NCBI RefSeq assembly: GCF_019890935.1
Contig: NZ_CP082333.1
Location: 2,134,001 to 2,198,000 of the forward strand
Reading direction: 5' to 3'
Length of the DNA: 64,000 nt
Source of the DNA: Exiguobacterium acetylicum
Lineage (GTDB): Bacteria > Bacillota > Bacilli > Exiguobacteriales > Exiguobacteriaceae
Shown: positions 1 through 64,000 of the stretch, in pieces
How positions within the stretch are numbered: position 1 is the stretch's first letter
How the letters are laid out: every line of letters begins with the position of its first letter
Made by a program: the position numbers and the translations under genes
The notes under the pieces: model-generated
The model's database searches: none
What the model saw: the letters and a program-made list of their open reading frames with translations, nothing else
What the model was told of the DNA's origin: nothing

Positions 1-410
1 CCTTTGTGCTTTTGATCAAAATAACTCGCAAGTCCGACGACGAGCACGAATTTACAAAGCTCGATTGGTTGAATCAAGAAGATACCGAAGTTCAACCATG
101 CGCGAGCCCCGTTTAGTGGTGCCGAAAACAGCGTCGCCATCAACATCAACCATGTAATCGCGTACAAGAGTAAACGAATCACTGGTCCACGGAACACCTC
201 ATGATTGATTTGTGAAACGAAAAGGAACAGCACGATCGCCATCGCATCAAACATCAACTGCTTCTCAAAGAAGGACGTATTCGCATAATCTCCACCGTTC
301 CACACGCTCGCACTATAGACCATGACCGTACTGATCGCCATGAGGATGAGCATCGTAAAGAAGAGACCATAGTCAAAAAATGCTCGTTTTTCTTTAAACT
401 TCGCTAACAT
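1..410 (-). CDS. ftsW: FtsW/RodA/SpoVE-family peptidoglycan polymerase, N-terminal part (cut by window edge)
   Basis: The visible N-terminal 136 residues begin MLAKFKEKRAFFDYGLFF and contain hydrophobic membrane segments, including the SEDS-family signature STVMVYSAS near the first helix. SEDS proteins are polytopic membrane glycosyltransferases that polymerise lipid II. The location beside ylaN matches the ftsW position of Bacillus subtilis, so septal FtsW is more likely than RodA; a second SEDS gene at 39430-40599 is the better RodA candidate. The rest of the gene lies outside the window. The family is certain; the FtsW assignment rests on synteny. Confidence 0.85.
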   Translation of the reverse strand, partial: MLAKFKEKRAFFDYGLFFTMLILMAISTVMVYSASVWNGGDYANTSFFEKQLMFDAMAIVLFLFVSQINHEVFRGPVIRLLLYAITWLMLMATLFSAPLNGARAWLNFGIFLIQPIELCKFVLVVGLASYFDQKHK

Positions 411-440
411 ATGTACACGTCCTTTTTTCATTTTCTAAAA

Positions 441-473
441 AAAAATACCCAAACGCCGCATTTCACGTTTGAG
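441..473 (-). terminator. Rho-independent terminator of ylaN
   Basis: Read on the minus strand, arms CAAACG/CGTTTG are followed by a run of nine T after TA. It separates ylaN from the downstream ftsW-like gene. Confidence 0.7.
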
Positions 474-480
474 TAGAAAA

Positions 481-759
481 TCAGCACGTCTCCGCATCAT
501 GTAAATCAGATAATTGCTGTTCAAGTGATTCGAGTAATTGTTTCCCCTCACCCGCATCAATCAGTTCAAGACGTACCGCAAAATCAATCTGACGGGATAA
601 TCCGAACATTTGTGTATCCAATACTTCCTCGTAAAGAGGACATTGTGGCATCGTTAAATTCGCAAGCTGGACCTCGATCAACCGGCGGATTTTTTGTGCA
701 TCCGCTTCTAGTAGCTCAAGAGCGCGCTGGCGATGAACTGTCTCGATTTCAGTTGACAA
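481..759 (-). CDS. ylaN: YlaN-family protein
   Basis: A 92-residue soluble protein with the near-invariant family core [23 protein letters not shown] (residues about 34-56, quoted across two stretches: [13 protein letters not shown] and [10 protein letters not shown]). In Firmicutes YlaN is linked to iron homeostasis and has been reported to act with Fur; it is essential or conditionally essential in some species. The start is a TTG at 759 preceded by AGGAGGG at good spacing. It is divergent from the gene at 883 and ends at its own terminator. Length is typical. Function in this organism is inferred from family only. Confidence 0.93.
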
Positions 760-839
760 TCCAATCCCTCCTCATCAAATGACGCGTTCCTGTTATAGCT
801 AAACTTTACCTTACTTTCGCCAACAATTCAACGTTTCGG

Positions 840-845
840 TATAAT
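840..845 (+). promoter_or_regulatory. Probable -10 box (TATAAT) for the gene at 883
   Basis: A perfect TATAAT lies 38 bp before the ATG at 883. No convincing -35 hexamer is seen at 16-18 bp. Confidence 0.5.
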
Positions 846-882
846 GGATTTGTTGGACTTACACATTTAGGGGGTAGAACAA

Positions 883-1344
883 ATGATTTTTCCGATTAAC
901 GGTAAAGTACGGCATCAGTTAACGATTGATCCGACAGTCTGGATCTTTGATGAACGAAAGGTAGCAATCGAGAAAATCGGGCAACCAGCCGACACAAGTG
1001 AACAAGAAGCGTACTACGCGAAAATGGGGGCTGCGTGGGATAAAGGCATCATGGAAGGCAGTCGTACGGATCACAATCGTCCGATGACACGTGCTGAAAA
1101 AGAAGCCGCGCTTCAAGGGTCATTCGCCATGGCGCTTGCACCGTTCATCCGGAATGCCGAGCTCTTACCGGATGCGATTGCCATTCGTTTCGAAGGCGAA
1201 GAAACGGTTGAACTTCCCCTTGAGCAACTCGACGAAGTGTATCTGCAGTTCTCACAAGACGGCAAAGTGTTAGCAGATGGACCCGTTCATCTGTTACACG
1301 GACAACGGATCGTCAAATCCGTTCATACGGTTACTGTCATATAA
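883..1344 (+). CDS. Conserved hypothetical protein, 153 aa
   Basis: The ORF starts at ATG 883 with GGGGGT seven bases upstream. The N-terminus MIFPINGKVRHQLTIDPTVWIFDERK resembles a Bacillales family that I recall being labelled peptidyl-prolyl isomerase in databases (quoted here as MIFPINGKVRHQ then LTIDPTVWIFDERK). I see no recognised PPIase motif, so I do not assert that function. No signal peptide or membrane segment is evident, so it is probably cytosolic. It stands alone between ylaN (divergent) and phoH (convergent) and ends in a shared terminator. Confidence 0.8.
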   Translation: MIFPINGKVRHQLTIDPTVWIFDERKVAIEKIGQPADTSEQEAYYAKMGAAWDKGIMEGSRTDHNRPMTRAEKEAALQGSFAMALAPFIRNAELLPDAIAIRFEGEETVELPLEQLDEVYLQFSQDGKVLADGPVHLLHGQRIVKSVHTVTVI

Positions 1345-1346
1345 GG

Positions 1347-1384
1347 AAAACGTGGTGCGCCTGAATAGACGCACCACGTTTTTT
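1347..1384. terminator. Bidirectional terminator between the gene at 883 and phoH
   Basis: Arms AAAACGTGGTGCG/CGCACCACGTTTT are flanked by A-run and T-run, so it can serve both convergent genes. Confidence 0.9.
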
Positions 1385-2700
1385 CATAGTAAATCGGCTG
1401 CGAGGCGCGCCAAGTTCGAGCGCTCCCCTTTGACGAGTTTGACATGTCCCGTCATTTTCTCATTTTTGAGTCGTTCTACGGCGTAGGATAGACCATTGGA
1501 ATACTCATCTAGATACGGATGATCAATCTGCTGTGGATCCCCGACTAACACGATTTTCGAATTTTCACCGACACGTGTCAAAATCGTCTTGACTTCATGT
1601 TTCGTCAAGTTCTGCGCTTCATCGATGATGATGAATTGTCCCGGCATACTACGTCCCCGGATGTACGTTAATGCTTCCAGTTGAATCGTCTTCATTCCGG
1701 CGAGAATGTTACCTAGTTCGTCTCCCGATCCCGTATTGAAAAGGTGTTCGAGGTTATCGTAGATAGGTTGCATCCACGGACGAAGCTTCTCTTCCATTTC
1801 ACCCGGCAAGTAGCCGATATCGTTTCCCATCGGTACGACAGGACGAGCAACGACCAGTTTTTTATATTTGTGCTCGTCTTCCACTTGCAGGAGCCCCGCA
1901 GCGAGTGCGAGTAACGTTTTTCCGGTACCTGCCTTACCAACGAGTGTCACAAGTGGTACGTCGTCACGTAATAATAACTCAAATGCCATCCGTTGTTGAA
2001 CGTTTCTTGGAATGACGCCCCAGACTTGATCGACATCGATCGAAAGTGCCCGGATGATCGGCAGGTTCTGATCAACGACGGCGATGGCTGAAGCTTTCGA
2101 CATGTTACTTTTTAAGATGACGAACTCATTCGGTTGCACTTTTTCTGGCAAGACATCCACTGAAAGCCGTTTGTCCTGATAGAAGGCATCAATATATTCC
2201 TGATCGACGGTCACTTCGATGAATCCTGTATAAAGACCGGTCAAATCAGCGATATGATCCGTCATATAGTCTTCAGCGACTAATCCATACGCATCCGCTT
2301 TGACGCGGACTAAGATATCTTTTGAGACGAGAATGACATCTCGTGGGGTCGTTTCGAGCTGTTGCTCCCGATGAATCGACCATGCGAGCTCGATAATCTT
2401 GTTATCGTTTGATTCATGCGTAAACGGCGAACCTTCATGAATGGAGTCCCCAATATCGACGCGAAGAATACCGCCGTTTCCAAGCGGAACTCCTGCATGA
2501 AGCTGACCCGTTTCCCGTAATTGGTCTAAGATGCGAGCTGTTTCTCGCGCATTGCGTCCAACCTCATCCATGTTGCGTTTTTTTCCATCTAGTTCTTCTA
2601 GTACGATCGCTGGTATGACGACGTCGTGCTCCTGGAATTGAAAAAGAGAAAGTGGATCGTGAAGCATGACATTAGTATCAAGTACGTATATTTTTTTCAT
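1384..2700 (-). CDS. phoH: PhoH-family ATPase with N-terminal PIN domain
   Basis: Residues 1-140 form a PIN nuclease-like domain (VLDTNVMLHD with acidic D8, EELDGK at 35-40). Residues 230-438 form a PhoH P-loop ATPase with Walker A GKAGTGKT (255-262) and Walker B FIIIDEAQN (356-364). This PIN-PhoH (PhoH2) architecture matches B. subtilis YlaK; such proteins are thought to unwind and cleave RNA. The position next to a YlaL-like gene, ylaI, ylaH and typA supports this. An AAAGGGG sequence precedes the ATG with somewhat long spacing. RNA substrate and physiological role are unknown. Confidence 0.95.
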   Translation of the reverse strand: MKKIYVLDTNVMLHDPLSLFQFQEHDVVIPAIVLEELDGKKRNMDEVGRNARETARILDQLRETGQLHAGVPLGNGGILRVDIGDSIHEGSPFTHESNDNKIIELAWSIHREQQLETTPRDVILVSKDILVRVKADAYGLVAEDYMTDHIADLTGLYTGFIEVTVDQEYIDAFYQDKRLSVDVLPEKVQPNEFVILKSNMSKASAIAVVDQNLPIIRALSIDVDQVWGVIPRNVQQRMAFELLLRDDVPLVTLVGKAGTGKTLLALAAGLLQVEDEHKYKKLVVARPVVPMGNDIGYLPGEMEEKLRPWMQPIYDNLEHLFNTGSGDELGNILAGMKTIQLEALTYIRGRSMPGQFIIIDEAQNLTKHEVKTILTRVGENSKIVLVGDPQQIDHPYLDEYSNGLSYAVERLKNEKMTGHVKLVKGERSNLARLAADLL

Positions 2701-2740
2701 TCCATCGTTCGCCCCTTTAGAGTCGAGTTTGTGATGAATG

Positions 2741-3193
2741 TTACGCTTTTAGGATGCGATGAACGAGTTGATCCAACCGTTCGGCTGCTTGTTCATCGTA
2801 TGTTTTTTCGATAGTCGGTCGTTGTGTGACAGCTGCTCCGTAAAACAAGATGTCACGTACCTCCTCAACGCGTCCCTCATAAAAAGCGAGTGGCAACGGA
2901 AGGTCTTCTTGCGGCGTAAACGCCTTGACGTCCGTACACGTTAAGCTGTACGTCGACTGATCTGCAAAAAAGATCAATGTGAAGACCGGATGTTCTCGTA
3001 ATGTTTTAACGAGATGAGAATCTGCTTCGATTGTAAATCGAACCGTTTGCGAATCCGTCGCATGTACCCAACTGATTGCATGTGTGATGGGCCAATGTTT
3101 GGATTGATCATGCGTAATTAAAAAAACGAGTGGTAATTGCGATAGTGCTTCTAGTTGACCTGAGTTGAGCTGTTGTTCAACTTTATTTGCCAT
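2741..3193 (-). CDS. FMN-binding split-barrel (pyridoxamine oxidase-like) protein, YlaL-like
   Basis: This 150-residue protein has an alternating hydrophobic pattern (LPLVFLITHDQSKHW, TVRFTIEADSHLVKTL, VFTLIFF) typical of small PNPOx-like flavin split barrels. Position beside phoH corresponds to ylaL of B. subtilis, although I cannot confirm orthology from sequence alone. GGGGGTGATGTC precedes the ATG at 3193. It lies 40 bp upstream of phoH and probably shares its transcript. Flavin binding is inferred. No membrane segment is seen. Confidence 0.75.
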   Translation of the reverse strand: MANKVEQQLNSGQLEALSQLPLVFLITHDQSKHWPITHAISWVHATDSQTVRFTIEADSHLVKTLREHPVFTLIFFADQSTYSLTCTDVKAFTPQEDLPLPLAFYEGRVEEVRDILFYGAAVTQRPTIEKTYDEQAAERLDQLVHRILKA

Positions 3194-3310
3194 GACATCA
3201 CCCCCTCTACGACTTAGTGATGATATTTCGAGATATACTTCTCGTTTCCCTTTTTTACATCTGAATAATCTTCTAATATGATATACTAAGAAAAAAAGGG
3301 AGGACCTGGC

Positions 3311-3514
3311 ATGCGAGTGAAATGTACGATTTGCGATAAGCGTGAAACGATTGATGATTGGTCCTTCACGGCGAAGCGATTACGCAATAAACCTGTTCGT
3401 GTCCACATTTGTGATGAGTGTCGATCACGCGTAGAAGAACGGACACTTGAACGCCACGCTTCTGGACAATTCCATCTATACCCGACTTGGGAAACGAAAC
3501 GAAAACACTGGTAA
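3311..3514 (+). CDS. ylaI: YlaI-like zinc-ribbon protein
   Basis: A 67-residue basic protein with two CxxC knuckles, CTIC (residues 5-8) and CDEC (about 36-39), separated by an AKRLRNKP linker, as in the YlaI/DUF2197 family. The four cysteines should bind one zinc ion. GGGAGGACC precedes the ATG. Its function is unknown; the basic linker suggests nucleic-acid or protein binding, but this is only inference. It is divergent from the YlaL-like gene and convergent with the sugar dehydrogenase gene. Confidence 0.88.
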   Translation: MRVKCTICDKRETIDDWSFTAKRLRNKPVRVHICDECRSRVEERTLERHASGQFHLYPTWETKRKHW

Positions 3515-3555
3515 ATAAAAGGTCTGCGGGGAAATTCCCTGACAGACCTTTTATT
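3514..3555. terminator. Bidirectional terminator between ylaI and the sugar dehydrogenase gene
   Basis: Arms AATAAAAGGTCTG/CAGACCTTTTATT form a 13-bp stem with inner pairing GGGG/CCCT. It overlaps the ylaI stop codon. Confidence 0.9.
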
Positions 3556-3557
3556 GT

Positions 3558-4655
3558 TCATCGATTGATACGAACGAGTCGATCATCATCTGCCGTTGGA
3601 TTCCCTCTTCCGTCCGTATTATTTGTAATATAGTAAATTGATGTCTCGTCAATCCAGACATCTCGAATCCGACCTTGATTTTCGACGATCGTCTTGACTC
3701 GCTTCGTCTCTAGATCGATGGTTTGTAATCGTTGTCCGACAAGTGTTGCAAAATAAAGTGTATTCTCTGCTGTTGCAACTCCACTTGGTGCAACAGATTG
3801 TTCTCCTACTTCATACCACGGCGTCACCAGTCCGTCTGCTTGTTCTTTCCCTTCAATCGTCGGCCATCCATAATTCTTTTGTTCGATTCGGTTGATTTCA
3901 TCGTGCCCACTTTGCCCATGTTCACTTGCATACAGTTGATCATCGACGAAAACAAGTCCTTGTGGATTCCGGTGACCGAGACTGTAGACGTATCCTTTTT
4001 GATTCCCTTCGAACGGTTCCCCTTCCGGTGTGATGCGTAAAACCTTTCCTGCCAATGAATCAATGTCTTGCGCCAGTTCAGGATTCGCTGCGTCTCCTGC
4101 TGTGACATAGAGCGCGCCTTCAGGTCCCCACTCCAGCCGTCCCCCGTTATGAATCGTCGCTCCGGGAATATCATCGAGTAAGACACGTTCTTCCGTCCAC
4201 TGGTCACCCTCTTCTTTTATCGCGATGACGCGATTCGTCGCTTGCCCTTGTTTAGCGTACGTATGGTAGACGTATGCCGTCTGATTGTCCTTAAAATCAG
4301 GATCAAGTACCATCCCAAGTAATCCACCTTCTCCTTCAGCGAGAACATCCTCTTTCAGCTGAAGGCGCATCCGTTCATAGTCACCTTGTTTTCCTTTGAC
4401 AATCGTTCCTTCTCGTTCCGTGATGTAAAATACCTCTTCTTCTCGGACAATATTCCACGGAGCGTTTAGCTCTTTAAATACGACGTCTTCTTGCGCTTGA
4501 GATGATTGTGTCGCTTCTTGATCACTTGAATCCTGTTGGTTGTTTTCTTGTGTCGTCTGATTCGTTTCCTCTGTTGACGATTCTTCTGATGTTTGTGTAC
4601 AGCCCATCAGAACACCCGCTAACAGGAGGGGTGATATGACATACTTGATCTTCAA
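3558..4655 (-). CDS. PQQ-type sugar (glucose/sorbosone) dehydrogenase lipoprotein
   Basis: The protein begins with a lipoprotein signal peptide ending LMGC (Cys19), then a low-complexity S/T/E/Q linker to about residue 55, then a beta-propeller of the glucose/sorbosone dehydrogenase family (NAPWNIV, GEGGLLGMVLDPDF, GGRLEWGPEGALYVTAGD, GHRNPQGLVF, SEHGQSGHDEINRI). Family enzymes oxidise aldoses with PQQ on the cell surface. Whether PQQ is available here is unknown, so the enzyme may depend on external cofactor. The start is a TTG with AAGGGGG eight bases upstream. It occupies the place where B. subtilis has the unrelated lipoprotein YlaJ. Confidence 0.9.
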   Translation of the reverse strand: MKIKYVISPLLLAGVLMGCTQTSEESSTEETNQTTQENNQQDSSDQEATQSSQAQEDVVFKELNAPWNIVREEEVFYITEREGTIVKGKQGDYERMRLQLKEDVLAEGEGGLLGMVLDPDFKDNQTAYVYHTYAKQGQATNRVIAIKEEGDQWTEERVLLDDIPGATIHNGGRLEWGPEGALYVTAGDAANPELAQDIDSLAGKVLRITPEGEPFEGNQKGYVYSLGHRNPQGLVFVDDQLYASEHGQSGHDEINRIEQKNYGWPTIEGKEQADGLVTPWYEVGEQSVAPSGVATAENTLYFATLVGQRLQTIDLETKRVKTIVENQGRIRDVWIDETSIYYITNNTDGRGNPTADDDRLVRINR

Positions 4656-4724
4656 TGTTTTTTCCCCCTTTTAGTATTCTAGTTCCCGCTACGCTTTAAA
4701 TCATGCATCTGAATTGGCTCAAAA

Positions 4725-4758
4725 AAAAGAACGAACCTCCGAAGAGATTCGTTCTTTT
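4725..4758 (-). terminator. Terminator downstream of ylaH
   Basis: Arms AAAAGAACGAA/TTCGTTCTTTT lie just downstream of ylaH on the minus strand, followed there by a T-run. Confidence 0.85.
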
Positions 4759-4777
4759 GATTCATGACATGCTTCCG

Positions 4778-5131
4778 TCAAGAAGCTGTCCGTTCACGTT
4801 CACGCTTGACCATCCACATCCGGAAGCGATAAATACCAAGTACGAAGACCATCGCAAGGAGTACTTCAGGAATCGGCCATGTCCAGAAGACAAGCGTCAA
4901 TGCTGCCGAGAACACGGCGAGCAAGAGATAGACGATCAGTGATTTCCACCATGCTAGTTCCTTAGCAAATCCTAACTTAAAGACGACAAGCGTCAAGATG
5001 ACGACGGTAATCATTAAAGGATAAAATCCCGCTTCGATGTTATTCGGATCACTTCCAATACCGAGAAGTTTCGCGATGAACGGAATATCGTATTTCGAGA
5101 AATCAGAAGCAACGGCAGCTTGTGCATTCAT
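4778..5131 (-). CDS. ylaH: YlaH-like membrane protein
   Basis: A 117-residue protein with three hydrophobic segments (YPLMITVVILTLVVFKLGFA, SLIVYLLLAVFSAALTLVFW, PIPEVLLAMVFVLGIYRF) and a basic C-terminus, consistent with the YlaH family. GGGGGAC precedes the ATG. It starts 26 bp after the end of typA and is probably co-transcribed, as in B. subtilis. No function is known. Confidence 0.85.
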   Translation of the reverse strand: MNAQAAVASDFSKYDIPFIAKLLGIGSDPNNIEAGFYPLMITVVILTLVVFKLGFAKELAWWKSLIVYLLLAVFSAALTLVFWTWPIPEVLLAMVFVLGIYRFRMWMVKRERERTAS

Positions 5132-5157
5132 TGCCAGTCCCCCTATTCGTTCAAGAC

Positions 5158-7005
5158 TTAATCTTTACCTAGACGACGACGTTTTTCTTGCTTTTCACGT
5201 TCGTTTTTGTTCAAGACTTGTTTACGGAGACGAACCGATTGTGGTGTGATTTCACAGTACTCATCTTCGTTCAAGAATGTCAACGACTCTTCAAGTGAGA
5301 AGACACGTGGACGTTTAAGAACGTTTGTTGAGTCTTTTGCAGATGCACGCATGTTCGTTAATTGTTTTGCTTTAACGACGTTGACAGCGAGATCGACATC
5401 ACGGTTACATTCGCCGATGATCATACCTTCGTATACTTCGATACCAGGCTCGATGAAGATCGTTCCGCGGTCTTCAAGAGCTGAGATTGCGTAAGCAGTT
5501 GCTTTACCTGTTTCGATTGAGACCATAACACCACTACGACGTCCACCGATATCCGCTTGGATGAACGGACGGTATTCTTCGAATGTGTGGTTCATGATTC
5601 CGTATCCGCGTGTAGCAGAGAGGAATTCGTTACGGTAACCGATCAAACCACGTGAAGGAACGATGAATTCCATCTTCGTTTGACCGTTGTCCATTGTTTG
5701 CATGTTCGTCAATTCACCTTTACGGAGACCGATCGATTCCATGACAGAACCTGTGTACTCTTCTGGTGTATCGATGACGACGCGTTCGAATGGCTCGACT
5801 TTGACGCCTTCTTCTTCTTTGATGATTACTTGCGGTTTCGATACTTGAATTTCGTATCCTTCACGGCGCATGTTTTCGATCAAAATCCCGAGGTGAAGTT
5901 CCCCACGGCCAGAAACGATCCAGCGGTCCGGTGAGTCCGTGTTTTCGATGCGAAGTGAAACGTCTGTTTCGAGTTCTTTTTCAAGACGCTCTTCGATTTT
6001 ACGTGAAGTAACGAGATCCCCTTCACGACCAGCGAATGGCGAGTTGTTGACGATGAATGTCATTTGAAGCGTTGGCTCATCGATACGTAATAATGGGAGT
6101 GGATCAACGTGTGAAGTCGGGCAAACCGTCTCACCGACGTTAATATCTTCCATACCAGCGATCGCGATCAAATCTCCAGCTTTTGCTGTTTCGATTTCGA
6201 CACGTTTTAGACCGAAGTAACCGAACAACTTCGTAACACGGAAGTTCTTCGTTGAACCATCAAGTTTTGAAAGCGAAACGCTATCGCCAACTTTGATTTC
6301 TCCACGGAAGACACGACCGACACCGATCCGTCCGAGGTAGTTATCATAGTCAAGCATCGTCACTTGGAACTGAAGCGGTTCCATTGTGTTATCGACAGGT
6401 GCTGGTGTGTGCTCAAGAATCAAATCAAGAACGTTCGTGATTGTATCTTCTTGTTTTTCTAATTCGGGTTCAAATGAACTTGAGCCGTTGACTGCCGATG
6501 CATAAACGACTGGGAATTCGAGTTGATCTTCGTCAGCTCCGAGGTCGATCAAGAGATCTACGACTTCGTCGACGACTTCAAGAGGACGGACCATCGGTTT
6601 GTCGATTTTGTTGACGACGACGATTGGTTGAAGTCCTTGCTCGAGTGCTTTTTTCAAAACGAAACGTGTTTGTGGCATACAGCCTTCACGTGCATCGACG
6701 ACGAGGATGACGCCATCAACCATACGCATGATCCGCTCAACTTCTCCACCGAAATCGGCGTGTCCTGGCGTATCAACGATGTTGATGCGTGTGTTTTTGT
6801 AGTCAATTGCAGTGTTTTTCGCAAGAATCGTGATTCCACGTTCCCGCTCGATGTCATTTGAGTCCATTGCGCGTTCTTCGACTTGTTCGTTCGTACGGAA
6901 CGTACCAGACTGTTTTAAAAGCTCATCGACTAATGTTGTTTTACCATGGTCAACGTGGGCGATGATCGCAACGTTGCGTAAATCATTTCGTACTAATGTT
7001 GTCAT
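5158..7005 (-). CDS. typA: Translational GTPase TypA/BipA
   Basis: 615 residues, full length for the family. G1 motif AHVDHGKT is at residues 16-23, RERGITI is the G2/switch region, DTPGH is G3 and NKID is G4. Elongation-factor-like domain II, an EF-G domain V-like region, and the BipA-specific C-terminal domain follow. TypA binds ribosomes and aids 50S assembly and growth under cold or stress. I place the start at ATG 7005 because GAGGT lies eight bases upstream; a longer in-frame extension lacks a ribosome site. It is followed by ylaH. Confidence 0.97.
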
Positions 7006-7189
7006 AGGTGTGTACCTCTTTCTATTCATTTAAATAAATCTTATCATACTTTCGGTCAACTTTAAGAGTATAGCACAGGTAGAGTCCTAATTGGCAATGA
7101 CTAAGATTCGACATCACTCCGAAAGCCTTTTCATTATCCTTCATTCACGCTACACTGTTAACGTACTCACGGGTAGAGGGGGAAAAAAC

Positions 7190-7360
7190 ATGCGCCTGCT
7201 ATTTTTATTACTCGCCATGCTTGCCGTAGGATCCATGGCAGCCATCGGCATCTTCATCGCAGAACAAAACGTACCGATGACGATTGCCTCTGTCATCTTG
7301 ATGATTGTTACGATGGGTGCCGGGTTCGTTTTAAAGGCACGTTTGCGAAAACAAGCATGA
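7190..7360 (+). CDS. ylaF: YlaF-like small membrane protein (DUF5325)
   Basis: A 56-residue protein with two transmembrane helices (LLFLLLAMLAVGSMAAIGIF and MTIASVILMIVTMGAGFVL) and a basic tail, matching YlaF in size and position next to typA. The start at ATG 7190 is chosen because AGAGGGGGA precedes it; a longer in-frame ORF starting at 7091 lacks one. Divergent from typA. Function unknown. Confidence 0.85.
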   Translation: MRLLFLLLAMLAVGSMAAIGIFIAEQNVPMTIASVILMIVTMGAGFVLKARLRKQA

Positions 7361-7362
7361 AC

Positions 7363-7402
7363 AAAAAGGTTCCTTTCGTTCAAGACGAAAGAAACCTTTT
7401 TT
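7363..7402. terminator. Bidirectional terminator between ylaF and the inositol monophosphatase gene
   Basis: Arms AAAAAGGTTCCTTTCGT/ACGAAAGAAACCTTTTT with one mismatch. Confidence 0.9.
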
Positions 7403-8187
7403 CAATCCTCTTGTGTTTGTACGAATGTCAACACATCTTCAACGAATGTCTGGCTCCCTGCTAGCACACTCGTTTGTTCGAGAAATGACATCGATTCACC
7501 TGTGATCGTTCCGACACGCCCACCGACCTCTTCAATCAATAACTGACCAGCTGCGTAATCCCAAGGCATATTACGCATCGTGATATACCCATCAACACGT
7601 CCTGCAGCTGTCCATGCGAGTTCAAGTGATGCTGCACCGATTGCTCGTACACCTACCGCGTGTCGTACGAGTGGCGCAAGACGATCCGTATTGATTCGAC
7701 GATTTGGTGTCACCCAGGTCGCGTTCATACAGATGATTGCTTCTTTAACACTCCGCTCCTCGATTTGTGGTAACCGTATGCCGTTTTGATAAGCACCATG
7801 CCCTTTGATGACATGGAACAACTCGTCCGCCATGACATCGTAGACGAACCCATAATGTAACTCACCATCTATCATGATCGCAATCGAGATGGCAAACATT
7901 CGTTTTTGACGAATGAAGTTCATCGTTCCATCAATCGGATCAACGAACCAGATCGTGCCTTCGAGTGTATCAGGTCGAGCGATTCGCCCTTCTTCCCCAT
8001 AAATATGATGATTCGGATAACGATCTAAAATACCTTGAATCAATAAGTCCTCGACGGCTTGATCAATCTCTGTCACTAAATCGCTTTTTCCGGTTTTTTG
8101 TTCGACGTGATACGAACCATCAATTTTTTCGCGAATGTATTTTCCCGCTCGTTTGATCAAATCTATCGCATCCAACTCAATCTGCAT
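7402..8187 (-). CDS. Inositol monophosphatase family protein (SuhB/YktC type)
   Basis: 261 residues with all Mg2+-site motifs of the family: GEEG (64-67), DPIDGTMNF (83-91) and WDYAAG near residue 208. These enzymes hydrolyse inositol-1-phosphate and related small phosphate esters, including NADP(H) in some bacterial members. GAAGGAG lies nine bases before the ATG. In B. subtilis the equivalent gene yktC also lies near yktA and speA. Physiological substrate cannot be told from sequence. Confidence 0.93.
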   Translation of the reverse strand: MQIELDAIDLIKRAGKYIREKIDGSYHVEQKTGKSDLVTEIDQAVEDLLIQGILDRYPNHHIYGEEGRIARPDTLEGTIWFVDPIDGTMNFIRQKRMFAISIAIMIDGELHYGFVYDVMADELFHVIKGHGAYQNGIRLPQIEERSVKEAIICMNATWVTPNRRINTDRLAPLVRHAVGVRAIGAASLELAWTAAGRVDGYITMRNMPWDYAAGQLLIEEVGGRVGTITGESMSFLEQTSVLAGSQTFVEDVLTFVQTQED

Positions 8188-8243
8188 TTGAGTTCACTCC
8201 TTCATCGTTGTTTCCAGCTTCTTCTATAGTAACAAAAAAAGAA

Positions 8244-8266
8244 AACCAGCGAACAGTTCGCTGGTT
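8244..8266 (-). terminator. Terminator of the 62-aa protein gene at 8312
   Basis: Perfect arms AACCAGCGAAC/GTTCGCTGGTT with a one-base loop as drawn, followed on the minus strand by a T-rich tract. Confidence 0.8.
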
Positions 8267-8311
8267 GAAGAGTTGATATTTTATTATAAGGTAGAGATCG
8301 GAACGTTGAAA

Positions 8312-8500
8312 TCAAGCTTCAAGACGTACCATCTCTTGACGATATTTTTCGAGACGCTCTTTACTTGCGCCAACAGCTTCTGCGTCACTTGCCACCATCG
8401 CATCATGTAATGTAGCAAGCTCATAATCGATTTCGAGACGCAATACAGGAATGCGTTTTTCTGCATCTTTTCTCTTGTATGCTTCTATCACTTGTTTCAC
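8312..8500 (-). CDS. Small helical hypothetical protein
   Basis: About 62 residues, charged and predicted helical (MKQVIEAYKRKDAEKRIP, then a leucine/glutamate-rich tail ending EMVRLEA). I do not recognise the family. The GTG start at 8500 is preferred because AAGGAG lies about ten bases upstream; an earlier GTG sits directly on the ribosome site. The unit is self-contained: a TTTACA-N17-TATTAT promoter overlapped by two dyads upstream and a terminator downstream. It sits between yktC-like and yktA-like genes. Confidence 0.75.
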   Translation of the reverse strand: MKQVIEAYKRKDAEKRIPVLRLEIDYELATLHDAMVASDAEAVGASKERLEKYRQEMVRLEA

Positions 8501-8568
8501 AGTAACCACACTCCTTCGCGGGATAAACAGAGGTTTAATTTGTCAGACAATTGCGACTTATTAGTGGA

Positions 8569-8613
8569 TTGAATCTATAATAGTACGATTCAACTTAGAT
8601 GTAAAGCATCTAA
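8569..8613 (-). promoter_or_regulatory. Promoter with two tandem dyads, upstream of the 62-aa gene
   Basis: On the minus strand, TTTACA (8605-8600), a 17-bp spacer and TATTAT (8582-8577) form a sigma-A promoter. Dyad 1, TTGAATC-N11-GATTCAA (8569-8593), covers the -10. Dyad 2, TTAGATG-N5-CATCTAA (8595-8613), covers the -35. Both have perfect 7-bp arms. Confidence 0.6.
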
Positions 8614-8733
8614 TTTTAAAAAATACAGTTTCACATATTTGTAAGGCCAACGTCTTGTATGTAGTATATAGCCGCTTCCTTTCCACTTTAAACAAATGTT
8701 GATCATTTCCCGCACATTTCCAGTCGGATTAAA

Positions 8734-8772
8734 AGATAAGACTCCTATACGATCGCATAGGAGTCTTATCTT
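8734..8772 (-). terminator. Terminator of the yktA-like gene
   Basis: Perfect 15-bp arms AGATAAGACTCCTAT/ATAGGAGTCTTATCT, followed on the minus strand by TTTT. Between here and 8613 I see no gene. Confidence 0.9.
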
Positions 8773-8782
8773 CATGATTCAA

Positions 8783-9055
8783 TTATTTCTTCATGCGAAC
8801 GATCGGTTCTTCTTGACGTTTCGCCTGCTGCATCGTCCGATAACTCGAGCAACCGGTCTCTTCCATATAAAACTGATCCCACTGTTTTTCCTCGGATTTC
8901 GAGGTGACGATTTGCTTGAATTCACGATATGCTTCGAGCAATCGTTGTCGTTCAACGCCTGTCTCATACGCTTGCTCGACTAAATTAAAGAAGTCTATGA
9001 CTTTTACGATTTCTTCAGTCGACCAATCGGAATTGAGCGGATAATTCAATGCCAT
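8783..9055 (-). CDS. yktA: UPF0223 family protein (YktA-like)
   Basis: A 90-residue acidic protein beginning MALNYPLNSDWSTEEIVKVI, with the family's late motif CSSYRTMQQAK. The length equals that of YktA. Two adjacent ATG codons (9058 and 9055) could each start it; AGGAAG lies five and eight bases upstream respectively. Function unknown; probably a small helical cytosolic protein. It is divergent from speA, as expected from B. subtilis order. Confidence 0.88.
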   Translation of the reverse strand: MALNYPLNSDWSTEEIVKVIDFFNLVEQAYETGVERQRLLEAYREFKQIVTSKSEEKQWDQFYMEETGCSSYRTMQQAKRQEEPIVRMKK

Positions 9056-9187
9056 CATTCCCACTTCCTTTCTGCACTTTTCTATTTTACACGGAAAAGA
9101 AGCATAAAACAGTTGCAACCGTCCGAAAACTTGTTATAGTTAGCTTGTTTGATTGTATTTTTATTCGGTTTTAAGGGGGGAAATCTG

Positions 9188-10675
9188 GTGCAAACAAAAA
9201 GCTTAACACAGCTCGATACACCTTTATTCGATGCGCTACTTGCGCATGCGAAACGTCAACCAATTCAATTTCATATTCCCGGTCATAAAAATGGTCAAGG
9301 AATGGATCCAGCCTTTCGATCGTTCATCGGTCAGAATGCGCTCGATATCGATTTAATCAATATTGCTCCCCTTGATGATCTCCATCATCCAAAGGCAATC
9401 ATTAAGGAAGCTCATCAATTGGCAGCTCAAGCCTTCCATGCCGACGAAACGTTCTTTTCCGTACAAGGAACTTCAACGGCCATCATGGCGATGATCATGA
9501 GTGTCGTCGGACCTGATGATAAAATTCTCGTTCCTCGGAACGTGCATAAATCGGTGATGTCAGCTATCGTTCTTTCTGGTGCGCATCCGATTTTCATTCA
9601 CCCTGAATTCGATGAGACATTCGGAATCGCGCACGGAATCACACCAAGCGCGGTAGAACGTGCCCTTGCACTTCATCCTGATACAAAAGCCGTTCTCGTT
9701 ATCAACCCGACCTATTTCGGCGTTGCTGGTGACTTAGAGAGCATCGTCAAGCTTTCCCATAGTAAAGGTATTCCGGTACTCGTCGACGAAGCACACGGCG
9801 TCCATATCGCATTCCACGAAGATATGCCGTTGTCAGCGATGCAAGCAGGAGCTGATCTTGCCGCAACCAGTGTGCATAAACTCGGTGGCTCACTTACAGG
9901 AAGTTCTGTCCTGAACGTTCGTCGCGGACTTGTCTCTCCAGATAAAGTTCAAGCAGTGCTCTCGATGTTGACGACGACATCGACATCTTACCTGTTGCTC
10001 GCTTCTCTTGACTGCGCTCGGCGTCATCTTGCGATCAACGGTGAAGCGATGAATCGTCGGGCACTTGAACTTGCGACACGGATGCGCTTTGGATTAGCGA
10101 AGCTTCCTTATCTCGCTGTTTTCGGTGAATCCGATCTTCATTCGAGTGCGACGTTCGCTTTTGATCCAACGAAAGTGCTTGTTTCCGTCAAAGGACTTGG
10201 TATTTCTGGTCACCTCGTCGAAGAGTTCTTACGCGAAGAACATCGGATCGAAGTTGAACTTTCTGATTTGAACAATATTCTTGTCATCATCACGTCTGGT
10301 GACTCGGAAGAGACGATTGACGCCTTCTTACATGCGATGTCGTTACTTGTCGCACGTTATCAGAACAATGGTGCCGAAACAACTGATCATTCGATTGTTC
10401 TTCCAGACATCCCAGCGCTCGCTCTCAGTCCTCGTGATGCATTCTATGAAGAGACAGAGACGATTCCGTTGGTCGATGCGGTCGGGCGGATTTCAGCTGA
10501 ATTCATGATGGTATATCCACCTGGTATTCCTATCTTCATCCCAGGCGAGATGATCACGGCAGACAACCTTGCCTATATCAAAGAAAACATCGAAGCCGGT
10601 CTTCCGGTTCAAGGTCTTGAGGATCATTCGCTTGAGACGATCAAAGTCATTCAACAATCGAATGCGATTCGTTAA
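9188..10675 (+). CDS. speA: Arginine decarboxylase (Orn/Lys/Arg decarboxylase family, SpeA type)
   Basis: 495 residues, fold type I PLP enzyme. The PLP-binding aspartate lies in LVDEAHGVH and the Schiff-base lysine in TSVHKLGGSLTGS. The C-terminal domain carries the family motif PPGIPIFIPGE. In B. subtilis SpeA makes agmatine for polyamine synthesis. GTG 9188 is chosen as start because AAGGGGGG lies seven bases upstream; a longer ATG ORF starting at 9149 would place this Shine-Dalgarno inside the gene. Family certain; arginine specificity is from synteny with yktA and yktC. Confidence 0.9.
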   Translation: MQTKSLTQLDTPLFDALLAHAKRQPIQFHIPGHKNGQGMDPAFRSFIGQNALDIDLINIAPLDDLHHPKAIIKEAHQLAAQAFHADETFFSVQGTSTAIMAMIMSVVGPDDKILVPRNVHKSVMSAIVLSGAHPIFIHPEFDETFGIAHGITPSAVERALALHPDTKAVLVINPTYFGVAGDLESIVKLSHSKGIPVLVDEAHGVHIAFHEDMPLSAMQAGADLAATSVHKLGGSLTGSSVLNVRRGLVSPDKVQAVLSMLTTTSTSYLLLASLDCARRHLAINGEAMNRRALELATRMRFGLAKLPYLAVFGESDLHSSATFAFDPTKVLVSVKGLGISGHLVEEFLREEHRIEVELSDLNNILVIITSGDSEETIDAFLHAMSLLVARYQNNGAETTDHSIVLPDIPALALSPRDAFYEETETIPLVDAVGRISAEFMMVYPPGIPIFIPGEMITADNLAYIKENIEAGLPVQGLEDHSLETIKVIQQSNAIR

Positions 10676-10682
10676 AAAATGC

Positions 10683-10722
10683 AAAAGCAGCTATCCTTAT
10701 TACTCAGGATGGCTGCTTTTTT
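10683..10722. terminator. Terminator of speA
   Basis: Arms AAAAGCAGCTATCCT/AGGATGGCTGCTTTT with T-run; also suits the convergent DUF3055 gene. Confidence 0.9.
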
Positions 10723-10729
10723 GAACCTT

Positions 10730-11035
10730 TCATTCGGCGTATTCATCGTTTGGTGAACAAGGTATGAATGCCGCGAGTGCTTCACCGATCACTTCGACAT
10801 CCTCCCGCTCAATCGCAAATGTACGAATCAAAACATCTCCATTTAGCACATCCTGTTGATCGAGTAACGCTGACTGACCACCGGTTAAACTGACGACGAG
10901 TACTTTCCCGAAGAATTGTCCCGTGCAGACGACAGCAAAATCATAGCGGGCGAGTGCAGTCGTCCAGCCGACAAAACGAACCTTATCCATCTCTGATACG
11001 TAATACAGCTCCTCTAAGGTAGTCACGGATTCCAT
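10730..11035 (-). CDS. DUF3055 family protein
   Basis: 101 residues with the family pattern VRFVGWTTALARYDFAVVCTG, then FFGKVLVV and a D/E-rich tail. The start at ATG 11035 follows GGAGAGG; the longer ORF upstream is lysine/arginine-rich noise without a ribosome site. Cytosolic, function unknown. It lies between convergent speA and the pdh operon terminator. Confidence 0.85.
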   Translation of the reverse strand: MESVTTLEELYYVSEMDKVRFVGWTTALARYDFAVVCTGQFFGKVLVVSLTGGQSALLDQQDVLNGDVLIRTFAIEREDVEVIGEALAAFIPCSPNDEYAE

Positions 11036-11097
11036 GTGCGTCCACCCTCTCCAATTTTTACTTTTTCTTTTCCTTTTTTGAATCAAGACCAAACAAA

Positions 11098-11139
11098 AAA
11101 CACCTCATACACGGTCGGCTCCCCGTGTATGAGGTGTTT
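11098..11139 (-). terminator. Strong terminator of the pdhABCD operon
   Basis: Perfect 17-bp arms starting AAACACCTCATACACGG, with T-run on the minus strand. Confidence 0.95.
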
Positions 11140-11144
11140 CGATA

Positions 11145-12557
11145 TTATTTAATGATGTGGATTGGGCTACCGATTGCAACTTCAGCAGTTTCCATTGCGA
11201 TTTCACCGAGTGATGGGTGCGCATGGATTGTGAGTGCGATATCTTCAGCTGTCATACCAGACTCGATTGCGAGTCCCATTTCAGCGATCATATCAGATGC
11301 GCCTGTACCAGCGATTTGCGCGCCGATTAAGAGACCATCTGATTTACGAGTGATCATTTTCAAGAAGCCGTCTGGCTCGTTGAGTGCAAGTGCACGACCA
11401 TTCGCAGCGTAAGGGAATTTAGACGCGATGTAATCGAGTCCTTCTTCTTTCGCTTGTGCTTCCGTGTAACCGACTGTAGCGAGTTCTGGATCTGTGAAGA
11501 CGACCGCTGGAATCGCGCTGTAGTCGAGGTATGCAGGGTGTCCTGCAGCTGCTTCAGCAGCAATTTTAGCTTCGAATGAAGCTTTGTGTGCAAGTGGTGG
11601 TCCTGGAACGATATCACCGATTGCGTAGATGTTTTCGTTTGAAGTACGGCACTGATCGTCGATTTCGACAAGACCACGGTCGCTGACTTTGACTTCTGCC
11701 ATTTCAAGACCAAGATCACCAGTGTTCGGACGACGACCGACAGTGACGAGGACGTAGTCCGCTTCAACTGTTTGTGCTTCACCGTTGACTTCGAATGTTA
11801 CTTTAACGCCATCTTCCGACTCTTCCACACTTTGAGCAAGTGCTTCGTTGTGGATTGTGATGTTACCTTTTTGTTTGAGCTTTTTCTTAACGACTTGCGT
11901 CATAGCAGGCTCGAAACCAGAAAGGATATCTTTTGTTCCTTCAAGAATGACGACTTCTGTATCGAAGTTCGCATACGCTGTACCAAGCTCCATCCCGATG
12001 TATCCGCCACCGATGACGATGAGTTTTTTCGGGATTTCAGGAAGGTTCAATGCGCCTGTTGAAGAAAGAACGCGTTTTGACCATTTGAAAGCTGGAAGTT
12101 CGATTGGAGTCGAACCTGTCGCGATGATACATTTCTTGAATTTGTAAGGAGTCGAAGAATCTTCGTTGATGATACGGACTGTATCTTCTGATTGGAAGTA
12201 AGCTTCCCCAACGACAGTCTCGACTTTGTTCCCTTTAAGAAGACCACTAACGCCGCCAGTCAATTTGTTGACGACAGATTGTTTCCAAGATTGAACTTTC
12301 GAGAAATCGACAGTTGCATTCTCAGAAGTGATCCCCATATCGCTTGCACCTTTAGCATGCTGGAAGTTATGTCCTGCAGTGATCAAGGCTTTTGATGGGA
12401 TACATCCAACGTTTAAGCAAACACCGCCGACGTTTTCACGTTCAACGATTGTTACTTTCATACCGAGTTGCGCGCCGCGGATTGCAGCAACGTAACCACC
12501 AGGGCCAGCCCCGATTACGAGTAACTCTGTTTCTTGTGCGAATTCACCTACTACCAT
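11145..12557 (-). CDS. pdhD: Dihydrolipoamide dehydrogenase, E3 of pyruvate dehydrogenase
   Basis: 470 residues. FAD-binding [10 protein letters not shown] is at 16-25; the redox disulfide is Cys47/Cys52 in [16 protein letters not shown]; a second [10 protein letters not shown] binds NAD; the C-terminal HAHPSLGE provides the active-site base to the partner subunit. E3 reoxidises dihydrolipoyl groups on E2, reducing NAD+. It starts 3 bp after pdhC and ends at the operon terminator. Because it is the only E3 seen here it may also serve other 2-oxoacid complexes. Confidence 0.97.
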
Positions 12558-12560
12558 TGC

Positions 12561-13853
12561 TTATCCCTCCATGATGAGAAGTTGTGGGTCGTTCAATAGG
12601 CGTTTAACTAAGTTAAGCGCGTTTTGTGCAGTTGCACCATCGATGAGACGGTGGTCGAAGCTGAATGAAAGTGCAAGAACTGGTGCAGCAACGATTTCGC
12701 CGTTTTTAACGACTGCTTTTTCAGCGATACGGCCGATACCGAGGATTGCAACTTCTGGGTGGTTGATGACTGGTGTGAACCACTGACCGCCAGCAGAACC
12801 GATGTTAGTGATCGTGATTGATCCGCCTTTCATCTCTTCGCCAGAAAGTTTACCTTCGCGTGCTTTACCAGCAAGGTCGTTGATGTCGTCAGCGAGTGAG
12901 AAGATCGATTTACGATCTGCATCTTTAACGACTGGTACGACAAGACCGTTGTCTGTATCTGCAGCGATACCGATGTTGAAGTAGTTTTTGTAGACGATTT
13001 CTTCGTTTACATCGTCGATTGATGCGTTGATTGCTGGGTATTTTTTAGCAGCAGCAGTCAATGCTTTTACGACGAACGGAAGGTAAGTCAATTTCGTACC
13101 TTGAGCAGCCGCAACTTCTTTGAAGTTTTTACGGAGTGCTACGAGGTTCGTAACATCGACTTCGTCCATGAGTGTTACGTGTGGAGCTGTATGTTTCGAG
13201 TTAACCATTGCTTTCGAAATCGCTTTACGGATTCCTTTGATTTTCTCGCGTGTTTCAAGTTCAGGTTGAGCAGCAACGTATGGCTTAACTTCTGTTTTTG
13301 GTGCAGAAGCAGCTGCAGCTGGTGCTTTTTCTTCTGTTGCTGGTGCTTCAGAAGTTTGACCACCATTTGCGAATGCATCGATGTCTTCTTTGACGACACG
13401 ACCGTTGTCTCCAGAACCCTGGACTTCACGGATGTCGACACCTTTTTCACGTGCATATTTACGGACAGATGGCATCGCGATGACGCGTTCTGATTTATGG
13501 ATTTGAACCTCGTTTGGTTTGTCTTCCACTTTTTGATCCGTATCTTGAACGTCTTTTGCGTTGTCTTCAGCTTTTGGTTGCTCTGCTTCTTCAGAAGGAG
13601 CAGAACCTTCGCCTTCGACTTCGAAAGTGATGAGGACGTCGCCAACGACAGCTACGACACCTTCGTCAACTTTTACTTCTTTAACAGTACCATCAACTGG
13701 TGATGGGATTTCAACGACTGCTTTATCGTTTTGTACTTCAAGAAGAACGTCGTCTTCCTTGACAGTGTCGCCCGCTTTTACGAACCACTTTACGATTTCA
13801 CCTTCATGAATACCCTCACCGATATCCGGCAATTTGAATTCAAATAAACCCAT
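12561..13853 (-). CDS. pdhC: Dihydrolipoamide acetyltransferase, E2 of pyruvate dehydrogenase
   Basis: 430 residues. One lipoyl domain (1-80, lipoylated Lys44 in [10 protein letters not shown]), an acidic/Pro-Ala linker, a peripheral subunit-binding domain (about 125-165, [15 protein letters not shown]), a second Ala-rich linker and a catalytic CAT domain ending with [12 protein letters not shown] (His about 401). E2 forms the core of the complex and transfers acetyl to CoA. It is separated from pdhB by 101 bp holding a hairpin, unlike the tight spacing elsewhere in the operon. Confidence 0.97.
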
Positions 13854-13913
13854 TTGAATATGCCTCCTTTTAGTTCACTCTTCTAGTCGATTGTTATCTG
13901 TAAAAACGGAAGC

Positions 13914-13938
13914 AAGGAGAGAATGAACCCCTCTCCTT
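13914..13938. other. Intercistronic hairpin between pdhB and pdhC
   Basis: Perfect 8-bp arms AAGGAGAG/CTCTCCTT with a nine-base loop but no T-run on the minus strand. It could be a processing or stability element that sets E1 versus E2/E3 levels. Its 3' arm resembles an anti-Shine-Dalgarno. Confidence 0.5.
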
Positions 13939-13954
13939 ATTTTCCGAAATGCTC

Positions 13955-14932
13955 TTAGAAATTGTAGACAGTTTTGACTTTCTCAACGATATCTTTGTGA
14001 TCTGGGATCCAGACGTCTTCACCTTGTGCGAATGGGAAGATTGTATCTGGAGCAGCAACACGAAGAATTGGCGCTTCGAGGTCAAGGATTGCACGTTCTT
14101 GGATTTCAGTTGCAACCATTGCAGCGATACCCGCTTGTTTTTGTGCTTCTTGAACGACGACGACACGGTTTGTTTTCTTGACAGAAGCAAGAATCGTATC
14201 GATGTCGATTGGGCTGATTGTCATCAAGTCGATGATTTCGACGCTGATGTTTTCTTTTTCGAGCTCTTCAGCTGCTTTAAGTGAAGCGTGTACCATCGCA
14301 CCGTAAGTGACGATTGTTACGTCTGTACCTTCACGTTTAACATCAGCTTTTCCGAGTTCGATCGTGTAATCGCCCTCTGGCACTTCACCGCGGAATGAAC
14401 GGTAGAGTTTCATGTGCTCGAGGAATACGACTGGGTCGTTGTCGCGGATTGACGCGATCAAAAGACCTTTTGCATCGTAAGGTGTTGAAGGAATGACAAC
14501 TTTAAGTCCTGGTGACTGAGCCATGAGTCCTTCGAGGTTATCTGCGTGAAGTTCCGGTGTTTTAACACCGCCACCGAATGGTGAACGGATTGTAACAGGT
14601 GCATTATACGTGCCACCTGAACGGTAACGGAGACGCGCAAGTTGTGCTGCGACTGAATCGAATACTTCGAATACGAATCCGAAGAATTGGATTTCCATGA
14701 TTGGACGGAATCCTGTCAGACTGAATCCGACAGCAAGACCACCAATACCTGATTCTGCAAGTGGTGTATCGAAGACGCGGTCTTCGCCGAGCTCATCTTG
14801 AAGACCTTCTGTCGCACGGAATACCCCACCGTTTTTACCGACGTCTTCACCGAACAAGAGAACTTGTTCGTCGCGTTTCATCTCGACGCGCATTGCGTCA
14901 GTGATCGCTTGGATCATCGTCATTTGTGCCAT
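13955..14932 (-). CDS. pdhB: Pyruvate dehydrogenase E1 beta subunit
   Basis: 325 residues of transketolase pyrimidine-binding plus C-terminal domains: [73 protein letters not shown]. With PdhA it forms the ThDP-dependent E1 heterotetramer that decarboxylates pyruvate. Starts 3 bp after pdhA; an AAAGGAG lies in the end of pdhA. Confidence 0.97.
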
Positions 14933-14935
14933 GGG

Positions 14936-16027
<1,092 letters not shown>

Positions 16028-16201
16028 TCATCCTTTCACTGCGTTCAGCGAAATATTCCTCTGACTGATTTGCCCACATAACAATAGTGTCCAAAAAACG
16101 AAGTCCCGTGTGACTATCCTTTGAACATGTGTCTGTGTACCTATTCAGTTGAGTAAACTGTATTATCATGAATCGACACGTTATAGTGTCTTGTTCATTA
16201 C

Positions 16202-16236
16202 GTTACAAGTATAAATCTGTAACACCTTAAAATCAA
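16202..16236 (-). promoter_or_regulatory. pdhA promoter with overlapping GTTACA-N10-TGTAAC dyad
   Basis: On the minus strand TTGATT (16236-16231), 17-bp spacer, TATACT (16213-16208). A perfect 6-bp-arm dyad GTTACA-N10-TGTAAC (16202-16223) is centred on the -10, as expected for a repressor site. Confidence 0.65.
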
Positions 16237-16267
16237 AGGAAATGTTTTATTTTTTTCGCGTTTCACA

Positions 16268-16285
16268 TTGTGAATTCAATCACAA
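16268..16285. promoter_or_regulatory. Rex/Fnr-type dyad TTGTGA-N6-TCACAA
   Basis: TTGTGAATTCAATCACAA has perfect 6-bp arms. It fits the Rex consensus core and also the TGTGA-N6-TCACA site of the Crp/Fnr family. It lies about 75 bp upstream of the predicted pdhA start site and about 100 bp upstream of that of def. Confidence 0.5.
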
Positions 16286-16360
16286 AACTAGAATATTCCA
16301 TCTTCTGTATCATTCGATATTTTCCTACTGTGTTAGTTGTCATCATTCCCCACTTTCCTA

Positions 16361-16369
16361 TGCTATACT
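16361..16369 (+). promoter_or_regulatory. Extended -10 promoter of def
   Basis: TGCTATACT, with TTGTCA further upstream as a possible -35. The same extended -10 occurs before the HAD gene at 19034. Confidence 0.6.
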
Positions 16370-16395
16370 TTTTGTAGACGAAAGGAGTGTTGTTC

Positions 16396-16935
16396 ATGAT
16401 CACCATGAATGAAATCGTACGCGAAGACGTTCCTGCTCTTCACGAACGGTCAGTAGAAGTGACCTTCCCTCTCAGCGATGAGGATAAGGAAACGATGCGA
16501 CTCATGCGCGAGTTCCTCGCCAACAGTCAAGATGATGAAATTGCGAAGAAATACGATTTACGAAGCGGCATTGGACTTGCAGCACCACAAATCGGTGTCA
16601 ACAAGCGCATGTTCGCGATCCGCTTACCGGATGGTGATGATTTATTGGAATTTGGTATCTATAATCCAAAAATCATCAGTCATTCCGTCGAGCAGACGTA
16701 TTTAACAGGCGGCGAAGGATGTCTGTCCGTCGATCGTGAAGTCGAAGGACATGTACCGCGCTATATGCGTATTACCCTAACTGGCATCGATCATAACGGA
16801 AATCCTGTAAAATTACGTTTAAAAGGGATGAAAGCAATCGTCTGCCAGCATGAATATGATCATCTAGATGGCGTCATGTTCTATGATCGGATTGATAAAA
16901 AAGAACCGTTCAAGGAATACGGTCCTGCCACGTAA
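16396..16935 (+). CDS. def: Peptide deformylase
   Basis: 179 residues with the three metal-site motifs: [15 protein letters not shown] and QHEYDHLDG. It removes the formyl group from nascent N-termini, using Fe2+ or a similar ion. Length and the insertion before motif 1 fit the Gram-positive type 2 class (DefB/YkrB of B. subtilis), which has the same neighbours. ATG 16396 lies eight bases after AAAGGAG. Confidence 0.96.
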
Positions 16936-16938
16936 TGC

Positions 16939-16977
16939 AAAAATCCTCGTTTCCGTTTCGGAGACGAGGATTTTTTT
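16939..16977. terminator. Bidirectional terminator between def and rnjA
   Basis: Arms AAAAATCCTCGT/ACGAGGATTTTT followed by T-run. Confidence 0.9.
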
Positions 16978-16980
16978 GAA

Positions 16981-18648
16981 TCAGACTTCCATGATGATCG
17001 GCATGATCATTGGATGACGTTGTGTTTTTTCTGTTAAATACGGTGTGAGCGTATCATTGATGACTTGTTTGATGTCCGTCCATTTCGTATTACGGTTCGC
17101 AAGCGATTGATCAAGCGAACGCTTGAGTAGACGTTCAGCATCTTTAATCAAATTACCCGACTCCCGCATGTAGACGAAACCACGCGAGATGATGTCCGGT
17201 CCAGAGACGAGACGATTCGTCTTCGAGTCAAGCGTCACGACGACGACGACGAGTCCCTCTTCTGAGAGAATACGGCGATCGCGTAAGACGATGTTTCCGA
17301 TGTCTCCGATTCCTTTTCCATCGACATAAACGGCATTCGCTTGAATCTTCCCAGTGATAGCGGCTGCATTCGCATCTAATGCGAGTACTTCACCGTTATC
17401 CATGACGAAGCAGTTCTCTTCCGGTACACCAGCATCCATCGCAAGCGACATATGCTTCTTCAGCATCCTGTATTCCCCGTGAATCGGCATGAAGTATTTC
17501 GGATTCAATAAACGTAACATGAGCAACTGCTCTTGTTGACTACCATGACCTGATGTATGGATATCATTCAGTTTACCGTACATGACATCTGCGCCAGCTT
17601 TATATAGCTGATTGATCGTCTTTCCGACAGAAACGACGTTTCCTGGGATTGGTGACGATGAGAAGATGACGAGATCATCCGGAATGATCGAGATTTGACG
17701 ATGTGTTCCGTTTGCGATACGGCTAAGTGCAGCCATCGGTTCTCCTTGTGAACCGGTACAAAGGATCGTCAACTCATTTGATTTATAACGTTTCATCTCG
17801 TTCGGCTCGATGATCGTACCCTTCGGCGCTTTGATGAAATCAAGTTCTTGACCAATCATCATGACCTTGTCCATGCTACGTCCGAAGACGACGATTTTCC
17901 GTCCTGCTTCTACAGAAGCATTGACGACTTGTTGCAGACGATAGATGTTCGACGCAAACGTCGCGAAGATGATCCGCCCTTCCGCTTTACGGAAGATGTC
18001 TGAGATCGTTTCCCCAACGACACGTTCACTCATCGTAAACCCTTCCACTTCTGCGTTCGTAGAGTCCGATAGAAGACACAATACGCCTTCTTTACCGAGT
18101 TCAGCCATTTTCGCTAAATCAGCCGGCTCTCCGACTGGCGTGAAATCGAACTTGAAGTCCCCTGTATGCACGATGTTCCCTTGTGGTGTTTTGACGACGA
18201 CACCGAACGAATTCGGAATCGAGTGTGTCGTACGGAAGAACGAGATGCTTGTCTTCCGGAACTTGATGACCGAATCTTCATCGATCTCATGCAGTTCCGC
18301 GTTGCGAAGCAAACCATGCTCTTCTAACTTCACTTTGATGAGACCCATCGCAATCTTCCCAGCGTAAATCGGTAAATTCACTTGTTTAAGCAAGAAAGGC
18401 AGACCGCCAATGTGATCTTCATGACCGTGTGTGATGAAGACGCCTTTGACCTTGTCCTTGTTCTTGATCAAGTACGTGTAATCTGGAATGACATAGTCGA
18501 TTCCGAGTAATTCATCTTCTGGGAACATGACACCCGCGTCAATGACGATGATCTCATCTTGGAATTGAACGACATACGTGTTCTTCCCGATTTCCCCGAG
18601 TCCACCGAGTGCGAAAACGGCGGCCTGATGGTTTTTGACGAACTTCAT
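16981..18648 (-). CDS. rnjA: Ribonuclease J1
   Basis: 555 residues: metallo-beta-lactamase domain with the zinc motif HGHEDHIGG (74-82), a beta-CASP domain and the RNase J C-terminal domain. RNase J1 is a dual 5'-3' exonuclease and endonuclease central to mRNA turnover and rRNA maturation in Firmicutes. Its ATG overlaps the rpoY stop codon in ATGA, so the two are translationally coupled. Confidence 0.97.
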
Positions 18649-18860
18649 TCGAACGTCGCAACCTTGAAATCAGGATGTTGTTGTTCGTATGTCAAAAATT
18701 CTCCGCTGACTTCGCGGATGAACTCGATGTTGATATCTTTGAGGTGGTCAATCGTTGATCGCACGTCACGAATGCTTTCCCCTTCTACATACATTGTTTC
18801 TGTCCGTTCACGAACAGGTGCTTCCGAACGAAGCGGTTGGTAAAATACTTTAAAAATCAT
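18645..18860 (-). CDS. rpoY: RNA polymerase epsilon subunit
   Basis: 71 residues starting [20 protein letters not shown], the invariant RpoY/YkzG pattern, with [11 protein letters not shown] near the end. The subunit binds the core enzyme near the secondary channel in Firmicutes. ATG 18860 follows GGAG at nine bases; the ORF extension upstream is not coding. Overlaps rnjA by four bases, as in B. subtilis. Confidence 0.95.
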
Positions 18861-18976
18861 GCCTAGCAACTCCTTATCAGTACATTGTTTTTTGTCCTTA
18901 GTACAGTATACACGATACACAGACTATTTTTCATCCTTATTCCGCATGTTCCCTTCAGGCAACACGCTTTTGGTTA

Positions 18977-18985
18977 TGCTATACT
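18977..18985 (+). promoter_or_regulatory. Extended -10 promoter of the HAD gene
   Basis: TGCTATACT about 48 bp before the ATG at 19034. Confidence 0.6.
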
Positions 18986-19033
18986 TTCACATGAACAGGT
19001 CATTTTGACCAATTAAAAAGAGAAGGTGAAACC

Positions 19034-19810
19034 ATGGCAAATCAGAAAGTCGTCTTTTTCGATATCGACGGAACCTTATTGCATGATGGTCATTTTGTTC
19101 CGGAATCAACAAAACAGGCAATTCGTAAGCTTCAAGAAAATGGTGTCTATGTAGCACTCGCAACTGGACGCGGACCTGCGATGTTGTCTGGAATCCGTGA
19201 ATTGCTCAACATCGATACAATTATCGGCTATAACGGGCAAATCGTCGTTCATCAAAATGAAATCATCTACAAACGTCCACAACCGAAGACGGATTTGACA
19301 CAGTTGACACAACAAGCACGTGAAAACGGACATACACTTGTCTACCTCGGTGAAACAAAAGGCTTCACGACGAAATCAAATGACGTTCATGTCGTCGATT
19401 CGCTCGGTGAGCTTGATATGCCGTTACCGATTCACGATGAAGAAGCGTTTTTATCGCATGATGTTTTCCAAACGCTCGTCTACTGCACAGCTGAAGAAGA
19501 GAGCGATTATGTTAAACGCTATGACGCATTCGATTTCATTCGTTGGCACCCACATGCAATGGATGTCATCAATGTCGGTTCTTCGAAAGCAGAAGGGATC
19601 AAACAATTCCTGAAATTGACGAATATTCGCCGCGAAGATACCTTTGCATTCGGTGATGCCTTAAACGATTTAGAGATGCTCCGCTACGTTGGAACCGGTA
19701 TTGCGATGGGGAACGGGCTTCCAGAAACGAAAGCTGCCGCTGATTACGTCACGAAACCCATCCTTGAGGACGGTATCGCACATGGACTAAAAGAATTCCA
19801 ACTCATTTAA
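19034..19810 (+). CDS. ykrA: HAD-superfamily Cof-type phosphatase (YkrA-like)
   Basis: 258 residues. Motif I DIDGTLLHDG at 10-19, motif II in ALATGRGP, motif III lysine in SSKAEGIKQF and motif IV FGDALNDLEML. The cap between motifs II and III is of the C2 (Cof) type. Such enzymes hydrolyse sugar phosphates or flavin phosphates; substrate not determinable. Position beside rpoY, rnjA and def matches ykrA. Confidence 0.93.
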   Translation: MANQKVVFFDIDGTLLHDGHFVPESTKQAIRKLQENGVYVALATGRGPAMLSGIRELLNIDTIIGYNGQIVVHQNEIIYKRPQPKTDLTQLTQQARENGHTLVYLGETKGFTTKSNDVHVVDSLGELDMPLPIHDEEAFLSHDVFQTLVYCTAEEESDYVKRYDAFDFIRWHPHAMDVINVGSSKAEGIKQFLKLTNIRREDTFAFGDALNDLEMLRYVGTGIAMGNGLPETKAAADYVTKPILEDGIAHGLKEFQLI

Positions 19811-19823
19811 TTAAGTAAATGTA

Positions 19824-19850
19824 AAGCTGAGGCGCGCCTCAGCTTTTTTT
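19824..19850. terminator. Bidirectional terminator between ykrA and ktrC
   Basis: AAGCTGAGGC/GCGCCTCAGCTT palindrome with T-run. Confidence 0.9.
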
Positions 19851-20517
19851 AGTTCTTCACTTTATGAATCGCACGCTCTAGACGGTCGAGGTCCTCATTT
19901 TCACCAATGACGACGAGATAGTCCCCTTTTTCAATCATTTCGTCAGCTTGTAGAGAAATCAGAACGTTTTCTCCACGTTTAATCGCGACGACGTTCGCTC
20001 CGTATTTGCTCCGTAGATCCAGGTCAATCAATGTTTGTTTTGCCATCCGGTCACTGACTTTAATTTCAACGATCGAAAATTCTTGAGATAAATCGAGATA
20101 GTCAAGAATATTGGAACTCATTAAACCGTTCGCAATCCGCACTCCCATATCCCGTTCGGGGTGAACGATGAAATCTGCTCCGATTTTTCGTAATACTTTT
20201 TCGTGGTAATCGTTCGTCGCTTTGACAGTAATCGATTGTACCCCGAGCTCTTTTAAGATCAATGTCGTCAAGATGGATGCTTGAATATTTTCCCCGATGG
20301 CAACGATGACATGATCGAAGTTTCGGATTCCTAGACTTTTTAAGACATTCTCATCCGTCGTGTCCGCGATGACGGAATGCGTCGCAATTCCCATAAATTC
20401 ATTGACGCGCTCCTCGTCGGAGTCAATCGCTAAGACATCGTAGCCATTTTTCGATAATTCACGGACAATCGAGCCACCAAAGCGCCCTAGTCCAATTACT
20501 GCAAACTCTCCATTCAT
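19849..20517 (-). CDS. ktrC: Potassium channel gating subunit KtrC (RCK domain)
   Basis: 222 residues. RCK_N Rossmann domain with GLGRFGGSIVREL and acidic D at the end of strand 2, then VIVAIGENIQASILTTLILKELG, a HPERDMG stretch, and an RCK_C domain from about 135. KtrC forms a cytosolic ring that gates KtrB/KtrD and binds ATP/ADP and c-di-AMP. No channel gene is adjacent, which is usual for ktrC. Start taken at ATG 20517 (GAAGGAG ten bases upstream); GTG 20523 is an alternative. Confidence 0.93.
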   Translation of the reverse strand: MNGEFAVIGLGRFGGSIVRELSKNGYDVLAIDSDEERVNEFMGIATHSVIADTTDENVLKSLGIRNFDHVIVAIGENIQASILTTLILKELGVQSITVKATNDYHEKVLRKIGADFIVHPERDMGVRIANGLMSSNILDYLDLSQEFSIVEIKVSDRMAKQTLIDLDLRSKYGANVVAIKRGENVLISLQADEMIEKGDYLVVIGENEDLDRLERAIHKVKN

Positions 20518-20582
20518 TTTCACAACTCTCCTTCACAATCGCTCTTCCTTAGTAGTGTACCCGATTCATTTTAAAATTACTA

Positions 20583-20613
20583 TAAACGCCCCTGCGATTC
20601 GCAGAGGCGTTTA
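20583..20613 (-). terminator. Terminator of cydAB
   Basis: Arms AAACGCCxCTGCG/CGCAGxGGCGTTT with one internal mismatch; modest T-run on the minus strand. Confidence 0.75.
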
Positions 20614-20621
20614 TTCATCCA

Positions 20622-21644
20622 TTATTTTGAGGATTTCCCACGTACATAATCGTTATCGAACAAGAAGAGTCGTAAAATCAAGTACAACGCCGGAATCAAG
20701 AGTAAGAGTCCGAAGATGAAGACAACGACGAGTGCGGAAGCCATTGTTTCGTTAACGACCGCTTTGTTGATATCGATATATGGATACAAGATGTATGGTA
20801 AGTGCGTATAACCGTAACCGAACCATGCCACTCCATACTGTAGCATGACCGCGACGAAAGCAATTCCGTAATTCTTCTTCATGTAGACGAGTGTCACCGC
20901 AACAAGGAAGAAGATGAAACTAGCAGCGAACCACCACCAGTTCCCGTTTAAGATGTTCTCATAGTGCCATGCCGCTTGATTTTTCAATCCAAAGAAAACG
21001 AGTGCACAGACTAGAATCGTTGGACCACTCCAGAAGAGTGCCCATTTACGAATCAATGGCGTAGCTCCTTCATCCTTCGCTTTATCTGCGTAGAACAAGA
21101 GGAACATCGCACTGATATAGAGGACGGATACGATAGCGAGTGCTACGACCGACCAAGAGTAAAAGTTCGTAAATAATTTTGTTCCTAAAAACTCGACTGT
21201 TTCATTCGTTTTACGAATGAATCCACCTTGACTGATCGTCAAAGTCGTTGACATCGCCGCCGGAATCAATAGACCAGTTGCTCCATATAAGAACGTATAG
21301 AACATGCTGTCGTTTGATCCATAATTGGCAAATGCATAGAAGCTACCACGAATCGCAATCAATACGAGAACGATTGAGGCTGGCACGAGCAGTGCCGTAC
21401 CGAAATAATAAGCGGTATCCGGGAAGAACCCGACTAGTCCGACGAAGAAGAATACGAAGAAGACATTCGTTACCTCCCACACTGGTGAGAGATAACGAAG
21501 AATCAATCGATTCGTTAAATGATCCCGCTTCGTATATTTTGAATAAAAGGCGTAAAATCCAGCACCGAAGTCAATTGAGGCAACGATGAGATATCCGTAC
21601 AGGAAAGTCCAAAGGACCGTAATTCCTAGTGTTTGAACGTCCAA
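20622..21644 (-). CDS. cydB: Cytochrome bd oxidase subunit II
   Basis: 340 residues with about eight or nine membrane helices and the typical start LWTFLYGYLIVASIDFGAGF. Partner of CydA in the quinol oxidase, which reduces O2 at high affinity without pumping protons. It begins 12 bp after cydA. No cydCD transporter genes are adjacent, unlike the four-gene operon of B. subtilis. Confidence 0.95.
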   Translation of the reverse strand: MDVQTLGITVLWTFLYGYLIVASIDFGAGFYAFYSKYTKRDHLTNRLILRYLSPVWEVTNVFFVFFFVGLVGFFPDTAYYFGTALLVPASIVLVLIAIRGSFYAFANYGSNDSMFYTFLYGATGLLIPAAMSTTLTISQGGFIRKTNETVEFLGTKLFTNFYSWSVVALAIVSVLYISAMFLLFYADKAKDEGATPLIRKWALFWSGPTILVCALVFFGLKNQAAWHYENILNGNWWWFAASFIFFLVAVTLVYMKKNYGIAFVAVMLQYGVAWFGYGYTHLPYILYPYIDINKAVVNETMASALVVVFIFGLLLLIPALYLILRLFLFDNDYVRGKSSK

Positions 21645-21656
21645 ATCGTTCCCTCC

Positions 21657-23054
21657 TTACTTGTTATCATCCACGAACATAGCTTCCCCACGCGCGTGGT
21701 GGTTTTCAGCAAGTTCTTGAAGTTCTTTTCCAACCGGGTTTTTCTTGAACATCCGTAATAATACGACTGTACAAATCGTACCGAGCATCAAGTACAAGGC
21801 ACTGAATAGAATCAACATCGGACCAACAGCAGTTGATGTCGTCGCCGCATCTGCTGTCCGCATGATGCCGTACAGTGTCCAAGGTTGACGACCAATTTCA
21901 GCATACATCCAACCTGCTTCAATTGAAATCATCGCCAGAGGTCCACCGATGAAGACACCTCTTAAAATCCATTTGTTATAAGGATTTAATTTTTTCAAAC
22001 GGAATGCCAAGATGAACAAGGCAGAGATGGCAGCCAAATACATACCGATCGAAACCATGATATCGAAGAAATAGTGAACGATCAGCGGTGCTTGATCTTC
22101 TTTTGCGAACTCATTTAGACCAATGACTTCTGTATCTGGAGCTCCACCCGCAAGAATTGAGAGTGCATATGGGATTTTGACGGCACCCTTGATTTCATAA
22201 CTGCCGTCTTCTTGCTGATCAAGTATCCCACCAAAGATCAACTCGGCTTCACTTGTCGTTTCAAAATGCCATTCAGCGGCTGCGAGTTTCTCTGGCTGGT
22301 ATTTCGCCAAGTATTTCCCTGAGAAGTCCCCGACAAGTGCCGTCGAGAAGGCAAAAATCAATCCAGCCATAACCGTTAAGCGAAGTGCTTTTTTGTGATA
22401 CGCTGTTTCCGCTGCTGAGAGTGTTTTTTTGCGGAGTAAGTGGAACGCCGCGATTGCCGCCAAGATGAATGCGACTGTTAAATAAGCCGATACGATGACG
22501 TGTGTTGCTTTTGTAGGTGTTGCTGTATTGAACATTGCTTTTAATGGTTCAATTTGCGTTAGCGTTCCGTTGACGATCTTAAATCCTTCTGGTGAGTTCA
22601 TGAAGGAGTTGACCGTCGTAATGAAGAATGCTGATGCTGTCGCACCAATGACGACCGGAATCCCGATCAACCAGTGTAACCATGGGTTTTTAAACCGATC
22701 CCACGTGTACAGATAAATACCGAGGAAAATCGCTTCAAAGAAGAATGCGAATGTTTCCATAAATAGCGGTAGTGCGATCGTTTGACCAGCCACTTGCATG
22801 AGTGACGGCCAAAGTAGTGATAATTGCAATCCGATGGCCGTCCCTGTCACGACACCGACTGCGACGGTAACGACGTATCCACGCGTCCACCGTCTTGCTA
22901 ATAAAATATAATCCGGATCTTTGCGTTTCAGACCGATGAATTCAGCTGCGAGTACCATGAGTGGTACCCCGACGCCAATCGTCGCGAATATAATATGAAA
23001 CGCTAATGTGAGCCCTGTCAACAATCGACTGAGCAATACGGGATCATTGAACAT
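21657..23054 (-). CDS. cydA: Cytochrome bd oxidase subunit I
   Basis: 465 residues, many transmembrane helices. The GRQPW quinol-site motif is present in EIGRQPWTLYG, as is the N-terminal heme-ligand region LAFHIIFATIGVG. A short Q-loop (Firmicutes type) follows. Carries hemes b558, b595 and d. GGAAGAGGGGG precedes the ATG. The upstream region contains a Rex-like dyad. Confidence 0.96.
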   Translation of the reverse strand: MFNDPVLLSRLLTGLTLAFHIIFATIGVGVPLMVLAAEFIGLKRKDPDYILLARRWTRGYVVTVAVGVVTGTAIGLQLSLLWPSLMQVAGQTIALPLFMETFAFFFEAIFLGIYLYTWDRFKNPWLHWLIGIPVVIGATASAFFITTVNSFMNSPEGFKIVNGTLTQIEPLKAMFNTATPTKATHVIVSAYLTVAFILAAIAAFHLLRKKTLSAAETAYHKKALRLTVMAGLIFAFSTALVGDFSGKYLAKYQPEKLAAAEWHFETTSEAELIFGGILDQQEDGSYEIKGAVKIPYALSILAGGAPDTEVIGLNEFAKEDQAPLIVHYFFDIMVSIGMYLAAISALFILAFRLKKLNPYNKWILRGVFIGGPLAMISIEAGWMYAEIGRQPWTLYGIMRTADAATTSTAVGPMLILFSALYLMLGTICTVVLLRMFKKNPVGKELQELAENHHARGEAMFVDDNK

Positions 23055-23172
23055 GTATATAGCCCCCTCTTCCTAAAACATACTTCTCTATATGGTCTAT
23101 AACCGTATCATAGAGAACATAACCCTTTATGTCTGTTTATAATGTTTGATGTAACAAATTGTTCACATGTGC

Positions 23173-23190
23173 ACGTGATTTTTTTCACAA
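23173..23190 (-). promoter_or_regulatory. Rex-like operator upstream of cydA
   Basis: TTGTGAAAAAAATCACGT on the minus strand matches 14 of 18 positions of the Rex consensus TTGTGAAATAATTCACAA. It lies about 120 bp before the cydA ATG. Rex represses cyd in B. subtilis when NADH/NAD+ is low. Confidence 0.55.
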
Positions 23191-23224
23191 AATGTTCGAA
23201 AACTCCTATTCTTACATATATAAA

Positions 23225-23260
23225 AAGCTTTCCCATTCTTGATTTCGAAAGGGAAAGCTT
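23225..23260 (-). terminator. Terminator of the ykuR-like gene
   Basis: Arms AAGCTTTCCC/GGGAAAGCTT followed by TTTTTA on the minus strand. Confidence 0.85.
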
Positions 23261-23288
23261 AATGTCCTTCATTATTTCATAAAACTTT

Positions 23289-24401
23289 TTAAACATATTC
23301 TCGGAAATAATGATCGAGTAAATCAATCACAAATGGAATAGCGGATTCATCCGGATTCAAGGTTGGTTGATGAAGTCCAGATGTTGGATTGTCGACTCCG
23401 AGCCAAAACATCATCCCTGGAATTTCCTTCAACATGAATCCAAAGTCTTCTCCTGTCATTGCTGCATCACATTCAATATAGTTCGCATTCATCTTAACGA
23501 ATGATGAAAATTTATCAACGATGTGTCGGTCATTGACGACCTCGTAATAACGATTTCCGAATTGCAGATCAATCTTGACGCCAAAGGAAGCTTCGATTCC
23601 CCGGATGATGTCACGAACACGTCGTTCCAGTTTTTCCATATCTTCCCCGTTGAGTGCGCGCATCGTACCGTCAAGAACAGCTCTACCGGCGATGACGTTT
23701 TCTCGAATCCCGGCATCGACCTTTCCGATCGTGATGACGCTACAGTTCATCGGATTGATGGATCGGCTGACGATTGTTTGCAATTGCATGATCAAGGCTG
23801 CTTGCGCAACGACCGTATCAATCGTCAAATGAGGAAATGCCGCGTGACCACTTTGACCATAGATCGTGATATGGACTTCTCGAGCACTCGCGAACAAGAC
23901 GCCTGGACGGCTTGCAATCGTACCGACTGGATACTCCGGTGCGACGTGAAGACCATACATCTCACTTGGACGATATTTTTCAAACAACGGACTTTTAATC
24001 ATCGGTTCTGCCCCGCCCGGACCTTCTTCCGCTGGTTGGAATAAAAAGACGACATCATCCATGACCGGCAATTCAATGATTCGTTTCATCAATCCCAACG
24101 CAATCGACGTGTGCATATCGTGACCACAGGCATGCATGAAGCCTGGATGTTCCGAGCAAAATGGAAGACCTGTCGCTTCTTCGATTGGTAACCCATCAAT
24201 GTCTGCCCGGTATCCAATCGTCCGATTTCCAGTCAATCCTTTCACTCGAACGAAAACACCCGTTTCGAACGTATCATACGTGACACGATCTGGTGGATAA
24301 GCACGAATTTGTTCCAATATAAAAGCTTGCGTCTTAAATTCCTTGAACCCTGGTTCTGGTATTTTATGAAGCGCGCGCCGCATTTCAATGGCGTATTCCA
24401 T
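23289..24401 (-). CDS. dapL: N-acetyldiaminopimelate deacetylase (M20 amidohydrolase)
   Basis: 370 residues of the M20D/AmhX-HipO family: ALHKIPEPGFKE, CGHDMHTSIALGL, FLFQPAEEGPGGAEPM, GLHVAPEYPVGT, MTGEDFGFML and DNPTSGLHQP. The B. subtilis homologue YkuR acts in the acetyl branch of lysine/diaminopimelate synthesis; the partner dapH is not in this window. Its 5' end overlaps ccpC by 17 bases, suggesting co-transcription with the regulator. N-acyl amino acid hydrolase is the main alternative; the ccpC neighbour and sequence favour YkuR. Confidence 0.85.
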   Translation of the reverse strand: MEYAIEMRRALHKIPEPGFKEFKTQAFILEQIRAYPPDRVTYDTFETGVFVRVKGLTGNRTIGYRADIDGLPIEEATGLPFCSEHPGFMHACGHDMHTSIALGLMKRIIELPVMDDVVFLFQPAEEGPGGAEPMIKSPLFEKYRPSEMYGLHVAPEYPVGTIASRPGVLFASAREVHITIYGQSGHAAFPHLTIDTVVAQAALIMQLQTIVSRSINPMNCSVITIGKVDAGIRENVIAGRAVLDGTMRALNGEDMEKLERRVRDIIRGIEASFGVKIDLQFGNRYYEVVNDRHIVDKFSSFVKMNANYIECDAAMTGEDFGFMLKEIPGMMFWLGVDNPTSGLHQPTLNPDESAIPFVIDLLDHYFREYV

Positions 24402-25275
24402 CTGACTGACTTCCTCCTTCTTCTTTTACGATGTCCCAAAATGCTTGAACTTGTTTTAGTTCAAGCATCGATTCCGTAGATAAAATCCATGTATCTCGCT
24501 TTAATATCTTTCCAGATGATGTTTTTAACGGAAGCTGCATGACTTCATTTGATTGTTGGATCGTCGACTCGGGTAAAATCGCAAATCCAATTCCATGTAG
24601 AGCCATCTGCTTACATGTCTCGATTTGATCGACGACCAACGTCCGAGATGGTGGACTTGCGAACCGATCTTGCCACCATTCTAAAATTTCCTGATAGTAC
24701 GTTGAATCACTCTTGAACTGGATGAATGGTCGATCCGTCACGCGTAACTGTTCGATTGACGTCAACTCACTATCGACTAAATAGAGCGGATCCGAGAAAA
24801 GACGTTCTTTGACACCTTTCCAGTCCGGGTTTCCACGAATGATTCCGATATGAAAATGTTCCTCTAACATATGGCGCATCATCTCACTGGACCATCCCGT
24901 GACAAGCTGAACACGGACATGCGGATAACGCTCAACGAATCGTTTCAAGACACGCGGGAGCCAGTATTGCCCCATGATGGAAGCGACGGCAATTCGAAGC
25001 GTCCCATAAACAGCCCCCTCTTCTGCTGTCAATTCACTTTTTAACTCAAGTTCCTTCCGATTCATCTCTTTTGCGAGACCGATTACTTTTTCTCCTTGTG
25101 GTGTGATGCTTAACCCACGCGATGAACGAATGAATAACTTTGTTCCCCAGCGTCTTTCAATCGCAACGAGACGTTGACTAAGTGCAGGTTGCGAGACGAA
25201 TAATCGTTCAGCAGCGCGCCTCATATTCAATTCTTCCGATAAGGTGATCAACATTTCCATTTCCGACACTTGCAA
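24385..25275 (-). CDS. ccpC: LysR-family regulator CcpC
   Basis: 296 residues. Winged HTH at the N-terminus (LNMRRAAERLFVSQPALSQRL) and a LysR substrate-binding domain. Similarity to B. subtilis CcpC as I recall it is strong throughout, including GTLRIAVASIMGQYWLPRVL, TGWSSEMMRHML, PFIQFKSDSTYYQEI and DQIETCKQMALHGIG. CcpC is a citrate-responsive repressor of aconitase and citrate synthase genes. The likely start is TTG 25275, with GAGGAG rather far upstream. An ATAA-N7-TTAG dyad lies in its own promoter region. Confidence 0.92.
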   Translation of the reverse strand: MQVSEMEMLITLSEELNMRRAAERLFVSQPALSQRLVAIERRWGTKLFIRSSRGLSITPQGEKVIGLAKEMNRKELELKSELTAEEGAVYGTLRIAVASIMGQYWLPRVLKRFVERYPHVRVQLVTGWSSEMMRHMLEEHFHIGIIRGNPDWKGVKERLFSDPLYLVDSELTSIEQLRVTDRPFIQFKSDSTYYQEILEWWQDRFASPPSRTLVVDQIETCKQMALHGIGFAILPESTIQQSNEVMQLPLKTSSGKILKRDTWILSTESMLELKQVQAFWDIVKEEGGSQSDGIRH

Positions 25276-25298
25276 TGTGAGATTCGACTCCTCATGAT

Positions 25299-25313
25299 AT
25301 AAGATGGCATTAG
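25299..25313. promoter_or_regulatory. ccpC: Candidate CcpC operator ATAA-N7-TTAG
   Basis: One mismatch from the CcpC dyad ATAA-N7-TTAT, in the 65-bp divergent gap between ccpC and bdbC. It would support autoregulation and possible effect on bdbC. Confidence 0.45.
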
Positions 25314-25340
25314 TTTAACACGTTAGAAAGGACGATACAT

Positions 25341-25736
25341 ATGACACGCTATCATTTTATGTTCATCATCTCAACGATTGCAACGCTTGGCAGTCTCTAT
25401 TTCAGTGAAATTCGCGGATTCATTCCCTGCCCTCTCTGTTGGTGGCAACGGCTATTCATGTATACGACTGCCTTTTATTTGCTCATCTCGCTATTCCGGT
25501 CGAAAACGATCGATCCGCTCTTCGTTCGCCTGTATGTGCTTGCCGGCTTTGGTGTCGCCTTGTACCACGTCATCCTTGAGCGCTTACCCGATGGCGAAGC
25601 ATTATGTACAAGCGGCTGTCTCATCAAGTGGGTCAACTATTTTGGTTTCTTGACGATTCCGATGATGAGTCTCATTGCCTTCACTTTACTCTTGATTCTA
25701 GCGTTCTATCCAGCACGTTCGAACAATGAAGCATAA
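25341..25736 (+). CDS. bdbC: Disulfide bond formation protein BdbC (DsbB family)
   Basis: 131 residues, four membrane helices. The two redox cysteine pairs are CPLC (Cys30/33) in the first external loop and CTSGC (Cys89/93) in the second. BdbC reoxidises an extracytoplasmic thiol oxidase (BdbD) and passes electrons to quinone. No bdbD is adjacent, so the partner must be elsewhere. Shine-Dalgarno AGAAAGGA precedes the ATG. Confidence 0.93.
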   Translation: MTRYHFMFIISTIATLGSLYFSEIRGFIPCPLCWWQRLFMYTTAFYLLISLFRSKTIDPLFVRLYVLAGFGVALYHVILERLPDGEALCTSGCLIKWVNYFGFLTIPMMSLIAFTLLLILAFYPARSNNEA

Positions 25737-25739
25737 GAT

Positions 25740-25981
25740 GGGGCTGACTCAAAAGTCAGTCTCTACAACGATAAGGGTGGCAGAATGATGATCTGCCATC
25801 CTTATCTCGTAACAAAAAGAATGACGCGTCACACGCCACTCCTACAGGAACAAGCCATTTATGCGCTGTCAGAGACGAACAAGACCCGCTTTCCTGCTTC
25901 AACGAAGCAGGAAAACTGGCTTGTGTCTCGCCTGAGGAAAGGGCGTGAAAAGACGCGTCATTCTTTTTTTGAGTCAGCCCC
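25740..25981. repeat. 242-bp nested inverted-repeat element with 15-bp perfect terminal repeats
   Basis: Outer arms GGGGCTGACTCAAAA (25740-25754) and TTTTGAGTCAGCCCC (25967-25981) are perfect. Inside lie AAAAAGAATGACGCGTC (25814-25830) with its exact complement (25952-25968), CACGCC/GGCGTG, ACAAGCCA (25850-25857)/TGGCTTGT (25917-25924), an 11-bp hairpin TTTCCTGCTTC/GAAGCAGGAAA (25890-25914) and ATAAGG-TGGCAGA/TCTGCCA-CCTTAT (25771-25805). It fills the convergent gap between bdbC and the FAD oxidoreductase gene. The ends resemble those I recall for IS1182-like elements. It encodes no transposase. A MITE-like remnant or a structured RNA are both possible. Confidence 0.75.
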
Positions 25982-25990
25982 CGTTTGACA

Positions 25991-27262
25991 TCACGTCCAG
26001 CGATTGAAGACGCTCACGGCACTTGAGAACGCAAGCTCCGAGAGTTGTCCCGTACCTTCACACCAGTCCCCGACGAAAGCGATACCTGCATGATCCGGAA
26101 TATGAGTCGCAAGCGGCGCTTGCCCCATTTTCCATTTGATTTCTTGTACGACTGCTCGTTTGATCGTTCGTTCTGCGACGATACGTTGTCGCCAATCTGC
26201 AAAATGAACGTCAAGCATCTGTTCGATTCCTGTTCGGACATGTCCAATATATTCAGGATCCTCAAGTCGATCGTGTTCAAGGTAGGCGATTGCTTGAAGG
26301 ACTTGACCATCTTTCGGTGCAAGACTTGCATCATAATGCGATAAATCCGTGATGAAAGCTCGATGCGAACGGTCGTAGATGTATGAATACGGTGTTTGGA
26401 TATACGGATGAAGTCCAAGATCATACACGAATACTTCTACCGGTTCATGGCTCGCGTACGGTGTAACAAATCGCTGAATGGCAGTGGGAGTCGCCATTTT
26501 TAAGATTTCACGCGGTGGTACGGCAAAGATGATCCGTTCGACGTTCCATTCTTGTTTCTTTCGATCACGTACTAAGAATCCTGTCGTAGTCGATTCGACT
26601 GCTGTTATTTTTGTTTTTTTCAGGATTTCTCCGTGGTTCTCTAGGATGATCCGTTCCAACTCCTGTATTAACCCTTGCCATCCACCTTCGATGTATGAGA
26701 CAGGCTTGCGCGTCCGAAAAAGTTTTTGATAATACTCGAAATAGACGTCTGACGGAATTTTTTCGGGTTCTGCCGTAAAAAAGTTCGTTGATGCCAAATC
26801 AAGCATCAACTGTGCCACTTGTTCATCGACTCGTTCTGTCTTTAACCATTGCCCGATCGATTGTTGCGGATCCCCTCGTTCGACTCGTAAAATCGTTTTA
26901 ATGATTTCCCATGTGAAACGTACTTTGTTCGTTCCTTCGATGACTTCTGTTTTCAATAATCCCCAGGCATTCGCAGGAACTGCCGTCAAATGACCTGAAA
27001 ACTCATATTTCGCACGACTCGCCGAGAAATCCAGCCACGTCACTTCGATACCGAGCTGTTTCGTTAGTTTGCGAAGAATCGATTGATCGCGTCCGTAAAT
27101 CGCATGAGCACCGTAATTAAACGTAAATCCTTTTACGGTTTGAGAGGTGGCACGTCCTCCAAGTAACCCCGCATCCCAAAGCGTGACCGGCGTTCCTTGT
27201 TTTGCGAATAATGCAGCTGCCGTCAAGCCGGATAACCCTCCACCTATAATCCCAATCGTCAT
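25991..27262 (-). CDS. FAD-dependent oxidoreductase (phytoene desaturase / protoporphyrinogen oxidase-like)
   Basis: 423 residues with the dinucleotide-binding motif GIIGGGLSGLTAAALFAKQG at the N-terminus, GGRATSQ shortly after, and a C-terminal FAD-closing motif GIAFVGDWCEGTGQLSELAFSSAV (read as GIAFVGDWCEGTG plus QLSELAF). This is the amine-oxidase/CrtI-like fold. It is shorter than typical carotenoid desaturases (about 500). No other carotenoid gene is adjacent. Substrate unknown. Transcribed alone; the nadE terminator lies upstream. Confidence 0.85.
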   Translation of the reverse strand: MTIGIIGGGLSGLTAAALFAKQGTPVTLWDAGLLGGRATSQTVKGFTFNYGAHAIYGRDQSILRKLTKQLGIEVTWLDFSASRAKYEFSGHLTAVPANAWGLLKTEVIEGTNKVRFTWEIIKTILRVERGDPQQSIGQWLKTERVDEQVAQLMLDLASTNFFTAEPEKIPSDVYFEYYQKLFRTRKPVSYIEGGWQGLIQELERIILENHGEILKKTKITAVESTTTGFLVRDRKKQEWNVERIIFAVPPREILKMATPTAIQRFVTPYASHEPVEVFVYDLGLHPYIQTPYSYIYDRSHRAFITDLSHYDASLAPKDGQVLQAIAYLEHDRLEDPEYIGHVRTGIEQMLDVHFADWRQRIVAERTIKRAVVQEIKWKMGQAPLATHIPDHAGIAFVGDWCEGTGQLSELAFSSAVSVFNRWT

Positions 27263-27335
27263 ACTCTCGCCTCCTCAATCATCGTTTCTCTTCTTTTCCC
27301 ATAACAATTGAAGAAGAATCGAAGAACATGAAAAA

Positions 27336-27365
27336 AGACGTGATTTCACGATTGAAATCACGTCT
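27336..27365 (-). terminator. Terminator of nadE
   Basis: Perfect 12-bp arms AGACGTGATTTC/GAAATCACGTCT with T-run on the minus strand. Confidence 0.9.
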
Positions 27366-27377
27366 CCTTATTTTGGA

Positions 27378-28196
27378 TTAGGCTTTCCACCATTCATCGA
27401 GTGGTGAGACCGGCATATGATGCTTGTGTCCAACACGTTTATACTGCGTCTCTAACTTTTCTTGACTTGCTTCTGAAATCGTCTTTCCTTCCAAGTAGTC
27501 ATCGATTTCTTCATATGTCATACCAAGTGCCACTTCGTCTGGTAATGCCGGACGATTTTCCTCAAGATCTGCTGTCGGAACTTTTTCAATCAAGACTTCT
27601 GGTGCGTTCAAGTAACGTAAAAGTTGTTTCCCTTGCCGTTTATTCAGTCCTGTCAATGGCGTCAAATCACATGCACCATCACCGTGTTTCGTGTAGAATC
27701 CCGTCACGAATTCAGCTGCATGATCCGTTCCAACGACTAAACAGCCATAATGAGCGGCTAAATCATATTGGCTTTTCATTCGCTCCCGCGCTTTCGTATT
27801 TCCTTTACTAAAGTCGGAAAGTTCTGCACCTGTCGCTTCTTTGAACGCCTGCATCGATGCTTCGACTGCTGGTTTAATGTTCACACGAAGCGAATGATCC
27901 GGTTGAATGAACGTCAAGGCTGTCTGTGCGTCTGCTTCATCTTGTTGTTCCCCGTAAGGCAAGCGGACCGCATAAAACGCGACATCTTTCCCCTCTTCTT
28001 TTCGCAACTCTTCAACAGCCAGTTGGCACAGACGACCGGCGAGCGAAGAATCTTGTCCGCCAGAGATGCCTAATACGAATCCTTTTGCTCCTGTATGCTT
28101 GAGATACGCCTTCAAGAAGGCTACCCGCTCGTTTACTTCTTGTGCTGGGTCAATGACAGGTTTTACGCCTGTTACTTGGATGATTTCTTGCTGCAT
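27378..28196 (-). CDS. nadE: NH3-dependent NAD+ synthetase
   Basis: 272 residues, same length as B. subtilis NadE. PP-loop SGGQDSS at 45-51, [31 protein letters not shown] and [15 protein letters not shown]. It amidates nicotinate adenine dinucleotide to NAD+ using ammonia, with ATP. No glutaminase domain. I start at ATG 28196 because GGAG lies eleven bases upstream; GTG 28208 lies on the ribosome site itself. Confidence 0.96.
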
Positions 28197-28229
28197 AAAT
28201 CGCTTCACTCCTTCATGTTGTGTTAATCG

Positions 28230-28676
28230 TCATTTTGAATCAATCATTTGCTGATCCGTCGTTTGTTTCGCACTTGCTCCTTTAAACTGACGGATTGTCG
28301 ATACGCGTACTTCCGTACTATCACCTAAAGAGGAGATTGGTAATTCAACCGTATACTGTTTCGTTTCGCGTTTCGTGAACGTATCTTTTTCAATCGCTTG
28401 CGTGAATACTTGCTCTTTCTCAAAATCATACGTTACGTGTTGTTTCGCATCAATCAATTGAGCCTGAAAACGTTGTGAGGAAGGATACGTCACGTTCACA
28501 CTGTGATCATTTGGATTCGTTAAAGAAATGTCTAATTGCATCATGTCGTCCTGCTTTGTCGTTTTGACTGCGATCTGAATCGGTTCGTTCGTGGTTGTTG
28601 TTGCCTGTTGTTTCTTTTCTTGGCAACCTGCTAAACAAACAGAAAGCAGTAGCAGAATGAAAACGAGACGTTTCAT
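28230..28676 (-). CDS. Lipoprotein with BsuPI-like domain
   Basis: 148 residues with a lipoprotein signal peptide ending LAGC (Cys18). The mature part has the BsuPI (intracellular proteinase inhibitor) pattern: LDISLTNPNDHSVNVTYPSSQRFQAQL, FEKEQVFTQAIEKDTFTKRE (each an immunoglobulin-like strand pair), then YTVELP. Being exported, it probably binds something at the cell surface instead of an internal protease. Only 33 bp separate it from nadE, so co-transcription is likely. Domain call is by eye. Confidence 0.75.
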   Translation of the reverse strand: MKRLVFILLLLSVCLAGCQEKKQQATTTTNEPIQIAVKTTKQDDMMQLDISLTNPNDHSVNVTYPSSQRFQAQLIDAKQHVTYDFEKEQVFTQAIEKDTFTKRETKQYTVELPISSLGDSTEVRVSTIRQFKGASAKQTTDQQMIDSK

Positions 28677-28719
28677 CTCATCCCTCCTTTTATCTCTAAT
28701 AATTTTATCACAAAAAAAA

Positions 28720-28744
28720 GCGAGAGAGGATTCTCCTCTCTCGC
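28720..28744 (-). terminator. Terminator of the 70-aa gene
   Basis: Perfect 11-bp arms GCGAGAGAGGA/TCCTCTCTCGC, eight T on the minus strand. Confidence 0.9.
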
Positions 28745-28756
28745 ACGTTTATCCAC

Positions 28757-28969
28757 TTATGCCACAGGTAAAGTCGATGGATTCATTTTGAATGAAAACA
28801 ATTGCTCTAATCCTGTCGCAAACAGTTCGTCACAAATATCCTCTGCCGCGTTTGCTGGCGCGACTAATGTAATCGTACGACTGTCGATTGTTTCGATCGT
28901 TACATATACCCCTGTTTTTGTCCGTTCCTTGTATCCTACTGCTAAATCTGTTTCAGCGAAAAGTAACAT
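28757..28969 (-). CDS. Hypothetical protein, 70 aa
   Basis: A 70-residue protein (MLLFAETDLAVGYKERTKTG, VYVTIETIDSRTITLVAP, an acidic middle, FSFKMNPSTLPVA end). Not recognised. It has a ribosome site (GGGGAG before the ATG) and its own terminator, which supports a real gene. The upstream 360 bp are gene-free. Confidence 0.6.
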   Translation of the reverse strand: MLLFAETDLAVGYKERTKTGVYVTIETIDSRTITLVAPANAAEDICDELFATGLEQLFSFKMNPSTLPVA

Positions 28970-29329
28970 ATCCCCGATTCTCCCCTTTTCTCATTCATAA
29001 TGCCCAGCCAAGAGATGACCTACATGATTCGAATTCGTTATTGTAGATTAACTGTACCAAAGGGCAGGAAAAAGAAGAAAATTGTCATTCGACATTTCAT
29101 TTCAAAACAATATTTCAATTTCATCAGGGATATTTTGGAATGCTTGATTTAGTTGTTAGATGCAAGCGTTTTAATAAGCATTTCCAACACATTTCATTTC
29201 GATTTCAAAAAGATGACAACATAATTTTGATTATTTTACCAGTGTTTTTAGACAACAGGTAAAATATACCTAGACAATTGGTGACTCATTTTGTCGAATG
29301 ATTCTCTTAAGCAATTATTTTTTGAGTTC
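28970..29329. other. AT-rich gene-free stretch with repeats
   Basis: No supported gene. Contains TTTTACC-N17-GGTAAAA (29235-29265) and two direct copies of AGACAAxxGGT at 29250-29260 and 29272-29282, 22 bp apart, i.e. on the same DNA face. Could be an operator region for the 70-aa gene. Confidence 0.4.
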
Positions 29330-30421
29330 TTATGAACTTTCATCTATCATTCGATTCATTTGCTGCCAAACCGTTCCTAGTGCTTCTTCCCCACTTTCGA
29401 TCCGCGTTAATGCGAGTTCGGCTTGTAGAGCCACTTCATATTCCCGGTCTCGAATGGCTTCACGCAGTCTTGGAATCGATTGTTCCGTTCCGACATCAAA
29501 CAGGAAGCGAGCAGCTCGCCAGCGTACTAATTTATTTTTATCCGCTAACGCTTCCATCATCATTGGTTCAGCTTCTGGCATCGCCCAATCTGAAATCGTA
29601 TCGCCTGCTGTCCGGCGAACGATCCCTGACGGATCATGCAGTGCACTCGTCAAATACTCTAATAGTTCTTCACGGTGATCTTCGAACATCCCAAGCTTTA
29701 CGATCGCTTGACGTCGAATTTGCATCTTCTCGTCCTGTAACAGGCGAGCATAAGCTGGAACCCATTCCATCTCAACAGGTAGTTCATCGAGCGCTGCGAA
29801 TCGTTCTTTCCAATCGGATGATTGAATCGCTTGACCGCTAAATGTAATGTCTTCTCCTGCTGCGAGCGACTTGAGACGTTCGAGACGTTCGACTGGATAG
29901 GCAATCTCAATCTCATTCGCTACCTCACGCAAACTTTCGTCAAGATCACCGTATCGAGGTGCTTGTTCCACCCAGCGTCGATCGCTAATGACATTCTGAA
30001 CGAATGGTTGGACGAATAGCGCTGCTTCCCGGAAACGTTCCGACAGCCCTTCTCGTTTTTCTTCTAATCCTTTCACACCTTTGATTTGCATCGGTACGCC
30101 TAAAATGAACTGCACGAATAGATGGACAGGCTCATACTCAGCATCTGTCTCGTGCTGTTCAACGTCATTTAACGTTTCACCAAACGCACGTCGTATATCG
30201 ATGACAAGCGAGCGCCAATCATATTTCGGATAACGCTCGATCGATAAAAAGTCACTGACCTGATAAACGAACTTAACGCCTGGTATTTCAAGTAATCGCT
30301 GAATGTGTTCCGGTGCGCCAAAGGCATGCTCAAATGTCTGCCCCTTTTCCGAAAAGACCTCATCAACGATGACTTTCATGTTATTTGGACTTGGTGTTGG
30401 TTCAATCGCTACGATTTTCAT
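29330..30421 (-). CDS. cvfC: Conserved virulence factor C-like protein (Nfu N-domain plus HEAT repeats)
   Basis: 363 residues. Residues 1-85 match the Nfu/NifU N-terminal scaffold domain (MKIVAIEPTPSPNNMKVIVD, then IPGVKFVYQVSDFLSIER). From about residue 205 HEAT-like repeats follow (EEWVPAYARLLQDEKMQIRR-type units; NKLVRWRAARFLFDVG; YEVALQAELALTRI). This is the CvfC architecture, known in Staphylococcus aureus for affecting virulence gene expression. ATG 30421 follows GGAGGGG. A perfect 23-bp dyad lies just upstream. Confidence 0.85.
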   Translation of the reverse strand: MKIVAIEPTPSPNNMKVIVDEVFSEKGQTFEHAFGAPEHIQRLLEIPGVKFVYQVSDFLSIERYPKYDWRSLVIDIRRAFGETLNDVEQHETDAEYEPVHLFVQFILGVPMQIKGVKGLEEKREGLSERFREAALFVQPFVQNVISDRRWVEQAPRYGDLDESLREVANEIEIAYPVERLERLKSLAAGEDITFSGQAIQSSDWKERFAALDELPVEMEWVPAYARLLQDEKMQIRRQAIVKLGMFEDHREELLEYLTSALHDPSGIVRRTAGDTISDWAMPEAEPMMMEALADKNKLVRWRAARFLFDVGTEQSIPRLREAIRDREYEVALQAELALTRIESGEEALGTVWQQMNRMIDESS

Positions 30422-30443
30422 GTGTATCCCCTCCATTTCTATC

Positions 30444-30466
30444 ATTTCAGATATCTCATCTGAAAT
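30444..30466. promoter_or_regulatory. Perfect 9-5-9 dyad upstream of cvfC
   Basis: ATTTCAGAT-ATCTC-ATCTGAAAT, 23 bp before the cvfC ATG. No T-run follows, so it looks like an operator or leader hairpin. Confidence 0.45.
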
Positions 30467-30477
30467 GCAAAGCAAAT

Positions 30478-30501
30478 GCCCTACAGACGTGACCGTAGGG
30501 C
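30478..30501 (-). terminator. Weak terminator of the alpha/beta hydrolase operon
   Basis: Arms GCCCTAC/GTAGGGC, followed by only a short T-rich tract. Some readthrough into cvfC is possible. Confidence 0.6.
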
Positions 30502-30507
30502 AAAAAC

Positions 30508-31221
30508 TTACTTGAATGCTTCTTCGATGATTGCAACGAAAGCATCCGGTGTCTCAAGCATCCCCATGTGTCCACTGTCTGTTGACCGATGCATGAGATG
30601 ATCATTCTTTGGTGCAAATGCACTTTCCTCTGAAATCAGTTGATCTTTCGTGCCATGAATGATGAGACCCTTCACGCTTGCTTTCGTCAAGACCTTCGTC
30701 ATATCTCGCCGATCTCGCATCGCAGAGAGCGCACGAATGGCTCCTTCGACCGTCATCATGTATCCAATCTCAAGTGCTTCAGCGACAGCAAACTCATCTG
30801 CCCCTTCAGCGAATAAGGATGGAACAAGACCATTGACGAATTCTCTGACACCGACTTCTTCGACGCGCGTGATGTTTTGATTTCGTTTTTGTTTCGCTTG
30901 TTCATCATCTGCTTTAGCTGTCGAGTACACAAGACCGTATCCACTGATTTGATCCGCATACCCTTCAACGATTGCAGCTGTGATGTATCCACCAAAGGAA
31001 TGCCCGATGATGATCGGCTTTTCGATACCACGTCGATCAAGTTCATGCATGACCCATTCTGCAAAGCCTTCAATCGTATCAGGACCAACATCGAGTCCTT
31101 CATGTCCCGGTAAACTTAGTGGTAATACATCAAAGGAATGTCGTAAATTTGCCTCTACCCGATTAAAATAATCTGTTCCTCCTGTAAATCCATGCAGGAG
31201 TACAAGTGTTTGGTTTTCCAT
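30508..31221 (-). CDS. Alpha/beta hydrolase
   Basis: 237 residues. LVLLHGFTGG gives the oxyanion-hole region, GHSFGGY the nucleophile serine, GTKDQLI the acidic residue and SGHMGMLETPD the histidine. This is the MenH/YfbB-like or esterase group of small hydrolases. Substrate unknown; no menaquinone genes nearby. It follows the GNAT gene by 8 bp, so the two form an operon. Confidence 0.9.
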   Translation of the reverse strand: MENQTLVLLHGFTGGTDYFNRVEANLRHSFDVLPLSLPGHEGLDVGPDTIEGFAEWVMHELDRRGIEKPIIIGHSFGGYITAAIVEGYADQISGYGLVYSTAKADDEQAKQKRNQNITRVEEVGVREFVNGLVPSLFAEGADEFAVAEALEIGYMMTVEGAIRALSAMRDRRDMTKVLTKASVKGLIIHGTKDQLISEESAFAPKNDHLMHRSTDSGHMGMLETPDAFVAIIEEAFK

Positions 31222-31229
31222 TGACTACC

Positions 31230-31787
31230 TCATCCCTTCCATTCAGATGCGAGCATCCGGTACATCGTCAAGTCCATGAAACGACCATGACTGTACGCAT
31301 AATCTGCTAGTAAGCCTTCTGCTTTGAATCCTAATTTTTGTACTAGTGCATTAGAAGCGAGATTTTCAGGTGCGACGAGGGCGCTGATCCGATGGAGAGC
31401 AAATTCTTCAAAGCCATATGTCAGAACAGCTCTTGCCGCTTCCGAGGCGACACCACGTTGCCAATAGTCTTGACTAACTTCAAAACCAATTTCAGCCCGA
31501 TGGTATTGGGACAGCCAGTTATGAAAACCAATCGTCCCGATCAATTGATTCGTTTGCGCATCAGCAATTGCCCAGCGAATCGCTTTACCTTGCGTGAACT
31601 GTTCCTTAAAGTAACTGATGACATTTTTAGCTTCATAGACCGTCACGAGCGGATCTGATCCGTAATAGTACATGACTTTATCGTCCGATAGGATTTTAAA
31701 CAATTCGCGTGCGTCACGGTTTTCGAGCTCACGTAATATGAAGCGCTCGGTCCGCAATTCTGGGAAAGGCTTTCGCAAGCCCCACAT
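31230..31787 (-). CDS. GNAT N-acetyltransferase (RimJ/RimL type)
   Basis: 185 residues. Starts LRTERFILRELENRDARELF; IGTIGFHNW, AEIGFEVSQDYWQRGVASEA (acetyl-CoA loop) and NLASNALVQKLGFKAEGLL match the RimJ/RimL acetyltransferase family, which includes ribosomal-protein and small-molecule acetylases. Acceptor unknown. Divergent from the unknown gene at 31920. Confidence 0.9.
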   Translation of the reverse strand: MWGLRKPFPELRTERFILRELENRDARELFKILSDDKVMYYYGSDPLVTVYEAKNVISYFKEQFTQGKAIRWAIADAQTNQLIGTIGFHNWLSQYHRAEIGFEVSQDYWQRGVASEAARAVLTYGFEEFALHRISALVAPENLASNALVQKLGFKAEGLLADYAYSHGRFMDLTMYRMLASEWKG

Positions 31788-31919
31788 GCTCCATCACCTC
31801 TCTTTATGCTTCTCTATGTAGTATGCCCGTTTTCAGAAGTAAATATCCTTTCAGGCAATTCGAAGTTTTGCTACTATTAAATTATGAAGTAGTTAGTCAT
31901 GGAAAGGAAGCGAAGTGGT

Positions 31920-32651
31920 ATGTCGAGTGCGTTACTTTACTTATATGAGGACGAGGAAAATCAACGATTAACGATGTCAGGAGTACATTTCTCTGATTTC
32001 GCTGCAGCCGTGGATTTGAAACGTCCTTTACTCATTTCAGGAAGTGATTTCAAACAGACGAAACAATCGTTTCGAACGATGCTTCATTACATCGAATCGC
32101 ATGAGATCGAACAGTTTTCACAATCAACGGATGTCCAGCGTCATCCTTTGACTGCTATTGATATTCGATCTTCCCATTCGCTCGATGTATTGACGGATGT
32201 CGAAATCGCGGAATTATTATTTTTAATGCATATGAAACGAGGGACACCGCTTCCTTTCCTTGACTCGATCGAGAATGAATTGGTCTATTTTAGCGAACAC
32301 GATGGGCTTCATGCTTCTGTTTACTTGAAGGATTGGTCACGAGTAGAACAACTTATCTCCGATCTCGTACAACGGAAATTTCGTCAGCACGCACGATCCG
32401 TTGCTTCGATCGCCTTAACAGCTGAAATCATGATTCATATCCGTCATCTCCTCAAAGAAGGAGTATTGATTGATTTTGAGAGTGCAAAACGGTCTGTTTT
32501 CTCAAGAAATATCACGATTCCTGTATATGTAGCAGGACGATATGAAGATATGAGCGTACTACATGAAGATTTTGAAGCGGAGAAAGAATCGATCCTCCGA
32601 CGAGGAACGCTTGTTTGTCGCAAAAAGAAATGGAGTTTTGAGTTAGATTGA
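31920..32651 (+). CDS. Unknown protein, 243 aa
   Basis: Starts MSSALLYLYEDEENQRLTMS; a central LTDVEIAELLFLMHMKRGTPLPF segment may be helical, and the C-terminal part ends in a lysine-rich KKKWSFELD. No membrane helix or known motif seen. ATG 31920 has GGAAG nine bases upstream; an in-frame ATG at 31899 has none. It has its own terminator. I do not recognise a family. Confidence 0.75.
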   Translation: MSSALLYLYEDEENQRLTMSGVHFSDFAAAVDLKRPLLISGSDFKQTKQSFRTMLHYIESHEIEQFSQSTDVQRHPLTAIDIRSSHSLDVLTDVEIAELLFLMHMKRGTPLPFLDSIENELVYFSEHDGLHASVYLKDWSRVEQLISDLVQRKFRQHARSVASIALTAEIMIHIRHLLKEGVLIDFESAKRSVFSRNITIPVYVAGRYEDMSVLHEDFEAEKESILRRGTLVCRKKKWSFELD

Positions 32652-32656
32652 CCTTT

Positions 32657-32689
32657 AGCATCTTTTTCTTTTAGAAAAGGATGCTTTTG
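32657..32689 (+). terminator. Terminator of the 243-aa gene
   Basis: Arms AGCATCTTTTTC/GAAAAGGATGCT followed by TTTTG. Confidence 0.75.
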
Positions 32690-32898
32690 TTCTATTTGAA
32701 TTTCACATGATGATTCCCTCTTAACAGGTATTCCTATACATATGACAATATTGTTAAAAATTTTTTCGAATTTTCACACAAAATAAGACTAGCATCTTGT
32801 GAAGACTTCGCTATAATGAGGATAACCTTTTCAAGATAGAAGTTAGACCCGGTTTTTTATAGGGATAGTACTGGAATCAACAGAAGGAGGAATTCAAT

Positions 32899-33192
32899 AT
32901 GGATCAGTTAAAAGTGAACGGAATTGGCTCATTCACGAAATTTGCGACAAATGGAAACATCCTGAAATTAAAGGATGCGACACTCGGTGAAGTAAAATTG
33001 TCGCTGAATGAAGCGAGTTCAATGACCATCGCCCCTGTCGATGAAGAAAATGGACTTTTCATCATTAAAGGGCAACAGCAGGAATCGCTTGTTGAACTGA
33101 CGTTACCACGTCAATCCTGTGAGGTCGTTCACGCTTGGCTCCTCCATAAATTGAAACGCCACAAAAAAACGCGCTCGATTGCAACGAGCTGA
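32899..33192 (+). CDS. Unknown small protein, 97 aa
   Basis: MDQLKVNGIGSFTKFATNGN, then alternating hydrophobic strands and a final amphipathic helix EVVHAWLLHKLKRHKKTR; this strand-rich/helix-last order is reminiscent of a PH-like fold, but that is only an impression. AGGAGG precedes the ATG. The 209 bp upstream hold a TATAAT at about 32813 but no clear -35. Monocistronic. Confidence 0.7.
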   Translation: MDQLKVNGIGSFTKFATNGNILKLKDATLGEVKLSLNEASSMTIAPVDEENGLFIIKGQQQESLVELTLPRQSCEVVHAWLLHKLKRHKKTRSIATS

Positions 33193-33204
33193 TGTGTACC
33201 GTAA

Positions 33205-33244
33205 AACGTCTTGAGTAGAGACCCTCATCTCTCCTCAAGACGTT
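33205..33244 (+). terminator. Terminator of the 97-aa gene
   Basis: Arms AACGTCTTGAG/CTCAAGACGTT with extra inner pairing AGAGA/TCTCT. Confidence 0.8.
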
Positions 33245-33269
33245 ATTTATTTTCAAAAATTCGGTGATG

Positions 33270-33284
33270 AATTTTCAGAAAATA
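33270..33284. promoter_or_regulatory. CodY box upstream of brnQ
   Basis: AATTTTCAGAAAATA matches 14 of 15 positions of the CodY consensus AATTTTCWGAAAATT and abuts the predicted -35. Confidence 0.7.
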
Positions 33285-33313
33285 TTGTTTTATTAGATTC
33301 TTCATGTTATCCT
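33285..33313 (+). promoter_or_regulatory. Promoter of the brnQ leader
   Basis: TTGTTT (33285-33290), 17-bp spacer, TATCCT (33308-33313). Start of transcription expected near 33320, nine bases before the leader-peptide ribosome site. Confidence 0.55.
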
Positions 33314-33342
33314 TAGAAAAATTCAAACAGGAGGTTTTAAAC

Positions 33343-33399
33343 ATGACATATACATCGCTTATCCAAGTACGACTGATTGTGATTAGGACCAGGGACTGA
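33343..33399 (+). CDS. Branched-chain amino acid leader peptide of brnQ (18 aa)
   Basis: MTYTSLIQVRLIVIRTRD, then TGA. Seven of 18 codons are Leu, Ile or Val, with LIVI consecutive at positions 11-14. A perfect AGGAGG (33329-33334) lies eight bases before the ATG. It is followed by hairpins and a terminator before brnQ. This is the classic layout of ribosome-mediated attenuation: stalling at the Leu/Ile/Val codons should favour readthrough. Too short for routine gene callers. Confidence 0.75.
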   Translation: MTYTSLIQVRLIVIRTRD

Positions 33400-33510
33400 A
33401 GATTCATTTCTCGATTGAGGAGATGAAGACCAGGCCCTTTTCGTCATTTCGACAAGGCGTCTGATCACACGACGCCTATCCACGCACATCGTGGATGAGG
33501 CTTTTTTTAT
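33400..33510 (+). promoter_or_regulatory. Attenuator region of brnQ
   Basis: Hairpin A: TTCATTTCTC/GAGATGAA (about 33403-33427). Hairpin B: AGGCGTC (33455-33461)/GACGCCT (33471-33477). Terminator C: GCC plus ATCCACG (33474-33484)/CGTGGAT plus GGC (33490-33501), then seven T (33502-33508). B and C share 33474-33477, so forming B shortens C and distances it from its T-run. Confidence 0.65.
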
Positions 33511-33538
33511 TGAAATTAGGATGAATGGAGGACAACAC

Positions 33539-34864
33539 ATGTTTAAGACAAAAGATACATTTGCTTTAGGATTTATGATTTTTGCATTATTTTTCGGTGC
33601 GGGTAACCTGATCTTCCCACCGGAACTCGGTGCGCTTGCGGGTTCACAGTTCTTTCCTGCCATCCTTGGCTTTATCGTGACGGGTGTTGGTCTTCCATTG
33701 CTCGGCTTACTTGCAGTTGCCTCTATCGGAGGTGGCATCAAAACACTTGCTGCACCACTCCCTCGTTTTGTAGGTGCTGCCTTGACGTTCGCACTCTATG
33801 TGGCGATCGGTCCCTTTTTCGGGATTCCGCGAACATCGGTTGTCACGTATGAGCTCGGAGTCGTACCATTTCTTGGTGCTCCCTCACAAATGACGTTGAT
33901 CATCTCATCGAGTCTCTTTTTCCTTGCCACACTTTATCTTGTACTACGACCAGGAAAATTACTTGAGATCATCGGGCGTTTCATCACACCATTATTACTG
34001 ATTGCTCTTGCTGCATTAAGCATCAGTAGCATCGTTTCGCCGCTTTCGAGTGTCGCTTCACCGAACGAGGCGTATGAGACGACTGGACAGGCATTCATTC
34101 AAGGTTTCCTTCAAGGGTACTTAACGCTTGATGCACTCGGTGCCTTGGTATTTGGTGTCGTCGTACTGCATACATTGAAAAGCCGAGGCGTTCATGAACG
34201 AACAGCACAATTTAAAGTCGTCACTCGTGCCGGAATCATCGCTGCCACTGCTTTGACTCTCGTCTATGTCGGACTTGGAATGATCGGACGTAACACATTT
34301 GCCGCCATCGGAAAAGTTGATGGTCCAACACTTCTTCAGCATTATGCAAATACTGCCTTCGGCACAATCGGTTTAGCTGTACTTGGTCTTGCGATCTTGC
34401 TTGCATGTTTGACGACATCAGTTGGTCTCGTCACCGCATTTGCAGAATATATGATGACGATTTCCAACCGTGTATCTTTAAAAGCGGCAAGTATCTTCAC
34501 GACTGCTCTTGGTCTTACGGTATCGATCGTCGGATTGCAGACATTGCTATCCATCGCCGTTCCGGTATTGATGTTCCTTTATCCAATCGTCATCGTCTTG
34601 ATCGCTTTGACATTCATGCGTCATCTGTTCCGTCGTAAGTCGGTCGTTTATCAATCAACTCTTGGTGTAACGATTTTCTTCTCATTCTGTAGTGCGTTGA
34701 ATCAACTTTCGCTTTTCCCGGGAAATCTTAAAACGTTCTATCAATCCTTGCCTTTAGTGGATCAAAGTTTAGAATGGTTATTTCCAACACTCATCGCCTT
34801 CGGTATCAGTTCATGGTTTGGACACGTTTCCAGTGCTTCTATCACACAAAAACGCGCTAGCTAG
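33539..34864 (+). CDS. brnQ: Branched-chain amino acid transport system II carrier protein
   Basis: 441 residues, about twelve membrane helices. Family N-terminus: FALGFMIFALFFGAGNLIFPPELG. BrnQ carriers import Leu, Ile and Val with Na+ (or H+). ATG 33539 has ATGGAGGAC eight bases upstream; the longer ORF runs back into the attenuator T-run. The CodY box, promoter, leader peptide and attenuator upstream indicate repression when branched-chain amino acids are ample. Confidence 0.96.
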   Translation: MFKTKDTFALGFMIFALFFGAGNLIFPPELGALAGSQFFPAILGFIVTGVGLPLLGLLAVASIGGGIKTLAAPLPRFVGAALTFALYVAIGPFFGIPRTSVVTYELGVVPFLGAPSQMTLIISSSLFFLATLYLVLRPGKLLEIIGRFITPLLLIALAALSISSIVSPLSSVASPNEAYETTGQAFIQGFLQGYLTLDALGALVFGVVVLHTLKSRGVHERTAQFKVVTRAGIIAATALTLVYVGLGMIGRNTFAAIGKVDGPTLLQHYANTAFGTIGLAVLGLAILLACLTTSVGLVTAFAEYMMTISNRVSLKAASIFTTALGLTVSIVGLQTLLSIAVPVLMFLYPIVIVLIALTFMRHLFRRKSVVYQSTLGVTIFFSFCSALNQLSLFPGNLKTFYQSLPLVDQSLEWLFPTLIAFGISSWFGHVSSASITQKRAS

Positions 34865-34929
34865 TGATTCCGCTTTCATCGCTATGGTATGATGAACAAA
34901 ATGGTTCTATTAATGGAGGCGTCATATAC

Positions 34930-35805
34930 ATGGATAAGATTGCTTGGATTACCGACAGCATGGCTTTTTTTGAGCCAGGAGAGGCTGAAAAAATCGGAGT
35001 CCATGTGATACCGACTTTACTCATCTTAAACGGGGAGTCTTACCGGGAGTATGTCGATATCTCGATTGAACAGCTTGATCAAAAAATGCGAGAAGATGCT
35101 CACGCTTCACCGACGACTTCTCAACCATCATTCGGTGACTTCGTGACCTTGTATGAACAATTACTTGAAGATGGCTATGATTACGGGTATGCGATTCATA
35201 TTACGAGTGGATTGAGCGGCACGTATTCGAGTTCCGTCGCTGCAGCTGAAGCCGTCGGTTTCCCCTTATACGCGATTGATTCGTATACAGGTGCTGCGAA
35301 TCAGCAAGAACTTGTCCGAATCGCACAACGACTCGTTGCTGCTGGTAAAGGTCCCGATGAAGTCATGTCTACGCTTGAGACATTCAAGCACAAATCGCAT
35401 TTTTATCTGATCATCGGAAATATGGAGACGATGCGACGGAGCGGACGTGTCTCTGGGAGTCAATTTTTACTAGCAAACATGCTCAATATTAAACCAATCG
35501 CTCAATTTAATGAGGAAGGACGGCTTGTTCCATTTAAAAAAGTTCGTTCCATCAAAAAAGCTTTTAAAGAAATGGTTAGTGAAATTTCATCAAAAGTCAG
35601 TGCTCATGGTGTATATGATCGGACGCTTTATGTCAGTCACACGCTCGCTCATGCCGCTGCTGAAGAATTACGGCGCTTGATTTCTACAGAACATCCGGAG
35701 CTTCAAGTACGCATTACCCAATTTGGTCCTTCCATCTTGGCACATGCTGGCGCTGAGACGGTCGGTGTGTACTGGTTCGATGAGATTCCTTTACCAACAA
35801 CTTGA
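34930..35805 (+). CDS. DegV family fatty-acid-binding protein
   Basis: 291 residues. N-terminal IAWITDSMAFF and central THPTTSQPSFGDF-like segment (ASPTTSQPSFGDFVTLYEQL), HITSGLSGTYSS, and SGRVSGSQFLLANMLNIKP match the DegV/EDD fold, which binds long-chain fatty acids; some members act as FakB subunits of fatty acid kinase. No FakA gene is adjacent. Start ATG 34930 chosen for GGAGG upstream; the ORF extending back to the brnQ stop has no ribosome site. Confidence 0.93.
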   Translation: MDKIAWITDSMAFFEPGEAEKIGVHVIPTLLILNGESYREYVDISIEQLDQKMREDAHASPTTSQPSFGDFVTLYEQLLEDGYDYGYAIHITSGLSGTYSSSVAAAEAVGFPLYAIDSYTGAANQQELVRIAQRLVAAGKGPDEVMSTLETFKHKSHFYLIIGNMETMRRSGRVSGSQFLLANMLNIKPIAQFNEEGRLVPFKKVRSIKKAFKEMVSEISSKVSAHGVYDRTLYVSHTLAHAAAEELRRLISTEHPELQVRITQFGPSILAHAGAETVGVYWFDEIPLPTT

Positions 35806-35826
35806 TATCTTGCACGAAACGATGAA

Positions 35827-35862
35827 AACCGGACGGTCTGCTTGAGACCGTCCGGTTTTTTC
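35827..35862. terminator. Bidirectional terminator after the degV-family gene
   Basis: Perfect 12-bp arms AACCGGACGGTC/GACCGTCCGGTT, T-run on the plus strand and A-run on the other side. Confidence 0.9.
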
Positions 35863-36358
35863 ATGTCGTTTCATACTTACGAAATAGTTCTTCTAATAAT
35901 ACAGCTTCGTCCGTCGTCCGTTGAATCGGCTCATGCGGAAGCGTGATTACACTGGATAACGTCTCAGAAGGATATACATCAATCGAAACTTGTTCCATTT
36001 CGATGAGATACTCAAGGATGGAATCAAGTGATGTCTCCTTATTGAATTGACGAAGCCAATTTTCATATCGACGATCCACTTTTCCTTCTTTAAGCAAAAT
36101 CTTTCCACCGTCAATGATCGCCCACTTCGGTGGCGCATCGATTTGAAAGAGTTCCAACTGCTGGTACTCTTCCATCGTTCGTTTCGTCACCGGAACAACA
36201 CCGTTAATCGACACTAACCGTTTTAATCTAAGATGCGCTCGCATCGTCATAAAACGAGGTCGCCCAGCGACTCGTTCGACAAGCAACGTCGGCTTGTCGA
36301 TGGAGCGCATCGTCTCTTCATCAAATAATAAACTATGATCAACATCTAACAGTAACAT
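35861..36358 (-). CDS. HAD-like protein lacking the C-terminal motifs
   Basis: 165 residues. LLLDVDHSLLFDEE resembles HAD motif I (DxDxS), and VSINGVVPVTKRTMEEYQQL looks like motif II (TxR) with the following helix, but the sequence ends before clear motif III lysine or motif IV acidic residues. So it is either a truncated or divergent HAD domain, possibly non-catalytic. ATG 36358 overlaps the PAP2 stop in TGATG, with AAAGGAG seven bases upstream. Last gene of a three-gene operon. Confidence 0.7.
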   Translation of the reverse strand: MLLLDVDHSLLFDEETMRSIDKPTLLVERVAGRPRFMTMRAHLRLKRLVSINGVVPVTKRTMEEYQQLELFQIDAPPKWAIIDGGKILLKEGKVDRRYENWLRQFNKETSLDSILEYLIEMEQVSIDVYPSETLSSVITLPHEPIQRTTDEAVLLEELFRKYETT

Positions 36359-36978
36359 CAAGCCACTCCTTTTTTTCTACGGGAGACGATGAATGCATAG
36401 GAGCTACATAAAAGAATCGCGGCAAAACAATATCCACCGATGACATCTGAGAAATAGTGAACGTTTAAAATGATTCGAGAAGCTCCCATGGCGAGGAATA
36501 ATCCAATCGTCACGATCGATACAAGTACCTTCCCACCTGTTTTCAAATGACGAAACGCAACGACGAGAAATCCGGCATAGACGGCAAAAGCCATCGCTGA
36601 GTGACCACTCGGAAAACTGTATCCTACACCACCAACCAGTTCATTTAATGAGGGGCGCTCTCGAACAAAGGCGAATTTAACGACTTGATTCAATACACCT
36701 ACTGATACTGCCATGATCACGTACCAGATGCTTGCAATGCGATCTCGCCACAAAACATAACTCAGTATTCCAAGTAAGACCGTCATCGTCATCGCCCCTG
36801 GACCTGATCCGAGTTGAGTGAACCAAGAAACGTAATCCCCTGGGACGTGTTGCGACATATATGACGATAATTGAGCATCAAATAAAAAATAGCCTGTTGT
36901 CCGAATGGAGACAGCAATGATCACAAATAAGACGACAGCAATGGATGCACCAATCCACGCCGCTCTTGCACCACGCAT
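36358..36978 (-). CDS. PAP2-family phosphatase
   Basis: 206 residues, about six membrane helices. The three PAP2 motifs are complete: KFAFVRERP, PSGHSAM, and SRIILNVHYFSDV. Such integral enzymes dephosphorylate undecaprenyl pyrophosphate, phosphatidate or phosphatidylglycerophosphate. Coupling by one-base overlaps to PgpA upstream and the HAD-like gene downstream suggests lipid phosphate metabolism. Confidence 0.93.
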   Translation of the reverse strand: MRGARAAWIGASIAVVLFVIIAVSIRTTGYFLFDAQLSSYMSQHVPGDYVSWFTQLGSGPGAMTMTVLLGILSYVLWRDRIASIWYVIMAVSVGVLNQVVKFAFVRERPSLNELVGGVGYSFPSGHSAMAFAVYAGFLVVAFRHLKTGGKVLVSIVTIGLFLAMGASRIILNVHYFSDVIGGYCFAAILLCSSYAFIVSRRKKGVA

Positions 36979-37520
36979 CAGTATGTTCCCTTACGTTCTT
37001 CTAATTCTTCTGCTGAATAGTCTTCCTTATCTCGCAAACGGTGCGCTAGTCGTCCGGATGCATTTGCTGCAATGGCCGCGACGATATCATCCATGAACGT
37101 ATTGACTTTTCCGTCCCCAAGTTTCGTATCGAGTTCTTTGATGATACCAACCTTTGCTTTATCCAAATATCCAAATGTCGTAACCGCAATCGAACCATAC
37201 GTGTTGACGGCACCAATCGCAATCGTCTCATCTACGCCAAATAGCCCTTCATCGCTTTGGATGATGGACAGCAGAGGTTCTGATAATAACCCTTTTTCCG
37301 CCAGGATGTCTAGTTCTGCTCCGACGAGAATCGCATGTTGTAATTCACGTTTTTCAAGAACACGTTCTACTGAACTGACACATGTTTCAATTGTCAGATC
37401 CACTGTGTATGGGGCCTGCATTTGGTACACGATCTCAGCGATTGCATGAATCGTCACCCCACGTTCGTGTAACTTATCGATAGCTGCCTGTTTGACCTCT
37501 TTTGAATGTGTTTTCTTCAT
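36978..37520 (-). CDS. Phosphatidylglycerophosphatase A-like protein (YutG type)
   Basis: 180 residues starting MKKTHSKEVKQAAIDKL, with helical regions DKLHERGVTIHAIAEIVYQMQ and a conserved ITT-like block GAVNTYGSIAVTTFGYLDK, then DKLGDGKVNTFMDDIVAAIAA-like segment. This matches the PgpA-related YutG family, which makes phosphatidylglycerol from PGP. ATG 37520 has GGAGAGG upstream. First gene of the operon with the PAP2 enzyme. Confidence 0.88.
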   Translation of the reverse strand: MKKTHSKEVKQAAIDKLHERGVTIHAIAEIVYQMQAPYTVDLTIETCVSSVERVLEKRELQHAILVGAELDILAEKGLLSEPLLSIIQSDEGLFGVDETIAIGAVNTYGSIAVTTFGYLDKAKVGIIKELDTKLGDGKVNTFMDDIVAAIAANASGRLAHRLRDKEDYSAEELEERKGTY

Positions 37521-37665
37521 GACTATATCCACCTCTCCAACAAAGTACCTCATTAGTATACACGGATTCTGAAGCTCCTCTCAAACTTCTTTGACATCGA
37601 CGCCAGAATCCGTCATGATTATTTTGTAAAGCGTTATCATTTCAGGGGAAAGTAGGGGATTTTCG

Positions 37666-38178
37666 ATGAACATCGGGGTTGTATTGTTTCCATCGAAACG
37701 CGTTCAAGATTTTGCCAATTCATACCGAAAGAGATATGACTCGAAGTATGCACTGATCACACCTCATATCACGCTACGGGAGCGGATGGAAGTGGATGAG
37801 ACAGAATTAGACCACATCGTAACGGAGTTGAATCGAATCGCGTCCGAAACGAAGCCTGTCAATTTGCACATCCAAGGAGCTCGTTCGTTCCATCCGACGA
37901 ACAATGTCTTGTTCCTTAAAGTAATGCCGACGGATGAGTTAGAGCAATTACATCGCGCTTTGCATACTGGTCCACTCGAACATAAGCCGAAATACGATTT
38001 CTTGCCACATATCACGATTGGTCAAGAACTGTCGGATGTCGAACTGTTCGACGTGTTAGAACGTCTCAAGATGGAAGATATTCGTTTCCAAGAGGACGTC
38101 ACGAAAATGGCTTTATTGTATGAACTGGAGAACGGTGCTTGGAGTGTCTATGAGACATTCCGCTTCACAGGTCAATGA
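37666..38178 (+). CDS. yjcG: YjcG-like 2H phosphoesterase (2'-5' RNA ligase family)
   Basis: 170 residues with the two HxT motifs PHITL (His34) and PHITI (about His115) that define 2H phosphoesterases. Size and sequence fit YjcG/UPF0477. Family members act on 2'-5' or cyclic phosphodiester bonds in RNA or small molecules; substrate unknown. Preceded by GGGGAAAGTAGGGG. Confidence 0.92.
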   Translation: MNIGVVLFPSKRVQDFANSYRKRYDSKYALITPHITLRERMEVDETELDHIVTELNRIASETKPVNLHIQGARSFHPTNNVLFLKVMPTDELEQLHRALHTGPLEHKPKYDFLPHITIGQELSDVELFDVLERLKMEDIRFQEDVTKMALLYELENGAWSVYETFRFTGQ

Positions 38179-38182
38179 ATGA

Positions 38183-38401
38183 TTAAACTTCCCGGTCGAA
38201 GCTTCGACCGGGAAGTTTTAGTTCTGGTAATACACCGTATGCATTTGCCTGTTCTTCTAAAAAATCGTCAGTTTCATGTTCGCGGTAAGGATCAGTTGGG
38301 CGTATCGGTTGAACCCGAGCGACTGGCTCAGTCTTTAGTTGTGGATCGACACGAACTTGACGGTTCACGTATTGTACGACTGTAAAATCGATTGCATTCA
38401 T
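38183..38401 (-). CDS. Hypothetical protein, 72 aa
   Basis: MNAIDFTVVQYVNRQVRV, then a proline/charged segment PIRPTDPYREHETDDFLEEQ and ANAYGVLPEL. GAGGAAG lies upstream of the ATG. The last 12 codons (KLPGRSFDREV) read through the yjcG terminator stem, and the stop codon lies at its far edge. This is unusual, so either the gene really shares the hairpin or its true end was altered. Function unknown. Confidence 0.55.
   Translation of the reverse strand: MNAIDFTVVQYVNRQVRVDPQLKTEPVARVQPIRPTDPYREHETDDFLEEQANAYGVLPELKLPGRSFDREV
38184..38219. terminator. Terminator of yjcG, lying inside the 72-aa ORF
   Basis: Perfect arms of 17 bp starting AAACTTCCCGGTCGAAG, followed by TTTTA on the plus strand. 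Confidence 0.85.
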
Positions 38402-38466
38402 CCATTACACTTCCTCTCTCCTTCAACATGTTCATATTTGACACTTCCCCGATCCAGCACAAAAAA

Positions 38467-38497
38467 AACCAAGCCCCCTTCTCAGGAAAGCTTGGTT
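38467..38497 (-). terminator. Terminator of fabI
   Basis: Arms AACCAAGC/GCTTGGTT followed by eight T on the minus strand. Confidence 0.85.
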
Positions 38498-38511
38498 CAA
38501 TCTGTTATCTA

Positions 38512-39285
38512 TTAAAGAATGTGGAATCCGCTATCGACGTGAAGGATTTCTCCTGTCACCCCACTCGACATTTGTGAAAGCAAGAACAGTCCACTTTGAC
38601 CAATTTGTTCTGTCGTCACATTACGATGAAGTGGCGCACGTTCTTCGATGCTATCAAGAATGGAATTAAAGTCGCCAACACCTTTTGCGGATACTGTCCG
38701 AATTGGACCAGCTGAGATCGCATTGACACGAACGCCTTGCTGACCGTATTCAGCAGCGAGATAACGAACGCTTGCATCTAATGCGGCTTTCGCAACCCCC
38801 ATGACGTTGTAGTTTGGAACCATCTTCTCACCACCGAGGTATGTCAACGTGATGACTGATGCATCTTCCGTAAAGAAATCTTTCGCCGCCTTGACGACTG
38901 CTGTTAAGCTGTAAGCTGAGATATCAAGTGCTTGCGCGAACTGTTCACGCGTTACCCCAGAAAATTCACCACGAAGCGCTTCTTTATCCGCGAATGCGAT
39001 CGAGTGAGCAATCCCTGAAATCTTACCGTGGTCCGCATGAATCGTTTGGAAGACCTGTTCGATTTCTTCATCGCTCGTGACATCACACGTATAATAAGAA
39101 GCCGGACGTGATAATTCTTGTCCTAATTTTTCAAGTGGCGCCTTAAAACGTTCCCCGACATATGTAAATGCGAGGCTTGCTCCAGCAGCGTCGAGCGCAC
39201 GTGCGATGCCCCATGCAATCGAACGTTGGTTAATGACGCCCATGACGACGTACGTCTTGCCTTCGAGTGAAGGATAAATATTCAT
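38512..39285 (-). CDS. fabI: Enoyl-ACP reductase FabI
   Basis: 257 residues, SDR fold. Cofactor segment GVINQRSIAWGIA (16-28), active-site Tyr149 and Tyr159/Lys166 in YNVMGVAK. It reduces trans-2-enoyl-ACP with NAD(P)H in the last step of fatty acid elongation, and is the triclosan target. AAGGGGG precedes the ATG. The promoter carries a FapR box, as in B. subtilis. Confidence 0.97.
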   Translation of the reverse strand: MNIYPSLEGKTYVVMGVINQRSIAWGIARALDAAGASLAFTYVGERFKAPLEKLGQELSRPASYYTCDVTSDEEIEQVFQTIHADHGKISGIAHSIAFADKEALRGEFSGVTREQFAQALDISAYSLTAVVKAAKDFFTEDASVITLTYLGGEKMVPNYNVMGVAKAALDASVRYLAAEYGQQGVRVNAISAGPIRTVSAKGVGDFNSILDSIEERAPLHRNVTTEQIGQSGLFLLSQMSSGVTGEILHVDSGFHIL

Positions 39286-39302
39286 GATAAAGTCCCCCTT
39301 GA

Positions 39303-39320
39303 ATTAGTACCTGGTAATAA
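39303..39320. promoter_or_regulatory. FapR operator of fabI
   Basis: ATTAGTACCTGGTAATAA, a near-perfect FapR dyad, just downstream of the predicted start of transcription. FapR is released by malonyl-CoA. Confidence 0.8.
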
Positions 39321-39331
39321 AACCTATCTTC

Positions 39332-39360
39332 AGGTTACAAAAACGTAACGCTTCTGTCAA
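39332..39360 (-). promoter_or_regulatory. Promoter of fabI
   Basis: Minus strand TTGACA (39360-39355), 17-bp spacer, TAACCT (39337-39332). Confidence 0.75.
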
Positions 39361-39429
39361 CCATCGCTCTTGATATTGCGGATTTGATAAATTACGGTAA
39401 TATAGAAAGTGATAGAAAGTAGGGATGAA

Positions 39430-40599
39430 ATGAATCGATTCAAATCATTTACACAACGTTATGATCATACGTTGCTTTTTTTACTCGCCTGTCTGATGGT
39501 CATCAGTATCATCGCCATCTATACAGCACAACCTTCGCTTAAAGGTGCGATCAGTGCCATCAACTTCTCTGCCAAACAAATTCAATGGTATGTCATCGGC
39601 TTCATGGCGTTATCGGTCGTCATTTTCATCGATTATGAACAGTTGAAGCGATTCCACTGGTTTTTATATGGAGCAGGTATCGTATCATTGATCGGTCTTG
39701 TCGTTCTTCGAAACACACCAATCGTCACTGAAATCAAAGGGGCATACGGTTGGTATCAATTCCCAGTTATCGGTACGGTCCAACCTGCTGAGTTCATGAA
39801 GTTCTTTTTGATCGTGACGCTCGCTGCCGTCATTACCGAGCACAATGCGCGTTATGTTCAACATGAAAGAGATCTCTTGTTACTTATCAAGTTGGTCGCA
39901 GTTACAGCCTTGCCGCTCGGTCTTATCATCATTCAGCCCGATTTAGGGATCGGTTTGATTCTATGCGTCATCCTCGCATGTGCGATGTTGTTATCAGGAC
40001 TAAACTGGAAATGGCTTTTGACGATGTTCGGTCTGTTCGCTGGAGCTGTCATCATCTTCTTTTACCTGTTCTTTTTCCAAAATGATTTGCTCGCAACCTT
40101 TTTCCCAGGTCACGCGATGAACCGGATCATGGCTTGGTTACAACCGTTCGAATATGCGGATGATCTGTCGTACCAGCTCGTCCAAGCAATCAACGCAACA
40201 GGTTCAGGGCAAATGTTCGGCGTTGGATACGGGAAACTGCAAGTGTTCGTTCCGGAATTGCATACAGACTTCATCTTTACGACGATTGCCTCACACTACG
40301 GTTTCATCGGAGCTGCCATCGTCTTGATCGTCTTGTTCCTGTTCGTCTATCGCTTGATCCAGATTGCTCTCGAAACAGCAGATCCATTTGGTACCTATAT
40401 CGTGACAGGATACGTCGCGATGTTTACGTTCCAAATCTTCCAAAACATCGGGATGACGATTGGTGTCTTACCAATCACAGGTCTTCCCTTACCGTTCATC
40501 AGTTATGGGGGATCAACGATGATCGTAAACCTCGTCGGTCTAGGATTGATCATGGCAATCGCCTCTCAATCTCGTATTTCCATGTTCGATGAAGACTAA
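39430..40599 (+). CDS. rodA: SEDS-family cell-wall polymerase, probable RodA
   Basis: 389 residues, ten membrane helices. N-terminus YDHTLLFLLACLMVISIIAI; QPSLKGAISAINFSAKQIQWY; key family motifs KGAYGWYQFPVIGTVQPAEFMK, QPDLGIGLIL (contains the catalytic-region Asp) and the C-terminal GLPLPFISYGGSTM. It polymerises lipid II for elongation, with a class B PBP. Start at ATG 40 bases downstream of the first GTG; weak AGGG ribosome site. RodA rather than FtsW because an ftsW-position gene is at the left edge. Confidence 0.88.
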   Translation: MNRFKSFTQRYDHTLLFLLACLMVISIIAIYTAQPSLKGAISAINFSAKQIQWYVIGFMALSVVIFIDYEQLKRFHWFLYGAGIVSLIGLVVLRNTPIVTEIKGAYGWYQFPVIGTVQPAEFMKFFLIVTLAAVITEHNARYVQHERDLLLLIKLVAVTALPLGLIIIQPDLGIGLILCVILACAMLLSGLNWKWLLTMFGLFAGAVIIFFYLFFFQNDLLATFFPGHAMNRIMAWLQPFEYADDLSYQLVQAINATGSGQMFGVGYGKLQVFVPELHTDFIFTTIASHYGFIGAAIVLIVLFLFVYRLIQIALETADPFGTYIVTGYVAMFTFQIFQNIGMTIGVLPITGLPLPFISYGGSTMIVNLVGLGLIMAIASQSRISMFDED

Positions 40600-40601
40600 A
40601 C

Positions 40602-40644
40602 ACAAATAAAAGGCAGTGGACCGAGTCCATTGCCTTTTATTTGT
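40602..40644. terminator. Bidirectional terminator between rodA and the pseudouridine synthase gene
   Basis: Perfect 14-bp arms ACAAATAAAAGGCA/TGCCTTTTATTTGT with inner TGGAC/GTCCA. Confidence 0.92.
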
Positions 40645-40652
40645 GTACTTTA

Positions 40653-41537
40653 TCATTCCAGTCGGAGATCCTCAGGAAGTGGTGCTTCAAAACGAACCCG
40701 TTCTCCCGTCGCAGGATGAAGGAACGTTGCTGACGCACTATGGAGCGCCTGACGCGGAAGTAACGGGTTCCCTTGATACATCGTATCGCCAATCAAGGGA
40801 TGCCCAAGAAAAGCAAGATGGACACGAATTTGGTGTGTCCGACCTGTCTCTAGTCGGATATCGAGTAATGAGATTTCTTGGTTAAAGGCTTGAACTAGAC
40901 GGCTATTTAAGATATGCGTAATGGCTCGTTGACCATCTGGTCGTACCATCCGTTCCATGAAAGAATGATCGGTTTGACCAATCGGTTGATCAATCGTTTG
41001 TACCGGTACGTTTCCGGGTGCATACGCTAAATAATGTCGTTCTAATTCATTGGATCGTTGCATGAGACTCATCCGGTGATGGGCAAGCCCGTGTTTCGCG
41101 AACAAGACAAGACCACTCGTATCACGATCGAGCCGATTAACGATATGGATTGCATACGGAATTCCTTGTTTTCGGTAATAACCAAGGACATAGTTCGATA
41201 ATGAGCGTTCCGGATGCAGTCGTGACGGAATCGATGCCATGCCCGGCGGTTTATTGACGACGAGCAACCAATCATCTTCAAACAAAATATCAAGTTCCCC
41301 TTCTGTCGCCACCATATCCGGTGCTGGTGTCTCTTCCGGGAAGAAGACATGGACATGATCACCCGCGTGTAAGACGTCGTGGACGTTAACATGCTGACCA
41401 TTACGCGTGATATCCCCATGATTTTTAATCGATACTAACATTTTTCGCGAAATCCCTAAGCGGGTCGTACAAAAATGACTGACACGCCAGCCATCCTCGA
41501 TGTCAGTCACCATCTGTTGTAGCTGAAATCCATTCAT
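40653..41537 (-). CDS. RluA-family pseudouridine synthase (YjbO-like)
   Basis: 294 residues. An S4-like N-terminal region (LGISRKMLVSIKNHGDI), then the catalytic RluA motif NRLDRDTSGLVLFAK with active Asp, and the C-terminal GRTHQIRVHLAFLGHPLIGD motif. Isomerises uridine in rRNA or tRNA. Position next to ppnK and relQ matches yjbO. Target site unknown. Confidence 0.94.
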   Translation of the reverse strand: MNGFQLQQMVTDIEDGWRVSHFCTTRLGISRKMLVSIKNHGDITRNGQHVNVHDVLHAGDHVHVFFPEETPAPDMVATEGELDILFEDDWLLVVNKPPGMASIPSRLHPERSLSNYVLGYYRKQGIPYAIHIVNRLDRDTSGLVLFAKHGLAHHRMSLMQRSNELERHYLAYAPGNVPVQTIDQPIGQTDHSFMERMVRPDGQRAITHILNSRLVQAFNQEISLLDIRLETGRTHQIRVHLAFLGHPLIGDTMYQGNPLLPRQALHSASATFLHPATGERVRFEAPLPEDLRLE

Positions 41538-41555
41538 GTTTCCATTTCCTTTACT

Positions 41556-42359
41556 TTAACGTCTTTCGTCTGCCAGGAAAGATTCCCGCACCCGTTGCCA
41601 GAACGGGAAAGAACGAAAACGAGCAAATTTCACTTTTTTATCAGAGACCCGGCATCGAATCGATGTCACGTTTTGATGAATGATCGAAGCATAGTGGTCA
41701 TAGGTCATCTGAAAATCAATCGGATTGACGGGACGAATTTCGACATCATGATGTTTCGGTAACAACATCGGTGAGCCGATCGTCCGGTAGACACGATTGT
41801 TGATGGAAGCCATCTCTGTAATTTGAATTGCTTCGAGCGCCGGGTGAACGATCGCTCCGCCGAGTGCCTTATTGTAAGCTGTCGAACCAGAAGGTGTTGA
41901 TACACACAACCCGTCCCCTCGGAATGTCTCGAAGTAGTCGCCTCGAATCGATAAATCACAAACGAGCGTCTGATTAAAACTTTTAATCGTACATTCATTC
42001 AAGGCAAGCAGTTGGTTGTGAGAACCGTCCGCATAATCAATCGAGAGTTCAAGCAACGGGTATTGAACCGTCGCTAAATCCTGCTTCGCGATATGATCAA
42101 TCAGTTCATCCATTTCTTCAGGGCGCCAATCCGCATAAAAACCAAGGTGCCCCGTATGAATCCCAACAAGCGTGATCGTCTCTACTTGATCGAGATACGA
42201 ATGAAACGCCTGTAGCATCGTTCCGTCTCCACCGATCGAGACGACGATTTCCGGCTGGCTGACATCAAGAATACATCCCCGATCCGTCAATGCCTGCTCG
42301 AGTTGCTGTTTCAGCGCATGAGATCGCTCATCATCACGAGCCGTGATTGCAAAACGCAT
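41556..42359 (-). CDS. ppnK: NAD kinase
   Basis: 267 residues with SIGGDGTMLQAFH (GGDG), LALNECTIKSF (NE motif) and TPSGSTAYNKALGGAIVHP. Phosphorylates NAD+ to NADP+. ATG 42359 taken because AGGGGG lies six bases upstream; ATG 42365 sits on the ribosome site. Lies between relQ and the pseudouridine synthase, in a likely operon, as in B. subtilis (yjbM-yjbN-yjbO). Confidence 0.96.
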   Translation of the reverse strand: MRFAITARDDERSHALKQQLEQALTDRGCILDVSQPEIVVSIGGDGTMLQAFHSYLDQVETITLVGIHTGHLGFYADWRPEEMDELIDHIAKQDLATVQYPLLELSIDYADGSHNQLLALNECTIKSFNQTLVCDLSIRGDYFETFRGDGLCVSTPSGSTAYNKALGGAIVHPALEAIQITEMASINNRVYRTIGSPMLLPKHHDVEIRPVNPIDFQMTYDHYASIIHQNVTSIRCRVSDKKVKFARFRSFPFWQRVRESFLADERR

Positions 42360-42369
42360 GGTCATCCCC

Positions 42370-43014
42370 CTACTCTTTTAATCGTTCAGACGCCTTAGCG
42401 TCGCGTTGAAAGACGAGTTGTGCGTCTTGGATTTCTACTTTCAGCTGGCTCATCTCCGCATCAAGCAAAAATGCTGCCTCTGCTGCACGACGCAGACGTT
42501 CACGCGTCTCTTCCGGAATATTTCCTTGGTACTTATAATTCAACGAATGTTCAATCGTTGCCCAGAAATTCATCGCAAGCGTTCGAATTTGGATCTCGAC
42601 TAACGTCGGAACTTCACCTTCGATCGTCTGTACCGGATAGGCAATGATGACGTGATACGATCGATAGCCACTATCCTTTTTTTGCGTAATGTAGTTTCGT
42701 TCTTCGACGATTTTAAAATCTCCGCGCGAGCGCAGCAGCTCAAGGACATGAATGATATCATCGACGAATTGACACATGATACGTAATCCGGCGATATCCT
42801 GCATGTCTTGTTCTAATGACTCACGCGCAATTGCTTTTCGTTCCGCTTTTTGAAGAATGCTCTTTACAGGTTTGACCCGTCCTGTGACAAATTCAATCGG
42901 TGAATGTTCTCCCCGTTGCTGAAATTGTTTACGAATCGCTTTTAGCTTAACTTTCAACTCATCGACCGCGATTTGATACGGTGCAAGAAATAAATCCCAA
43001 TTTTCTTTTGTCAT
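42370..43014 (-). CDS. relQ: Small alarmone synthetase RelQ (GTP pyrophosphokinase)
   Basis: 214 residues, synthetase domain only: EFVTGRVKPVKSILQKAERK, DIAGLRIMCQFVDDI, DSGYRSYHVIIAYP, VEIQIRTLAMNFWATIEHSLNYKY. It makes (p)ppGpp from ATP and GTP/GDP; in B. subtilis the tetramer (YjbM) is allosterically activated. ATG 43014 matches the YjbM start; the GTG codons upstream extend it by five residues. No hydrolase (HD) domain. Confidence 0.96.
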   Translation of the reverse strand: MTKENWDLFLAPYQIAVDELKVKLKAIRKQFQQRGEHSPIEFVTGRVKPVKSILQKAERKAIARESLEQDMQDIAGLRIMCQFVDDIIHVLELLRSRGDFKIVEERNYITQKKDSGYRSYHVIIAYPVQTIEGEVPTLVEIQIRTLAMNFWATIEHSLNYKYQGNIPEETRERLRRAAEAAFLLDAEMSQLKVEIQDAQLVFQRDAKASERLKE

Positions 43015-43110
43015 CTGATTTGTCACCACTTTTAATCGAATAGTATTGGTTCAGTGCCTGTTCCTACCTCATTCATGTTATCATATTTTCAGACATTCAA
43101 CTAGAAAGGC

Positions 43111-43692
43111 GTGATTCCGATTAGACAAGAATTGGAAATCGAATTTAAGAACTTATTGTCTGAACAAGAATATCTATCGTTATTTACCCATTATGCGTCA
43201 GCTAAACAACCCATTTGGCAAGCAAATGATTATTTTGATACGCCTGATTTTGAACTTCGAAAAAAAGGTGCTGCCTTGCGGATTCGTGAGAAAAAACAAG
43301 GACTCGTACTGACTTTAAAACAACCCCATGAGGAGGGGTTGCTTGAAACGCATGTCACGTTATCATCAACTGAAGCAGAAGATCTATTCAAATACGGTCT
43401 AATTCATTCCAAAGAAATGAATCAACAGTTGTCGTCTTTTGACTTGCAAGGTTCGTTGGAACATTTAGGTCGTTTGGAAACCGAACGAATCGAGACGGTG
43501 CTTCCTGAAGGCTTACTCGTTCTTGATAAAAGTCGCTATCTTGGACATACCGATTATGAGTTAGAGTTTGAGGTCAGCAACTTCGAACAAGGGCAAAAGG
43601 ATTTCGAGCGAATTCTTTCAGAACACGACATTCCCCAGCGCAAAACAAAAAATAAAATCGTCCGCTTCATGGAACGTAAAGCGCTTTCTTGA
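43111..43692 (+). CDS. CYTH-domain protein (YjbK-like)
   Basis: 193 residues; IEFKNLLSEQE carries the CYTH ExExK-type signature (ELEIEFK), followed by NDYFDTPDFELRKKGAALRIREKK and TLKQPHEEGLLE. CYTH proteins act on triphosphates (thiamine triphosphatase, inorganic triphosphatase). Divergent from relQ. GTG 43111 has its ribosome site only one base away; ATT 43120 fits AAGGCGTGAT spacing better, so a rare AUU start is possible. Confidence 0.88.
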   Translation: MIPIRQELEIEFKNLLSEQEYLSLFTHYASAKQPIWQANDYFDTPDFELRKKGAALRIREKKQGLVLTLKQPHEEGLLETHVTLSSTEAEDLFKYGLIHSKEMNQQLSSFDLQGSLEHLGRLETERIETVLPEGLLVLDKSRYLGHTDYELEFEVSNFEQGQKDFERILSEHDIPQRKTKNKIVRFMERKALS

Positions 43693-43786
43693 TTTTTCGT
43701 GTAAGAATGAACAAGCAAAACCTTTGCTCTTTCTTTTTTTTCGTTGCTAAAATAGGGTAACGATAACAACAGGAAGGGGTGAACGG

Positions 43787-44578
43787 ATGGAACACGCACA
43801 ATGTAACGGATCTTATTGTTCATTGGACGAACCATCGATTCAACAACCGACGAAACCTCTGGAAATCTATCATTTTCTAGATGTTACACAAACGGATGGT
43901 TTACGGTTGATACCCGTCCTCAAGAAGCTAGAGCTAGAATATGGTCATCTGTTCCGTCTTCGGACGATTGCAACGATTCCATGCGCTCCATCACGATCTG
44001 CATGTGATATGTCACCACTCGTCATTCTAAAAGCAATTGAGCTTCAAGGCAAGACGTTTGGTATGCGATTCATGCGACGCCTTCGAATGCTTCATAACGT
44101 CGAAGGAGAGAGTGCTTATAGTCGCCCATCATTGATGCGGCTAGCAGAAGCATTAACGGAGTATGGTTTGGATTTAGAAGAGTTTCATCGTGATGTCTCG
44201 TCGGATACAATTCAGCAAATGCTTGAGAAAGAAACCGAACTAGTCACCGAGTGGGATGTTCGGATTCTTCCGACACTTGCTTTCGTCGGAGACGAAGAAG
44301 CGATTAAAGCAGAAGGACCTTATGAGTATTTGGTGTATGTCTCGATCTTAAGTGAATTGCTAGATCATACGATCGAAAAACAACCGAAGCCACCACTCGA
44401 ACAATTCTTGAGACGGTATGAAACAGCAACAACGGCTGAAATCGCCTTTATTTATGACGCTCCTGAATCCCAGATTGAACACGAACTAAAAAAACTGGTC
44501 TTGCAACAAAAATGTGCTTCTCTATCGTACTGTGATGGAAAAGTATGGCGTCATTTAAAAGATTCGGCACACGCATGA
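43787..44578 (+). CDS. spxH: SpxH/YjbH-family ClpXP adaptor without CxxC
   Basis: 263 residues, DsbA-like thioredoxin fold with helical insert. KPLEIYHFLDVTQTDGLRLIPVLKKL aligns to the B. subtilis YjbH start, but the C-P-E-C active motif is replaced by Q-T-D-G (residues 35-38). Remaining cysteines are Cys6 and Cys11 near the N-terminus and Cys66/Cys73. SpxH delivers Spx to ClpXP. GGAAGGGGTGA precedes the ATG. Spx itself lies 6 kb away. Confidence 0.88.
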   Translation: MEHAQCNGSYCSLDEPSIQQPTKPLEIYHFLDVTQTDGLRLIPVLKKLELEYGHLFRLRTIATIPCAPSRSACDMSPLVILKAIELQGKTFGMRFMRRLRMLHNVEGESAYSRPSLMRLAEALTEYGLDLEEFHRDVSSDTIQQMLEKETELVTEWDVRILPTLAFVGDEEAIKAEGPYEYLVYVSILSELLDHTIEKQPKPPLEQFLRRYETATTAEIAFIYDAPESQIEHELKKLVLQQKCASLSYCDGKVWRHLKDSAHA

Positions 44579-44588
44579 TAAAAACAAT

Positions 44589-44625
44589 AAAAGGGACAGT
44601 TCAGCGTGCTGAACTGTCCCTTTTT
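44589..44625 (+). terminator. Terminator of spxH
   Basis: Perfect 17-bp arms starting AAAAGGGACAGTTCAGC. Confidence 0.93.
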
Positions 44626-44641
44626 GTGTTCAATCATAGAC

Positions 44642-44682
44642 AAAAGAAAAAGTCCCTCCTGACGAGAAGGACTTTTTCTTTT
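44642..44682. terminator. Second hairpin between spxH and pepF, bidirectional
   Basis: Perfect 14-bp arms AAAAGAAAAAGTCC/GGACTTTTTCTTTT; likely terminator of pepF on the minus strand. From here to 44797 I see nothing else. Confidence 0.8.
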
Positions 44683-44797
44683 GACCACTGGATGGGGGAA
44701 AAAGAGAATCGACTGGGGAATGTGACCCTCTTCACAATATAAGTATATCGTGGACTTCGCCTCTTTTCCACTCTTTGTTCACTTTGTCACAAAGATG

Positions 44798-46600
44798 TCA
44801 CTCTGCTAACAAAGCTTCAAATTCATCTAGGACACGTTCAAATTGACGCAATGCTGCTTCAACTGGCGCTTTTGTCGTCATATCGACACCCGCAGCTTTT
44901 AATACTTCGATTGGATAATCACTTGATCCCGCTTTTAAGAAATTGTTAATGTATCGCTCTACAGCAGGTTGTCCTTCTTCTAGAATCTGATCCGTCAAAG
45001 CAGCGGCAGCAGAAATGCCCGTTGCATACTGATAGACATAATAATTGTAATAGAAGTGTGGAATCCGAGCCCATTCTAGACCGATTTCTTCATCTAATAC
45101 AATTTCGTCTCCGAAGTATTTTTGATTCAACGCATAATACGTTGACGTTAAGAATTCCGGTGTCAGCGATTGTCCAAGACGTGCCGCATCATGAATTGCA
45201 TGTTCGAACTCGGCGAACATCGTTTGTCGGAACAATGTTCCGCGGAATGTTTCGAGTTGATTGTTTAATAGATAGAGTTTCTCTTTACGATCCGTCACTT
45301 TCTTCAATAGATAGTCGTTCAATAATGCTTCATTCGTCGTTGAAGCGACTTCTGCGACGAAGATTGAATAGTCACCGTATGGATATGGTTGAGACTTCCG
45401 CGTGTAATAACTATGGACGGAATGTCCGAATTCATGTGCGAGTGTAAAGAGGTTGTTGATGTTGTCTTGCCAGTTCATCAAAATGAACGGCTGTGTATCA
45501 TAAGCTCCAGAAGAGTAAGCTCCACTCCGTTTACCACGCGTCTCCCGGACATCAACCCAACGTTCAGACAACCCTTCTTCGAGGATATGCTTGTACTCTG
45601 CTCCGAGCGGTGCGAGCCCTTCCACCATCAATTGTTTCGCTTCCTCGTAAGAGACTTTCATCTCCACTTCAGAAACGAGCGGTGTGTACATATCATACAC
45701 GTGTAGTTCATCGAGTCCGAGCACTCGCTTACGTAGGGCAACGTAACGATGAAGCAATGGTAAATGCTCATGTACCGCTTCAACTAATCCATCATAGACG
45801 GACTCAGGAATCGCATTACCATGTAAAGCTGCTGCGCGTGCCGATGGGAACTTCCGGACATCCGCATAGAAGTTGTCTTTCTTAACTGACCCAGCAAGTG
45901 TTGAAGCGAGCGTATTCGTGTATTTTGCATATGTTCCATACATCGCTTTAAATGCGGCTTCACGGACCGAACGATCAGATGATTCCAGGAATGTGATGAA
46001 GCGACCATGTGTCAACTCTGTCTCTTCTCCGTCTTCCCCTTTGATTTTCGGGAATGTCAGATCTGCATTGTTCAACATACCGAACGTCGTACCGGATTGA
46101 CCGAGTACTTCTCCTGCCTTTGCAAGAATCGCTTCTTCCGCTTCCGTCAGGACGTGTTCACGCTCTTGATTCAATTCATCAAATGCATGACGATACATCG
46201 CAAGATCTGGATTCTCATTAAGATACGTCTCAATCGTTGACTCAGGTACAGCTAACAATTCTGGTGTCATGAAAGCAAGCGTTGCTCCGATTTGCGACGC
46301 GAGCGTTCGAGCACGGTCATTCATAGCTTGGTAGAAGCTGTCTGCTGTATTTTCGTCATAACGCATGTGCGCGTATGTATAAAGCTTATAAAGGCGTCTT
46401 GAGACTTCGTCGCGTAACTGTAACCCTTCATAGAGTGTTTCTGCACTCTGTCCAAGACGCCCCTTATACTCGACGAGTAATGGAAGCATCGCTTTCACCG
46501 ATTCGAATTCTTCTTCCCACGCTTCGTTCGTTGCGTAAATCGACTCTAGATTCCATGTTTCTGTAACGTCAACATCTTGACGTGTTAATACTTCTGCCAT
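44798..46600 (-). CDS. pepF: Oligoendopeptidase F
   Basis: 600 residues, M3 metallopeptidase with LAHEFGHSVHSYY zinc motif (HExxH; His about 386) and a downstream glutamate in ASTTNEALLNDY. It degrades cytosolic peptides of about 7-17 residues. ATG 46600 has AAAGGAG eight bases upstream. Adjacent to coiA, as in B. subtilis. Confidence 0.96.
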   Translation of the reverse strand: MAEVLTRQDVDVTETWNLESIYATNEAWEEEFESVKAMLPLLVEYKGRLGQSAETLYEGLQLRDEVSRRLYKLYTYAHMRYDENTADSFYQAMNDRARTLASQIGATLAFMTPELLAVPESTIETYLNENPDLAMYRHAFDELNQEREHVLTEAEEAILAKAGEVLGQSGTTFGMLNNADLTFPKIKGEDGEETELTHGRFITFLESSDRSVREAAFKAMYGTYAKYTNTLASTLAGSVKKDNFYADVRKFPSARAAALHGNAIPESVYDGLVEAVHEHLPLLHRYVALRKRVLGLDELHVYDMYTPLVSEVEMKVSYEEAKQLMVEGLAPLGAEYKHILEEGLSERWVDVRETRGKRSGAYSSGAYDTQPFILMNWQDNINNLFTLAHEFGHSVHSYYTRKSQPYPYGDYSIFVAEVASTTNEALLNDYLLKKVTDRKEKLYLLNNQLETFRGTLFRQTMFAEFEHAIHDAARLGQSLTPEFLTSTYYALNQKYFGDEIVLDEEIGLEWARIPHFYYNYYVYQYATGISAAAALTDQILEEGQPAVERYINNFLKAGSSDYPIEVLKAAGVDMTTKAPVEAALRQFERVLDEFEALLAE

Positions 46601-46664
46601 TTCCCTCACTCCTTTAATTCAGTTATACCTGTTTTCTTTTCGACAAACAATCGAAGTGCTCCTG

Positions 46665-47615
46665 CTAAAACAGCTTATTCGCCTCCTCAATCCGTTCCAT
46701 CCATTCTCTGACGAGAGCATCAATCAAATCTCTTTCAATCGATAGATTCAATTGGTGAAGCAGTTGATTTATGGCATGTTCTAGACGGATTGAAGTGTAC
46801 CTCCCTTTTAGCTTTAAAAAGACTGCGATTTGAAATTCAAAGGGATGGACGGGGAGAAATAATAGGCGTGTGATCGGAAGAAAGGCAAAAGAGGGAAGGT
46901 TCTGCAGATGGAAACCTGCTTGATACAGTGGGGTCTTGAGAATGCGTGGAGGTAATGAAGGATAAAAAGGACGTCGCCGGTAGCGATGAACGATCCCTTG
47001 CCATCGAGCGATTGAAAATTTCCGAGGAAATGATGAAGGCTCTGTCGAGAGGAAATCAGATAACGAGAGCGATTGAACCGTGCAATAGACATGGTGTTTT
47101 GCAAAAGGAACTGGATGTCGAAATCTCCGGATTTGATTCTCGACGATCAGATCCAAATAATCATTTTGTAAAAATGCTTGTCGCATCCAACCCTGCAATC
47201 GCAACGTGACACCATGTGAAGGATGAAATCCGATCCACCGAACCGTTTGTTCTTGTTTCGCATCAAGTAAGGCTCGTCTAATCCATTCCTCTGCCGACAT
47301 CGGAGAACGTTGAATCTCAATTCCAAGTTTCTGTTCCGGTATCCACAGGTCAAAACGTCTCTCTCCAGTCGTCCATTCAATTTCGACTTGGATACCTGCG
47401 TTTATTAAAGAATCGGCAATGCGCTTTTTCCAGGACATATGCACACTACTTTCTCCTGTACAAGCTGAGATATGTGCAAAATGTGGTCGTCGCCCTTGCC
47501 TGACGCGCAAGGGCTTCAGGCAATACGGACAACGTAAGGACATCGCTTTTAATTCATGGATGGGAAATCTGTGAATCATGATGCGTTTACCAGAAGCATC
47601 AATGGCTTCAAACAT
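46665..47615 (-). CDS. coiA: Competence protein CoiA
   Basis: 316 residues. N-terminal zinc-ribbon-like CPYCLKPLRVRQGRRPHFAH (CPYC), then the nuclease-like CoiA core (IEIQRSPMSAEEWIRRALLDAKQEQTVRWIG in two pieces; GIEIQRSPM is the motif). CoiA is needed for natural transformation at the stage of single-strand handling. AAGGGGAC precedes the ATG. It ends 64 bp upstream of pepF. Confidence 0.9.
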   Translation of the reverse strand: MFEAIDASGKRIMIHRFPIHELKAMSLRCPYCLKPLRVRQGRRPHFAHISACTGESSVHMSWKKRIADSLINAGIQVEIEWTTGERRFDLWIPEQKLGIEIQRSPMSAEEWIRRALLDAKQEQTVRWIGFHPSHGVTLRLQGWMRQAFLQNDYLDLIVENQIRRFRHPVPFAKHHVYCTVQSLSLSDFLSTEPSSFPRKFSIARWQGIVHRYRRRPFYPSLPPRILKTPLYQAGFHLQNLPSFAFLPITRLLFLPVHPFEFQIAVFLKLKGRYTSIRLEHAINQLLHQLNLSIERDLIDALVREWMERIEEANKLF

Positions 47616-47633
47616 CTGAATCGTCCCCTTTTG

Positions 47634-49145
47634 CTAGAGTAACGGTGAGAATAAACGTGAAATCGATTCAATCAATCGACGGCGTAATGGACGTCGATGG
47701 AACATATCAGCATCAACTTGTGTCGAATGGCTAAAATCTTCATAAAAATCACGTGTTAGTTCATGGACAGAGTTCGTTCCATATAAGAAAGCATTCACTT
47801 CGAAATTCAAATGAAAACTACGTAAATCCATGTTCGCTGTCCCAATCGTTGCGATGGCGTCGTCCACAACGATGACTTTCGAGTGCATGAACCCTTTATT
47901 GTACTCGTAAATTTTCACACCAGCTCGTAGCAAGTCATCAAAATATGAACGGCTCGCATAAAATACGATTTTATGGTCTGGAAAGCTCGGTAGCAGAATA
48001 CGAACATCAATCCCAGCCATAGCAGCTGTCTTCAGTGCTGTCATGAGGTCTTCGTCCGGTATCAAATACGGGGAAGCAATATAGACTGATTCACGCGCTT
48101 CCGTGATGAGCCCGAAGTAAAGTGATTTCATTGCCTCATGTGGCTCATCAGGACCGCTCGCAATGATTTGAACACCCCCTGTTGCTCCTTCAACGTACTC
48201 AAGCGGCTCCATGTAAAACGGTGTAAACAGCCGTTCTCCTGTCATGTAATACCAGTCTTGGAGAAAAATCAGTTGGAGTTCAGAGACAGCCTCTCCTCTT
48301 ACGAGAAGATGCGTATCACGCCAAAAACCAAAATGTTGATCGCGACCGATATACTCGTCACCAATGTTGATTCCGCCTGTAAAAGCAACCGTTCCATCGA
48401 TGACGACGATTTTCCGATGATTTCGGTAGTTCGATTTACTCGAAATAAACGGTAAGACGACGGGGAAAAACGCGCGAACCTCAACGCCAGCCGCCTGCAT
48501 CTTCTTGAAATAATGTTTATCCGTCGAAAAACATCCAACGGCATCATAAAGAAAGCGGACCTCGATTCCTTGCTCAGCCTTTTCAATCAATGCTTCCTGT
48601 AACTGAAGCGCAAGTTGATCATCGCGTACGATATAGTACTCCAAATGAATATGATGCTGTGCTTGACGAATCTCTTCTAAAAGAATCGGAAATTTTTCCT
48701 GACCATTCGTCAAGATTCTTGTATGTGTATTATACGAAATCGGAAGGCGACTGATTGAATCGATAAGTGTCACAACTTTTCCATAACGCCCTTCTTGGAA
48801 CACTGATTGGTGTACCCCTGCCTTAAACTGGGTACGATACTTAATGTAAGACTCTTCATCAAGCATTGCCTTCAGTCGAAACATTCGTTTTCGGCGGTAG
48901 TTCTGACCGAATGTGAAATACACGAATACGCCAACGACAGGCAATGCCATCATGACAAGTGCCCAGACGAGCGTTCGTTCTGGGTTTCGATTTTCGAGTA
49001 GAATGATGACAAACACGCTCATGACGACCAAGATGATGACGATGGACAGCCAACCTACCATATAGACACTCCAATAGTAGGATAAAAAGGCAATCAAGCC
49101 GATGGTCAAGATGAGGGTCATGAGAAGTTGTACACGTCGTAGCAT
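47634..49145 (-). CDS. cls: Cardiolipin synthase
   Basis: 503 residues. Two N-terminal membrane helices, then two PLD phosphodiesterase motifs: NYRNHRKIVVIDG and MHSKVIVVDDAIATIGTANMD. Condenses two phosphatidylglycerols to cardiolipin at the membrane. The coiA start lies 19 bp downstream of it, so coiA and pepF may be in its operon. Confidence 0.96.
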   Translation of the reverse strand: MLRRVQLLMTLILTIGLIAFLSYYWSVYMVGWLSIVIILVVMSVFVIILLENRNPERTLVWALVMMALPVVGVFVYFTFGQNYRRKRMFRLKAMLDEESYIKYRTQFKAGVHQSVFQEGRYGKVVTLIDSISRLPISYNTHTRILTNGQEKFPILLEEIRQAQHHIHLEYYIVRDDQLALQLQEALIEKAEQGIEVRFLYDAVGCFSTDKHYFKKMQAAGVEVRAFFPVVLPFISSKSNYRNHRKIVVIDGTVAFTGGINIGDEYIGRDQHFGFWRDTHLLVRGEAVSELQLIFLQDWYYMTGERLFTPFYMEPLEYVEGATGGVQIIASGPDEPHEAMKSLYFGLITEARESVYIASPYLIPDEDLMTALKTAAMAGIDVRILLPSFPDHKIVFYASRSYFDDLLRAGVKIYEYNKGFMHSKVIVVDDAIATIGTANMDLRSFHLNFEVNAFLYGTNSVHELTRDFYEDFSHSTQVDADMFHRRPLRRRLIESISRLFSPLL

Positions 49146-49213
49146 GAATCCCCCTCCTTTTATGTAAGTAGTACAAATCGTATTTAAACTGATGACAGAA
49201 AGGAAGCGTTTAA

Positions 49214-49936
49214 ATGGGTACGTATATCATTACTGGTGCAACAAGTGGAATTGGTGAGGCAACTGCCCTTCAACTCATCCGGGAGGGACATACTGTCCTT
49301 GCGATTGGTCGTAATGAAGAAAAAGGATCCTCACTTGAAGCAGATGGAGAAGGACGTTTATATTTCTTCCCTGTCGACTTAACTGATTCCTCTGCAATCG
49401 ATGCGTTCTTTGAAGAAACACAAGAAGATTTCCCAGAAATCGATGGTATTTTCAACAATGCAGGTACTTTCGGTAAACCCGTCGCACCTGAACGTGTCTC
49501 CGATCAACAAAAAGAAGTGTTTCAAGTGAACTATCACGCACCCGAACGAATCATCCAGCTTGCGACAAAACGCTTTTCAAAAGGTGCTTCCATCGTCAAT
49601 AATAGCGCCATCGTAGGTCATGTTAAGTTTCCAGCAATGCTACTGCCTTACGCGTCGTCTAAGAGTGCTTTACTGACGCTAACAAAGACATACGCCGCCC
49701 GCTTCCATGGTAAGTACCGATTTAATGCTATTTGCCCGGGACCAGTCGATACAGCGCTCAGTCATGCCTTATATGGCGGGAAAGATAAATTTGACCTCGC
49801 AATGAAACATCACCTTCGAGGTGAGCCTGCACAACCTTCTGAAATCGCTGAGGTCGTTTGTTTCTTACTATCAAACAAAGCGAGTTACATCAACGGTCAA
49901 GCGCTCATCGTAGATGGAGGCTATACCCTCACTTAA
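49214..49936 (+). CDS. Short-chain dehydrogenase/reductase
   Basis: 240 residues with cofactor motif TGATSGIGEA (8-17), NNAGTFG, catalytic Ser in NNSAIVG and YASSKSA (Tyr/Lys), and a C-terminal INGQALIVDGGYTLT typical of the FabG-like classical group. Substrate unknown. GAAAGGAAG precedes the ATG. Divergent from cls. Confidence 0.92.
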   Translation: MGTYIITGATSGIGEATALQLIREGHTVLAIGRNEEKGSSLEADGEGRLYFFPVDLTDSSAIDAFFEETQEDFPEIDGIFNNAGTFGKPVAPERVSDQQKEVFQVNYHAPERIIQLATKRFSKGASIVNNSAIVGHVKFPAMLLPYASSKSALLTLTKTYAARFHGKYRFNAICPGPVDTALSHALYGGKDKFDLAMKHHLRGEPAQPSEIAEVVCFLLSNKASYINGQALIVDGGYTLT

Positions 49937-49998
49937 TACCAGAACAAAAGGAGGTATCACGATATGTGATCCTCCTTTTCCTCGCACTTTTTCTGACC

Positions 49999-50625
49999 TT
50001 AGTTCGGAAAATGTTTCCGAATGAACGGAAAGACATCTGAAGCAATGATTTGTTTCCCGTATTCAGCTACAGGATGTATCGTTTGTTCGCTGAACTGGAG
50101 ATACTCTGCGATTAAACTCATGACGTTTTCTTGCGCTTCTACGTTCACATCATCTTCGAAATGAACATGCAGTAAATAGAGTCCATCTTTTTGATAAAGC
50201 GCTGTTTCAAGTTCTGCGAATACAGGAGCATTCGCATATTGGCTGAGCGCGATGATATGTTCGAAATCGCGAGTTTCAAATAAAACATCTTGGCTTAACT
50301 CTGTATCTTTATCTTCTGTCTCAGACATCGCTGATCGTAAAAGTGAATCGAGTTCGTCTTCATCGACTTGCTCACCATCAACTGCATTTTTCGCGATCGT
50401 TACAGTGACTTCAAGACCTTTTTCAAATGCTTGCACTTGTATCCATAGTGGACCTTCGAAGGAGATGGACTCTTTTTCATTCGCTTCGTCCATCATCTGC
50501 CAGAATAACTGTTCTCCCCGTTCCCGGTTATACCAAATCTCATCTCGGGCAAAACCACGGCGTTCGATGTCGGTGTACGTGATGAAGAACTTGACCGTAT
50601 TGTCATTGACGCGTTCGATTTTCAA
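49999..50625 (-). CDS. mecA: ClpC adaptor MecA
   Basis: 208 residues. N-terminal substrate-binding domain (MKIERVNDNTVKFFITYTD, EIWYNRERGEQLFWQMMDE, GPLWIQVQAFEKGLEV) and a C-terminal ClpC-binding domain (FEHIIALSQYAN onwards). MecA targets ComK and other proteins to ClpCP. The start is TTG 50625, eight bases after AGGAG; an upstream GTG lies on the ribosome site. Confidence 0.95.
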   Translation of the reverse strand: MKIERVNDNTVKFFITYTDIERRGFARDEIWYNRERGEQLFWQMMDEANEKESISFEGPLWIQVQAFEKGLEVTVTIAKNAVDGEQVDEDELDSLLRSAMSETEDKDTELSQDVLFETRDFEHIIALSQYANAPVFAELETALYQKDGLYLLHVHFEDDVNVEAQENVMSLIAEYLQFSEQTIHPVAEYGKQIIASDVFPFIRKHFPN

Positions 50626-50643
50626 ACTGTCCACTCCTTTCTT

Positions 50644-50671
50644 CTCGTTCCTTATCTAGAATACGAACGAG
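50644..50671. other. Dyad in the mecA leader
   Basis: CTCGTTC-N14-GAACGAG lies next to the mecA ribosome site; another dyad GGATTC-N8-GAATCC (about 50681-50701) is just upstream. Possible leader hairpins. Confidence 0.35.
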
Positions 50672-50757
50672 GACATAACTTGGATTCATAGTTTTGAATC
50701 CGAAGGATATATTTCTATTCCTTTGTTATCTTTATTTTAACCTTTTTTATCGGTAAC

Positions 50758-50793
50758 AAAAAGCACACTGCTCACGAAGCAGCGTGCTTTTTA
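50758..50793 (-). terminator. Terminator of spx
   Basis: Arms AAAAGCACxCTGCT/AGCAGxGTGCTTTT, T-run on the minus strand. Confidence 0.88.
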
Positions 50794-50796
50794 AAA

Positions 50797-51195
50797 TTAC
50801 TCGTTGACAAGACGCTGCGCTTCCAAAAGTTGGAATGTACGCACCTTGCGCGGTAAGAATCGACGGATTTCATCCTCGTTGTATCCCACTTGAAGGCGTT
50901 TTTCATCAATCAAGATTGGGCGACGCAATAATCCCGGATATTCTTGAATCAAATCGTATAGATGCTGCAACGATAAGTTTTCAACGGAAACATCGAGTTT
51001 CGAGAAGACTTTTGAACGTGTTGAAATGATCTCGTCCGTTCCATCTTCCGTCATGCGAAGAATCTGTTTGATTTCATCGAGCGATAATGGTTCTGAAAAG
51101 ATATTACGTTCAACGAACGGGATTTCATGTTCTTCAAGCCACGCGCGTGCTTTCCGACAAGAAGTACAACTTGGTGAAGTATAGAGTGTTACCAT
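50797..51195 (-). CDS. spx: Transcriptional regulator Spx
   Basis: 132 residues, ArsC-like fold. Redox switch CTSC (Cys10/Cys13), [41 protein letters not shown] (in pieces [14 protein letters not shown] and [14 protein letters not shown]). Spx binds RNA polymerase alpha and drives the disulfide-stress response; levels are set by SpxH/ClpXP. ATG 51195 follows GGGGGAGG. Virtually identical to B. subtilis Spx as I recall it. Confidence 0.98.
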
Positions 51196-51336
51196 TGAAA
51201 AACATCCTCCCCCTGATTTAACATCATTCAATATCTATGTGAATAAGCAGATATTGATGATGGTTCTATTACTTGACAGTTTACATCTAATAAAGCAGAA
51301 AACCTAGCTTTTTTATAAAGATGAAAGAACTTTTCG

Positions 51337-51377
51337 TAAAAAAGCTTGTTAAAGCCACCACGTGGCTTTAACAAGCT
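51337..51377 (-). terminator. Terminator of the 45-aa gene
   Basis: Perfect 16-bp arms AGCTTGTTAAAGCCAC/GTGGCTTTAACAAGCT and six T on the minus strand. The first arm contains the stop codon of the small ORF. Confidence 0.92.
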
Positions 51378-51505
51378 GGCGTGTGATCAAATGGCTGAGA
51401 AATCGTCTCTTTTGCTTTAGGAAGTTTCATTTCTTTCAGTTTTTTCTCTAAAATATCCCGCAAAAGGCGCTTCTTCAGCTTTTTCTTCTTGTCACGTTCT
51501 TTCAT
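51368..51505 (-). CDS. Lysine-rich small protein, 45 aa
   Basis: MKERDKKKKLKKRLLRDILE, KKLKEMKLPKAKETISQPFD, HTPAC. About 15 lysines; one amphipathic helix is likely, ending in a Cys. GGGGTG lies seven bases before the ATG, an extended -10 (TGG plus TATACT, 51581-51589) lies about 75 bp upstream, and a terminator follows. I do not recognise it; size and charge are reminiscent of Fur-regulated basic proteins, without a clear match. Located between spx and the divergent HD gene. Confidence 0.65.
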   Translation of the reverse strand: MKERDKKKKLKKRLLRDILEKKLKEMKLPKAKETISQPFDHTPAC

Positions 51506-51580
51506 ATTCCGACACCCCAATCGGCCCGAAACAGAACTAACAACCATACGAAAGCAAAATAATCATCTTCTACATTAGTA

Positions 51581-51589
51581 AGTATACCA
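51581..51589 (-). promoter_or_regulatory. Extended -10 promoter of the 45-aa gene
   Basis: TGGTATACT on the minus strand. Confidence 0.5.
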
Positions 51590-51661
51590 CGTATCTCAAA
51601 AATCTATTCCTACTTTAAGCAATTAAATATGTGAGATTGTCGATTGAGGAATGAAAAACAG

Positions 51662-51690
51662 TTGCAATTTCTTTCAAATTTCTGTAGAGT
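51662..51690 (+). promoter_or_regulatory. Promoter of the HD-domain gene
   Basis: TTGCAA (51662-51667), 17-bp spacer, TAGAGT (51685-51690). Confidence 0.5.
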
Positions 51691-51729
51691 GTATAGAAAT
51701 ATCAACGCTCAGAAAGGAGTTTTTCATTC

Positions 51730-52263
51730 ATGGCATTAACACTCGTTACGATTCTTGATCATCCGATCGCTCAAAAATATTTATCTCGTTCTGGCTTGAA
51801 TCATGCGATTTCAGTAGCCGAGCGCGCACTGACGCTTGCTACGAAACGCGGCTTAGATGCAGACACTGCTACGAAAGCAGCACTCTTACATGATATCGGT
51901 CATTACGAATGGTATACCGATGGCACTTGGAACTATGATTTATATCGCCAAAATGATATTCATGCCATTAAAGGAGCTGAACGTGCTCACAAACTATTGA
52001 TTCGTCTTGGTGAAGAACCAGCACGTGCAAAAGAAATTGCTCTCGCTGTTCTTTTGCATACGGATTCTTATCTTCCACCAGGTGCAATCAATCGAACACC
52101 TCTTCAACAACTTGTTCATGATGCGGATACGCTGGAAGAACAGCCGGGCGGACTCCATCATTACGAAAAAATTGACTTTGAAGAAGCCATGCGTCGTCTT
52201 GATGCAATCGATGCAGTCGTCCATCGATTTGCTCATCTACCGCGTATCGCATCAGAAAATTAA
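51730..52263 (+). CDS. HD-domain phosphohydrolase
   Basis: 177 residues. NHAISVAERA gives the first His (His25), ALLHDIGHYEWYTD the HD pair (His54/Asp55), and LHTDSYLPP and VHDADTLEE later metal ligands. Single-domain HD hydrolases cleave nucleotides or related phosphates; substrate unknown. AGAAAGGAG precedes the ATG. Confidence 0.9.
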   Translation: MALTLVTILDHPIAQKYLSRSGLNHAISVAERALTLATKRGLDADTATKAALLHDIGHYEWYTDGTWNYDLYRQNDIHAIKGAERAHKLLIRLGEEPARAKEIALAVLLHTDSYLPPGAINRTPLQQLVHDADTLEEQPGGLHHYEKIDFEEAMRRLDAIDAVVHRFAHLPRIASEN

Positions 52264-52299
52264 AAGGCATTTCCACGATCAACGTGGAAATGCCTTTTT
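52263..52299. terminator. Bidirectional terminator between the HD gene and oppF
   Basis: Perfect 16-bp arms AAAAGGCATTTCCACG/CGTGGAAATGCCTTTT. Confidence 0.93.
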
Positions 52300-52309
52300 G
52301 CTTTAACGA

Positions 52310-53263
52310 TTATACAAGTTGCGCTTGATACGCTTCAAGTTCTGCATCCGTCATCGAAACGAAGTGACCTGGTTCGATTTCACGAAGTGGTGGAATGCTC
52401 GAATCTTCATCCGATTTCCCAACCGGTCCACTCGTCGGACGATCAAAGATGATCCGTTTACGTGTCCGCTCGTGCTCTGGATCCGGAAGCGGAATCGCAG
52501 ATAAAAGTGACTTCGTATAAGCATGAACAGGATTCTCATACAGACGATCCGCATCACACAATTCAACGAGGTGACCCTGATACATAACACCAATCCGGTC
52601 TGAGATATACTTAACCATCGATAAATCGTGGGCGATGAACAAGTATGTCAAACTGCGATCACGTTGCAGTTTTTTCATCAAGTTGACGACTTGGGCTTGA
52701 ATCGATACGTCAAGTGCTGAAATCGGCTCATCCGCAATGATGAAGTCCGGCTCTACAGCAAGTGCACGTGCGATACCAATCCGTTGACGCTGACCACCTG
52801 AGAACTCGTGCGGGTAACGACTCGCGTGTTCTTTCGTCAAACCAACAGTCTCAAGCAAATCATATACACGGTTATTGCGCTCTTCTTTTGAGTTTGCTAA
52901 ACCATGAATATCGATTCCTTCAGCGATGATATCACCAACCGTCATCCGTGGATTTAACGATGCATACGGATCTTGGAAGATCATTTGCATTGCACGGTTG
53001 AATTTCAATTTTTCTTTACGTGACTTCTTACCATGAACGTTTTCACCTTTGAAGATGACTTCGCCGTCTGTCGCTTCGTATAAACCAATGATCGAGCGAC
53101 CAGTCGTTGACTTACCACAGCCTGACTCTCCAACGAGACCAAGTACTTCGCCTTCGTAGATATCAAATGAAAGTCCATCAACCGCTTTGACGACGCGTCC
53201 ACGTCCAATATTGAAATGTTGCTTCAAGTTTTTTACTTCAAGTAATTTATTACGATTTTCCAT
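52310..53263 (-). CDS. oppF: Oligopeptide ABC transporter ATP-binding protein OppF
   Basis: 317 residues. Walker [10 protein letters not shown], signature [10 protein letters not shown], Walker [13 protein letters not shown], and the oligopeptide-type C-terminal extension ([19 protein letters not shown]). Last gene of oppABCDF; its ATG overlaps the oppD stop in TAATG. With OppD it powers peptide uptake. Confidence 0.95.
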
Positions 53264-54336
53264 TATTTCAGACCGCCTTTCAGAAGCGATTTTGAGAACA
53301 CGCTGTCCGGACGGTATTTTAACGCCAAGTCACGGATTGCAGCGGGTGGTTCGACGTATGGAGCTTGTGGATGTAGCAACCACGTCGCCGCTTCGTGTGT
53401 ATCTGAGATTTTGAAGAAAGGTGGTTCTTTCTCGAAATCAATCTTCATCGCGTATTTGTTACGCGGTGCAAACGCATCACCGACTGGTGGATGCATCAAG
53501 TTCGGTGGAGTTCCTGGAATCGCAGGAAGATCTTGTGAACGGTCATCCGATGGACGTGGCATTGAACCTAGTAGTCCCCAAGTATATGGATGACGCGGCT
53601 CATAGAAGATCTCATCTACTGTACCTTTTTCAATCAATTTACCAGCATACATGACGGCTACACGGTCAGCCATGTTCGCTACGACACCTAAGTCGTGCGT
53701 AATGAAGATGATTGCTGTACCCGTTTTTTGCTGAATGTCTTTCAATAACTCAAGGATCTGAGCTTGAATTGTAACATCGAGTGCAGTCGTCGGCTCATCG
53801 GCAATCAACACTTTCGGATTACATGCAAGTGCGATTGCGATGACGATCCGTTGACGCATCCCACCCGATAATTGGTGCGGATATTGTTTCAGACGCGCTT
53901 CTGGATTCGGAATTCCTACGAGTGTCAAAAGTTCGAGTGTACGCTTTTTCGCTGCGTCGCCTGTTAAGCCTTGGTGACGTTTTAACCCTTCAGCGATTTG
54001 TTTATAAATCGTCATTGTCGGGTTAAGTGATGTCATCGGATCTTGGAAGATCATTGCGATATCACGACCGCGGACTTTTTGCATTTCTTTATCCGAAAGC
54101 TTAACGAGGTCACGACCTTCAAATAAGATTTCACCTTGTGTGATTTCACCTGGTGGGTTTGGAATCAAACGCATGATCGCTTTTGAAGTAACCGATTTAC
54201 CAGAACCAGACTCACCAACGATTGCGAGTGTCTCGCCTTTTTTCAAATCAAACGATACACCGCGGACGGCTTGTACCGTCCCGGCATACGTATGGAAAGC
54301 GACGTTCAGGTCGCGAACAGATAAAATAGTTTCCAT
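53263..54336 (-). CDS. oppD: Oligopeptide ABC transporter ATP-binding protein OppD
   Basis: 357 residues. Walker A GESGSGKSV, signature LSGGMRQRI, Walker B VLIADEPTTALD, and C-terminal oligo/dipeptide extension (PRHPYTWGLLGSMPRP). Pairs with OppF. AGAGAGGAGC precedes the ATG. Start lies 27 bp after oppC. Confidence 0.95.
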   Translation of the reverse strand: METILSVRDLNVAFHTYAGTVQAVRGVSFDLKKGETLAIVGESGSGKSVTSKAIMRLIPNPPGEITQGEILFEGRDLVKLSDKEMQKVRGRDIAMIFQDPMTSLNPTMTIYKQIAEGLKRHQGLTGDAAKKRTLELLTLVGIPNPEARLKQYPHQLSGGMRQRIVIAIALACNPKVLIADEPTTALDVTIQAQILELLKDIQQKTGTAIIFITHDLGVVANMADRVAVMYAGKLIEKGTVDEIFYEPRHPYTWGLLGSMPRPSDDRSQDLPAIPGTPPNLMHPPVGDAFAPRNKYAMKIDFEKEPPFFKISDTHEAATWLLHPQAPYVEPPAAIRDLALKYRPDSVFSKSLLKGGLK

Positions 54337-54363
54337 TGTGAATGAGCTCCTCTCTAGTTTCCG

Positions 54364-55395
54364 TTAGCGTCGTAAACGTGGGTCGAACGCATCACGCAGT
54401 CCATCTGCCAACATGTTGAAGCTGACCATGAGGAGTACGATGACCGTCGATGGAACAACGAGCAAGAATGGGAACGTTTTGAGTTCTTTGTACCCTTCGT
54501 TGATCAATGTACCGAGTGACGGTTGTGGTGGTGCAAGTCCTAAACCGATGAAGCTTAAGAACGCTTCGAAGAAGATCGCACTTGGAATCGTGAACATAAG
54601 TGAGATGATGATCGTTCCCAAGGTATTTGGAATCAAGTGTTTAAAGATCAATCGTGAGCTAGAAGCACCAAGTGTCCGTGCTGCAAGAACGAATTCTTGG
54701 TTCTTTAGTTTCAAGATTTGACCACGAACAAGTCGGCTCATCCCAATCCAGCCGGTGATCGTCATCGCAAGGATGATCGTCGTGATCCCTGGTTCAAGAA
54801 TCAAGATGAACAAGATGATCAAAATTAAGTTTGGTACACCTGTTAAAATTTCAGCAATCCGTTGCATGATGTTATCGACACGCCCACCGTAATAAGCAGA
54901 AATTCCGCCGTATGTGACACCAACGAGAACGTCGATGAGTGCTGCCATCAAACCGATGAATAACGAAATCTTCGTTCCTTCCCAGACACGTGACCAAAGA
55001 TCACGACCAAGGTGGTCCGTTCCGAACCAGAAGTTCTCCGTCACCTGTTTTTGTTTATAAAAATCAATCGGTGTATCACCAAGTGTCGCCATACCGTCAA
55101 AGCCAGCCCACTCTAAACCAGTAACTTTAGGTGGAAGTTTAGCTTGTGTGATTGTTTGGGTATAAGGGTCATTACCAGACAACGCGGGTCCGATCAATGA
55201 CATGATTGCGATGATGATGATGACAGCAAGTGAGAGAATTGCCGCTTTGTTCTTGCGTAGACGCATCCAAGCATCTTGCCAGAAGTTTAAGCTTTTACCA
55301 GCAAGGCGTTCCCCTGCTTGTTCATTGAACTCAACGTGTTGGAACAGCGATGAATCAAACTGTTCTGCTTTTGCATTTGAATTTTGTTCAGCCAT
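54364..55395 (-). CDS. oppC: Oligopeptide ABC transporter permease OppC
   Basis: 343 residues, six helices after a long cytosolic N-terminus (about 40 residues, LNFWQDAWMRLRKNKAAILSL). Binding-protein-dependent permease motif (EAA region) around LVRGQILKLKNQEFVLAARTLGAS in two parts. Its ATG overlaps the oppB stop in TAATG. Confidence 0.95.
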   Translation of the reverse strand: MAEQNSNAKAEQFDSSLFQHVEFNEQAGERLAGKSLNFWQDAWMRLRKNKAAILSLAVIIIIAIMSLIGPALSGNDPYTQTITQAKLPPKVTGLEWAGFDGMATLGDTPIDFYKQKQVTENFWFGTDHLGRDLWSRVWEGTKISLFIGLMAALIDVLVGVTYGGISAYYGGRVDNIMQRIAEILTGVPNLILIILFILILEPGITTIILAMTITGWIGMSRLVRGQILKLKNQEFVLAARTLGASSSRLIFKHLIPNTLGTIIISLMFTIPSAIFFEAFLSFIGLGLAPPQPSLGTLINEGYKELKTFPFLLVVPSTVIVLLMVSFNMLADGLRDAFDPRLRR

Positions 55396-56321
55396 TATTT
55401 GTTACCCCCCAAACGGATCCGTGGATCAACGACACCGTACAGCAAATCGACGATCAAAATCATGAGAATGAAGACTGCTGAGAAGAACAACGTCGTACCC
55501 ATGATGACTGTGTAGTCATTTTGTGTGATTGATGATACGAAGAGTTCACCAAGACCAGGTACAGAGAAAATCCGTTCAATGACGAGTGTTCCTGTAATCA
55601 ATGCAGCTGTCATTGGTCCAAGAATCGTGATCGCTGGAATCAAGGCGTTCCGAACCATGTGTTTCCAAGTAATCGACTGACCATCTAGGCCTTTTGCTTT
55701 AGCTAACGTGACATAATCCTGGTTCGTAACTTCTAGCATCTCTGTTCGGACGAATCGAGCAATTGAGGCTGTAACCCCAAGTGATAACGATATGGTCGGC
55801 AAGATGGTATGCGCCGGGCTTTCCCAGAACGCGACTGGCAAAACGCCCCATTTCACGCCAACATAGTATTGAAGGAGTGAGGCGAATACGAAGGACGGTA
55901 CCGAGATTCCGATAACCGATACGAACATTGCACCGTAATCGATCACTGTGTTGTGACGAAGCGCCGCGACAACACCTAAGACGAGTCCTAAAAATACTCC
56001 AAGTACTAATGCTTGAACTCCTAATTGAGCCGATGGTCCAATTCGTTCAGAGATTAAATCCGTTACCGGACGGCTATCATATTTGAATGAAATACCGAGA
56101 TCTCCTTGGAACAAGTTAACCATATACGCTGCATAGCGTTGTGGCAGTGGATCATTCAAGTTGTACTTATCCCGAAGGATGTTCAACTGTTCAGGAGAAA
56201 GTTTCTCCTGGTTTTGGAACGGTGAACCTGGTAGCAGATCCATCAGGAAGAAAGTGAACGAAGCGATGAGTAAAAACGTCAGTACGCCGTAAACCAGGCG
56301 TTGAGCTAAATAACGGCCCAT
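55395..56321 (-). CDS. oppB: Oligopeptide ABC transporter permease OppB
   Basis: 308 residues, six helices: RYLAQRLVYGVLTFLLIASF, then EAA-type loop LEVTNQDYVTLAKAKGLDG. ATG 56321 follows GGGGGTG by seven bases; an ORF extension upstream is non-coding. A separate promoter may lie at 56516-56544. Forms the channel with OppC. Confidence 0.94.
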   Translation of the reverse strand: MGRYLAQRLVYGVLTFLLIASFTFFLMDLLPGSPFQNQEKLSPEQLNILRDKYNLNDPLPQRYAAYMVNLFQGDLGISFKYDSRPVTDLISERIGPSAQLGVQALVLGVFLGLVLGVVAALRHNTVIDYGAMFVSVIGISVPSFVFASLLQYYVGVKWGVLPVAFWESPAHTILPTISLSLGVTASIARFVRTEMLEVTNQDYVTLAKAKGLDGQSITWKHMVRNALIPAITILGPMTAALITGTLVIERIFSVPGLGELFVSSITQNDYTVIMGTTLFFSAVFILMILIVDLLYGVVDPRIRLGGNK

Positions 56322-56614
56322 AAGATGGCACCCCCTATAAAGATTTTCTGTTTTTTTCGAAACATCAATAAAATCAGTATGACCCACAATTGTCGGAACA
56401 TTCAAGAATTTTGTCATAAAAATTTAAAAATTCTTTTTTTATTGTGCTTTGATTTGATGTTCGCTTGGATGTTTTTCTAATTTCATCCAATAGTCAGAAT
56501 TTTTCGTTTGATTCCATTATACTTTGCTAACAAAGTAATTAGAACTACTTTTTTACGAAACTTTCACATTTTCGATAAAAATGAGTTTCCATTCATAAAA
56601 AGTAGTATAAAACA
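56322..56614. other. oppA-oppB intergenic region
   Basis: AT-rich, no gene; holds the possible oppB promoter. Long leader if transcribed through. Confidence 0.5.
56516..56544 (-). promoter_or_regulatory. Possible internal promoter of oppBCDF with dyad
   Basis: Minus strand TTCTAA, 17-bp spacer, TATAAT. The dyad ACTTTG-N4-CAAAGT (56521-56536) overlaps the start of the -10. The -35 is poor. Confidence 0.4.
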
Positions 56615-56646
56615 GGAGCGTACCCGAACTGATCAGGGGACGCTCC
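56615..56646 (-). terminator. Partial terminator after oppA
   Basis: Arms GGAGCGT/ACGCTCC with long loop and short T-run; would raise oppA mRNA over oppBCDF. Confidence 0.65.
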
Positions 56647-56655
56647 CATTCTCGA

Positions 56656-58269
56656 TTACTTAATATCAACGTATTTGTATTGGAAATCTGCTCCGAACAC
56701 TTGACGGTTGAAATCTTTAACCGTCGGACGGCTCAAGTATGCAGAACCTGCTTGATAGATTGGCGCGATGGCTTGATCTTTCTCAATCAATTGCGCTTCC
56801 GCTTGTTTGAAGAGATCAAGACGTTTGTTTAAGTCAGACTCTTCATTCGCTGCGTTCAACAATTTATCATAAGCTGCAGACTTGTACTTGACGTCGTTTT
56901 GGCTATTCGTTGATTCGAAGATAGAAAGGTTAGACATTGGATCCTGGTAATCCGGGCCCCAAAGTGAATAAGAAACCTGGTAGTCTCCTTTTGTTTCAAG
57001 GTCGAGTTTGTTCTTGAACGGTTGTTGTTTGATTGAAACAGTGACGTTCGGAAGATTTTTCTCGATTTGACCTTTCATGTACTCACTGATCTTCTTCGCA
57101 TCTTCATTGTCGAATGAAAGAAGTTCAATCGTCGTTTTCTTATCGCCGTTTGCTTTTTTCCAAAGATCAGCTGCTTCTTTAGCATCACGATCGAACCAGT
57201 TGATGTCGCTCGTGTAGTCTTTACCAGACGCATCTTTGATGAATTCTTTCGGAATGAAGCTTGTTGTTGGAATCGAACCGTTCGCAAGAAGCGTATCTGT
57301 GATTCCTTTTGGATCGATGGCACGAGCAATCGCTTTACGTGCATCAACATTTTTCATCGTTGCATCTTCGTTATTGAACTTCAGATAAGCGATTGAAGAA
57401 CGAAGTGCTGTCTTGAATTCAGGCTTTGATTTGTAAGCTTCAACTTGCTCTGAAGTGAGACCAGCGTAATCGATATCATTTGAATCATAGAGGTTTACTA
57501 CTGTTGACGTATCTTTGACGACACTGACCGTAACTTCGTCGAGTTTGACGGCATCTTTATCCCAGTAGTTATCGTTTTTCTTCAGTACTCGTTTTGAATC
57601 CGTTTTCCAAGATTCCCAAACGAAAGGACCGTTATAGAGTAATTTATCTGGTTTAAGCGAGAAGTCTTTTTCATTCTTTTTGTAGAAGTCTTCACTGATT
57701 GGTGAGTACGTACCAAACGATGTCAGTGAGAGGAAATACGGCGCTGGACGCTCAAGTTTGACTTCTAACGTTTTGTCGTCAAGTGCTTTAACACCGAGTT
57801 CGTCGACAGCTTTTTTACCTTGTGTAACATCAGCGCCGTTTTTTAACGTGTCAAAGATGTACGAGTAACTAGATGCTGTTTTCGGATCAGCAGCACGTTT
57901 CCAAGCGAATTCGAAATCTTGTGCTTTGACGGGTGAACCATCAGACCATTTTGAATCACGAAGTGTGAACGTATACGTCAAGTTATCACTTGAGATATCT
58001 GTTTTTTCTGCAAGTGCTGGAATCGCTTTGCCGTCTTTATCGAGACGGTAAAGACCTTCCATCGTGTTCCCGATCATGTTGAAAGCGACAGAATCCGTAG
58101 CTTTCGCCGGATCCACTGTCGTGATATCCGAAGAGTCTGTTAAGCGTAGATTTTTCTTTCCGTCTGTAGAACCTGAATCACTGTCTCCGCCACCTGTCGA
58201 ACATCCAGCAAGCACTGCGCTTCCTGCAAGCATGACTGATAATGCGAGACCGACTGTTTTTTTCTTCAT
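56656..58269 (-). CDS. oppA: Oligopeptide-binding lipoprotein OppA
   Basis: 537 residues. Signal peptide with lipobox LAGC (Cys23), Ser/Gly/Asp linker, then SBP family 5 domain (DSSDITTVDPAKATDSVAFN, GLYRLDKDGKAIPALAE, YTFTLRDSKWSDGSPVKAQDFEFAWKR in parts). Captures peptides for OppBCDF. AAAGGAGATG precedes the ATG. First gene of oppABCDF. Confidence 0.96.
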   Translation of the reverse strand: MKKKTVGLALSVMLAGSAVLAGCSTGGGDSDSGSTDGKKNLRLTDSSDITTVDPAKATDSVAFNMIGNTMEGLYRLDKDGKAIPALAEKTDISSDNLTYTFTLRDSKWSDGSPVKAQDFEFAWKRAADPKTASSYSYIFDTLKNGADVTQGKKAVDELGVKALDDKTLEVKLERPAPYFLSLTSFGTYSPISEDFYKKNEKDFSLKPDKLLYNGPFVWESWKTDSKRVLKKNDNYWDKDAVKLDEVTVSVVKDTSTVVNLYDSNDIDYAGLTSEQVEAYKSKPEFKTALRSSIAYLKFNNEDATMKNVDARKAIARAIDPKGITDTLLANGSIPTTSFIPKEFIKDASGKDYTSDINWFDRDAKEAADLWKKANGDKKTTIELLSFDNEDAKKISEYMKGQIEKNLPNVTVSIKQQPFKNKLDLETKGDYQVSYSLWGPDYQDPMSNLSIFESTNSQNDVKYKSAAYDKLLNAANEESDLNKRLDLFKQAEAQLIEKDQAIAPIYQAGSAYLSRPTVKDFNRQVFGADFQYKYVDIK

Positions 58270-58470
58270 CGGTAAGTCATCTCCTTTTCAATTTCCAAGT
58301 TGCCATAATGCCTATGACATCAATAACGTCCCGTCGAAACTGCAATGTATTCCCCAAAATGCATTGACCTAGTTTCAAAAACTTAAACGAAGTGATAAAT
58401 TGATTTTATGTGAGAATAGCATTAACGTCAAGTAAATAGTCACACTATTTGCTATTTTGCATCATTCGTT

Positions 58471-58488
58471 TGTTACCGATTCGTAACA
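58471..58488. promoter_or_regulatory. Dyad between oppA and the DUF3899 gene
   Basis: TGTTAC-N6-GTAACA, perfect arms. It overlaps the -35 region of the TATACT promoter (about 58504) of the plus-strand gene. Confidence 0.45.
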
Positions 58489-58540
58489 GGATTAAAAATT
58501 TCGTATACTAAGGTTATCAATGCATTTAAGGGGGATTTTC

Positions 58541-58921
58541 ATGCGATCGACCTATTTCCGACCGGTCATCATTGCGGTCATTTTAGTCTTACTTTATACG
58601 GTATGGGCGACTATCACCGATTCGACGCACGGGATTTTGTATCATCTATCTGGTGGATTATTCATTGGAGGCTTTTTGCTTATGGCAATCGGATTCTTTT
58701 CCAACATGTCGGCTAACGGCTTCTTCCGTGGCATGACAGCCGGATTTAAAAAACAACGAGAAGCGAAGCTTCGAGAGATTGATGGCGATTACTACGAAGA
58801 TGATGACGAAGAGGAAGAAGTCCTCCGTAAAAAGCAAAACCGGGCTTCTGCCCGAACGAAACCCTATATTTCTAGCGGTATTATCTTCATCATCGTATCG
58901 CTGATCATCTCTTACTTTTAA
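58541..58921 (+). CDS. DUF3899-like membrane protein
   Basis: 126 residues with helices PVIIAVILVLLYTVWATI, GLFIGGFLLMAIGFFS and a C-terminal YISSGIIFIIVSLIISYF; a very acidic run (YYEDDDEEEEV) lies in the cytosolic loop. ATG 58541 follows AAGGGGG. Family assignment to DUF3899 is by memory of a trpS-neighbour protein. Function unknown. Confidence 0.8.
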   Translation: MRSTYFRPVIIAVILVLLYTVWATITDSTHGILYHLSGGLFIGGFLLMAIGFFSNMSANGFFRGMTAGFKKQREAKLREIDGDYYEDDDEEEEVLRKKQNRASARTKPYISSGIIFIIVSLIISYF

Positions 58922-58964
58922 TCGAAATCACCGTGACGTGCCTTCTATCGTATGGTAAACTTAA

Positions 58965-60236
<1,272 letters not shown>

Positions 60237-60246
60237 GTCCTCCTCC

Positions 60247-60277
60247 AAAAGAGATCGGAATGCTCCGGTCTTTTTTG
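60247..60277 (+). terminator. Terminator of trpS
   Basis: AAAAGAxATCGGA-type stem with TCCGGTCTTTTTT. Confidence 0.8.
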
Positions 60278-60290
60278 ATATCTCCAAACA

Positions 60291-60327
60291 AAAAACTACT
60301 TCCGAATGAAATCGGAAGTAGTTTTTA
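60291..60327 (-). terminator. Terminator of the second oppA gene
   Basis: Perfect 15-bp arms AAAAACTACTTCCGA/TCGGAAGTAGTTTTT. Confidence 0.9.
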
Positions 60328-60333
60328 TTTTGC

Positions 60334-61977
60334 TTATTTACCTTCGATCGAAGCCCATTTGTACGAGAAGTCTGCGCCGAAGTTATGCTCGACGACACCT
60401 TTGACGTATGGTTTAACGAGGAATGCACGTCCACGCTGATAAACAGGTGAGATCGCTGCAGATTCGAGAAGAATTTTCTCAGCTTCTTGCAATTCAGACC
60501 AACGTTTCGTTGCATCTGTTTGTGTTTGAGCATCTTTGATGAGTTTATCATACTCTTCATTTGACCACTTACCACGGTTGTATGGTCCGTCTGTCAAGAA
60601 GAGATCGAGGAATGTCATCGGATCTTGGTAGTCAGGTCCCCAGCCCGCGAGCGAGAATTGGAAGTCCCCTTTGTTTTCAAGATCAAGTTTGTTTTTGAAT
60701 GGTTGTTGTTTGATTGTGACCTTCATACCTGGAAGGTTTTTCTCAAGTTCACCTTTCAAGAACTCACCGATTTTTTTCGAATCATCGCTATCGTAGTTCA
60801 AGAGTTCAAGATCAACCGATTTTTGACCGATTTCCTTTAAGCCCTCTTCCCAGAGTTTTTTCGCTTCGTCTGCATTGTATTCGTTGAATCCAGGATACTT
60901 GTCGCGGAAATCTTTCCCGTCAGCATCTTTCGCGAAATCTTTTGGTACGAGATAGTTCGCTGGAAGTGATCCGTTTGCGAGGATGACATCCGTGATTCCT
61001 TTTTTATCGTAACCCATGTCGATTGCGCGACGGATTTTTTCGTTATCAAGCGCTTTTACCTTCGTGTTGAGGTAGAGGTAGAAGATTGTTGATTCACCTT
61101 TTGTTTTGAATTCTTTATTATCTTTGAACTGGGCAACGAACTCAGATGTTAAACCTGTGCGATCGATGTCACCTTTTTCGTAAAGGTTAACACCAGTTGC
61201 AACTTCTTTAACGACCTTAACGTTGATCGTTTTCAGTTTAACGGCATCTTTATCCCAGTAGTTATCGTTTTTGACCATTTTCCAGCCTTGCTCACGTGTC
61301 CACTCTGTTAATTTGAATGGTCCGTTGTAGAGCGACTTGTCTGCAGTCGAACCGAAGTCTTTTCCGATTTTCTTCGAGAGTTCTTCTGATTTCGGCATGA
61401 ATGGACCGAATCCAGTGAGTCCGAGGAAGTAATCTGCAGGTGCTTTTAACTTAACTTCGAACGTTTTGTCGTCGACTGCTTTAACGCCGACAGCATCACG
61501 ATCACCTTTTTTCGTGTTGTACTCTTCTGCACCTACGATGTTATAGAAGACATATGCATACTGTGAAGCGTTCTCTGGGTTGAGAACTTCTTTCCATGCA
61601 TATTCAAAGTCTTTAGCTGTGATTGGTGTACCGTCAGACCATTTCGCATCACGTAATTTAAACGTGTATGTCTTTTTGTCTTTTGATACTGTATGACTTT
61701 CAGCGATACCTGGTGTTGGTTGCTGTTTGTCATCAAGACGGTAAAGACCTTCCATCGTGTTGTTCAACACGTTGAATGAAACCGAGTCTGTTGAAGTCGT
61801 CGGGTTAAGTGTCGGGATATCCGAACCTTCGATCAAGTTAAGTGTTTGATCACTAGATTTTTTGTCTGAACCTGTGTCGCCCGATTTGTCGCCTGAATCC
61901 GTTGTCGAACAAGCTGCGAGGAACGCACTTGATACGAGAGCTACCGATGTAGCTAAAGCAAAACTTTTCTTCTTCAT
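60334..61977 (-). CDS. Second OppA-type peptide-binding lipoprotein
   Basis: 547 residues; lipobox LAAC (Cys22), Ser/Asp/Lys linker, SBP family 5. It resembles OppA (56656) over its length, sharing GLYRLD, YTFKLRDAKWSDGTPITAKDFEYAWK (in pieces) and KQQPFKNKLDLE. Likely a duplicate with different peptide preference using the same OppBCDF, as no permease is adjacent. Confidence 0.93.
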   Translation of the reverse strand: MKKKSFALATSVALVSSAFLAACSTTDSGDKSGDTGSDKKSSDQTLNLIEGSDIPTLNPTTSTDSVSFNVLNNTMEGLYRLDDKQQPTPGIAESHTVSKDKKTYTFKLRDAKWSDGTPITAKDFEYAWKEVLNPENASQYAYVFYNIVGAEEYNTKKGDRDAVGVKAVDDKTFEVKLKAPADYFLGLTGFGPFMPKSEELSKKIGKDFGSTADKSLYNGPFKLTEWTREQGWKMVKNDNYWDKDAVKLKTINVKVVKEVATGVNLYEKGDIDRTGLTSEFVAQFKDNKEFKTKGESTIFYLYLNTKVKALDNEKIRRAIDMGYDKKGITDVILANGSLPANYLVPKDFAKDADGKDFRDKYPGFNEYNADEAKKLWEEGLKEIGQKSVDLELLNYDSDDSKKIGEFLKGELEKNLPGMKVTIKQQPFKNKLDLENKGDFQFSLAGWGPDYQDPMTFLDLFLTDGPYNRGKWSNEEYDKLIKDAQTQTDATKRWSELQEAEKILLESAAISPVYQRGRAFLVKPYVKGVVEHNFGADFSYKWASIEGK

Positions 61978-62134
61978 GTTACGATGACCCCCCTAGGTTT
62001 CTAAAATGATACTGTCAGGTTTTTGACCGAAAAAAAAAGAATTACTATATTCGAATCAAACCCTTCGTTACAAATAGTTTACAATGTTCTGATAATTTTG
62101 CAAACCTTTTATCCGATTTTTCTAAATATTTTTT

Positions 62135-62172
62135 CAAAAAAGACTGGGACCTCACGAAAAAATGGTCCCAGC
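62135..62172 (-). terminator. Terminator of the third oppA-like gene
   Basis: TGGGACC/GGTCCCA arms with six T on the minus strand. Confidence 0.85.
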
Positions 62173-62179
62173 TCAGTGA

Positions 62180-63736
62180 TTATTTTAGAATTTTCATTGC
62201 ACGAAGTAGGTATTCCGGTCCATAAATCGGTACTTCGATTCCTTGAATCGTATCAGAAACATATAATTTCTCTGTCGTCTGATACAAAGGAACGATGACG
62301 GCATCTTGATTGATCAACTGACTTTCAGCTTGATGATACAATGCTTGTTTTTTCTTCATATCTCGTACCTGTCGTGCTTTTTCGATCATTTGATCGTACG
62401 TGTCGGATTGATAGTTTACGGAATTCAACGGATTATCTGAGACGAACTGGTTCAAATATGCAAGTGGACCTGGATAATCCGGCATCCATCCCGTTAACGT
62501 CATCGCATACTGAGCCGACTGTTCTTTATCGATCTTCTCTTCAATCCCAACTGGTTTAAGAACGATATCAATATCAGGTAACTGTCTCTCAAGATACGTC
62601 TCAAGTTGTTGGCCAATCCGCTTCGCCTGTGGGTCCTCGAAGTTCAGCATCTCGATTCGTTGTTTCTTCTGTTGTTTACCATTTTCTTTTTTTACTTGTA
62701 CCGGTTCTGTCATTAATACATTCGTATCGGTGACGACGAATCGATTCGTCGGAATACCTGCATATCCTAAAGGAAGTTGAACCGACTCTTTTTCCATCAA
62801 GGCGTAAGCAATCCGTTTTCGGAGTGTCTTTTCGCGAAAGGCTTCATTTTTTTGATTAAATGCGATATAAAAGACGCCGCTCCGCTTTTTTTGATAGGTT
62901 GGGCGAGAGACTTGATCTTCTTGTGTCTCAACACTCTCTTGTAACGGAAGAATCGCTGCTTTACTGTTTTCATACGTATTCCATTGCGTCTGATGATCAG
63001 AGATGATGCGACTTTTAACTTCCTCGACTGTGACAACATTTTGTTGATGATACTGGTTGTTTTTCTTAAGCGTGTATCCGTTTTTAGACATCTGTTCTAG
63101 TGTAAACGCACCATTACCCGTAAGGTCTTGCCACTTCTTGGATTCTGGTTGGGGATAAAAGACGGACATCGCGAGTAATTCTTTTAGATTCGAAACCGGC
63201 TGATTCAGCGTGATGACAAGTTGATCATGTCCTTTCGCCTTTACACCTAAACGCTCTGGCTTCATTTTTCCGTCATTGACGGCACGTCCATTTTCAAACA
63301 CTTCAAATAAAAAACCATAAGGAGAATTCGTTTTATTAGCTGCGACACGTCGGAAACTATCGACAAAGTCTTGTGCCGTGATCGGCTGACCCTGCGCATT
63401 TTTCGTTTGTTTGAGTTGAATCGTATACATCAGACGATCTTTTGAGACTGACATATCCTGTGCCAATCCTCTACGGACGGATGTCCCAGAAGTAAAGACA
63501 TATAATCCTTCATACAGTTGTGCTAACAGTGTCTGAGAACGGCTATCCGTCGCTAATGCAATATCGGATGTCTTCGGGAGTGATGCTTCAATTAATTCAA
63601 CCTTCACTGCTTGGGTTTCCTGATCTGTTTTCGTCTTTTGAGATGATGATAGACGATATATGAGCGTACCACTGAGACCAATCAATAAAAATAGGATCAG
63701 TATCAGGATTGATGTTTTTCTTGTGATGTTAGTCAT
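62180..63736 (-). CDS. OppA-like binding protein with membrane anchor instead of lipobox
   Basis: 518 residues. N-terminus KTSILILILFLLIGLSGTLIYRL is a hydrophobic helix without cysteine, so it is either anchored by an uncleaved helix or cleaved by signal peptidase I. SBP family 5 core: GLYVFTSGTSVRRGLAQ, YTIQLKQTKNAQGQPITAQDFVDSFRR (in pieces). More divergent than the other two. AAAGGAG precedes the ATG. Confidence 0.88.
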   Translation of the reverse strand: MTNITRKTSILILILFLLIGLSGTLIYRLSSSQKTKTDQETQAVKVELIEASLPKTSDIALATDSRSQTLLAQLYEGLYVFTSGTSVRRGLAQDMSVSKDRLMYTIQLKQTKNAQGQPITAQDFVDSFRRVAANKTNSPYGFLFEVFENGRAVNDGKMKPERLGVKAKGHDQLVITLNQPVSNLKELLAMSVFYPQPESKKWQDLTGNGAFTLEQMSKNGYTLKKNNQYHQQNVVTVEEVKSRIISDHQTQWNTYENSKAAILPLQESVETQEDQVSRPTYQKKRSGVFYIAFNQKNEAFREKTLRKRIAYALMEKESVQLPLGYAGIPTNRFVVTDTNVLMTEPVQVKKENGKQQKKQRIEMLNFEDPQAKRIGQQLETYLERQLPDIDIVLKPVGIEEKIDKEQSAQYAMTLTGWMPDYPGPLAYLNQFVSDNPLNSVNYQSDTYDQMIEKARQVRDMKKKQALYHQAESQLINQDAVIVPLYQTTEKLYVSDTIQGIEVPIYGPEYLLRAMKILK

Positions 63737-63791
63737 AAACGACTCCTTTCTGCGTCAAACACGCATTTCTCTATTGAATCAGAAAATCAGC

Positions 63792-63829
63792 AAAAAAGCG
63801 ACCCCCTCGTTTTCCAAGGGAATCGCTTA
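63792..63829 (-). terminator. Terminator of fabF
   Basis: AAGCGA and inner CCC/GGG pairing with TCGCTT; T-run on the minus strand. Confidence 0.8.
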
Positions 63830-63832
63830 AGC

Positions 63833-64000
63833 TTAAGCTTCGTAACGTTTGAAGACGAGTGATGCGTTGTGTCCACCGAACCCGAGCGAGTTGCTCAGGG
63901 CGTAATTTAATTCGACGCTCCGTGCACCTTCCGTCACGTAGTCGAGATCACAGCCTTCACTCGGCTGTTTGAGATGAATCGTCGGGTGAACGGTTTGTTC
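63833..64000 (-). CDS. fabF: 3-oxoacyl-ACP synthase II (FabF), C-terminal end
   Basis: The last 55 residues are in the window: [20 protein letters not shown], then [21 protein letters not shown], the strictly conserved C-terminal KAS II block (NSxGFGGxN). The rest lies beyond the right edge. FabF elongates acyl-ACP; together with FabI it shows fatty acid synthesis genes scattered in this region. Confidence 0.95.

Follow-up and report, generated by a model that had tools for sequence, protein, structure and literature searches.

A predicted five-segment leader-peptide attenuator upstream of brnQ in Exiguobacterium acetylicum and its relation to an element preceding PF13303 membrane protein genes

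In the trp, ilv and leu genes of Escherichia coli, the position of a ribosome selects between an antiterminator and a terminator, such that starvation turns the genes on. The layout of the trp type comprises four RNA segments that pair as 1:2, as 2:3 (the antiterminator) and as 3:4 (the terminator), and it is the stalled ribosome that masks segment 1. In the Bacillota, leader-peptide attenuation together with control by CodY has been demonstrated for the Rli60 ilv-leu system of Listeria monocytogenes (PMC5864092), and an attenuator peptide with CodY control is supported for ilvD of Staphylococcus aureus, a species in which brnQ1 is described as being under CodY (PMC5794164). A three-hairpin attenuator (antiantiterminator, antiterminator and terminator) has been described for ilvBNC of Corynebacterium glutamicum (PMC11857589), whilst a His leader is found on hisS/hisZ in bacilli (PMC2965389). 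The bmrCD genes of Bacillus subtilis are subject to ribosome-mediated attenuation, for which a terminator, an antiterminator and an anti-antiterminator have been predicted (PMC4191407).

The element considered here precedes brnQ in a stretch of 64,000 nucleotides of the E. acetylicum genome, referred to as the window (Table 1). Positions 33320-33510 very probably form a ribosome-mediated transcription attenuator that senses the charging of Leu, Ile and Val tRNAs, with a CodY-controlled promoter upstream of it. It resembles the E. coli trp, ilv and leu systems in its predicted choice of structure by ribosome position and in being ON at starvation, but has five segments, and a terminating rather than a stalled ribosome would mask segment 1. 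It shares with Rli60 a Bacillota host, a leader peptide with branched-chain codons, a terminator/antiterminator pair and CodY at the promoter, whereas Rli60 has four segments and a biosynthetic target (the ilvD operon). The S. aureus ilvD leader is similar in its Bacillota host, CodY, Leu/Ile-rich leader peptide and terminator; its target, however, is biosynthetic and its antiterminator pairs with the poly-U tail, with no 3:4/4:5 exchange (PMC5794164). The ilvB leader of C. glutamicum, MTIIRLVVVTARRLP, resembles the leader endings ..RLIVIRTRD and ..RLIILYARD, and the succession of antiantiterminator, antiterminator and terminator is likewise comparable; that system is nonetheless actinobacterial and biosynthetic, its three hairpins make one alternation fewer, and the resemblance of the peptides is probably convergent. 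bmrCD is another case of ribosome-mediated transcription attenuation in the Bacillota with three predicted alternative structures, but it senses ribosome-targeting antibiotics and its structures lie within the leader coding region (PMC4191407). T-box leaders also sense amino-acid supply, and a Clostridium orthologue of the PF13303 gene discussed below has one upstream, read as specific for Ile (AUC), but the brnQ element gave no T-box match. No report of an attenuator at brnQ or at PF13303 genes was found in the non-subscription literature searched; the mechanism class is known, whilst the wiring, targets and distribution are new as far as found.

Table 1. Positions of the attenuator features at brnQ and of associated elements (window coordinates unless a contig or locus is named)
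Feature	Position	Strand	Description
CodY box (predicted)	33270-33284	+	AATTTTCAGAAAATA; 14/15 against AATTTTCWGAAAATT; top match within the 64-kb window
Promoter-like sequence	33285-33313	+	TTGTTT-17-TATCCT, TG before the -10; read from the sequence, under the consensus-scan threshold
Shine-Dalgarno of leader ORF	33329-33334	+	AGGAGG; kept in clade A copies
Leader peptide ORF	33343-33399	+	ATG, 17 codons and TGA; encodes MTYTSLIQVRLIVIRTRD, then stop
Regulatory codons	33373-33384	+	CTG ATT GTG ATT (Leu-Ile-Val-Ile)
Segment 1	33391-33399	+	AGGGACUGA; contains the stop codon; pairs with segment 2; inner stem runs to ~33413
Segment 2	33431-33439	+	CAGGCCCUU; partner is segment 1 or 3
Segment 3	33454-33463	+	AAGGCGUCUG; partner is segment 2 or 4
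Segment 4	33471-33484	+	GACGCCUAUCCACG; antiterminator with segment 3, terminator with segment 5
Segment 5 and U7 tract	33490-33508 (segment 5 proper 33490-33501)	+	CGUGGAUGAGGC; 3' half of the predicted intrinsic terminator
brnQ	33539-34864	+	Branched-chain amino acid carrier, 441 aa; Pfam PF05525, E 1e-129; TIGR00796 above cut-off
T-box before trpS	58978-59183		Specifier UGG; 135 bits
Second attenuator copy in this genome	L064:8081-9278 = G000:C1:567083-568277	-	Before the PF13303 gene

Between the promoter and brnQ, which is followed by a DegV-family gene, lies a short translatable ORF with a Shine-Dalgarno sequence, and its codon run matches the amino acids of the regulated gene, BrnQ being a branched-chain carrier. 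A preliminary description of the sequence had reported this ORF, its AGGAGG site and seven Leu/Ile/Val codons, four of them consecutive, all of which are present (codons 6, 7, 9 and 11-14). Also as it had described, a terminator (33474-33501) is followed by seven T residues (33502-33508) and competes with the hairpin before it: the lower terminator arm, GCCT at 33474-33477, is at the same time the 3' end of the hairpin AGGCGTC/GACGCCT (33455-33461 and 33471-33477), such that a predicted intrinsic terminator 5' of the gene and an antiterminator are mutually exclusive. CTG and CTA (each 7% of Leu codons) and GTG (10% of Val codons) are rare in this genome. By itself the single brnQ leader is statistically weak and only suggestive (Leu/Ile/Val at 7/17 codons, binomial P ~0.09; fold z = -1.9), and it is taken to be beyond chance because it is conserved across the 46 copies described next.

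A covariance model of the element was searched in 38 Exiguobacteriaceae genomes and found it in 35, with 11 copies before brnQ and 35 directly before a PF13303 (PTS_EIIC_2, PfoR-like) gene, 46 in total; the element is missing from exactly those three genomes that have no PF13303 gene. Named genomes that carry it include E. indicum, E. sibiricum, E. undae, E. antarcticum, E. aurantiacum and E. profundum. The leader ORF occurs in all 46 copies, and its C-terminus invariably reads L-I-(I/V)-(I/L)-x-x-R-D-stop. Codons -8 to -5 from the stop encode Leu, Ile, Ile/Val and Ile/Leu in 46/46, written as CTG/CTC, ATT, ATT/GTG and CTA/CTG/ATT, and Leu/Ile/Val identity survives multi-base codon changes (ATT to GTG, CTA to ATT). 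The two codons after the run vary, the first among Cys, Tyr, Arg, Phe and Lys and the second among Ser, Thr, Leu, Arg, Met, Lys and Ala. The Arg-Asp-stop that follows is encoded by AGGGACTGA, which doubles as the 5' arm of that first hairpin, and an RNA constraint on that arm suffices to account for its invariance. Conservation in 46 copies rules out a chance ORF. Relatives that keep the hairpins but have lost the ORF or its codons, which the preliminary description had named as evidence against attenuation, were looked for, and every copy keeps all of these together; of the features that it had proposed to seek by alignment, conservation of the Leu/Ile/Val codons (46/46) and covariation (in stem 2:3) were likewise seen across these copies.

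The RNA does not have the classical four-segment layout of the trp type, and the 'textbook layout' first proposed for it has to be replaced by one of five segments, with one extra alternation, the stop codon within segment 1, an antiterminator formed by 3:4 and a terminator formed by 4:5. The alternating pairings 1:2, 2:3, 3:4 and 4:5 are all present in essentially all 46 copies (1:2 and 4:5 in 46/46). Helix 2:3, which was missing from the preliminary description, has a constant bulged C and two-sided changes (C-G/U-A and G-C/A-U), and its covariation score was reached by none of 500 shuffles. One pair is altered on both sides in helix 3:4; in helix 1:2 the outer pairs show one-sided variation only, and the sequence of the inner stem is replaced wholesale between groups with the folding retained, as judged by inspection. 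A plain terminator was rejected, as it leaves the conserved 2:3 and 3:4 unexplained.

The RNA ahead of the ribosome was folded for each leader codon, with a variant in which the ribosome footprint is masked; this is equilibrium and not co-transcriptional folding. With the A site at codons 1-3 of the run, 3:4 beats 2:3 in 46/46 copies (transcripts ending before segment 5). With the ribosome farther on, 2:3 is dominant in most copies and the terminator forms in full-length transcripts, the switch point in the model being the fourth codon of the run. Folding with and without a ribosome had been suggested as a check, and its outcome, the antiterminator for a ribosome on the first three codons of the run, is that of classical attenuation; within this model the position of the ribosome on the codons is predicted to pick the structure. 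With the ribosome exactly at the stop codon, folding is ambiguous in some copies in the shorter transcripts, including this brnQ, for which 2:3 reaches 0.75 in the full-length transcript and 3:4 reaches 0.98 in the one ending before segment 5. For full-length PF13303 copies equilibrium folding favours the terminator whether or not a ribosome is stalled, and therefore the antiterminator there would have to act kinetically.

The termination, stalling and amino-acid response that we infer for the brnQ element would operate as follows. When Leu, Ile or Val is scarce, the lead ribosome would stall on CTG-ATT-GTG-ATT and leave segment 1 free, just ahead of it, to pair with segment 2; segment 3 would then take segment 4, the base of the terminator would be lost and brnQ would be transcribed. 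When these amino acids are plentiful, the ribosome would get to the stop codon inside segment 1, and with segment 1 covered, segment 2 would be free for segment 3, 4:5 would pair and transcription would end at the U tract. The net physiology would be ON at starvation, reached via one alternation more than in trp, and because the stop codon lies inside segment 1 and there is an extra alternation, the decisive position would be that of a ribosome at or near the stop. The reading as amino-acid-sensing attenuation, put forward in the preliminary description, gains support from the conserved codons, the alternating helices and the folding model. The same switch might be read with the reversed sign, whereby a stall mainly at Ile14 would mask segment 1, give 2:3 and the terminator, and leave brnQ ON when amino acids are abundant; the switch point does fall at the fourth codon, a ribosome there already yields 2:3 in the full-length transcript, and 1:2 would form again once a ribosome at the stop is released. 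This is nevertheless unlikely, given that codons 1-3 of the run, with the rare CTG and GTG among them, lead to antitermination in 46/46 copies and that the CodY box and the T-box of an orthologue both imply induction upon starvation. For the preferred switch, ON at starvation, as for any coupled attenuator, polymerase outrunning the ribosome is a problem: RNA polymerase outpaces the lead ribosome in B. subtilis (cited in PMC9226507), though bmrCD works in this way in that species (PMC4191407).

A further long-range helix, between the regulatory codons and the linker that precedes segment 3, by which absence of translation would mean OFF as in trp, was strong only in the group of genome G020 and elsewhere no better than with shuffled leaders; it is absent in clade A brnQ and was excluded from the model. 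In the G020 group (L077-L080) this helix can extend over ~16 bp, and it may there constitute an OFF state in the absence of translation.

The preliminary description had expected T-box or CodY control of a Bacillota brnQ, and of these the CodY part stood: a predicted 14/15 CodY box, which it did not describe, lies just 5' of the promoter and would add to the attenuator. The T-box part did not, as neither a stem I with specifier loop nor a T-box sequence was found at the brnQ element, which matched nothing in Rfam beyond chance level, even at E 10. The predicted box would place brnQ in the CodY regulon, with CodY apparently acting as an extra control layer and not as an alternative to attenuation; CodY boxes (12-14/15) occur in 46/46 copies of the family, their position relative to the regulatory codons being -99 to -111. 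A second brnQ paralogue (L028 and L020-L031; 39% identical) has a CodY-like box, and no leader peptide was seen there. Most of the 22 T-boxes that the genome holds sit on aminoacyl-tRNA synthetase genes, among them apparently the Leu, Ile and Val enzymes (genes named by eye), and a tandem pair of T-boxes (G000:C1:976967-977515) lies before an apparent trpE-type gene. In the 19 Exiguobacterium genomes searched no IlvC match reached the cut-off, with 14/14 controls positive; a complete branched-chain pathway that could be regulated is therefore probably missing, which leaves uptake. This gene content suggests auxotrophy for branched-chain amino acids, and the absence of ilvC fits attenuator control of uptake.

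The 19 genomes of the genus contain two groups of BrnQ. The leader lies immediately before brnQ in clade A (nine genomes) and ~190 nt farther upstream in clade B (two genomes; L015 and L018), and the remaining genomes have none at brnQ. In clade B an additional promoter-like site lies between the terminator and brnQ, so attenuator control there may be partial, and control of brnQ in this clade may be decaying or split. That clade B brnQ seems to own a promoter past the terminator would also suit a leader transcript that serves mainly as a small RNA or small protein gene in its own right, with a constitutive terminator; this is scarcely credible, since 2:3 and 3:4 are conserved though a plain terminator does not need them, and the element and the downstream gene are inherited and lost together. 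The attenuator at brnQ is best read as a diverged duplicate, with the PF13303 gene as the ancestral, conserved target and brnQ as a secondary one, because the core of the clade B brnQ copy is nearly identical to that of the PF13303 copy, CodY box and promoter region included. The E. acetylicum genome carries exactly two copies, the second of which (Table 1) went unmentioned in the preliminary description.

The PF13303 gene, ~20-60 nt downstream of the element, encodes a 340-aa membrane protein. Its structural model (mean pLDDT 80) matches the fold of the PtsG glucose PTS EIIC (TM 0.60), and on this model it is predicted to be EIIC-like; a PDB sequence search with the protein gave no match. The supposed regulatory role of PfoR is contested (PMC4448169). 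When 398 genomes were searched across the class, one further credible match emerged (E 0.01), directly before a PF13303 orthologue, and in the second Bacilli family, that of this match, 18/26 genomes match with the same PF13303 gene as target. Leaders of the second family end in ..LIRIILRLRT-stop or read MNLIQIIEVNLLGIINDLSII-stop. In an alignment of 14 copies the four helices are each ~99% paired; 2:3 is UUGUUUGAG:CUCAAGCAA, which does not resemble GGGC-CCU:AGG-GCCC in sequence, and the folding test goes in the same direction in nearly all copies. Leaders MKTTKILSLNIILILCS, MKTTKISSLNIILILCS and MKANTIFTTSLIIILILST, each followed by a stop, precede the PF13303 orthologue in Niallia and a Bacillus MAG. 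Two Niallia RNAs form 1:2 and 3:4 with segment 1 free and 2:3 and 4:5 with a ribosome on the stop; in the Bacillus MAG copy 2:3 and 4:5 are clear with the ribosome on the stop, and 1:2 and 3:4 are not seen by minimum energy. A weak class-wide match in G292 was rejected, being terminator-like only and having no leader. At L177 (G374), before a PF13303 orthologue, MSEYFKVIILLLSYYTK.. is a candidate for an independent leader; it contains six Leu/Ile/Val residues in a row and is accompanied by a terminator-like hairpin.

The PF13303 orthologue of Clostridium sp. C8-1-8 has a T-box upstream (L221:1095-1347; E 1e-20, slightly below the Rfam gathering score), the specifier of which is read as AUC, for Ile; applied to the trpS T-box in the window, the identical rule yields UGG. 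Attenuator and T-box on one gene family are two unrelated sensors, and therefore constitute strong indirect evidence for a branched-chain signal. This bears on whether the leader senses another input, such as ribosome-targeting drugs or a general slowdown of translation, like bmrB of B. subtilis. Such ribosome-mediated attenuators are known in the Bacillota (PMC4191407) and R-D-stop at the peptide C-terminus is invariant too, but the RNA accounts for the latter (GAGGGACUGA being segment 1), Leu/Ile/Val are kept through codon changes and in unrelated leaders (MKTTKILSLNIILILCS, ..LIRIILRLRT and MNLIQIIEVNLLGIINDLSII), and of the two targets one is a branched-chain carrier and the other a gene with an Ile T-box elsewhere, all of which makes another input very improbable. 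The balance tips slightly towards an ancient Bacillales class of five-segment attenuators, absent from Rfam, that Exiguobacterium copied onto brnQ and whose main target, PF13303, is a transporter of branched-chain amino acids or a related metabolite. From their regulation only, PF13303 proteins may transport branched-chain compounds.

Leader-peptide attenuation in the Bacillota is thinly documented and mostly concerns biosynthetic operons, whereas here it would be tied to uptake in a genus without ilvC. By having the stop codon in segment 1, the five-segment wiring would be a compact and testable reversal of which ribosome position means OFF, and the element is well suited to examining whether attenuation coupled to the ribosome works in the Bacillota, where polymerase may outrun the ribosome. 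The link to PF13303 provides a concrete functional hypothesis for a broad family of membrane proteins named after PfoR.
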